Assembly (NCBI GenBank): GCA_018336075.1
Contig: JAGXRB010000048.1
Location: 1 to 33,369, forward strand
Length of the DNA: 33,369 nucleotides
DNA from: Bacteroidota bacterium
Lineage (GTDB): Bacteria > Bacteroidota > Bacteroidia > Bacteroidales > F082
Reading direction: 5' to 3'
In this document: piece after piece, positions 1 to 33,369 of the stretch
Layout: every line of letters begins with the position of its first letter
Numbering within the stretch: the first letter of the stretch is position 1
The notes under the pieces: model-generated
Database searches by the model: none
Seen by the model: the letters and a program-made list of their open reading frames with translations, nothing else
What the model was told of the DNA's origin: nothing
Program-made: the position numbers and the translations under genes

Positions 1-1
1 A

Positions 2-658
2 GAATACAGAAAAGACGACTCAACAGGTTCTGGCGAAAGAGACGTCAGAAGATCTTCGTCGCCTGAAAGAAGTGCCCGCTATGGCGATCGTCCAAGAGAA
101 GAAAGTGGCTTCAAACCATACGGCGCCGGCCGCGACGACAGAGGTCCAAAAAGAGAATACAGAAAAGATGATACATCAGGTTCTGGCGAAAGAGACGCCA
201 GAAGATCTTCAGCGCCAGAAAGAGGTGGCCGTTTTGGCGATCGTCCGAGAGAAGAAGGCAGCTTCAAACCTTACGGCGCCGGTCGTGATGACAGAGGTCC
301 AAAAAGAGAATACAGAAAAGACGACACATCAGGTTCAGGCGAAAGAGACGTCAGAAGATCTTCAGTCCCGGAAAGAGGTGGCCGCTACGGCGATCGTCCA
401 AGAGAAGAAAGTGGTTTCAAACCATACGGCGCCGGTCGCGATGACAGAGGCCCAAAACGTGAATACAGAAAAGACGAAGGATCGGGTTCAGGCGAAAGAG
501 ATTCCAGAAGATCTTCAGCACCAGAAAGAGGTGGCCGTTTTGGCGATCGTCCGAGAGAAGAAAGTGGTTTCAAACCATCCGGCGCCGGTCGCGATGACAG
601 AGCTCCAAAAAGAGAATACAGAAAAGATTCAGAGCGTGATGGCGGTGCAAAGTCTGCA
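2..658 (+). repeat. 153-bp in-frame tandem repeats in the pseudouridine synthase gene
   Basis: The marker GAATACAGAAAAGA occurs at 2, 155, 308, 461 and 614, an exact 153-bp (51-codon) spacing. Four full units are visible, plus the start of a fifth that diverges after about 620. Units differ by scattered substitutions but no frame-breaking indels, as expected for expansion under coding constraint. The array continues beyond the left window edge, so the total copy number is unknown. Confidence 0.93.
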
Positions 659-1447
659 GGCCGAACTTTTTCCAAAACCGGAGGGAAGTATTCCAAAGGT
701 GAAAAAGAAGCACCTCCGGTTCCAATTATGAAGGATATTATTCGCTTAAACAAATATCTGGCTGATGCCGGAATTTGCTCAAGACGCGAAGCCGATAAGC
801 TTATTCAGGCAGGAACAGTGACTGTCAACGGTGAAATTGTGACAGAACTTGGCACCAAAGTCAGCATCTTTGATAAGGTGATTTATGGCGGTCAGGCGCT
901 GAAACGTGAAAAACTTCGCTACGTATTGCTCAATAAACCAAAAGGTTATATTACAACTTCTGATGATCCTTTCGATAGGAAAACGGTAATGGAGCTGGTA
1001 GCAAATGCCTGTGAAGAACGCATATATCCTGTTGGCAGGCTCGATCGCAACACGCTGGGCCTATTGCTTTTAACCAATGATGGCGATCTCGCTAAAAGAC
1101 TTACGCACCCAAAACATGGTGTGAAAAAACTTTATCATGTTGAACTGGATAAACCTTTAACAAAGAACGACCTGTTGCGCATTGCAGATGGTCTCGAACT
1201 GGAAGATGGTCTTATTCAGGTTGATGCTGTTTCTTATGTGGAAGCAGCTGAAAGTAAAAAGGAAATAGGAATACAGATTCATTCAGGTAAAAACCATATC
1301 GTACGCCGCATATTTGAACACCTTGGCTATAAAGTTGAGAAACTGGATCGTGTCGATTTTGCAAACCTTACGAAGTATAATCTTCCAAGAGGAAGGTGGC
1401 GTCATCTTACTCCACAAGAAATCACTTTGCTTCAAAGGATAAAGTAG
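2..1447 (+). CDS. Large-subunit rRNA pseudouridine synthase (RluB/RluF/RsuA family), 5'-truncated by the window edge
   Basis: Converts a specific uridine of rRNA to pseudouridine in the cytoplasm. The frame is open from base 2 to the TAG at 1445-1447, so the gene starts before the window; the ATG at 728 is internal. From that Met comes an S4 RNA-binding domain (LNKYLADAGICSRREADKLI), then the synthase domain with the catalytic-Asp motif GRLDRNTLGLLLLTNDGDL and a C-terminal KNHIVRRIFEHLGYKV motif typical of RsuA-like enzymes. Before the S4 domain lie more than 240 residues of Arg/Asp/Gly-rich, low-complexity sequence in 51-residue tandem repeats (GAGRDDRGPKREYRKD and relatives), probably disordered and possibly RNA-binding. 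Long charged N-terminal extensions are common in Bacteroidota members of this family. The family is clear; which subfamily and which uridine cannot be told here. Confidence 0.9.
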   Translation, partial: EYRKDDSTGSGERDVRRSSSPERSARYGDRPREESGFKPYGAGRDDRGPKREYRKDDTSGSGERDARRSSAPERGGRFGDRPREEGSFKPYGAGRDDRGPKREYRKDDTSGSGERDVRRSSVPERGGRYGDRPREESGFKPYGAGRDDRGPKREYRKDEGSGSGERDSRRSSAPERGGRFGDRPREESGFKPSGAGRDDRAPKREYRKDSERDGGAKSAGRTFSKTGGKYSKGEKEAPPVPIMKDIIRLNKYLADAGICSRREADKLIQAGTVTVNGEIVTELGTKVSIFDKVIYGGQALKREKLRYVLLNKPKGYITTSDDPFDRKTVMELVANACEERIYPVGRLDRNTLGLLLLTNDGDLAKRLTHPKHGVKKLYHVELDKPLTKNDLLRIADGLELEDGLIQVDAVSYVEAAESKKEIGIQIHSGKNHIVRRIFEHLGYKVEKLDRVDFANLTKYNLPRGRWRHLTPQEITLLQRIK

Positions 1448-1495
1448 TCCAGAAACCAATTTTCGGGCTACATTGAATATCAGTTGAAATAAAAA

Positions 1496-1550
1496 CTCAG
1501 GGCAAAAAGTGAATGTAGTATTTTACATCACTTTTTGCCCTGAGCTTTTT
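1496..1550. terminator. Bidirectional Rho-independent terminator
   Basis: The arms CTCAGGGCAAAAAGTGAATG and CATCACTTTTTGCCCTGAG form a stem of about 20 bp with one unpaired base and a short AT-rich loop. A T run follows on the plus strand (GCTTTTTAC), and an A run precedes it, giving T's on the minus strand. It lies between convergent genes (the pseudouridine synthase ending at 1447 and the S46 peptidase ending at 1573), so it probably serves both. Confidence 0.85.
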
Positions 1551-1572
1551 ACTATAGTTTTCTTTAGAAGCT

Positions 1573-3828
1573 TTATAGCGCTTCTGTGCGCACAGGCTTT
1601 GGTTCAGCTTTGCGGATCGTCAGCTCGTCGATCAGATTGGTAGCACCGGCAAACTTATCAATGATAAACAAAACGTAGCGGATATCAACATTGATGGTGC
1701 GCTGAAGGTCGGTTTCAAATGCAATATCACCGCTCATTGCTTCCCAGTTGCCATCGAAAGCAATTCCAATAAGTTCTCCTTTACCATTGATGACAGGGCT
1801 TCCGGAGTTGCCGCCTGTAATGTCGTTGGTGCTGAGAAAACATACGATCAATTCATCATCTGCGCCATAAGGTCCGAAATCACGTTTTTCAATAAGCTCT
1901 TTCAGTTTGGCAGGAACAATAAATTCATCATTGGTTGGGTCTTCTTTTTCAAGAATTCCATGCATTGTCGTTACATAATTGTAATGAACGGCGTCAGCAG
2001 GAAAATAGTCCTTTACACTTCCATAGCTCATACGCATGGTAGAATTGGCGTCCGGATAAAATACCTTATCAGGATTCATTTCTCTTAATCCTTTCACAAA
2101 AAGCCTTTTAGCTTCAGTGAGCGATGATTGTGCGGCACGAAAACCACCGGCTACTTCCATTGTTTTAGATAAAAATCCATCAGCAAGCTGTATTGCCGGA
2201 TCATTATTTAGTGTTTTGAGGTTTGGTGCATTCAGAAATGCGTTTACGCTTGCTTCACTGGTAAAGATTGATCTTTTGAAAACATCTTCTGCCAGGGCAT
2301 CAAAATTGCCCTTGTGCTTTTTGTACATCTCTGCTACAACAGCCGGCTGCATGCCAACGGTTGTGTTTTTGTAATACATGTTTAACAACTCAGAAAGAAC
2401 TTTTTGATCTGCCGGGGCATGATAATTTTTGAAATTGTCAGCAACACCTTCACGAAGACTTTCAATGGCTTTGGCAAGCTGATCTTTGCGGTCGCTCTGC
2501 ATTTTTTTAGCCATGTCCTTGTCTTTAGGAAGATCTTTTTTATCAATAGGTTTCATAAGTTCTTTCAAGCTGCTGAAATTCATTGCGTAACCAACGATTT
2601 CGGCACCGCCCATGCCAGCCAGATTGGTGTAGAGCAGCGGTTCAATTGTTTCGCCCATAGCGCTGTAACCTGATTCCATAGTTGACAGCACTTCGCCATA
2701 TTCTTGTTTGCGTGCTTCATCCGCATTCACCCATTCAGTAAAAGTGGTTTCAAGCATTTGTTTTTTGCCATGCACATCAAGTCTTTTAAGGCCGCGAGTC
2801 TGTCCAATGAGGTATTTCCAGGTGTTGGCAACACTGGCATGTTTTGAAGCATATTGGATTTTTACCTTTTGATCCTCATCCATAAACTCTTTCCATGTCT
2901 CAAGTTTTTTGCCAAAGAGCTCGATGATGGACGGATATTGCTCTTCAAGATTAAAATCAACGCCGAAAGAAGTTAAATAGCGATCGGTGGAACCAGGAAA
3001 TCCCCAGATCATTGAGAAGTCACCTTTCTGAACGCCATCAAGGCTAACAGGCAAGTGGTGCTTTGGTTTCAGAGGAATGTTTTCCGGACTGTAATCGGCA
3101 GGTGATCCATCAGGCGCTGTGTAAACTCTCAAAATTGCAAAATCTCCGGTATGTCGTGGCCACATCCAGTTGTCGGTGTCACCACCAAATTTTCCGATGG
3201 ATGAAGGAGGCGCTCCAACAAGTCTTACATCGCGATAGACAACATAGAGAAACAGATAGTATTCATTGCCTTCAAAGAAACTTTTTACCACAGCATGGTA
3301 TTTACCGTCTTCATTGTAGGTTTTACGGAGTTCGGCTGTTTTTTTGCGAATGGCTGCACTGCGCTCTTCCTGTGTCATGCTATCAGCTACAACTGAAAAC
3401 ACACTATCAGTGATGTCAGCCATGCTGATAAGAAATGATGCTGTTGTGCCTTCATTAGGCAGTTCTTCTTTCATGTTCATGGCCCAAAAACCGTTGGCGA
3501 GATAGTCGTTTTCGACAGAACTGTGTTTTTGAATCATGTCGTAGGCACAATGATGGTTTGTGAACATAAGACCTTGGTCAGAAACAATTTCACCTGTGCA
3601 AAAATATCCGTTTGGCGTTGGGCTGTTTGATAAACCAACTATTGCATCTTTGATGCTCGAGTTATTGATGCTGTAGATTTCTTCTGCAGTCAGTTTAAGA
3701 CCGGCCTTCTGCATGTCGGTATAATTCAGTCGCTCAACAAACATGGGCAACCACATACCTTCGTCGGCATAAACTTTCACCGACATGGATGTCAGGATAA
3801 ATGCCAGAATGAATAACAATTTTTTCAT
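1573..3828 (-). CDS. S46 family dipeptidyl-peptidase, DPP7-like
   Basis: Secreted or periplasmic serine exopeptidase that removes dipeptides from the N-termini of oligopeptides. The 751-aa protein begins with a signal peptide (MKKLLFILAFILTSMSVKVYA). The chymotrypsin-like triad is visible: His in TNHHCAYD (about 92-93), Asp in RHTGDFAI (229), and Ser675 in GGNSGSPVING. The family uses the residue 18 positions after the catalytic Ser to set specificity: Arg gives the Asp/Glu-specific DPP11 and Gly gives DPP7. Here it is Gly (FDGNWEA), favouring a DPP7-like preference for hydrophobic P1 residues; that rule is from memory of the Porphyromonas enzymes. Length matches the family. An M49 dipeptidyl-peptidase lies upstream on the same strand, so the two probably serve peptide scavenging together. 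Confidence 0.93.
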   Translation of the reverse strand: MKKLLFILAFILTSMSVKVYADEGMWLPMFVERLNYTDMQKAGLKLTAEEIYSINNSSIKDAIVGLSNSPTPNGYFCTGEIVSDQGLMFTNHHCAYDMIQKHSSVENDYLANGFWAMNMKEELPNEGTTASFLISMADITDSVFSVVADSMTQEERSAAIRKKTAELRKTYNEDGKYHAVVKSFFEGNEYYLFLYVVYRDVRLVGAPPSSIGKFGGDTDNWMWPRHTGDFAILRVYTAPDGSPADYSPENIPLKPKHHLPVSLDGVQKGDFSMIWGFPGSTDRYLTSFGVDFNLEEQYPSIIELFGKKLETWKEFMDEDQKVKIQYASKHASVANTWKYLIGQTRGLKRLDVHGKKQMLETTFTEWVNADEARKQEYGEVLSTMESGYSAMGETIEPLLYTNLAGMGGAEIVGYAMNFSSLKELMKPIDKKDLPKDKDMAKKMQSDRKDQLAKAIESLREGVADNFKNYHAPADQKVLSELLNMYYKNTTVGMQPAVVAEMYKKHKGNFDALAEDVFKRSIFTSEASVNAFLNAPNLKTLNNDPAIQLADGFLSKTMEVAGGFRAAQSSLTEAKRLFVKGLREMNPDKVFYPDANSTMRMSYGSVKDYFPADAVHYNYVTTMHGILEKEDPTNDEFIVPAKLKELIEKRDFGPYGADDELIVCFLSTNDITGGNSGSPVINGKGELIGIAFDGNWEAMSGDIAFETDLQRTINVDIRYVLFIIDKFAGATNLIDELTIRKAEPKPVRTEAL

Positions 3829-3979
3829 AAATGATTTACTATTAGTTATTTGATAAAAGTTTTTATCTCACATATTTAATACCAAAAAGTGCAACAGCTT
3901 GAAAACAAAAGCCATGTTAGGTCTAACGATTGGCCAGGCTTGTTCGCTTAAGAACACGGAGCTGTGCGAAAACGAACAA

Positions 3980-5626
3980 TTATTTCAAACCAAGCATTTG
4001 TGGTCCCATTTCAAAATAAATGTCAACCGGAATTCCTTTTTCTGTTATGCGGTCCAGATCGGCCTGTAGTTGAGGTTTGACAACACCTTCAGAAGATATC
4101 CATTCCTTCACCATTTCATAGTCTCCATTGCCCTGAGCCATGAGGATTTTTCCGGTAAGCTTTCTGCTTGCCTCCATCATTTTTTCCATGTCAATGGCAT
4201 AAGTACCATCTTCACTTCTGCTGAATGCGCCTTCCTCAAGGAAATAATTAAAAGTCATCATATTGGCTTTTCCATGTGCGCTTGCAGCACCAAAACGCAC
4301 TGATCGGAAGAATCCTGCCATAAAAGTCACATAATTATCCATGAGTTCGGTGTCGCGGAATTCGCCCATCTCATGAAGTTTTGTAACTAGAAAAAGACCC
4401 AGAATGTCGGCTTTGGCCTCTTCAAGCGGGGAATATTGTTCACGCAGGGCTTTGCGTACTGTTGAAGTTCCGTCGATGGTGTTTTTAATACCCATTCCGT
4501 GTGCCACTTCATGAAACATTGTGTTACTGAAAAATGCATCAAAAGTGATATGTTTTCTTTGTTCAGGGGCGATCAATTCTGTTGAAATAGGCACCAGAAT
4601 GTTATCAAACTTGGCTTTCATAGAGTTTTTCAACTGCAGTTTGCGTGAGCCTTTTTCCAGATGCACTTTCTCATCATTTGGCAGGTTGATAGCAATGGTT
4701 TTGCCGGCCATATTGCAATCGCCTGCATAAAACACTACATCGTATGCATTGAGGTCGGCATCTGAACCGGGTACTTCTTTCTTGTAGTTTTCTTCTACCG
4801 GAAGTTGTTTTTGCAGATCGGGAAGAAACTTGGCATAGTGGGAAAGTCTGTCGCTCCATGCGATATCTTTAATAAGAATGAAAGCTTCATGGGCTGCTTT
4901 ATAACCAAAAAGACCATCTACATAATTTTCGATTGGCCCGATAACCAGATCAACATTGTTGTTGCGTACATCCATCCACGCCATATCGCTTTCAAGATAG
5001 TCATCAGTGCGAAGTGCTTTGGCACGTAATTTAAGATAGCTCGCAAACTCTGCATCACCTGCAAGTTCGGAAGCTTGTTCAAGCAATAAAGCGGCTTCTT
5101 CAATCTGTGCTGCATAAACTTCGTGATACCAGACTGATTTCAAATTGCCCTCATCATCGCGTACGATGAGTGTATAAAGGCTGGTTTTATTTGGGTCTTC
5201 AAAAGCTTCGAATTCTTCTTTGGTCATATCAACCGGATAAAACTGTGCTCCTGGAGGCATTGTGCCGAATCCTTCCAGAAATGGTTTTTGGTTGTCAAGT
5301 TGGTCCCATGGGCCATAATTGATTTCTGCAAATTTACGGGCTTTTGGATCTTCAATTTTTGACAGGAATGCATCTTTTGGACCAATATTTTGTGTCCAGA
5401 AAATATCATCCATGATAGTAGCCGCCTTAAACAGCAAGCTTAGCATTTCTTTTTCATTGGCGCTTAAGTGCGAGATGTCAGCAGTAAGCGAAACCTGCAC
5501 ATACTTATTCAATAAAATGTCCATAGGATCAGTTTTTGTTTCTTCTTTTTGAGTTCCTGATGTACAGGCAGCCATTGTGATCATGCCGGCTAAGATCAAA
5601 AAGAGTTTGAATGTCTTCTTTACCAT
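3980..5626 (-). CDS. M49 family dipeptidyl-peptidase III-like lipoprotein (pentapeptide HExxH type)
   Basis: Zinc exopeptidase releasing dipeptides from peptide N-termini, here predicted to be lipid-anchored. The ORF track begins at 5716, but I place the start at the Met at 5626, because MVKKTFKLFLILAGMITMAAC is a complete lipoprotein signal with lipobox MAAC. That gives 548 aa. Zinc motifs are HEVAH (about residue 371) and EEAKAD (about 30 residues later), the spacing seen in M49. Classical DPP III has a hexapeptide HExxGH; this one has the shorter HExxH described for a minority branch (for example the Caldithrix enzyme and plant homologues). The 151-bp gap to the S46 gene downstream allows separate or shared transcription. 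Family call is strong; substrate range is not determinable. Confidence 0.88.
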   Translation of the reverse strand: MVKKTFKLFLILAGMITMAACTSGTQKEETKTDPMDILLNKYVQVSLTADISHLSANEKEMLSLLFKAATIMDDIFWTQNIGPKDAFLSKIEDPKARKFAEINYGPWDQLDNQKPFLEGFGTMPPGAQFYPVDMTKEEFEAFEDPNKTSLYTLIVRDDEGNLKSVWYHEVYAAQIEEAALLLEQASELAGDAEFASYLKLRAKALRTDDYLESDMAWMDVRNNNVDLVIGPIENYVDGLFGYKAAHEAFILIKDIAWSDRLSHYAKFLPDLQKQLPVEENYKKEVPGSDADLNAYDVVFYAGDCNMAGKTIAINLPNDEKVHLEKGSRKLQLKNSMKAKFDNILVPISTELIAPEQRKHITFDAFFSNTMFHEVAHGMGIKNTIDGTSTVRKALREQYSPLEEAKADILGLFLVTKLHEMGEFRDTELMDNYVTFMAGFFRSVRFGAASAHGKANMMTFNYFLEEGAFSRSEDGTYAIDMEKMMEASRKLTGKILMAQGNGDYEMVKEWISSEGVVKPQLQADLDRITEKGIPVDIYFEMGPQMLGLK

Positions 5627-5747
5627 TGTGTTATAGTTTTTGGGTTTACCCGACAAATGTAATGCTATTCTGTAAGAATCAGCGCTTTCGTTGTGAAAAA
5701 AGTAACAGGAGGGCACATTATAATTATGCCAATTTAAGCTTATTCAA

Positions 5748-5782
5748 TAAAAAAGCCCTGCCGTTTCGGGCAAGGCTTTTGG
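5748..5782 (-). terminator. Rho-independent terminator for the carboxypeptidase-regulatory-like gene
   Basis: The arms AAAAGCCCTGCC and GGCAAGGCTTTT pair over 12 bp with one mismatch around a 6-nt loop. On the minus strand the stem is followed by a T run (TTTTTTATTG). It lies about 30 bp past the stop of the minus-strand gene ending at 5810 and upstream of the M49 gene, separating the two units. Confidence 0.8.
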
Positions 5783-5809
5783 GGCAAAGGGCTTCAAAAG
5801 GCAGATGGA

Positions 5810-6736
5810 TCAACTGCCGGAAGCCAGCTTCTTAAGCTTGAAGTTCCACACAACATGGTCGTTCAGGCCCAGTTCAAAAGAAGCGATTTCAGGCACTTCA
5901 TAGCCTGGCGCATGACAGCTCAGGGTGATATGTCCTGCCGGCAGTTCGTCAAACAGAAAATCGCCATCCGCATCCGTGGTGACAGACCATCCTTGCTCGA
6001 TGATTTTGACCAAGGCACCGGCTACCGGCAGACCTGTGGTTGTATCGCTCACAGTGCCAGTTATATCGGAAGTCATGTTGTTACCTGATTTGGAGCTGGC
6101 ACGTTTCACCCTGCGCAAACGCTGGAAGTTTTTTGCCAGCACCTGGTTTTCGGGAGCATTGAAGCGAACAAACTGGTCGAGTTCAAAACGCAGGATGGTG
6201 TTGCACTCTTTGATGAGGGTGTTCACGGCATCGCGTTCGGCACGTCGGACATCCAACTGGTTCTGGGTAGTGTTGAAAGCCTGTTGATAGCCGGCAAGCA
6301 TTTCTTCAAAACCATCCATGAAGCTGCTGTCGAGACCAAGCGCTTGAGCAGCAGCCATCTGCGAATTTATCAGGCTAAGTTCATCGTGCGCCACCTGAAG
6401 CATCATTTTGGCCGAAGTCGTGTTGATCATTTTCTTGTACCTGGTGAAGGCGGCCAACATCGCGCTGTTTTGGGTGCCTTTAGCCAGCATGATACCAAAT
6501 TCAGTCATCCGCTTAAGCTGGTTTTGAAGGTTTTCACGTTGCGACTTGCGCTCGGCATAAAAGCTGTTCACAGGGCGCACAAGGTTGTTGAGACGGTTGG
6601 AGAGTTCGAGCGATTTGCTGTAGAAACGGTCTCTGAACGCGATGGCGTTCGGTTTTCCATCGAAGGTGCTGCTGTGATTTTCGAGCACTCGTTTGATGGC
6701 ATTGAATTTCTGAATAATAGTGATTTCTCTGGTCAT
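5810..6736 (-). CDS. Helical protein with C-terminal carboxypeptidase-regulatory-like domain
   Basis: 308 aa with no recognised enzymatic motif. Residues 1 to about 220 look all-helical with scattered charged heptads and no signal peptide or membrane segment. Residues 225-308 form a CarboxypepD_reg-like beta-sandwich (DITGTVSDTTTGLPVAGALV, then DADGDFLFDELPAGHITL), a fold usually found in exported or outer-membrane proteins of this phylum. An export signal is therefore missing where one might expect it. The start is 11 bp downstream of the 105-aa gene on the same strand, so the two are probably co-transcribed from the promoter-like repeat at 7084-7109. A hairpin at 5748-5782 ends the unit. 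No specific function can be assigned. Confidence 0.8.
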   Translation of the reverse strand: MTREITIIQKFNAIKRVLENHSSTFDGKPNAIAFRDRFYSKSLELSNRLNNLVRPVNSFYAERKSQRENLQNQLKRMTEFGIMLAKGTQNSAMLAAFTRYKKMINTTSAKMMLQVAHDELSLINSQMAAAQALGLDSSFMDGFEEMLAGYQQAFNTTQNQLDVRRAERDAVNTLIKECNTILRFELDQFVRFNAPENQVLAKNFQRLRRVKRASSKSGNNMTSDITGTVSDTTTGLPVAGALVKIIEQGWSVTTDADGDFLFDELPAGHITLSCHAPGYEVPEIASFELGLNDHVVWNFKLKKLASGS

Positions 6737-6747
6737 TGTAAAAAGTA

Positions 6748-7065
6748 TTATGAAGTAATTGAAAAGTATAATGAAGTAAATAAAAATTTTAGCGACGAAA
6801 TAGTCCTTCCCGGAGGGGCATTGCTCCCGGCGATGGTGTGAAACCTGATCTGCTGGAGCTTGCGCAGGTCGATGGTGAATGCGTAAATTTCACCAATTCC
6901 CAATGGTGGTGGTATGAAACGCCGGCCGGCTACCCTGACCAACAACCACAGTGTTTTAATTTTATGCCATGTCAGTGGATTGGCGTGCCGGACCTTTTTT
7001 GTTTCTGTCAGCCGCTCCCCGAACTTACGGGCAAGCTGCTCTATCATGTGAAGGAATGTTGTCAT
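6748..7065 (-). CDS. Small protein of unknown function, first gene of a two-gene minus-strand unit
   Basis: 105 aa, rich in Arg/Lys, with no motif I recognise. I prefer it to the overlapping plus-strand ORF 6838-7080 for two reasons: its ATG lies 18 bp downstream of a 26-bp sequence shared with the sigma-factor operon at 30642-30667, and its stop lies 11 bp before the next minus-strand start. The first half (MTTFLHMIEQLARKFGERL) reads like ordinary protein. The second half (about residues 50-105) is less convincing and may run through an intergenic repeat, so the original gene may have been shorter or frameshifted. Confidence 0.45.
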   Translation of the reverse strand: MTTFLHMIEQLARKFGERLTETKKVRHANPLTWHKIKTLWLLVRVAGRRFIPPPLGIGEIYAFTIDLRKLQQIRFHTIAGSNAPPGRTISSLKFLFTSLYFSITS

Positions 7066-7083
7066 ATTTTTATTCTTTAACTT

Positions 7084-7109
7084 CTACTTATTAGGCAAAA
7101 CCGTGACAA
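7084..7109 (-). promoter_or_regulatory. Left copy of 26-bp inverted sequence; probable promoter of the 105-aa gene
   Basis: Contains TAGGCAAAACCGTGACAA, the exact reverse complement of part of 30642-30667; over 26 bp the two copies match at 24 positions. Read on the minus strand it is TTGTCACGG-TTTTGCCTA-(A)TAAGTAG, ending 18 bp before the ATG at 7065. The position relative to the start codon is almost the same at both sites, which favours a promoter or operator. An ECF-type promoter read by the sigma-like protein of the right-hand operon is my inference. Confidence 0.6.
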
Positions 7110-7301
7110 AAGTGTAAAGTGCTGGTATATATGTTTTTATGTTGATTGGTTTAGAGGCTTTTGGCCATTAGCTGCTAGCTTTTGGCTGGATTGTTGAAAA
7201 TTCGGAAGATTTGGCTACGGAGAAATCGCCGGAAAAAATGCGATTTGGGCAGTTGAGGAAGTGTGAGAACAGGGTAGAATTTGACTTATATACCCTCAGG
7301 G

Positions 7302-7655
7302 CACAAAAAGAATGCGTCCGCACACAAAAAGAATGCGTCCGCAAGGTTGAAGAACGCGTCAGCATACAAAAAGAATGCGTCCGTAAGGTTGGAGAAGACG
7401 TCCGCAAACAAAAAGAATGCGTCTGCACACAAAAAGAATGCGTCTGTAAGGTTGGAGAACGCGTCTGTATACAAAAAGAACGCGTCCGTAAGGTTGGAGA
7501 ACGCGTCAGCATACAAAAAGAATGCGTCCGCACGGTTGGAGAACGCGTCTGCATACAAAAAGAATGCGTCTGCATACAAAAAGAATGCGTCCGTAAGGTT
7601 GGAGAACGCGTCAGCAAACAAAAAGAATGCGTCTGCAAGGTTGGAGAAGGTCTTT
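7302..7655. repeat. 21-bp-periodic tandem array with two alternating unit types
   Basis: Two 21-bp unit types alternate irregularly: A (acaaaaagaatgcgtccgc) and B (aaggttggagaacgcgtcagc). The pentamer GCGTC, or a one-base variant, recurs every 21 bp from 7314 to 7629, about 16 phased copies. Unit order is roughly A A B A B A A B A B A B A A B A B. Because the units lack stop codons in several frames, both strands show long ORFs (111-161 aa). I treat these as by-products, since none has a start signal or recognisable domain, although expression of a KKNASA/RLENASA repeat protein cannot be excluded. Two helical turns per unit would put every GCGTC on the same DNA face. Confidence 0.9.
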
Positions 7656-7835
7656 CGGAGGACGGAGGTCAGAGATCAGAGGACGGAGGTCAGTAGTCAG
7701 TCATAGATCAGTGGTCTGATAGTCAGTAAATTCACAACCTCAGTTACGAATTACGAATCACCGATCACCGATCACCGATCACCAATCACCGTTCACAGAT
7801 TACCAATCACAAATCACCGATCACCAATCACGATA
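7655..7835. repeat. Short degenerate direct repeats (GGACGGAGGTCAG; ATCACCG)
   Basis: Two low-complexity blocks sit side by side. At about 7658-7695 the phrase GGACGGAGGTCAG occurs twice with GATCAG between and after. At about 7756-7830 the phrase ATCACCG or ATCACCA is repeated many times at 7-10 bp spacing. No coding potential is seen. These look like slippage products common in intergenic DNA of this phylum. Confidence 0.8.
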
Positions 7836-8257
7836 TAGTCACACTGCCAAAAAGATAGATCTCCCAAAGCTTTGAAGATTTCCGAAAATAATAAAACAAA
7901 AGTGTTGGTTAATAAAAAGTTGTTCTATAATTTTACAGCAAATACCGGAAGGGATGAATGTGATAGGCTATTGATGGTTGTTTTGCCTCACAGCAGCTTC
8001 ATTCTGAAGGATTGATCAATTCATGACCCTGAATCCCAGCCGTTATAGTGGGCATGAAGTGATTTTTAAGGGCTGCTTGCACATATTATTAAAGGAAACC
8101 GGGAGGCTGAGAGCCCGGAAAAGGAAGAATTAAAGGGCTATGGTGGATACTGAAAAGTGTCTGTGTGGCTCTTTTGGTGTTTTTTAGTGATTGTGGTTTT
8201 AAAATGATAATGATATGAAGATATTGAATAGTAAGAAGAAAATTGAAGCTGTGATTT
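7836..8257. other. Gene-free stretch before the island
   Basis: No convincing ORF, RNA gene or terminator is seen in this 420-bp stretch. It contains a small GC stem, CCGGG-AGGCTGAGAG-CCCGG at about 8100-8119, embedded in AT-rich DNA. No long inverted or direct repeat other than the palindrome that follows was noticed. Confidence 0.6.
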
Positions 8258-8334
8258 CGCTAACTTGCGGATATCTACGCATAAGTGGCGAGATATACGC
8301 AAAAGAGTGGCGTTTAGCGGCTAGTTGTGTGTAA
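8258..8334. repeat. Imperfect palindrome upstream of the DUF4365 gene (element P0)
   Basis: Outer arms CGCTAA (8258-8263) and TTAGCG (8314-8319) enclose inner 12-bp arms TTGCGGATATCT (8265-8276) and AGATATACGCAA (8291-8302) with one mismatch. Directly after it, TAGTTGTGTGTAA is close to the reverse complement of CTACACACAAC at the start of the next palindrome (P1), so the two face each other across the DUF4365 gene. The layout resembles integron attC or other recombination hairpins, but no exact attC core was found. Confidence 0.6.
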
Positions 8335-8373
8335 TTTTAAAAGACAGTTACTAACAATCAAACTAACATAAAA

Positions 8374-9681
8374 TTGAAATCAACACTTGACTTATATTCA
8401 TTAAATGAGGAACATTCCAGAGAATTAATATCAAAATTCTGTCGCTTGAATATGTGGAAATATCGTAAGATGGAATGGGATAATGATATTGACGGAGAAA
8501 TTGAGATATTTGATAAATCCAGACAGACAACTGCCAAATTTATTAAAGTCCAGCTTAAAACTATTGACAATCCTGACTCAATAGCTGAGCGGGAGGATTT
8601 TTTAATATTTGATGCAGACATAAAATTCTTAAACTTTTGTGATGTCTGTGATATTCCTGTGATTTTGATTGTTTTTAATATCAAAAATGAAATAGGTTAT
8701 TATTTATTTGTACAGCAATACATTTACGAGAAACTTGATATTGATAATCCAAAATGGAGAAATAATTCAGCCAGTGTACGATTAAAAATTCCTTTTTCTA
8801 ATTCTTTATCTGCTAAGACTTCAATCAATGATTTTGAGAAAATTGCCTTTAATGGTATAAATATTACTACACAATTACGAAAAACAGAAACATACAAAAA
8901 ATACTTCTCCGTACTAAGTCAATATGACAATTCTCACGGAACCGCTCTAAGAACTTCTGTTAAGATTCTAATCGAAAAATCATTTTCAACATCTAAAGAA
9001 GCACTGCGGATTTTAATACCTAAATTAAATTCGCACTTCATTGATAATGTGTATCTAAGTAATGAAATAAGAAAAAGACATTTCAAGGACTTAAAATGTC
9101 AAGTAATATTTATGGGGCTTTATGATAGTTTGGAACAAGCAAATAATGGACTTCCTGTTTGTAATACTTTATGGATAGACGACAGATTACCGCAAAATGA
9201 CAGACCTTTAGATTCTAAATCAAATGAAATTTTTAATGATATACATATTGATTGGCAAGATAATAATGATACTTTTTCGGATTTTATTGTAGAGAATCAG
9301 GTTGGAAAAGGGACGTACGTTTCACATCTAGATAATGCATTTAATCAATTATTTGAATTATTTGAAAATGTCAAAACAATTTTCATCAATTATCAACAAG
9401 GTAGATTTGATTATCATAAACTAATTAAAAAATTGAAGAAATATGACAATAAGCTAGAAAGCTTAAATGGTATATTTCATAATTTCGGTTTTCCTCCAAA
9501 TGAGTGTAAAGATATTGATGTTCAAATTAATAGCTTGATTTGCCTTTTAGATAATATTCGGATTGTAATTTCTGATACAACAAGAAGTCAGGATAATATA
9601 ATAGCATGTATAAATATGTATATTAACAGTATTGAAGAAACTCTTCCTGAATATAGATATGAACGAAAAAAAATCAAATAA
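8374..9681 (+). CDS. DUF4365 domain protein, predicted PD-(D/E)XK-like nuclease
   Basis: 435 aa. The N-terminal 150 residues match DUF4365: a first helix (NEEHSRELISKFCRL), then DNDIDGEIEIF (about 36-46) and FIKVQLKT (56-63), then IKFLNFCDVCDIPVILIVFN and YYLFVQQYI. In this family the acidic pair plus QxK stand in for the PD-(D/E)XK nuclease site, so DNA cleavage is likely though unproven. Residues 150-435 are unassigned and helical, perhaps a sensor. The start is TTG; no in-frame ATG or GTG lies upstream. The coding sequence is strikingly AT-rich compared with the DUF2130 gene. The gene is flanked by facing palindromes (P0, P1) and stands alone, as in a mobile cassette. Confidence 0.8.
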   Translation: MKSTLDLYSLNEEHSRELISKFCRLNMWKYRKMEWDNDIDGEIEIFDKSRQTTAKFIKVQLKTIDNPDSIAEREDFLIFDADIKFLNFCDVCDIPVILIVFNIKNEIGYYLFVQQYIYEKLDIDNPKWRNNSASVRLKIPFSNSLSAKTSINDFEKIAFNGINITTQLRKTETYKKYFSVLSQYDNSHGTALRTSVKILIEKSFSTSKEALRILIPKLNSHFIDNVYLSNEIRKRHFKDLKCQVIFMGLYDSLEQANNGLPVCNTLWIDDRLPQNDRPLDSKSNEIFNDIHIDWQDNNDTFSDFIVENQVGKGTYVSHLDNAFNQLFELFENVKTIFINYQQGRFDYHKLIKKLKKYDNKLESLNGIFHNFGFPPNECKDIDVQINSLICLLDNIRIVISDTTRSQDNIIACINMYINSIEETLPEYRYERKKIK

Positions 9682-9689
9682 AAACTACA

Positions 9690-9826
9690 CACAACAGCAA
9701 AATATATGTCAAATGCCGTTTTTCGCACGGATTATGTAACCAAGTGCGCCGCTTCAACCTCGGTGCATTTCGACAGGAAAGAAGCCCGCAATCGGCAACT
9801 GCATATATTTGCGGAACGTTGGCTGC
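9690..9826. repeat. Long imperfect palindrome between DUF4365 and protease genes (element P1)
   Basis: Arms GCAAAATATATG (9697-9708) and CATATATTTGC (9802-9812) pair with one bulged A, and inner GCCG (9715-9718) pairs with CGGC (9793-9796). The right edge reads AACGTTGGC. The element begins 8 bp after the stop of the upstream gene, the position an attC site takes in an integron cassette. The sequence does not fit the consensus attC core exactly, so the resemblance is structural only. No ORF lies in it. Confidence 0.6.
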
Positions 9827-9873
9827 AAGGCTGAGTAAGAGCTTCATTTAGAAAATAATTAATTTTAGAAATA

Positions 9874-10689
9874 ATGATAACTGACAAATTTGAAGAACAA
9901 GTTTTTTTTACAACAGCAAGAATTACGTCTCCGACAAATTTAGGATTAGGAAGTTCTGTTGGGACTGGTTTTTTGATACAAGCTCCATTAAATGATGAGG
10001 AAAAAAGAAATGTAATATTACTTATCTCAAATAAGCATGTATTCGTAAATCCCAAAGGAAATATCAACTTCAATTTCAATAGAAAAACAGCCGATGGAAA
10101 ACCAGACTTTGGAAATGTTCAATCCTTTACCGCTGCTGACTTTGCATCGATATATACAGAACATCCTGACCAGAATGTTGATCTTGCATGTATTAATGCT
10201 TCAAATATTTCTCAGCCTGAGTATAATATTTACCATAGAGCATTAACACCGGATTTAATTTCAGAGTTTGATGAAGATTTATTAATTCCTGGCCTTGATG
10301 TGTGGTTTATCGGTTATCCGGAAAACAGATTTGACACTGTAAATAATTTGCCATTATTACGACGAGGCTATATTTCAAGTCTCCCCAAAATTGATTTTAA
10401 TAATAAAAAACAATTTGTGATTGATGCTCAAGTATTTCAAGGATCAAGTGGAAGTCCAGTTTTTGCACCAATTAAAGGAAAATTTAGACTTATAGGTGTT
10501 GTGACCGAAACAATGATAAAACATGGAAAGCTTCAAGCAATACCTGCTTTTCAAGCTGCATTAGGTGTTCAGCAAATACTAGGACTTGGATTAGTAATAA
10601 AAGCAACACAAATAAAAGAATTAGTGAATCTTGCTGTTGATAAAGTTAAAGAAGCTCTTAAGAAGAATGATGAACCAATAAATGAATGA
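9874..10689 (+). CDS. Trypsin-like serine protease
   Basis: 271 aa with a chymotrypsin-fold triad: His55 in ISNKHVF, Asp103 in NVDLACI, and Ser192 in FQGSSGSPVFAP, which gives the GxSGxP signature. The oxyanion region and following strand (RLIGVVTE) are as expected. No signal peptide is present, so it should act in the cytoplasm, which fits a defence effector or processing protease better than a digestive one. It has no attached sensor domain. It is bracketed by the palindromes P1 and P2 with no partner gene close by, again cassette-like. Cytosolic trypsin-like proteases occur as effectors or accessory proteins in several bacterial immune systems; which role applies here is not shown. Confidence 0.82.
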   Translation: MITDKFEEQVFFTTARITSPTNLGLGSSVGTGFLIQAPLNDEEKRNVILLISNKHVFVNPKGNINFNFNRKTADGKPDFGNVQSFTAADFASIYTEHPDQNVDLACINASNISQPEYNIYHRALTPDLISEFDEDLLIPGLDVWFIGYPENRFDTVNNLPLLRRGYISSLPKIDFNNKKQFVIDAQVFQGSSGSPVFAPIKGKFRLIGVVTETMIKHGKLQAIPAFQAALGVQQILGLGLVIKATQIKELVNLAVDKVKEALKKNDEPINE

Positions 10690-10697
10690 AGCCCAGC

Positions 10698-10764
10698 AGC
10701 CAACACGCTGTATATGTTATAGTTCCGCTTCGCTCCACTACAACACATACAGCGGGAACGTTAA
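10698..10764. repeat. Palindrome after the protease gene (element P2)
   Basis: GCTGTATATGTT (10707-10718) pairs with AACACATACAGC (10742-10753) with one mismatch, extended by a C-G pair. The loop contains a second small hairpin (CCGCTTCGCTCC). The edges read GCCAACA on the left and GGAACGTTAA on the right, echoing the AACGTT at the right edge of P1. It starts 9 bp after the protease stop. Confidence 0.65.
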
Positions 10765-10806
10765 TTCCCCAACCCCAACCAAAAATCAATCAAAAAACCT
10801 AACCCC

Positions 10807-12357
10807 ATGAACGATATTATCTGTCCGAATTGCAAAACAGCTTTTAAAGTGGATGAAGCCGGATTTGCCAGCATTCTGAAGCAAGTTAGAGACCAGCAGT
10901 TTGATGACGAACTGCAAAAACGCCTGGAACTGGCAGAAAATGAAAAGCAAAATGCTGTCAGGCTTGCTGAGGCTCAGCTTAAAAACACGATGCAGGAGGA
11001 GCTGGTAGCAAGGGATAAGGAAATTCTTGAACTGAAAGCTAAAAACGATCTTGAACTTTCTGATCAGTTGTCACAAAAAGAGAAACTGATTGCTGAAATG
11101 AAGGCCAAAATTGAAAATGCCGAAAACGAGAAGAAACTTTCGGTGGCTGAGGCAATTAAGCAAATGGAGAAAGAAAACGATACGTTGGCGAATGAAATAA
11201 AGCACAAAGAACTTGAAAAAGAAAATGCTGTCAAGCTGCTTGAGGCAAACCTTAAAAACACATTGCAGGAAGAAATGGCAAAAAAAGACAGCTTTATTGC
11301 AGAGATGAAATCAAGGAATGAGCGTGAACTTGCTGAGCTGCTTCGAATAAAGGAGACTGAGTTGGCTGAGATGAAAGCCAAACTGGAGCATACGGAGCTG
11401 GAGAAAAAACTCAGTGTGACGGAGGCTGTTCAAAAAATTGAAAAAGAACGCGATGAGTTGGCTATTGCCATGAAGAATAAAGAAATAGAAAAACAATTGT
11501 ATGAAAAATCGCTGATTGAGAAGTTCAACGCAGAACTTAAGACGAAAGAAGACATCATCAAAATGAAAGATGAAGAAATTGCTTTGCGCAAAGATATGAA
11601 GCTCAAACTCTCGACAAAGATGGTTGGCGAAACGCTGGAGCAGCACTGTGAAACTGAATTTAACAAACTTCGCGCTACAGCTTTCCAGAAAGCTTATTTC
11701 GAAAAGGACAACGATGCCCGAACGGGAAGCAAAGGCGATTTCATCTACCGTGAATCTGATGATGCCGGAAATGAAATCATATCGATCATGTTCGAGATGA
11801 AAAATGAAGGCGATGAAACTGCGACAAAGAAAAGGAACGAAGATTTCTTTCGGGAGTTGGACAAGGACCGTACTGAAAAGAAGTGTGAATATGCAGTGCT
11901 TGTTACCCTTTTAGAAGCTGAAAGCGAACTTTATAACTCTGGCATTGTGGATGTTTCACATAAGTTCCAAAAAATGTATGTTGTTCGGCCTCAATTTTTT
12001 ATTCCCATTATCACACTGCTGCGCAATGCAGCCATGAATTCATTGAAGTACAAAGCAGAACTCAATCTGGTAAAAAGCCAAAATCTTGACATCACCCATT
12101 TCGAGGAGAAAATAAACATTTTCAAGGAAGGGTTTTCCCGGAATTATTTGCTGGCGAGCAGGAAATTTAAGGAGGCTATTGATGAAATTGATAAAACAAT
12201 CGTTCATCTGCAGAAAACCAAGGAGGCTTTGCTGTCTTCTGAAAACAATCTAAGGCTTGCAAATGATAAGACAGAGGATTTGACAATTAAAAAACTAACC
12301 CACGGAAACCCAACCATGAAAGCGAAGTTTGAAGAGTTGAAAGGTAAAGGAGAATGA
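10807..12357 (+). CDS. DUF2130 coiled-coil protein
   Basis: 516 aa. It starts with a CPNC half-knuckle (residues 6-9), followed by a coiled coil to about residue 260, and then the DUF2130 core ([56 protein letters not shown]). The C-terminal part carries an ExK-like arrangement (FEMKNE), so a nuclease relationship (RmuC or PD-(D/E)XK type) is plausible. The coiled coil contains an in-frame 91-residue tandem duplication: [19 protein letters not shown] and [19 protein letters not shown] lie 273 bp apart. No Shine-Dalgarno precedes the ATG. DUF2130 genes are frequent in defence islands but have no settled function. Confidence 0.82.
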
Positions 12358-12460
12358 ATTGAGGTGCTTTGTTTGAAAGGGGGATCGAGAGTTTTTAATT
12401 TACAAAATGGCGTAAAAATGAATCACTTGTTTTACTTATCTTAAACTAATTGGTAAAGAA

Positions 12461-12961
12461 ATGAAACATGTAAAAAAAGATTACACGCTAGAAGAACTAA
12501 AGGAAAAGGAAGAAATTTCGGTAAGAGCAATCAATTGTTGTGCTTATGCAGATATTTACACAGTAAATCAACTGGTTACCTTTTATAACAATTTCGGGGC
12601 TTTTTGGGTTATTCCCAACTGTGGATTAATTTCGCATTACAAATTACTGAGTATATGTCTGAAGTATATACAGCCGAATGATTTCATCGAACTGGATGAC
12701 AAGGAGTTTAAGAAAGTACTTAAGATTTTTCCTGACTTGCTTGATTCTTTCACTTACGACCAAACTGGCGACATAGAAGCTGCTCCCATGCGCAACGACA
12801 TCCGCATCATGCGGAGAGGGCACAAAACAATTGCTGCGAAACCAAATCAGAACGAAGAGACCATACGGATATGGACCTCACCTCTTTGTTTTTGGAGTTC
12901 AGCTGCTTTGCCAGGTTTCAAATACTCTGAGAAAAAGAAAGCCTGGTGGAAACATAGATAA
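12461..12961 (+). CDS. Small protein with RNA polymerase alpha-CTD-like helix-hairpin-helix domain
   Basis: 166 aa. Residues 8-70 (LKEKEEISVRAINCCAYADI, then YTVNQLVTFYNNFG) have the pattern of the RNA polymerase alpha subunit C-terminal domain, in which a cluster of small residues and two hairpin helices bind the DNA minor groove. The remainder is unassigned and ends in an odd Trp/Lys-rich tail (KYSEKKKAWWKHR). Proteins with a free alpha-CTD-like domain are often small regulators or nucleic-acid-binding partners. It lies between the DUF2130 gene (103 bp before) and the promoter of the helicase operon, and could belong to either unit or neither. Confidence 0.6.
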   Translation: MKHVKKDYTLEELKEKEEISVRAINCCAYADIYTVNQLVTFYNNFGAFWVIPNCGLISHYKLLSICLKYIQPNDFIELDDKEFKKVLKIFPDLLDSFTYDQTGDIEAAPMRNDIRIMRRGHKTIAAKPNQNEETIRIWTSPLCFWSSAALPGFKYSEKKKAWWKHR

Positions 12962-12963
12962 TG

Positions 12964-12993
12964 TTTGTGAAATCGGATTTATCTGTACATTTG
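12964..12993 (+). promoter_or_regulatory. Bacteroidota-type promoter of the helicase/KilA-N/methyltransferase/ATPase operon
   Basis: TTTG at 12964-12967 and TACATTTG at 12986-12993 match the Bacteroidota consensus (-33 TTTG and -7 TAnnTTTG), with 18 bp between them. Transcription would start near 13000, leaving a leader of about 27 nt before the ATG at 13027. This is the best promoter match I found in the island and marks the start of the four-gene operon. Confidence 0.7.
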
Positions 12994-13026
12994 AGTTGAT
13001 TTTTTAGGAACGAGATATAACATTTA

Positions 13027-16000
13027 ATGAATACTAAATTTTTTACCAATCAGGATCAGAATACCCTCATCAACAAAATCGAGGGAATATTTCAACATAA
13101 ACAGATTCACTTTTTCGATGCCTTGGTTGGTTACTTCAGAGCATCGGGTTATTTTAGAATTAGGGAGTTTGTAAAAAAATCAGATCAGATCAGGGTTTTA
13201 GTGGGAATCAATATCGACAACTTGATTCATGAGGCAAGTTCACAAGGCCTGCTTTTCGATAGCAATGCCGAAAGAGCTCAGGAAGAGTTCTTTCTTGAAA
13301 TAAAAAAAAGCATTCAAGAAGCCGAATATGATAAAGATGTTGAAAATGGAATGATTCAGTTAATTTCGGACATCATCACCGGTAAAGTTAAAATCAGGGC
13401 TCATCCAAAACAGAATATACACGCCAAAATCTATATTTTCAGAGAAAAAGAAAAACACGATCATGGTTATGGGTCAGTTATTACTGGATCAAGTAACTTA
13501 ACAGATGCCGGGCTTTCCCGTAATTTTGAGTTCAATGTGGAGCTAAGGGAAAATTCTGATATTGAGTTCGCTACAGAAACTTTTGATAAACTTTGGGAAG
13601 AATCTGTTCCTGTTGCTGAAGAATACATTGAGAAACTTCAGAAAGACACTTACCTGAATGATACATATACTCCTTATGAAGTATATTTGAAATTTCTAAT
13701 CGAATATTTTGGCAAAAGCATCGAATTTGATCCCAATTCAATTACTGATTTACCAAAAGGTTTTAAACGTCTATCCTACCAAATTGATGCTGTTAATGAT
13801 GGCTTTGCCAAAATGATGAAGCATAGTGGATTTCTCCTTGCCGATGTTGTGGGATTAGGGAAAACAATTGTAGCTATAATCATTGCAAAAAAATATTTCT
13901 ACACCAATGGTTTTCCCACATATCGTTCCAGAACATTAATAATCGTTCCCCCGGCTTTAAAGGACAACTGGTCCGAGACGGTTGATAAATTCAGGTTAGA
14001 CAATGTCAAAATTGTTACCAATGGAAGCCTGCATAAAGTGACCGACCCGGCGAAATATGATTTGATAATTGTTGATGAGGCGCACAAGTTCCGCACCGAC
14101 ACTGCCACAATGTATAATGATTTGCAAAAAATATGCAAAACTCCTACAAAACGCATTTTACCCAACGGGACAGTGGTGCAAAAGAAAATCATGTTAGTTT
14201 CTGCCACACCTTTGAACAATCGCCCGGAGGATATAGCTAATTTGGTTTATTTGTTTCAGGACAGCAAAAACTCAACGCTTGAAACAGGCAACCTTCAGAA
14301 TTTTTTCAGGGTTCAGATTGATGCTTACAGGAAATTGAAAAATGAAAAAGACATAAAAGTTGTTCAGGCTGGTGTTAAGAAAATCTATGAAAGAATCCGC
14401 ACAAAAGTTATTGAGCCATTAATTGTGAGAAGAACAAGAACCGACCTGCTTGTGCACAAACAATATGCTGAAGATTTAATGAACCAGGGGATTAAATTCC
14501 CTAAGGTCAAAGAACCAAAGAAGATTTTTTACCAATTAGAACCTCATTTGGAACTTCTCTATGACAAAACAATATTTGTACTCAGTAACGAAACACAGGG
14601 ATTAACTTACAATCGTTACAGAGCAATTGGCTTTCTGAAACAACCAAAAAAAAGCAAGTACAAGCAAGCAGACATGATTTCGGGACAATTGGCACGAATC
14701 ATGAAAACCTTGCTTGTTAAAAGAATTGACAGCAGTTTTTTCGCCTTCAAGCAATCCCTAGAACGCTTTTTATTGGCAACCAAGGCAATGGTTACGATGT
14801 TTGAGAACGGTAAAATATACATTGCACCAAATTTACCTGTCTCTGATATGATAAACGAGGGTAAAGAAGAAGAATTACTCAATCTTATTATCGAAAAATC
14901 AATTGACGATCCTACCATTGAGATTTGTGAACCTGATGATTTTGAGTACAATTTTCTCCCGGGTTTGAAAAATGATTATGAGTTACTCATAAACTTAAAT
15001 GACGACTGGAAAAAAATAATTGAAGATCCAAAACTGGATGTTTTTGTCGACTACCTTAAAAATAAACTACTCAGTAAAACGATCAATCCTCAGTCAAAAC
15101 TTGTTGTTTTCTCCGAAAGTAAAGAAACAACTGACTATTTGTTTAGGGAGCTTAAAAGGAAAGTCAACTATCGCATTCTTTCTGTTGATAGTGGATCCAG
15201 AAAAGAGAAAATGCCATCAATACGACAGAATTTTGATGCTAATCTGTCTAAAGCAGAACAAAAAGATGATTTCGATATCGTCATTTCTACTGAAGTTTTA
15301 GCTGAGGGCATCAACTTGCACCGTTCAAATGTTATTGTAAACTATGATACACCCTGGAATTCAACAAGATTGATGCAACGCATTGGTAGAGTCAACAGAA
15401 TTGGCTCTACAGCAGAAGAAGTGTTTGTTTTTAACTTCTACCCAACGGCTAAAGTAAACAATGATATCGAGCTCGAGAAAAAAGCCATTATGAAACTCCA
15501 GGCTTTTCATGCCGCATTAGGCGAGGACAGTCAAATCTATTCACCTGATGAGGAAACAGAATCATTCGGACTTTTTGATAAGCAAATGGAAGAAGAAACG
15601 GACGAAAAGTTGACTTACCTGATGATGATTCGTGACTTTAAAGAAAAGAACCCTGCGCTTTTCAAGCAAATAAAGAACATGCCTTTACGCGCAAGAGTTG
15701 GTAGAAAAAATGCCATTCTGAAGAATGGCACCATTTGCTTCATCAAAGACGAAAAACGGGATGCGTTTATTTATATCAAGCCAAACAACGAAGTTGATGA
15801 ACTTACATTCCTCGAAACAGTAAGGCAATTCGAAGCTTTTCTCAACGAAAAAGGAATCCCCTTGCACAACCAGCACCACGAGCAGGTGCAAAAAGCTATT
15901 AAGGTTTTTGCCGATAAAGCTGAGGATGAAAAAGCAAAAGACAAAAAAGTTGATGTCACCCAGGGTCCAAACGAAAAAAGTGCTATTGCATACCTCGACG

Positions 16001-16287
16001 CATTGCTTCATTTACCTTTTATCAACGACAAGGAATCTAAGCTTATCATCATTGCTAAAGAAGCTATCCGAAAAGGTAGATTTCAAAACTTGCAGCGCGA
16101 CATAAACAAACTTCATAAAGCCGTCAAGAAAACACCCCTAAATCCTGTGCTGATTCTTGAAAGAATTGTTGGAATACTAAACAGCTATCCGCTAAAGCAG
16201 GAAGAAGATGAAATATATCAGGAATTACAGATCGTAAAACCAAGAATTTATAACCCGGAAATAATTATCACTGAAAGTTTTAGCTGA
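13027..16287 (+). CDS. Phospholipase D-like nuclease fused to an SNF2-type DNA helicase/translocase
   Basis: 1086 aa. Residues 20-190 form a PLD-like domain with HxK (H132, K134 in NIHAKIYIF) followed by GSSNLTDAGL, the pattern of PLD nucleases such as the BfiI and NgoFVII class. From about 240 comes an SF2 helicase: GLGKT Walker A (277-281), DEAH box (350-353), SATPLN (392-397), and a C-terminal lobe ending in QRIGRVNRIGS (about 783-793). One half-PLD site implies dimerisation for catalysis. It opens the operon with KilA-N, methyltransferase and ATPase genes downstream. A role as the ATP-driven cleavage arm of a restriction-like system is inferred; the domain calls themselves are clear. Confidence 0.88.
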   Translation: MNTKFFTNQDQNTLINKIEGIFQHKQIHFFDALVGYFRASGYFRIREFVKKSDQIRVLVGINIDNLIHEASSQGLLFDSNAERAQEEFFLEIKKSIQEAEYDKDVENGMIQLISDIITGKVKIRAHPKQNIHAKIYIFREKEKHDHGYGSVITGSSNLTDAGLSRNFEFNVELRENSDIEFATETFDKLWEESVPVAEEYIEKLQKDTYLNDTYTPYEVYLKFLIEYFGKSIEFDPNSITDLPKGFKRLSYQIDAVNDGFAKMMKHSGFLLADVVGLGKTIVAIIIAKKYFYTNGFPTYRSRTLIIVPPALKDNWSETVDKFRLDNVKIVTNGSLHKVTDPAKYDLIIVDEAHKFRTDTATMYNDLQKICKTPTKRILPNGTVVQKKIMLVSATPLNNRPEDIANLVYLFQDSKNSTLETGNLQNFFRVQIDAYRKLKNEKDIKVVQAGVKKIYERIRTKVIEPLIVRRTRTDLLVHKQYAEDLMNQGIKFPKVKEPKKIFYQLEPHLELLYDKTIFVLSNETQGLTYNRYRAIGFLKQPKKSKYKQADMISGQLARIMKTLLVKRIDSSFFAFKQSLERFLLATKAMVTMFENGKIYIAPNLPVSDMINEGKEEELLNLIIEKSIDDPTIEICEPDDFEYNFLPGLKNDYELLINLNDDWKKIIEDPKLDVFVDYLKNKLLSKTINPQSKLVVFSESKETTDYLFRELKRKVNYRILSVDSGSRKEKMPSIRQNFDANLSKAEQKDDFDIVISTEVLAEGINLHRSNVIVNYDTPWNSTRLMQRIGRVNRIGSTAEEVFVFNFYPTAKVNNDIELEKKAIMKLQAFHAALGEDSQIYSPDEETESFGLFDKQMEEETDEKLTYLMMIRDFKEKNPALFKQIKNMPLRARVGRKNAILKNGTICFIKDEKRDAFIYIKPNNEVDELTFLETVRQFEAFLNEKGIPLHNQHHEQVQKAIKVFADKAEDEKAKDKKVDVTQGPNEKSAIAYLDALLHLPFINDKESKLIIIAKEAIRKGRFQNLQRDINKLHKAVKKTPLNPVLILERIVGILNSYPLKQEEDEIYQELQIVKPRIYNPEIIITESFS

Positions 16288-16297
16288 AAATAATTTC

Positions 16298-16321
16298 AAT
16301 TACCCCGAATTCGGTCTAATT
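16298..16321. promoter_or_regulatory. Operator-like palindrome upstream of the KilA-N gene
   Basis: AATTA, 3 nt, CGAATTCG, 3 nt, TAATT: a dyad centred at 16309.5 and ending 23 bp before the GTG start at 16345. The same arrangement, with every fixed base identical, recurs inside the gene at 16537-16560. Its place between the helicase stop and the KilA-N start suits an autoregulatory site that would split expression within the operon. Confidence 0.7.
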
Positions 16322-16344
16322 AAACAAAACTAAATTCATTCAGA

Positions 16345-17163
16345 GTGGCGAAAACCAATAAAATACATGTAAAAGACATCCAGATAGCAATCATCAATGA
16401 CGAATTTGGTGATTTCATTTCACTCACTGATATGTTAAAAGCCAAAGACGGTGATTTTTTTATTGCTGATTGGCTTAGAAATCGCAATACAGTTGAATTT
16501 CTGGGTGTATGGGAAAGTGTCAACAATCCAAGTTTTAATTATGGCGAATTCGCCATAATTAAAAGTCAGGCTGGTTTAAATAATTACAAAATCAGCGTCA
16601 AAGATTGGGTTCAAAAAACAAATGCAATCGGTTTGAGATCTACTGCAGGTAGATATGGGGGGACATACGCACATGTCGATATTGCATTTGAGTTTGGTAT
16701 GTGGATTTCTGCGGAGTTTAAAGTATATCTCATAAAAGAATTCAAACGCTTAAAAGAAGACGAAAACGAAAGGTTAAAACTAAACTGGGACTTCCAGCGA
16801 ACATTGGCCAAAGTCAACTACCGCATTCATACCGACGCAATCAAAGAAAACCTTATCCCAAAAGAATTGAATAAAAACCAGGTATCCTTTATATATGCCG
16901 ACGAAGCCGATATGCTTAATGTGGCTTTGTTTGGCAAAACTGCGCAGCAATGGAGGTCCGAAAACCCAACTGCATCTGGAAACATCCGCGATATGGCTAC
17001 AATCGAACAATTGGTAGTTTTATCAAATCTTGAAAGTATCAATGCCATGCTCATTCATCAGGGTTTAGCGCAATCCAACAGGCTGTACCAACTTAACCAA
17101 ATGGCTATTACGCAAATAAAGTCGCTTCTGAACCACAATTCATCCATTGGAAAACTGAAATGA
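16345..17163 (+). CDS. KilA-N domain DNA-binding protein, possible operon regulator
   Basis: 272 aa from a GTG start. The KilA-N domain spans about residues 8-130: ISLTDMLKAKDGDFFIADWL, NTVEFLGVWE, a GLNNYKISVKDWVQKTNAIG segment, and the hallmark GRYGGTYAHVDIAFEFGMWI. The C-terminal half is helical and probably dimerises or contacts a partner. KilA-N domains bind DNA and occur in phage regulators and beside restriction genes. The gene overlaps the methyltransferase start by 4 bp (ATGA), so translation is coupled. It carries one operator-like dyad just upstream of its start and a second copy within codons 64-73. I infer a control-protein role like that of C proteins in R-M systems; an alternative is a targeting subunit of the complex. 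Confidence 0.85.
   Translation: MAKTNKIHVKDIQIAIINDEFGDFISLTDMLKAKDGDFFIADWLRNRNTVEFLGVWESVNNPSFNYGEFAIIKSQAGLNNYKISVKDWVQKTNAIGLRSTAGRYGGTYAHVDIAFEFGMWISAEFKVYLIKEFKRLKEDENERLKLNWDFQRTLAKVNYRIHTDAIKENLIPKELNKNQVSFIYADEADMLNVALFGKTAQQWRSENPTASGNIRDMATIEQLVVLSNLESINAMLIHQGLAQSNRLYQLNQMAITQIKSLLNHNSSIGKLK
16533..16564. promoter_or_regulatory. Perfect 32-bp palindrome inside the KilA-N gene, matching the upstream operator
   Basis: Every base from 16533 to 16564 pairs with its mirror position around the centre at 16548.5; the core is TATGGCGAATTCGCCATA. The inner 24 bp (16537-16560) share the AATTA-3-CGAATTCG-3-TAATT layout with the site at 16298-16321, with centres 239 bp apart. It lies in codons for SFNYGEFAIIKS, a variable segment just before the conserved GLNNYKIS region. 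DNA looping between the two sites is possible but unproven. Confidence 0.75.
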
Positions 17164-20100
17164 AAGAACTTGAATTAAAAAATATACTCCGGATGGAGTT
17201 TGATTTCGAAAAGAACTGGAAACCATTGTTCTCGCTGCTATTCAAAAAGGTTCAATATTTCAGCAATCCATCAAACCCATTTTTCGAAAACTCAAAAGTT
17301 ATTTCCGGCAAGCAAACTGGCCTTGTCAAACTTGATGATGGAAAACAATTGGCCATTTTTGAAGTTGAAGTTGACGATAGTATTCATATCGACAAGAACC
17401 GTCAGGGCTTAAGGGAGATTGCAATCAAACACATTGACCAGAATATTACTCATGGGGCTTTTGTTTTCTTTTACTCAAAAAAACAGACCGATTACAGGTT
17501 TTCTTTCATTGCTAAATGGTCTGAGATTGATCTTGAAACAGGTGCATTTATAAAAGGTGAAACTAAGCCCAAACGCTATACCTATCTGTTGGGAGGCAAC
17601 GAGGCTTGCACTACTGCTGCAAAGCGTTTGTTAATGCTTGCTGCAAAACGTGATAATCAGGAAATTGGAATCAAAGATATTATTGATACTTTCTCGGTTG
17701 AATCGCTTAAAAAGGAATTCTTTAGAACCTACAAAGAGCATTATGAAAAGTTTTGGCGTTACATTGCCAATACTGATAATGGTTATCGAGACATATTACT
17801 TGATAAGGATGTAACTAAAGAAGAGGTAAAGAGGGAAAAGCCTATTCGAGATTTCGCTAAGAAACTCTTGGGTAGGATAGTATTTCTGCATTTCTTACAG
17901 AAAAAAGGGTGGATGGGTTGCTCAGTCAATACTAACAAATGGGAGAATGGCGAGAAACAATTTATGCAACAACTCTTTGCTGATTTTTCCGATAAAACCC
18001 GTTTTCACAGTCAATGCCTTACTAAATTGTTTTTCAATACGCTGAACACAAGAAGACCCAATGATATTTTTGAAACAAAAGGATTAAGCGGAAAACTAAA
18101 TGGTTCGCGTGTTCCTTACTTGAATGGGGGTTTGTTTGATGCTGATAAACCGGAGGAAGTTTTAACGATTGACTTTCCTGAAAAGTACTTTGCAGAATTG
18201 CTTGAATTTTTTGAACAGTACAATTTTACCATTGACGAAAACAGGCCCGATGACCATGAAGTAGGTATTGATCCAGAAATGTTGGGGCATATTTTTGAAA
18301 ACTTATTGGAAGAAAACCGGGAGAAAGGTGCTTTTTATACCCCAAAAGAGGTGGTGCAATATATGTGCAAGGAAAGCATTGTCCAATACCTGAGCAATTC
18401 GTTTGATGCGAAAGCTGATATTGAAATGTTTGTACGCAATCATGTTGTTTCTGAAAGCCTTGTTACTAAAGACAATGCTGTTTTGCTGAATAAATTACTG
18501 GACGAAATAAAGGTTTGCGACCCTGCCATTGGCTCAGGGGCCTTTCCTATTGGCATTTTGCAGGAAATTTTTGAAGCCAAAAAGTTTATTCATGATTATC
18601 TTATTCCCGTTGAAAAATTCAACCCTGCACAGGTAAAGAAAGACATTATCCAAAATTCAATCTATGGGGTTGATTTGGAAAAAGGAGCAGTTGACATTGC
18701 ACAACTCCGCTTTTGGTTGGCTTTAGTAGTTGACGAGGAAAACCCGCACCCATTGCCCAACCTCGATTATAAAATTATGCAGGGAAACAGCCTGCTCGAA
18801 AGCTTCGAAGGAATTGATTTAAGCAAAGCCGCCCTTTTTGAAGAACCAAAAGTTCGAATAATTGAACCTGATTTATTCCTTGAACCCGAAACAGTTTATG
18901 GTTTCACCGATAAAAACAGAAACGATATAAAAGAGCTTGTTTCCTCCTACTTCAAAGTGGAAGATAAATCCGAAAAGGCTGAAATTCGGAAGCGAATAGA
19001 TAAAATTGTTACCGAACATATTGATAAATCGTTGGAAGGTTACGAAAACCGACTGTTGATTGAAATTGCAGGTTTGGAAGAAACATTAAAACGGCATAAG
19101 GAGTTTTTGCGAAAATCGGACAAAACAGAAAAGGAAATAGAAAAACGAAAAAAACAACTGGAGCAGAAAGGCGAAGCCCGCAAAAAACTGCTTGCTTTTG
19201 AGTATACCGACGAACGCCCCTATTTCCTTTGGCATTTGTTTTTTATGGATGTGTTTGAAAAAGGTGGTTTTGATGTAATCATTGGTAATCCGCCTTATAT
19301 ACAATTGCAAAAAATGGGCAAAAATGCCGATATTTTGCAAGATGCAGGTTTTAAAACATTCAAACGCACAGGCGATATATACACCTTGTTTTTCGAAAAA
19401 GGAATTGAAATTTTAAAGGACAAAGGAACTTTAACTTATATTACTTCTAACACTTGGATGCGTACCAATTTTGGCGAAGGTCTAAGGGAATTTTTTGTTA
19501 CCAAATCAAATCCCGAAATACTTCTCAACTTTGAAGATACCAAAATATTTCCTACAGCAACTGTTGAGGTAAACATAATGGTTACCAAAAAAGAAAAATG
19601 GAATAAAAACCTTCAAGCAGTTGCAATTAAAGGCGATTATGTGCCTGGCAATTCTATAAACGATTATTTAAATGCGAAAAAAATTGTTCTGTACGATTTA
19701 GACAAAGAAAGTTGGGTTATTGTTGATAACGATGATTTTGAAATAAAAAATCAAATTATCAAAAAAGGGATTCAACTTAAAGAATGGGATATTGAATTTT
19801 ACAGAGGGTTTTTAACTGGACTTAATGACGCATTTTTTATTGATGAAGTAAAAAGAAATGAAATAATTAGAATTGAGCCTAAAAGCGAAGAAATTATTAA
19901 ACCCTTATTAAGAGGTCGAGAAATAAAAAAGTTTGGTTATAATTTTACAAATCATTATGTAATTTTTCCCCATAATGGAACTAAAGAAGATAAAAAGAAA
20001 AAACTCCCAGCAATAAAGAGAATAGAAGTTGAAAAAGAATATCCAACAATTTATAATCATTTACTTCAATATAAAGATTCAAATTCGCCGTTAGTTAAAC

Positions 20101-20804
20101 CGGATTCAAAAGGGAAACTACAAACTCTAATTGATAGAGCAGACCAAGGTGACCATTGGACTAATTTGCGAAATTGTGCTTACATTGATGTTTTTGATAT
20201 TGAAAAAATTGTTTGGCTTTCAATTTCTGACAAACCAGCATTTGCTCTTGATAAGAATAAAATGTATGTTACTGCGCCAGCCTACATTATGGTTAGCGAA
20301 TGCAATAAATACCTTCTCACAATGCTTAATTCCAAAGTAATGGAGTGGTATTTAGATAAAGTTTCTTCGTCAACAGGGCAAGGGACAAACCAATGGAGTA
20401 AAATATTTGTTGAGCAATTGCCAATACCACAACTTTCAGAAGAAAAACGAAAACCATTTGAAATTTTAGCCGACTATTTAATATTGCTGAACGACCCAAA
20501 AACGCTAAGCGTATTGGAACACGCTTCAAACGAAATGATAAGCCAGCAATTTGAAGAGGTTTTGAATATGATGGTTTACGAGCTTTACTTTGAAGAGCAC
20601 ATGAAAGAAAAAGAAATAGATGTATTGCAGTTTGTCAATTTTCCTGACATTTCCAACATACCAACCTTTGAAGGAAAGCGCGATGCCATTCAAAAAAATT
20701 ACTACTGGTTGAAAGAGAAGGATAACCCGATACGGAATAGAATTTTGGTTTCTTCGACCAGAAGCCCCAACATTATACAAAGGATTAATGAAACAACCCA
20801 TTAA
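17160..20804 (+). CDS. Eco57I-class adenine DNA methyltransferase, probable type IIG-like restriction-modification enzyme
   Basis: 1214 aa. The N-terminus has a nuclease-like strand pair (KQLAIFEVEVDD, about 61-72, followed by NRQGLREIAIKHI) resembling the PD-(D/E)XK segment of type IIG enzymes, but with E-V-E in place of ExK, so cleavage activity is doubtful. The methyltransferase core has motif I CDPAIGSGAF (about 453) and the N6-adenine motif NPPY (about 710), separated by an insertion with a coiled coil (about 640-680). The C-terminal third carries a TaqI-like target-recognition region (EIIKPLLRGREIKKFGYNF). It overlaps KilA-N by 4 bp and is followed after 2 bp by the ATPase gene. It probably marks host DNA and gives the operon its sequence specificity. 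Confidence 0.88.
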   Translation: MKELELKNILRMEFDFEKNWKPLFSLLFKKVQYFSNPSNPFFENSKVISGKQTGLVKLDDGKQLAIFEVEVDDSIHIDKNRQGLREIAIKHIDQNITHGAFVFFYSKKQTDYRFSFIAKWSEIDLETGAFIKGETKPKRYTYLLGGNEACTTAAKRLLMLAAKRDNQEIGIKDIIDTFSVESLKKEFFRTYKEHYEKFWRYIANTDNGYRDILLDKDVTKEEVKREKPIRDFAKKLLGRIVFLHFLQKKGWMGCSVNTNKWENGEKQFMQQLFADFSDKTRFHSQCLTKLFFNTLNTRRPNDIFETKGLSGKLNGSRVPYLNGGLFDADKPEEVLTIDFPEKYFAELLEFFEQYNFTIDENRPDDHEVGIDPEMLGHIFENLLEENREKGAFYTPKEVVQYMCKESIVQYLSNSFDAKADIEMFVRNHVVSESLVTKDNAVLLNKLLDEIKVCDPAIGSGAFPIGILQEIFEAKKFIHDYLIPVEKFNPAQVKKDIIQNSIYGVDLEKGAVDIAQLRFWLALVVDEENPHPLPNLDYKIMQGNSLLESFEGIDLSKAALFEEPKVRIIEPDLFLEPETVYGFTDKNRNDIKELVSSYFKVEDKSEKAEIRKRIDKIVTEHIDKSLEGYENRLLIEIAGLEETLKRHKEFLRKSDKTEKEIEKRKKQLEQKGEARKKLLAFEYTDERPYFLWHLFFMDVFEKGGFDVIIGNPPYIQLQKMGKNADILQDAGFKTFKRTGDIYTLFFEKGIEILKDKGTLTYITSNTWMRTNFGEGLREFFVTKSNPEILLNFEDTKIFPTATVEVNIMVTKKEKWNKNLQAVAIKGDYVPGNSINDYLNAKKIVLYDLDKESWVIVDNDDFEIKNQIIKKGIQLKEWDIEFYRGFLTGLNDAFFIDEVKRNEIIRIEPKSEEIIKPLLRGREIKKFGYNFTNHYVIFPHNGTKEDKKKKLPAIKRIEVEKEYPTIYNHLLQYKDSNSPLVKPDSKGKLQTLIDRADQGDHWTNLRNCAYIDVFDIEKIVWLSISDKPAFALDKNKMYVTAPAYIMVSECNKYLLTMLNSKVMEWYLDKVSSSTGQGTNQWSKIFVEQLPIPQLSEEKRKPFEILADYLILLNDPKTLSVLEHASNEMISQQFEEVLNMMVYELYFEEHMKEKEIDVLQFVNFPDISNIPTFEGKRDAIQKNYYWLKEKDNPIRNRILVSSTRSPNIIQRINETTH

Positions 20805-20806
20805 TA

Positions 20807-22357
20807 ATGAGAATCCACGAACTGCATATTAACGATTTTAAGTTCTTCTCAGAAGTTGAGCCTAATAGCCCATTGCTTAAAATTGGTGGCAAACACATGT
20901 TGATTTACGGTGAGAACGGTAGCGGTAAGTCAACTATTTATTGGGCATTATATACTTTGCTCGAAAGTAGTTTGAAGAAAACGGATGATGAAATTCGTAG
21001 ATACTTCAAGAAAACAGGCGATGAAAGTTTGGTAAACATTTTTGCAACAGGTAGAAACGATACACATATTAAAGCGGTTCTAAAGGTTGGTGCAAATGCT
21101 AAAACTTATCGTATTTCAAGAAAGAGCAGGGACCTTTGCATTCGTGGCAATGCTGATGTACAGGAAAGCAACATGGCTTCCGATTTTATCAATTACAGGG
21201 TGCTTTTTCAGTTACACAATTTAAAACATTCAATGAATAACGATTTGTGGAATTGGTTTTATGAAGAAGTACTGCCTTATGTAAAAATTGGAAACACACC
21301 ATGCTTAGATACTTTTGATAAATTAGCAAAGGGTCCAGACAAAATCAGAAATATAGAGGGAGAGGAGGTTTATCCAACAGCATCCTTAAGAACCGCGGCA
21401 ACCACAGAAGAAAAAGGAAATTTTCAGAGATACAAAGCCTACAAACAAAATGTTAATGGTTGGAACAATTGGTTAAAAAATTTTCTTTCAGAAATTACTA
21501 CTAAGGCAAATGTTTTAATTCAGAACGAATTCAAATATAATTTCAAAATTAAACTTGAGTTCAAACAAAAAGTTTATGAAATTAGCGAAACAGTTTTTAC
21601 GTTTCATTTGCCGCAAATAATTATTTCAATTCCGGAATTTCAAGGCATAATAAATCCCCACATTAAGAAACCACATACTTTTTTAAATGAGGCAAAATGG
21701 TCTGCTATTGGTCTATCAGTACGTTTTGCTGTTTTGGATATAAAACTCTATACAGCCGAATTAAAAACATTAGTAATTGATGATATGTTGATTAGTTTGG
21801 ATATGTCAAACAGGGATGTTGTTTTAGATTTGTTGTTTAACAAGTACTCAAATGATTACCAGCTAATTTTAATGACACATGACAGGTTTCTTTTCGAACT
21901 TGCTCAGTATAAGATTACAACTTTAAGACAAACCAACTGGATGTACCTTGAAATGTTTGAAAATGAAAATGGAGGTCAACCAAAACCATTAATTATTGAA
22001 AAAACAAATCAGATACAAAAGGCTTGGGCTCTATTTCATGCAAAAGAACTTGATTTATCAGCGAATACTTTAAGGAAAGCAACCGAAAAACTCTGCAAAA
22101 CATATTTAACTAAACAAGAAAGATTAAATGCTGATTATAGCATAAAAGACCTTCACAAAATGATTGAAGCGCTTAAAGTAAAGGGTACAGCCAATGGTTT
22201 AGATGTTAACAAACTTTCAAAACTAATGGAATACAAAGACAGAATACTTAACCCAAATTCTCATTATGACATTGAAACCCCATTGTTTAAAATAGAATTA
22301 GAAAAAGCTATAAAAACCGTTGAGGAATTAGCAAATGATACAGGAATTAACGTATAG
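20807..22357 (+). CDS. RecF/SMC-like AAA family ATPase
   Basis: 516 aa. The ABC-type head is split around a short helical insert: Walker A GENGSGKST (about 34-42), a degenerate signature near WSAIGLSVRFAVLD, Walker B TLVIDDMLISLD (about 321-332), and an H-loop MTHDR (about 354-358). The insert is too short for an SMC arm, and no TOPRIM or HNH domain is visible, so the protein lacks an obvious nuclease of its own. A helical C-terminal domain (about 400-516) follows. It begins 2 bp after the methyltransferase stop and closes the four-gene operon; a palindrome (P3) follows. A DNA-sensing or clamp role for the restriction-like complex is inferred. Confidence 0.85.
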   Translation: MRIHELHINDFKFFSEVEPNSPLLKIGGKHMLIYGENGSGKSTIYWALYTLLESSLKKTDDEIRRYFKKTGDESLVNIFATGRNDTHIKAVLKVGANAKTYRISRKSRDLCIRGNADVQESNMASDFINYRVLFQLHNLKHSMNNDLWNWFYEEVLPYVKIGNTPCLDTFDKLAKGPDKIRNIEGEEVYPTASLRTAATTEEKGNFQRYKAYKQNVNGWNNWLKNFLSEITTKANVLIQNEFKYNFKIKLEFKQKVYEISETVFTFHLPQIIISIPEFQGIINPHIKKPHTFLNEAKWSAIGLSVRFAVLDIKLYTAELKTLVIDDMLISLDMSNRDVVLDLLFNKYSNDYQLILMTHDRFLFELAQYKITTLRQTNWMYLEMFENENGGQPKPLIIEKTNQIQKAWALFHAKELDLSANTLRKATEKLCKTYLTKQERLNADYSIKDLHKMIEALKVKGTANGLDVNKLSKLMEYKDRILNPNSHYDIETPLFKIELEKAIKTVEELANDTGINV

Positions 22358-22376
22358 CCCACTCTTCGTAGTCAAG

Positions 22377-22461
22377 CACATTTGCAGGTCGCACCAGCCA
22401 ACACTAAAGCCAAAACCTGCATAAGAGCATTAAAACCCAGAAGCACTGCAAGGCAAATGTG
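22377..22461. repeat. Nested palindrome between the ATPase and deaminase genes (element P3)
   Basis: Outer arms CACATTTGC (22377-22385) and GCAAATGTG (22453-22461) are perfect complements. Inner arms GCAGGT (22384-22389) and ACCTGC (22415-22420) enclose GCCAACACTAAAGCC. It begins 19 bp after the ATPase stop, mirroring P1 and P2. It could be a recombination hairpin, a terminator without a T tail, or part of a structured RNA ahead of the deaminase gene. Confidence 0.65.
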
Positions 22462-22487
22462 ATAGAACAAAATTGGAAATGGATTCC

Positions 22488-22517
22488 TTTGTGTTTTTAA
22501 ACCAATTAATAAGTTAG
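22488..22517 (+). promoter_or_regulatory. Possible promoter of the deaminase operon
   Basis: TTTG at 22488-22491 and TAAGTTAG at 22510-22517 fit the Bacteroidota promoter pattern with one mismatch in the -7 element and an 18-bp spacer. The predicted start would lie only a few bases before the ATG at 22527, giving an almost leaderless mRNA, which lowers confidence. Confidence 0.35.
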
Positions 22518-22526
22518 AAATCAACG

Positions 22527-24566
22527 ATGAAAAAAACAAATCCTTCAACTAAATTGGACGAACTATACTCACTTCGTGAGACTTTTTCTGTTATAGGAAT
22601 AACAGGGCGTTCTGGAAGTGGATGTACAGATGTTGCAAGAATACTTGCAAAGGATTTCAAAGACCTGGAAATTACTAGACCAAAGGAAATGTCACAAATA
22701 ATTCAGGAAAGAAAATATGAAATAGTGTACAATTTTAGCATATCTAACTGGATCACCTATAATACGATTGAGTACAAAAATGTGTTGATCCTTTTGCTAA
22801 TTCAAAACGTAAGTCATAGAGCTTTCAGTCAACACTTAAAGAATTATTTCAGAAAAAGTTTCAGCCAGGAAACAGATGAGAAGCACGTAAGCAAGTTGCA
22901 TAAAGAATTATACGCTGTGTTTAAATACCATTCTCCCATCATAAAAAAGGCGAAGAGTTTTCGGAGTATTGATAAGTTAAAACGGGATAAGAAACTAAAA
23001 GAACTGGCCATCTTTTTTTGGGGTGATTTTAAACATTTTGCAGAGCAGATAGATGCTATTTTGGTAAAATATGGCACTTTGGAAAGAATCTTTCTGTTGC
23101 ATCACACAGCCTCAAATTTCAGAAAATCTGGCCAACCTTTTAAAAGTGAAGTGGTTGAATTTAAGCATATCTATCATATTGCTCACGTAATAAATCGTAT
23201 TATTAAAGGTGTGAAGGTAAGTGACAGAAACAAAAATGCTCATGTTGTAATTGATTCACTACGAAATTCCTCAGAGATCAATTTCTTTAAAGAAAGATAC
23301 TCGGGCTTTTATTTGGTCGCGGTGAAATCAGATGATAGAAAATCAAAACTATTAGAAAGATACAATGATTCGCAAATTGTTGAGGGTATTTTAAAGTTTG
23401 ATGAAACGGAATATAAGTGTAATGATTTTGTAAAAGGACGTTTTTTTACGCCAGATGTACAAAATTGTATTCAGAAAGCAGATTACCACATCATTACAAA
23501 CAGTAAGAGTTCGTCAAAAACTGATTTTATCACACTTGAGCAGCAGTTGATGAAATTGCAGGGTCTCGTTCAACAGCCAGGTTTAATTACGCCAAGTACC
23601 ATTGAGCGTTGTATGCAGTTTGCATTTAACGCCAAGTTAAGTTCAGGTTGTATATCGCGACAAGTAGGTGCAGTGATTACAGATAGCGAATATTCGGTGA
23701 AATCCATCGGCTGGAATGATGTGCCAAGGGGAGCTGTACCCTGTGTTGTGCGCAATGCTAAAGATATTGTAAAGGACAATCCGTTTGGTTTCTCTTCTTT
23801 TGAAAAAGGGTTTGGTCTTAAAGAAAGTTCAGATGGTAGTTTTATTATAGATCCGGATCATGCAGAGATTGATCAGGAATCGAAGGATTTTAATGACTAT
23901 CTCAAGAATAGTTTTAACGAGGCTAAGTTGAGTGACACTTCACTTGGTGGTATCAATTGTCCTTATTGTTTCAAAACTGTCTATAATACATTTAAGGGGG
24001 AAAAGAATCAGGTCCACACGCGGTCGCTTCATGCGGAGGAAAATGCAATGTTGCAAATCTCGAAATATGGTGGCCAGCCTTTAAAAGACGGAATACTTTT
24101 CACCACAGCCAGCCCTTGTGAATTATGCTCTAAAAAAGCCTACCAATTAGGCATCAAGAAAATATACTATATTGATCCTTATCCTGGCATCTCAAGAAGC
24201 CACATCCTAAGACAAGGTGTAAAACCAGTATCAACAGACAGCATGACGGCTGATCCTGAACTTCATATGTTTTATGGTGCAATAGGAAGGGGCTTTGTAA
24301 AGTTGTACGAGCCATTCCTCTCACAAAAAGATGAAATCGGTATTTTGACCGATTTCGAATTGAAAACCCCTGTTAAAGAAGAGGTGAAGCAAATTAAAAA
24401 CATTTTGGAGAAACGAATGAAAAACGATCCAAAACTAAATGAGTTTTTTAAAGACGAGCAAACTGTTATTGACCGAATATTAACTTTGGTTGAAAAGGGA
24501 AACAATTTTTCAATTCCTGTAAATGAAACAGAAATTATGCAAAAGGATGAAAAAAATGTTGATTAA
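22527..24566 (+). CDS. dcdV: Anti-phage deoxycytidylate deaminase with N-terminal P-loop domain (DcdV type)
   Basis: 679 aa. The N-terminal half is a nucleotide-kinase-like P-loop domain (GITGRSGSGCTDVARIL, about 24-40). The C-terminal half is a dCMP/dCTP deaminase with a zinc site: HAEENAML (about 501) and SPCELCSKKA (about 529-538), plus NAKLSSGCISRQVGAVI at its start. This order is that of DcdV, which drains the dC nucleotide pool on phage infection. The invariant Walker A lysine is replaced by Cys (GSGCT); I recall this being usual in the family, so the P-loop may bind a ligand rather than catalyse. In Vibrio, DcdV is held inactive by a small RNA encoded just upstream; the 169-bp gap here holds palindrome P3. 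A kinase gene follows after 25 bp. Confidence 0.88.
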   Translation: MKKTNPSTKLDELYSLRETFSVIGITGRSGSGCTDVARILAKDFKDLEITRPKEMSQIIQERKYEIVYNFSISNWITYNTIEYKNVLILLLIQNVSHRAFSQHLKNYFRKSFSQETDEKHVSKLHKELYAVFKYHSPIIKKAKSFRSIDKLKRDKKLKELAIFFWGDFKHFAEQIDAILVKYGTLERIFLLHHTASNFRKSGQPFKSEVVEFKHIYHIAHVINRIIKGVKVSDRNKNAHVVIDSLRNSSEINFFKERYSGFYLVAVKSDDRKSKLLERYNDSQIVEGILKFDETEYKCNDFVKGRFFTPDVQNCIQKADYHIITNSKSSSKTDFITLEQQLMKLQGLVQQPGLITPSTIERCMQFAFNAKLSSGCISRQVGAVITDSEYSVKSIGWNDVPRGAVPCVVRNAKDIVKDNPFGFSSFEKGFGLKESSDGSFIIDPDHAEIDQESKDFNDYLKNSFNEAKLSDTSLGGINCPYCFKTVYNTFKGEKNQVHTRSLHAEENAMLQISKYGGQPLKDGILFTTASPCELCSKKAYQLGIKKIYYIDPYPGISRSHILRQGVKPVSTDSMTADPELHMFYGAIGRGFVKLYEPFLSQKDEIGILTDFELKTPVKEEVKQIKNILEKRMKNDPKLNEFFKDEQTVIDRILTLVEKGNNFSIPVNETEIMQKDEKNVD

Positions 24567-24591
24567 AGCATAAAGGAAAACGTTATAGAAA

Positions 24592-26316
24592 ATGATGGAC
24601 GAATCCATAAAAACAACACTGGCACAAAAGGGCTACAGCTACATCCGAACACTGGGGAAAGGTGGCTTTGGAGAGGTATATCTTGCCAAGGAATCTCTAT
24701 CGGAAAATTACTTTGCTATCAAAATGCTTCACAGCAAGGAAAGGTTTCATCAGGTGAATATCCTCAGAGAAATCAGTCACCTCGGGAGAATCAACCATCA
24801 AAATATCATCAGTTATAAAAGCAGTTTTCAGGAAAAGGATCGCCTGTTTTTGGTGATGGAGTATTGCAGTCAGGGCAATCTCCATGATTTTGCAGGTAAA
24901 AACAATCTCTCTTTCGGACATATTATTGACCTATTCATTCAGCTCGCGCAGGCGTTCACCTTCCTGCATGAAAAGGGCATTGTGCACCACGACATCAAGC
25001 CGGCCAATCTATTGGTTTCGGAGGATAAAACAATCAAGATCAGCGATTTTGGAACAGTGAATACAAGCATTGGAACCATTTTGTATTCTGCCCCGGAAAT
25101 GCTGGAAGGTAATCCAACCACAGACGATCGCCGGGTAGATATCTATGCGCTGGGGATCACCATGCTGGAGCTTTTGAATCAAGCACATCCTTTTGTTGGA
25201 CATTCAAAAGAACAAATTGTACAAAAAGTAAAGAACGCGGATTTACCTATCCTGAACTTTGAGCCCTGGCTCCAGCATTTCATTTTAAAAGCTTGTCATT
25301 ACAATCCACAGGCACGATTCCAATCGATGTCAGAGTTTGGCGAAGCACTCATCAACCGAAATATTCCAGTATTTTTAACGAAATCGTTATTGCAGGAAGA
25401 AAAGCTGGTTCGGAAATTGCAATTTCATTTGCAGGTCCGACATTGGAAAAATGTGCGGTCTATCTTGTATTCTAACATTGTTTCCGGGAATAACTTAGGA
25501 TTTACCATTCTCAAAGGGAAATATTTTCTGGCAACGCATGATTTGGTTCAAGCCAGGAACTGTTTTGAAAATGCTTTAATACTCAACCGAAATGCCATTG
25601 TTGAGAAAGAGTTGGCAGAGGTTTACATCTCTGAAAACCAAATTTCTAAGGCCACTTCCCTACTTCTGGGTTATTTGAATCAACATTTCTTTGATGCAGA
25701 AGCGCTAAACCTTCTACTGCAATGCTACTTCATTTCGGGCAGGTGGGAGATTGGGTTGGATCAAGCACTGCTGGCAGTTGAGATGTTTCCGGATTTACAG
25801 GTCTTTGTATCAAACCTTGGTTTATTTCGGCTTTTGAATAACAGGTTCGATGAGGAAAAAGCTGTTTCCGGCAAATCAACAGCATTTATGGATTATAACA
25901 AGTTGGTTTATGCTGAGAAAAGCAACTCAAGTTGGAATCAAAACAATCAGCCTTTCCTGAGTTCAAAATTGCTTTTTCATGAGTACAGGTTTCTTCATTT
26001 CCTGAAACCCACAAATACGATCGTTTTTCAGCTTGGTGATCAAGAATATGAAGAAAACAAAATGATCATCTCATTTGGGAGAAATGGCTTTAAGCAAAAC
26101 GATTACGACTTGTTTAATGACCCGGAAGTTAGTCGCAGGCATTTTGTCATCATCAACCAGAAGGACAATGTCTGGCTTTATGACCTTGGGAGTTGGTCAG
26201 GTGTTTACGTTGACGGAATCAAAGTACAGCAAAAGACATTTCTTCTGGGTAGGCATATAATTACCTTCGGCAAACAGGAAGTGATACTGAAGACCAACAA
26301 ACATAAACTATTGTAG
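24592..26316 (+). CDS. Ser/Thr protein kinase with TPR-like linker and C-terminal FHA domain
   Basis: 574 aa, soluble. Kinase domain at about 15-260: glycine loop GKGGFGEVYLA, catalytic Lys in YFAIKML, HHDIKPANLLV (about 133-143) and DFG in KISDFGT. It is a non-RD kinase (HHD). The stretch from DFG to APE is only about 15 residues, much shorter than usual, so activation-loop control is probably absent. Residues 280-450 are TPR-like helices (ARNCFENALILNR; AEVYISENQISKATSL). Residues 487-570 form an FHA domain (ISFGRNGFKQNDYDL; SRRHFVIIN; GSWSGVYVDG) that reads phospho-threonine. It sits between the deaminase (25 bp) and AbiH (1 bp), suggesting one operon in which it signals infection. Confidence 0.9.
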   Translation: MMDESIKTTLAQKGYSYIRTLGKGGFGEVYLAKESLSENYFAIKMLHSKERFHQVNILREISHLGRINHQNIISYKSSFQEKDRLFLVMEYCSQGNLHDFAGKNNLSFGHIIDLFIQLAQAFTFLHEKGIVHHDIKPANLLVSEDKTIKISDFGTVNTSIGTILYSAPEMLEGNPTTDDRRVDIYALGITMLELLNQAHPFVGHSKEQIVQKVKNADLPILNFEPWLQHFILKACHYNPQARFQSMSEFGEALINRNIPVFLTKSLLQEEKLVRKLQFHLQVRHWKNVRSILYSNIVSGNNLGFTILKGKYFLATHDLVQARNCFENALILNRNAIVEKELAEVYISENQISKATSLLLGYLNQHFFDAEALNLLLQCYFISGRWEIGLDQALLAVEMFPDLQVFVSNLGLFRLLNNRFDEEKAVSGKSTAFMDYNKLVYAEKSNSSWNQNNQPFLSSKLLFHEYRFLHFLKPTNTIVFQLGDQEYEENKMIISFGRNGFKQNDYDLFNDPEVSRRHFVIINQKDNVWLYDLGSWSGVYVDGIKVQQKTFLLGRHIITFGKQEVILKTNKHKLL

Positions 26317-26317
26317 A

Positions 26318-27376
26318 ATGAATAAACTGCTCATTATTGGAAACGGCTTTGATTTGGCGCATGGGTTGGAGACAAGGTATGCAGATTTTATGCTTTGGTA
26401 CATGAACAAAGCATTTTTGGCACACATGGACTCTATACGAGAAAATAAATTTGAAGATGAACTCATTTCGATTGTTGGGGTTTTTAAAATAAGGGAAAAG
26501 TTTAAATCTTTTGCCGAATTAAATGAGTTTTTAAGTGGCTATTCTGCTCCGCATTTAAATTTTAAACATGAATTTATTGAAAAGCTTTTTTCTAACTATT
26601 TAGAAAGCAGGTGGGTAGACATCGAACGAGCCTACTTCGAACAATTGATCGAGTATTATCAGTATTGCATCAAAGATAACTATTCGAACAAATCTTATGG
26701 TATTCATTTAGTTAGAGAGTTTCATAAGGTTTTCGAAGCGCTAAAAACTAAGCTTTCTGAATATTTGGCAACCAATGATATTGGTTTAGCTGATTTTCAA
26801 CCATCTATAGAATCAGTTTTTAAGCGAATAATTAATGAAAAATCTGAGAGATTGAAAACTCAAGATTTGCATGAGCACTATCTCATACTAAATTTTAACT
26901 ACACTCAAACTGTAAATCTTTACGAATCGGTTTTTCCTGTAAATGTCAGTATTATTAACATACATGGTACCATATCTAAAGATCCGGAAGCGATCATTTT
27001 TGGCTATGGGGATAAATTGGATAATTTGTATCAACAAATAGAAAATCTAAACGAAAATGCATTTTTAGACCACCTTAAGTATTTTTGGTATTTAAAAAAC
27101 GAAAATTACAGGAGGATGATAAGCTTTTGTGATACTGACAAATACAAAATATACATTCTTGGACATTCATGTGGGCTATCGGATAGAGTGTTATTAAATC
27201 TGCTATTTGGTCATCCAAATTGTTCTGAAATTGAGATTTTTTACCATGACCGAAAGAATAGCACAAATGATTTCGATGAAAAAATCAGGGAAATTAGCCG
27301 GCATTTCAGTCCGGAAAATAAGGATGCAATGATGCGAAAAATCGTTTCTTTTGAAATCAGCAAACCCTTAAGTTAA
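26318..27376 (+). CDS. AbiH-family abortive infection protein
   Basis: 352 aa. The N-terminus LLIIGNGFDLAHGLETRYADF is the AbiH signature, and the family's later motifs are present: LILNFNYTQTV, IINIHGTI, FGYGDKLD and IYILGHSCGLSD. AbiH proteins protect lactococci and other bacteria from phages by an unsettled mechanism; the GNGFD and IHG motifs recall SIR2-like NAD-binding folds, so a nucleotide-binding or NAD-degrading activity is possible (inference). The start is 1 bp after the kinase stop and the next gene is 6 bp downstream, so it is embedded in an operon. Length is typical. Confidence 0.87.
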   Translation: MNKLLIIGNGFDLAHGLETRYADFMLWYMNKAFLAHMDSIRENKFEDELISIVGVFKIREKFKSFAELNEFLSGYSAPHLNFKHEFIEKLFSNYLESRWVDIERAYFEQLIEYYQYCIKDNYSNKSYGIHLVREFHKVFEALKTKLSEYLATNDIGLADFQPSIESVFKRIINEKSERLKTQDLHEHYLILNFNYTQTVNLYESVFPVNVSIINIHGTISKDPEAIIFGYGDKLDNLYQQIENLNENAFLDHLKYFWYLKNENYRRMISFCDTDKYKIYILGHSCGLSDRVLLNLLFGHPNCSEIEIFYHDRKNSTNDFDEKIREISRHFSPENKDAMMRKIVSFEISKPLS

Positions 27377-27382
27377 CAACCA

Positions 27383-27904
27383 ATGATGAAACAAAACGAC
27401 TTATATCCAAATCCATACAACCTCAACAGCCTAAAAGGCCGCATGGCAGAGCAGCTAATACAAGATTTGTTCTCGCGCAACAATTACAATGTTTTCAATT
27501 ATGGGTTAGAGCGGCTGCATCCTTTTCTGAGCAGGGTGCTGCGCAATAACCGCCAAACAACCAGTAAAGACCTGCGCTATATGCCCGACTTTGTTGTACA
27601 GAGTGGAGAAACAGGCGACCTGTTTTATCTGGAAGTGAAGTTCAGAGCCAACGGCTGTTTTGAGTTTGGTGAAAAGTATGCCGACTATCCATATAAAAAT
27701 GCATGGTTTGTTGTTGTTTCGCCCGAAAAGATTCAATGCATGCACTACAAACGACTAAAAGCCGGATTTTCAATCACACCCGATACCCATTACCGGCTCA
27801 CTAGTGTCAGGTCGTTTCACATCAAAAAAGAAAGTGTGGCTGAATACGAAGGCTATGCGAAAGGGTTTTTTACAGCTTTTAACAGGCTGAAAGCAGGGGG
27901 ATGA
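27383..27904 (+). CDS. Small PD-(D/E)XK nuclease-like protein
   Basis: 173 aa. The order of motifs is that of a Holliday-junction/restriction-type nuclease fold: an early helix with an acid (KGRMAEQLIQDLF, E23), then PDF with D69, then the LEVK strand with E84 and K86, and a following aromatic strand (NAWFVVVSP). No other domain is attached. It lies 6 bp after abiH and may be the effector of the deaminase-kinase-AbiH unit, or a stand-alone nuclease. A 104-bp gap with no strong hairpin separates it from the TcmP gene. Confidence 0.7.
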   Translation: MMKQNDLYPNPYNLNSLKGRMAEQLIQDLFSRNNYNVFNYGLERLHPFLSRVLRNNRQTTSKDLRYMPDFVVQSGETGDLFYLEVKFRANGCFEFGEKYADYPYKNAWFVVVSPEKIQCMHYKRLKAGFSITPDTHYRLTSVRSFHIKKESVAEYEGYAKGFFTAFNRLKAGG

Positions 27905-28008
27905 ATAAAATGATTGAAAACTGAATTTTACAGATAAACTCGATCAATAATTGCATAAAAGATCCCAATAGCTTTAAGGATAAAAAAGCAAACCTAAAAC
28001 ACAAAAAA

Positions 28009-29157
28009 ATGACCAAAGACATCAACAAAAGAAATTTTGATGAAGGCACAAGCATTAAACTTGAGCTTTTTAAGTTGTACCTGAGAGAGTGGTTGCCGGT
28101 TTTTATAAGCAAAAAGGCAAAAACAATTGAAGTGTTTGATTTTTTTGCCGGTAGTGGAACGGACGTAAATGGCAATCCGGGCAGCCCTTTAATCATTCTA
28201 AATGAGATTAGTAATCAATGTGAAAAGCTTGTCCAAAATAACATTAGGCTTAAAGTATTATTCAATGATCTAGATGGCGATAAAATTGATATTTTGTCCG
28301 AGAACATTGGTGAACACCTAAAGACCTGTTCATCAAGCTCAAAATATGATTTCTGCACGAACCCTAATGATTCGTGTCCTTTTGAAATAAAGCTGACTAA
28401 AGAGGATTTTAAAGACTTATTTGAAAGGTGGTATAACTATTTTCTTAATAGTCAAGGAGTTCCCCGCATGCTTTTTATTGATCAATATGGCATTAAACAC
28501 GTATCTGAAAGTATCTTTAAAAAGCTCATATCTTTGCGTCATGCTGATTTTATCTTTTTTATTTCAACTTCCTATCTTAAAAGATTTAAAGAGCAGCCTG
28601 AATTCTTAAAATACTTATCAATTAATGAGATTGAGTTCGACAGCTCAAATCCTTATTCCTGTCATCGTGCGGTTTTCAATTATTATAAATCGTTGTTAGC
28701 CAGCAAGAAATACTATCTTGGGCAGTTTTCAATCAGAAAAAATGGAAACATTTATGGAGTGATATTTGGATCTGGGCATCCCTTAGGCCTCAAGAAATTT
28801 TTAGATGTAGCATGGAAGTTAGACGTACATACAGGAGAAACGAATTTTGATATAGACAATGATTCCGTTCGGGTAGGACAGTACAGTCTTGATTTTGATA
28901 ATGACGGAAGCGCTAACAAAGTTAAAAAGCTCGTGGGTTATGAGTTAGACTTGCTCAAATATTTAGAAGATGGAAGATCAAATATAGAGATATATCTTTT
29001 TTCGATTGAAAATGGAATAAGCATCAAGAAAACCAATGAGATATTGAAACGGCTTGAGGAACAAAATATGCTTACTTTTGGGGGTGAAGCGCGCAGAAAA
29101 GGTGCCTTCTATTTAGACTTTGAACCAGAAAAGAAAATTACTATCAAGATATTGTGA
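28009..29157 (+). CDS. tcmP: Three-Cys-motif partner protein (TcmP)
   Basis: 382 aa. The N-terminal part is methyltransferase-like: VFDFFAGSGTD (about 42-52) resembles SAM motif I, and FNDLDGDKIDIL and MLFIDQYGIKHVS follow in the expected order. The C-terminus is a winged-helix-like segment (LLKYLEDGRSNIEIYLFSIENG; TNEILKRLEEQNML). TcmP is defined by its pairing with DUF5131 proteins carrying the three-Cys motif, and here that partner overlaps it by 4 bp (GTGA), so the assignment is secure. The biochemical role of the pair is not established; it occurs repeatedly beside restriction and defence genes. Confidence 0.88.
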   Translation: MTKDINKRNFDEGTSIKLELFKLYLREWLPVFISKKAKTIEVFDFFAGSGTDVNGNPGSPLIILNEISNQCEKLVQNNIRLKVLFNDLDGDKIDILSENIGEHLKTCSSSSKYDFCTNPNDSCPFEIKLTKEDFKDLFERWYNYFLNSQGVPRMLFIDQYGIKHVSESIFKKLISLRHADFIFFISTSYLKRFKEQPEFLKYLSINEIEFDSSNPYSCHRAVFNYYKSLLASKKYYLGQFSIRKNGNIYGVIFGSGHPLGLKKFLDVAWKLDVHTGETNFDIDNDSVRVGQYSLDFDNDGSANKVKKLVGYELDLLKYLEDGRSNIEIYLFSIENGISIKKTNEILKRLEEQNMLTFGGEARRKGAFYLDFEPEKKITIKIL

Positions 29158-29858
29158 AAAATTCGAAAATTGAATGGACAGAGACAACTTGGAACCCAAC
29201 CACAGGCTGTACAAAGGTTTCTGAGGGCTGCAAAAACTGCTATGCCGAACGTATGGCCTACCGCTTGTATGCCATGGGTACCGAAAAATATAGAAATGGT
29301 TTTAGGCTAACATTACATCCCGAGTTACTTAGTGAACCTAAAGAATGGAAAAGTCCGCGTACAATTTTCGTCAATTCAATGAGCGATTTATTTCATGAGC
29401 AAATACCACTGGAATTTATTCAACGAGTTTTTCAAACGATGAATGAATGTCCCCAACACACCTTTCAGGTACTTACTAAAAGGCCAGAGAAACTATGTGA
29501 ATTTAATGACCAGTTAACCTGGACAAAGAATATATGGATGGGCGTAACGGTTGAAAGTAAATTACATATTGAGCGCATCAAGGCTTTACGTTATAGTAGT
29601 GCTTTTGTAAAATTTCTTTCAATCGAACCGCTTTTGACAGAACTTCCAGTCCTCGATTTGTCAAACATTGATTGGGTAATTGTTGGAGGAGAATCTGGCC
29701 CAAATGCAAGACCTATGAAACCTGAATGGGTGGTTGATATCAAAGATATGTGCAATCAACAAGGCGTTCCATTTTTCTTCAAACAATGGGGTGGTAAAAA
29801 CAAAAAGAAAGCCGGTCGCTTGCTCGAAGGTCGTGTTTGGGATGAGATGCCGGATTAG
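29154..29858 (+). CDS. DUF5131 (Gp37/Gp68-like) three-Cys-motif protein, putative iron-sulfur enzyme
   Basis: 234 aa from a GTG start that overlaps the tcmP stop, so the two are translationally coupled. The N-terminal motif TTGCTKVSEGCKNCYAERM provides Cys19, Cys26 and Cys29 (Cx6CxxC), which may hold a 4Fe-4S cluster as in radical-SAM-like proteins. Later motifs FVNSMSDLFHE, TKRPEKL, GVTVES, LSIEPLL and WVIVGGESGPNARPM are the usual ones, and length is full. Phage and defence-island copies are common. The reaction is unknown; a nucleic-acid or small-molecule modification by the pair is inference. Confidence 0.9.
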   Translation: MKNSKIEWTETTWNPTTGCTKVSEGCKNCYAERMAYRLYAMGTEKYRNGFRLTLHPELLSEPKEWKSPRTIFVNSMSDLFHEQIPLEFIQRVFQTMNECPQHTFQVLTKRPEKLCEFNDQLTWTKNIWMGVTVESKLHIERIKALRYSSAFVKFLSIEPLLTELPVLDLSNIDWVIVGGESGPNARPMKPEWVVDIKDMCNQQGVPFFFKQWGGKNKKKAGRLLEGRVWDEMPD

Positions 29859-30103
29859 TGGTTTTCAACAAAACAGATTTCATAATTGTATCTACGGGTT
29901 TAAATAGGGGTATAGCTCAAATGTATGCATTCGGTCTGGCACATATTGCAGGGTCATTTGGATGCCTCTACCTTGCGGGCAAAAAAATCATGGAAAAGGA
30001 AGCCCGGTGTTTTGAACTCATCGACCTGCAACAAGCATCAGGGCTAAGCGTAACGGAAGTAAGCCTTCGGCCTACTATATCCCAAGATTCTAATATTTTC
30101 TAA
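29858..30103 (+). CDS. Doubtful short ORF after the DUF5131 gene
   Basis: 81 codons from a GTG that shares one base with the preceding TAG. The product (LNRGIAQMYAFGLAHIAGSF in its first half) matches no family I recognise. The frame could be a remnant of a larger gene, because composition and codon use look coding until about 30060 and then fade. There is no independent start signal. Kept only to mark the possible decayed gene at the right end of the island. Confidence 0.25.
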   Translation: MVFNKTDFIIVSTGLNRGIAQMYAFGLAHIAGSFGCLYLAGKKIMEKEARCFELIDLQQASGLSVTEVSLRPTISQDSNIF

Positions 30104-30641
30104 GTTTATTTCGGAGAAGTTGAAAAAAGTTGGAAAGAAGGGTTGTTGCTCTAAGCTTTTCTAAGAAAATTTAGCTTTTATTGAACACTGTTGGAAGCTT
30201 TCCAATTGTGTGGTAATAGTTCAGCAAGGACTTTGCAGTTTGCATAACAACACTGCCCCTTCCGACCCAATTCCGGCATACTGACCCCCCCCAATCCCAC
30301 TTTCAACCCCCCATATCCGACAACAAATTGCTCTGGTAAATTGATGCAATTATGTGCATAATCATCCTGTGTATGCTTTTGCAGAGCATGGTTCAGGAAG
30401 TATGACATGGGTTGTTATCTGTTGAAAACTTTTTTCCATAAAAATGGTGATACGCCGGTTTGCATCGTAAATTTGTTTCCAACCGACCGATCACCATATG
30501 ACCACAATCACCTTCAACAATTTGTTTTATGTGTGGTATTTTTTTGCCACCAAAGCAGCTTTTTTACCGATGAGGTGTAAAAGTGGTGTAAACGGACATT
30601 TTCGGTTTTTGCAAGTGATTGTAAGTGAATTGCTTGGAACC
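30104..30641. other. Gene-poor junction, possible IS21-type end remnant
   Basis: No convincing gene. On the minus strand at about 30240-30310 the sequence GGGGTCAGTATGCCGGAATT, preceded by a run of eight G (30285-30292) and a second G6 block, recalls the repeated GGGTCA...CCGGAA ends of IS21-type elements in this phylum; this is a resemblance from memory and no transposase is present. ATGGTGAT (about 30444) and ATCACCAT (about 30487) could form a long-looped hairpin. A plus-strand ORF of 55 codons begins at 30498, but it runs into the 26-bp repeat and has no support. Confidence 0.4.
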
Positions 30642-30667
30642 TTGTCACGGTTTTGCCTAGTATGTAG
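30642..30667 (+). promoter_or_regulatory. Right copy of 26-bp inverted sequence; probable promoter of the sigma-factor operon
   Basis: TTGTCACGGTTTTGCCTA followed by GTATGTAG, matching the reverse complement of 7084-7109 at 24 of 26 positions. It ends 16 bp before the ATG at 30684, against 18 bp on the left. The form (a TGTCAC-like block followed about one turn later by a GTAG block) suits an ECF-type promoter, and the first gene it would drive encodes a sigma-like protein, so autoregulation is a natural reading. Confidence 0.6.
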
Positions 30668-30683
30668 ATAACATGATTAAAAA

Positions 30684-31598
30684 ATGATTGATTTAAAAAA
30701 CAAAACCCAGGATCTGTATTCCTTCTCCGACACAGATCTCCTTCTCGAGATGAGTTGGAAAGACGACCCCGCTACCGTCAGTGTGGCAGCCTTCGATGTT
30801 TTTTACGAAAGATACAAGGACCAGGTCTGGCCCATTGTGTATGCGGTCTGCAAGAACTACACCCCCCGTCATGGGAAGCACTTGCCGGCCGATGTACACA
30901 ACAACACCTTTATGATGGTGTACACATACCCGCTGTCAAATATTGATCATCTGGAAACATTTACAGACAGAAAAGCGCTCAACAAAGAAGTCAAGCTGTG
31001 GATGATGCAACTTGCCGGAGAGGCCTTGCGCGAACTGATGAACGGTGGTGAGGAGGCCTACCGCCGCCACATTTTGCTGAGGCCCATGTATGCACAATCT
31101 TCCACTGCTGACGCTGAAGGCTATCTGGTGAACGAAGAAAACGCCCCCTACAATTCGGACAACCTGATCGACCAACCAGGCAAGACCGCTGAAGAAGATG
31201 AGAAAGAAGCAGAAATAACACATCCAACTCCATCTGAATCGGACGACTTCTCTCAGAGTGATGCTGATATGCAACATGGAAAAGTCATTTTTGATGATGT
31301 GGCAGATGACACTTACAATGCAGATGCAGCCTATGAGGAGGTAGTAGAAGATTCATACTACACCGATGCGCAGCGCGAAGCTGCCCGCAAGGCACTTGCG
31401 CAACTCGCTTTCGACCAAAGCGACATTTTAATGACCATGATAGCCAGTGAGCAGAAGGGATGTAAACGACCAGCTGATGTGATGAAAGGTCTCGAAACCA
31501 AGTATCAGACAACATCCGAAAACCTGAGAGCCATTAAATCACGCGCGCTCAAATACCTGCGAAAGGCTTTGGGTGTTGATGCGAAAATGCAGATTTAG
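30684..31598 (+). CDS. Atypical sigma-70/ECF-family RNA polymerase sigma factor
   Basis: 304 aa. The N-terminal part has a sigma region 2 pattern (VAAFDVFYERYKDQVWPIVY, about 34-53, and DVHNNTFMMVYTYP, about 70-83). The C-terminal part has a region 4-like helix-turn-helix ending in SENLRAIKSRALKYLRKALG (about 279-298). Between them lies an unusually long acidic linker (about 145-235; EEDEKEAEITHPTPSESDDF) in place of the short ECF linker, perhaps a regulatory or proteolysis site. An ImmA/IrrE-like protease is encoded in the same operon, which fits control by cleavage of a regulator. A copy of the 26-bp repeat sits directly upstream. Confidence 0.7.
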   Translation: MIDLKNKTQDLYSFSDTDLLLEMSWKDDPATVSVAAFDVFYERYKDQVWPIVYAVCKNYTPRHGKHLPADVHNNTFMMVYTYPLSNIDHLETFTDRKALNKEVKLWMMQLAGEALRELMNGGEEAYRRHILLRPMYAQSSTADAEGYLVNEENAPYNSDNLIDQPGKTAEEDEKEAEITHPTPSESDDFSQSDADMQHGKVIFDDVADDTYNADAAYEEVVEDSYYTDAQREAARKALAQLAFDQSDILMTMIASEQKGCKRPADVMKGLETKYQTTSENLRAIKSRALKYLRKALGVDAKMQI

Positions 31599-31651
31599 CA
31601 CGTGCATCTGAAGAAAAAAAAAGAACTATAAAACATGAAAGAATCACAAAA

Positions 31652-32008
31652 ATGAAAGATTTTAATAATCTGCAGTCAGAAGTTTATTTGACAAACCTGC
31701 TGCGCAGCTACCTCGAATACAACGGTAAGCTGTTCCCAACAACGGCAACTGCCTTGGTCGCCGTGGAAGAAAAGTTAAAAAAAAACCCTGCTATTATTCC
31801 GGCAGTACCATTCACAGCAGCCGATATACTTCGGAATGGTAAAATAAAGCCAGAAAGAACAGAGCGGCCGCAACTGCCTCTAAAAAAAGAGCAATTCAGA
31901 GCAGCTGCTGCACGCAATGGAAAAGACATTCCTGATGAGCTGAGAGCCAAAATGCTCCGCGACCGCAAAGATGCGGAAGACAAAAAAGATGGTCATGAGC
32001 CTTTATAA
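31652..32008 (+). CDS. Small basic protein of unknown function in the sigma/ImmA operon
   Basis: 118 aa, no family recognised. It has an N-terminal helical part (LQSEVYLTNLLRSYLEY) and a Lys/Arg/Glu-rich, probably disordered C-terminus (LRAKMLRDRKDAEDKKDG). It lies 53 bp after the sigma gene and overlaps the protease gene by about 20 bp, so the three are translated as a unit. By position it could be a partner, inhibitor or substrate of the sigma factor or the protease; nothing in the sequence decides. Confidence 0.7.
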   Translation: MKDFNNLQSEVYLTNLLRSYLEYNGKLFPTTATALVAVEEKLKKNPAIIPAVPFTAADILRNGKIKPERTERPQLPLKKEQFRAAAARNGKDIPDELRAKMLRDRKDAEDKKDGHEPL

Positions 32009-32816
32009 CCTGAACAAAGCCAGAGAAGGGGAGATCTCCGACCTGGCTTCCTGGTATGCCGATACCTTTTGCCCATCGCCCCAAGCAGTACTGCCACAGC
32101 TGATAGCCGAAAAGCTGGGCATCACCTACTCACTCGGCGACTACAAGGGCAAGTTCGACGGTCTGATTGAGAACAACAGGGGGTTCTTTCACATCTATCT
32201 GCATTGCAAAGACACTGATAACCTGTATTCACCCCGTCTGAGGTTCACCTTCTCCCATGAGCTGGGGCACTACATACTCGACGACCACCGCAACACTTTG
32301 CTGCTGCCCGGCACACCGGCCCATGGCTCGGTGACCACCCTGGATTCTTCCATAGAAACAGAACGGGAGGCCGACCTTTTTGCTGCCTGCCTGCTCCTGC
32401 CCGAAGACCGGATTAAACGCGACCTCTTCAAACGAAAGTTCAACTTTGCCCTTGTCGACGAACTCAGTCGTAAATACAATGTGAGTCTGACAGCTACCCT
32501 GCTGCGCTTCATCGCGCTTGGCAACCACCCGCTGATGATGGTGTGCAGTCAGGCTGGCAAGCTGAAATGGCTGCGCTACAGCATCGACTTCCCGTTCCAA
32601 CGCATACATACAGGGCCGGGCAACGAGATTCCGGCTGCAACCTGCGCGGGTGAATACTTTGAAGACGGCACCAAATACCTGCACAAATCGGAGAAGGTGT
32701 TTGCCGAAGACTGGTTTGTGCTATGGAAGGCCGGCGATCAACGCCGCCTGTTGTTTGAACACTGTATCTATCAGGAAAGTCAGCAACAGGTAATCAGTGT
32801 GTTGTGGGAAGGGTAA
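31989..32816 (+). CDS. ImmA/IrrE-family zinc metallopeptidase
   Basis: 275 aa from the start chosen here; the ORF track opens 18 bp earlier. The Met at 31989 is preferred because GGAAG lies 8 nt upstream; the Met at 31995 is also possible. The zinc motif HELGH lies at about residues 90-94 and the third ligand in EREADLFAACLLLP at about 125-138, the COG2856 pattern. Members cleave phage-type repressors (ImmA) or activate radiation responses (IrrE/PprI). A long unassigned C-terminus (about 150-275; SVLWEG at the end) may recognise the substrate. In this operon the likely target is the sigma factor or the 118-aa protein (inference). Confidence 0.87.
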   Translation: MVMSLYNLNKAREGEISDLASWYADTFCPSPQAVLPQLIAEKLGITYSLGDYKGKFDGLIENNRGFFHIYLHCKDTDNLYSPRLRFTFSHELGHYILDDHRNTLLLPGTPAHGSVTTLDSSIETEREADLFAACLLLPEDRIKRDLFKRKFNFALVDELSRKYNVSLTATLLRFIALGNHPLMMVCSQAGKLKWLRYSIDFPFQRIHTGPGNEIPAATCAGEYFEDGTKYLHKSEKVFAEDWFVLWKAGDQRRLLFEHCIYQESQQQVISVLWEG

Positions 32817-32911
32817 GATGGGATGGGTGACGGGTTATGCAAAACTACCTAAACAAGGGCTTGCTGAAAAAGTCCTGATCTATTGGAGTCTTAGAAGTTA
32901 ATTCAATAATT

Positions 32912-33084
32912 TCTTGTGCAAGGATTTGGGAAATATTGGTAAACAAATTTGCATCAGATATTTCGGTGCGCTGCACCTTTAAACACTCCACCGGGTATAA
33001 TTCTATAAATATTACCGGTGCGCTGCACCTCAGAATTGAGCCAAAGAGTGGCGATATTCTTTGGTGGAAAATTATACCAAAGTG
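32912..33084. repeat. Copy 1 of a ~174-bp direct repeat with GGTGC-GCACC palindromes
   Basis: Nearly the same as 33196-33369, with period about 285 bp. Divergence is confined to the first 45 bases; from ATCAGATATTTCGG onward I see no difference. It contains two copies of GGTGCGCTGCACC (32965 and 33017), a near-palindrome with arms GGTGC/GCACC, flanking a TTTAAACACTCCACCGGG spacer. No gene is present; the minus-strand ORF 32845-33102 is a by-product. Confidence 0.9.
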
Positions 33085-33195
33085 AATTATCAATGAATCC
33101 AAAAACTGTCATGGTAGATTGCCGAAGGTTAGAAATGTCAGGCCAATTGAGTGAGCGATAATTGGACTATTACATTTCACCTTTCGGTATTATTT

Positions 33196-33369
33196 TCTTG
33201 TGCAAGGATTCGGGAGCTATTGGTTAAAAAACTTTGCATCAGATATTTCGGTGCGCTGCACCTTTAAACACTCCACCGGGTATAATTCTATAAATATTAC
33301 CGGTGCGCTGCACCTCAGAATTGAGCCAAAGAGTGGCGATATTCTTTGGTGGAAAATTATACCAAAGTG
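33196..33369. repeat. Copy 2 of the ~174-bp direct repeat, cut by the window end
   Basis: Same as copy 1, with GGTGCGCTGCACC at 33250 and 33302. The window ends inside the repeated segment, so its full length and number of copies are unknown. The non-repeated 33085-33195 spacer has no ORF or other signal that I can see. Confidence 0.9.

Follow-up and report, generated by a model that had tools for sequence, protein, structure and literature searches.

A palindrome kept at the DNA level inside KilA-N genes, and related 24-bp units upstream of the gene and in phages

Results

A KilA-N gene with an internal palindrome lies between a helicase and a methylase gene

The window analysed here is a stretch of 33,369 nt, positions 1-33,369 (forward strand) of contig JAGXRB010000048.1 from a Bacteroidota bacterium (F082; GCA_018336075.1). 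The locus under study contains the following features.

13027..16287, + strand: PLD-SNF2 helicase gene, the upstream neighbour of the KilA-N gene and a natural partner of the methylase
16294..16325, no strand: degraded upstream copy of the palindrome, located after the helicase stop and ahead of the KilA-N start, made up of TCAA (16296-16299), TTACCC-CGAATTCG-GTCTAA (16300-16319) and TTAA (16320-16323)
16345..17163, + strand: gene for a KilA-N protein of 272 aa, starting at GTG; matches the PADLOC candidate defence family PDC-S22
16533..16564, no strand: perfect 32-bp palindrome in the KilA-N gene, made up of TTAA (16535-16538), a 20-bp dyad reading TTATGG-CGAATTCG-CCATAA (16539-16558) and TTAA (16559-16562)
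17160..20804, + strand: type IIG-like restriction enzyme-methyltransferase gene, whose first 4 bp (ATGA) overlap the KilA-N stop

The window protein matches Pfam KilA-N (PF04383) with E 2.8e-21 and 75.8 bits, against a curated cut-off of 23.8, and PDC-S22 over nearly its full length (residues 1-266 of 272, E 2e-129); we found no description of PDC-S22 that mentions the palindrome. Its residues 64-73, FNYGEFAIIK, are encoded by the inner palindrome, and an AF2 model (mean pLDDT 80) predicts that the palindrome-encoded segment forms a loop and a helix (66-75). A fold search with this model ranked DdrC, a Deinococcus DNA-binding protein (8u0g, 7udi), as the best match (E 9e-4, TM about 0.2), followed more weakly by the APSES factor Mbp1 (E 0.18-0.25); both likenesses are weak and would serve as leads only. 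To our knowledge DdrC, a DNA-damage response protein, has not been described as a relative of KilA-N, and a PDB sequence search for solved KilA-N relatives returned nothing useful.

The surroundings of the locus, window positions 8374-30103, form a dense defence-like island that includes a DUF4365 protein, a PDC-S45 protease, DUF2130, an AAA ATPase, a Ser/Thr kinase with an FHA domain, AbiH, DUF5131 and a dCTP-deaminase-like protein (dCTPase model, E 1e-124). Repetitive coding stretches occur at 7168-7696 (QKECVRKVGERV-type) and at 72-731 (EKKVASNHTAP-type).

A sequence-only reading of this DNA had described two dyads whose fixed positions all agree. The pattern AATTA-N3-CGAATTCG-N3-TAATT indeed occurs exactly twice, at 16298-16321 (AATTACCCCGAATTCGGTCTAATT) and 16537-16560 (AATTATGGCGAATTCGCCATAATT), with 0 mismatches over the 18 fixed positions, and a search of the window at up to 3 mismatches returned the same two sites only (0.08 expected; two sites in 0/100 shuffles). 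The inner copy widens, as that reading had also reported, to a perfect 32-bp palindrome with 16/16 pairs, and folds as single-stranded DNA at -12.3 kcal/mol (z -5.9). The upstream copy, placed 24-47 bp ahead of the GTG start inside the 57-bp gap that follows the helicase stop, is a degraded palindrome with 12/16 pairs and a hairpin z of -0.7, folding no better than shuffled DNA. A copy of this type precedes the gene in a 93% identical relative (L004) and is absent from another (L011), in which the gap measures a few bases.

Comparison across the family gave TTAA-N6-CGAATTCG-N6-TTAA as the natural unit; the AATTA of the sequence-only reading consists of the inner AA of TTAA and the first three arm bases, which vary across the family. 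When the 4.79-Mb host genome was searched with TTNNAA-N6-CGAATTCG-N6-TTNNAA, the only matches were the inner site and, on a different contig, a KilA-N gene fragment of 44 aa, and the reversed control pattern gave 0 matches in the same genome. A chance palindrome was ruled out by the window shuffles together with the genome, viral and reversed-pattern controls. A terminator was likewise rejected: T's precede and A's follow the stem, which is the wrong way round, and a terminator scan finds no such site there.

The internal palindrome is kept across the KilA-N family and its arms covary

The internal palindrome was present in 80/80 GTDB relatives chosen by protein (70-93% identical), drawn from Bacteroidota, Verrucomicrobiota, Pseudomonadota, Planctomycetota, Acidobacteriota, CPR and other taxa. 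Their codons read TTTTAATTATGGCGAATTCGCCAYAATTAAAA with hardly any synonymous variation (GGC for Gly in 80/80, GCC for Ala in 77/77, ATA for Ile in 60/60 and ATT for Ile in 80/80), adjoining codons vary freely, and synonymous-codon information is highest at codons 64-74. A domain search of 396 Bacteroidota genomes placed the dyad at the same codons in 40/40 top-listed KilA-N loci, distant subfamilies included, and the palindrome is also found in phage or plasmid copies of the gene from Aeromonas, Xenorhabdus, Parabacteroides, Streptococcus and Staphylococcus. We found no KilA-N gene that lacks the palindrome segment; even a divergent E. coli copy has it, with the ten residues kept, 12/15 pairs (counted from the printed sequence) and an altered core. 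The internal palindrome is thus kept at the DNA level across the KilA-N family, a claim that stands on the protein-chosen sets, the viral and class-level sites described below having been picked by motif.

Two side observations concern the distribution of the gene. Among 5,426 complete E. coli genomes, only one, 2022CK-00450 (L530), matched the Aeromonas or E. coli KilA-N copy at the DNA level, and there the gene lies beside dinD. Several short KilA-N gene fragments (L003/L085 on contig 204 of the window's own genome, L309, L310, L509, L527 and L528) hold an almost perfect palindrome, the remaining gene being gone.

The arms of the palindrome change in complementary pairs across subfamilies. 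In 144 representatives, 14.06 of 15 arm pairs were complementary on average, where protein sequence and codon usage of each gene would predict 9.47; the excess reached p<0.01 in 90% of them, and the best other 30-mer in the tested genes scored 11. The codons flanking Glu-Phe are, in most genes, GGC/GCC, GTC/GAC, ATC/GAT, CTC/GAG, CCC/GGG, ACC/GGT, AAC/GTT or ACT/AGT, so that eight unlike residue pairs (GA, VD, ID, LE, PG, TG, NV and TS) are each encoded by a reverse-complement codon pair. Across 46 distinct sequences, 122 cells had changed on both sides, compared with 39 in shuffles, and covariation was 0.444 versus 0.125, a signal that collapses when the arms are paired in slid registers. The flanking residue pair has changed about 30 times on a tree built without those residues, and in one locus (L279) the core itself has changed symmetrically, to TGAATTCA.

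These data bear on the idea that the conserved residues F-N-x-x-E-F-x-x-I-K happen by coincidence to have palindromic codons. At the protein level F64, E68 and F69 do not vary, which agrees with it; the invariance of synonymous sites, the existence of non-coding copies and the reverse-complement origin of nearly all codon pairs around EF speak against it, and we regard its probability as practically negligible. The earlier proposal that the dyads are selected at the DNA level and tied to the KilA-N family is borne out; the observation behind it is real and much stronger than had been claimed.

Upstream copies are uncommon, and the gene also occurs outside restriction operons

A unit lies within 200 bp upstream of 15/162 KilA-N genes and within 200 bp downstream of 0/160. 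About 90% of KilA-N genes have the internal copy only, upstream copies are often decayed, and the arms of upstream copies mostly differ from the internal arms of the same locus. The sequence-only reading would fall if homologous operons had no dyad at these positions. For the internal copy, which is found in essentially every homologue, it stands; a pair of upstream and internal operators is not the general design, and in the window itself the upstream copy is imperfect. Upstream copies may be optional, additional control sites.

The neighbourhood of the gene varies as well. Among relatives of the helicase, the methylase often follows directly without KilA-N, and the palindrome is missing from such loci. 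KilA-N sits between helicase and methylase in the window and in three other loci (L004, L011 and L327), and after the helicase in a further one (L324); wherever it joins the helicase-methylase pair, the internal palindrome is present too. As the pair also exists with neither the gene nor the palindrome, we view KilA-N as an optional, movable passenger of the operon. Restriction or helicase proteins make up about a third of its annotated neighbours, and the gene with its palindrome also occurs in phages, satellite phages, a conjugative/integrative element, conjugative plasmids and apparent cassette arrays. A restriction context is therefore common but not required, and the suggested role of a control protein for restriction in particular does not hold.

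No conserved ends of a larger mobile unit were seen around KilA-N, save for cassette-like 3' flanks at some loci. Seven loci (L028, L033, L042, L050, L052, L072 and L073) share a common 3' flank around CAACGAACCG right after the KilA-N stop. Flanks of this type resemble integron cassette (attC-type) ends, which raises the possibility that in several phyla KilA-N moves as a gene cassette.

Units occur outside the gene in bacteria and phages

Among 395 Bacteroidia genomes we found 44 sites, compared with 0 for the reversed-pattern control, and 27 of the 30 sites examined fall within KilA-N genes or their fragments, or just upstream of them. A second sample of 297 genomes gave a similar picture, with 22/25 units in or just before KilA-N genes and again 0 matches to the reversed control. 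In IMG/VR, the pattern TTTAA-N6-CGAATTCG-N6-TTAAA matched 118 stretches, against 3 for a control core; 47 of these stretches lie within KilA-N genes and 70 have no KilA-N nearby. When 50 phage records with a solitary unit were tested, 49 held no KilA-N gene, many of the records being fragments.

The solitary phage sites have an arm symmetry of 4.09/6, compared with 2.15, and their arms come from the same repertoire as those in KilA-N genes. The link between units and protein is thus one of co-occurrence in bacterial genomes and of a common arm repertoire. We considered whether the solitary units are decayed KilA-N genes and rejected this, as KilA-N-like flanks are kept in 2/70 only; that they are operators of KilA-N-bearing phages was rejected in view of the records that lack the gene. 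The solitary units are located in other ORFs (portal, RusA-like, helicase), downstream of stop codons or where convergent genes meet. A phage portal protein (L420-L499) has a hypervariable linker in which a palindrome unit or its half-decayed remnants (SMELKKK, SSVELKKK) stand at the mosaic junction, which suggests that units mark recombination joints.

The positions after stop codons and between convergent genes are awkward for an mRNA hairpin through which the KilA-N message would be regulated in its translation or stability. Perfect stem-loop potential and the presence of copies in the 5' region fit such a role, whereas the arm mismatches have no wobble bias, G-U pairs being no better tolerated than A-C (53 versus 57, counts that are not independent of phylogeny). 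We consider an mRNA hairpin very improbable.

A selfish palindromic repeat whose function is unrelated to the KilA-N protein would account for units in unrelated phage genes and as insertions, and for the common arm repertoire. The gene would then contain an old in-frame copy, comparable to the palindromic elements in Rickettsia ORFs, and the arms would be kept matched by quasi-palindrome correction or by gene conversion from other copies. However, KilA-N genes of all phyla essentially always retain their copy, whereas solitary and upstream copies decay; most bacterial units lie in or just before KilA-N genes; and the exact arms are frozen inside the NYGEF clade. Such a repeat seems improbable to us.

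Phage units are insertions of 24 bp beside TTAA

Relatives of a phage terminase locus provided empty and occupied junctions. One relative is empty, reading CCGTTTTAAAAAAGATTAG (L343), and three are occupied, reading CCTTTTTAA-TTACATCGAATTCGATGTTT-TTAAAAAAGATTAG (L340-342); further relatives are empty, reading CCTTTCTAATG (L344-347), or occupied, reading CCTTTTTAA-TTCCATCGAATTCGACGGGT-TTAATG (L353). In both junction sets the gain is 24 bp, eight codons' worth, with the reading frame kept and a 20-bp dyad flanked by TTAA. Judged from these junctions, the units are insertions beside TTAA in phages. TTAA on both sides together with a net gain of 24 bp would fit a target duplication or, equally, a 24-nt insertion 3' of TTAA. 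Tandem arrays with a 24-bp step were found at three loci (L147, L069 and L108), and one at 48 bp (L212) contains a decayed middle unit; some tandem arrays lie directly upstream of KilA-N genes.

These insertions weigh on the operator model in its simplest form, according to which a KilA-N dimer binds the palindrome 190 bp into its own gene and blocks transcription. Upstream copies would be extra operators under this model and solitary copies unrelated or accidental, and because the gene moves singly under foreign promoters, the brake must be inside the reading frame. KilA-N is a DNA-binding domain, the internal copy is universal, extra copies lie upstream of the start and never downstream, and the gene occupies many operon and cassette contexts, all in keeping with such a brake. 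A sequence-specific operator would not, however, have arms that vary yet pair, nor upstream arms that are usually unlike the internal ones, and the model leaves unexplained the arm covariation and the 24-bp insertions and arrays in KilA-N-free phages, often at convergent or stop-codon positions. An intragenic operator and nothing else is possible but, in our estimation, rather unlikely.

Discussion

The explanation we prefer, and to which we give about even weight for and against, is that of a dispersed family of 24-bp palindromes with a KilA-N partner and a master copy in the partner's gene, following a logic like that of REP palindromes and RAYT. The unit would consist of TTAA followed by N6-CGAATTCG-N6 and end at another TTAA, with one obligatory copy in the PDC-S22-type KilA-N gene. 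The KilA-N protein, through its N-terminal domain of the KilA-N/APSES DNA-binding type, would recognise the palindrome and bind or move it. Fixed landmarks with arms that vary yet pair suggest that the DNA is recognised by its symmetry or its fold: TTAA and CGAATTCG would be read as such, and the arms would merely be required to pair. The in-gene copy would be the master copy and at the same time a self-contained brake on the gene that carries it, travelling wherever the gene lands. Because this intragenic site travels with a single-unit gene among phages, cassettes and operons, self-limitation anywhere would be its natural role. Occasional copying of units to TTAA sites would give rise to the upstream and solitary copies, as for REP palindromes and RAYT.

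A bolder version is that of a self-recognising gene, in which the codons of a part of the DNA-binding region would themselves be the palindromic target that the protein recognises and copies, in 24-bp units, into TTAA sites, building tandem arrays; we put this forward tentatively and doubt it. The further proposal of a new class of mobile DNA, with protein sequence, DNA target and mobile element evolving jointly in one set of ten codons, forms part of that version and appears to us just as doubtful.

Compensatory codon changes that preserve a palindrome in a mobile, multi-phylum gene are a clear case of a DNA-level function laid over the protein code. KilA-N proteins, which occur in defence islands and phages and are poorly understood, gain a specific candidate DNA target, for which the CGAATTCG-centred motif can serve as a probe. 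If KilA-N does spread the units, their 24 bp would amount to a minimal mobile element, and small in-frame inserts in phage genes would be easier to account for; we know of no transposable unit as small as this. In mainly open-access literature we found no earlier description of the CGAATTCG motif or of a KilA-N palindrome.

Several known systems share parts of this picture. The C proteins of restriction-modification systems are of the HTH-XRE type and act at upstream C-boxes, and intragenic operators are known in lac and gal. C proteins resemble the present case as small DNA-binding proteins with dyad sites near their own gene in a restriction-like operon; they differ in that the universal KilA-N site is intragenic and the gene has other settings besides restriction operons. 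The window protein has a KilA-N domain only, with no HTH family match, which sets it apart from C proteins. The palindromic elements of Rickettsia, about 100-150 bp long, lie in frame within ORFs and are scattered over many genes. KilA-N units share the in-frame insertion, but measure 24 bp, lie beside TTAA and are obligatory in one gene family (for a review of palindromic elements, see PMC10969869). A classical MITE or IS derivative has terminal inverted repeats around an interior and a target-site duplication; the TTAA on both sides and the 24-bp net insertion seen here would fit such a duplication or, just as well, a 24-nt unit placed 3' of TTAA, and no interior is present.

Integron attC sites combine short fixed landmarks with a stem that is variable but paired. 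IS200/IS605 ends likewise have fixed short landmarks, a variable paired stem and a tetranucleotide target beside the insertion (PMC6006769). Unlike both, KilA-N units have no recognised transposase or integrase and no interior, and their 20-bp dyad is fully symmetric.

REP sequences are short (20-40 bp), dispersed and clustered palindromes with a dedicated DNA-binding partner gene, RAYT/TnpA-REP, that has copies beside it; they are extragenic and of high copy number, many are tagged with GTAG or CGTC, and their partner belongs to the Y1 (HUH) transposases (PMC2817692, PMC8266576, PMC3733652). Pfam and NCBIfam scans of KilA-N proteins give KilA-N or nothing, with no Y1/HUH transposase. KilA-N units too are short, dispersed and clustered palindromes with copies adjoining the partner gene, as seen in their placement upstream rather than downstream of it and in the solitary and tandem units, but they differ from REPs in that one unit lies inside the gene itself, in having about 1-3 copies per genome, and in their CGAATTCG core flanked by TTAA.
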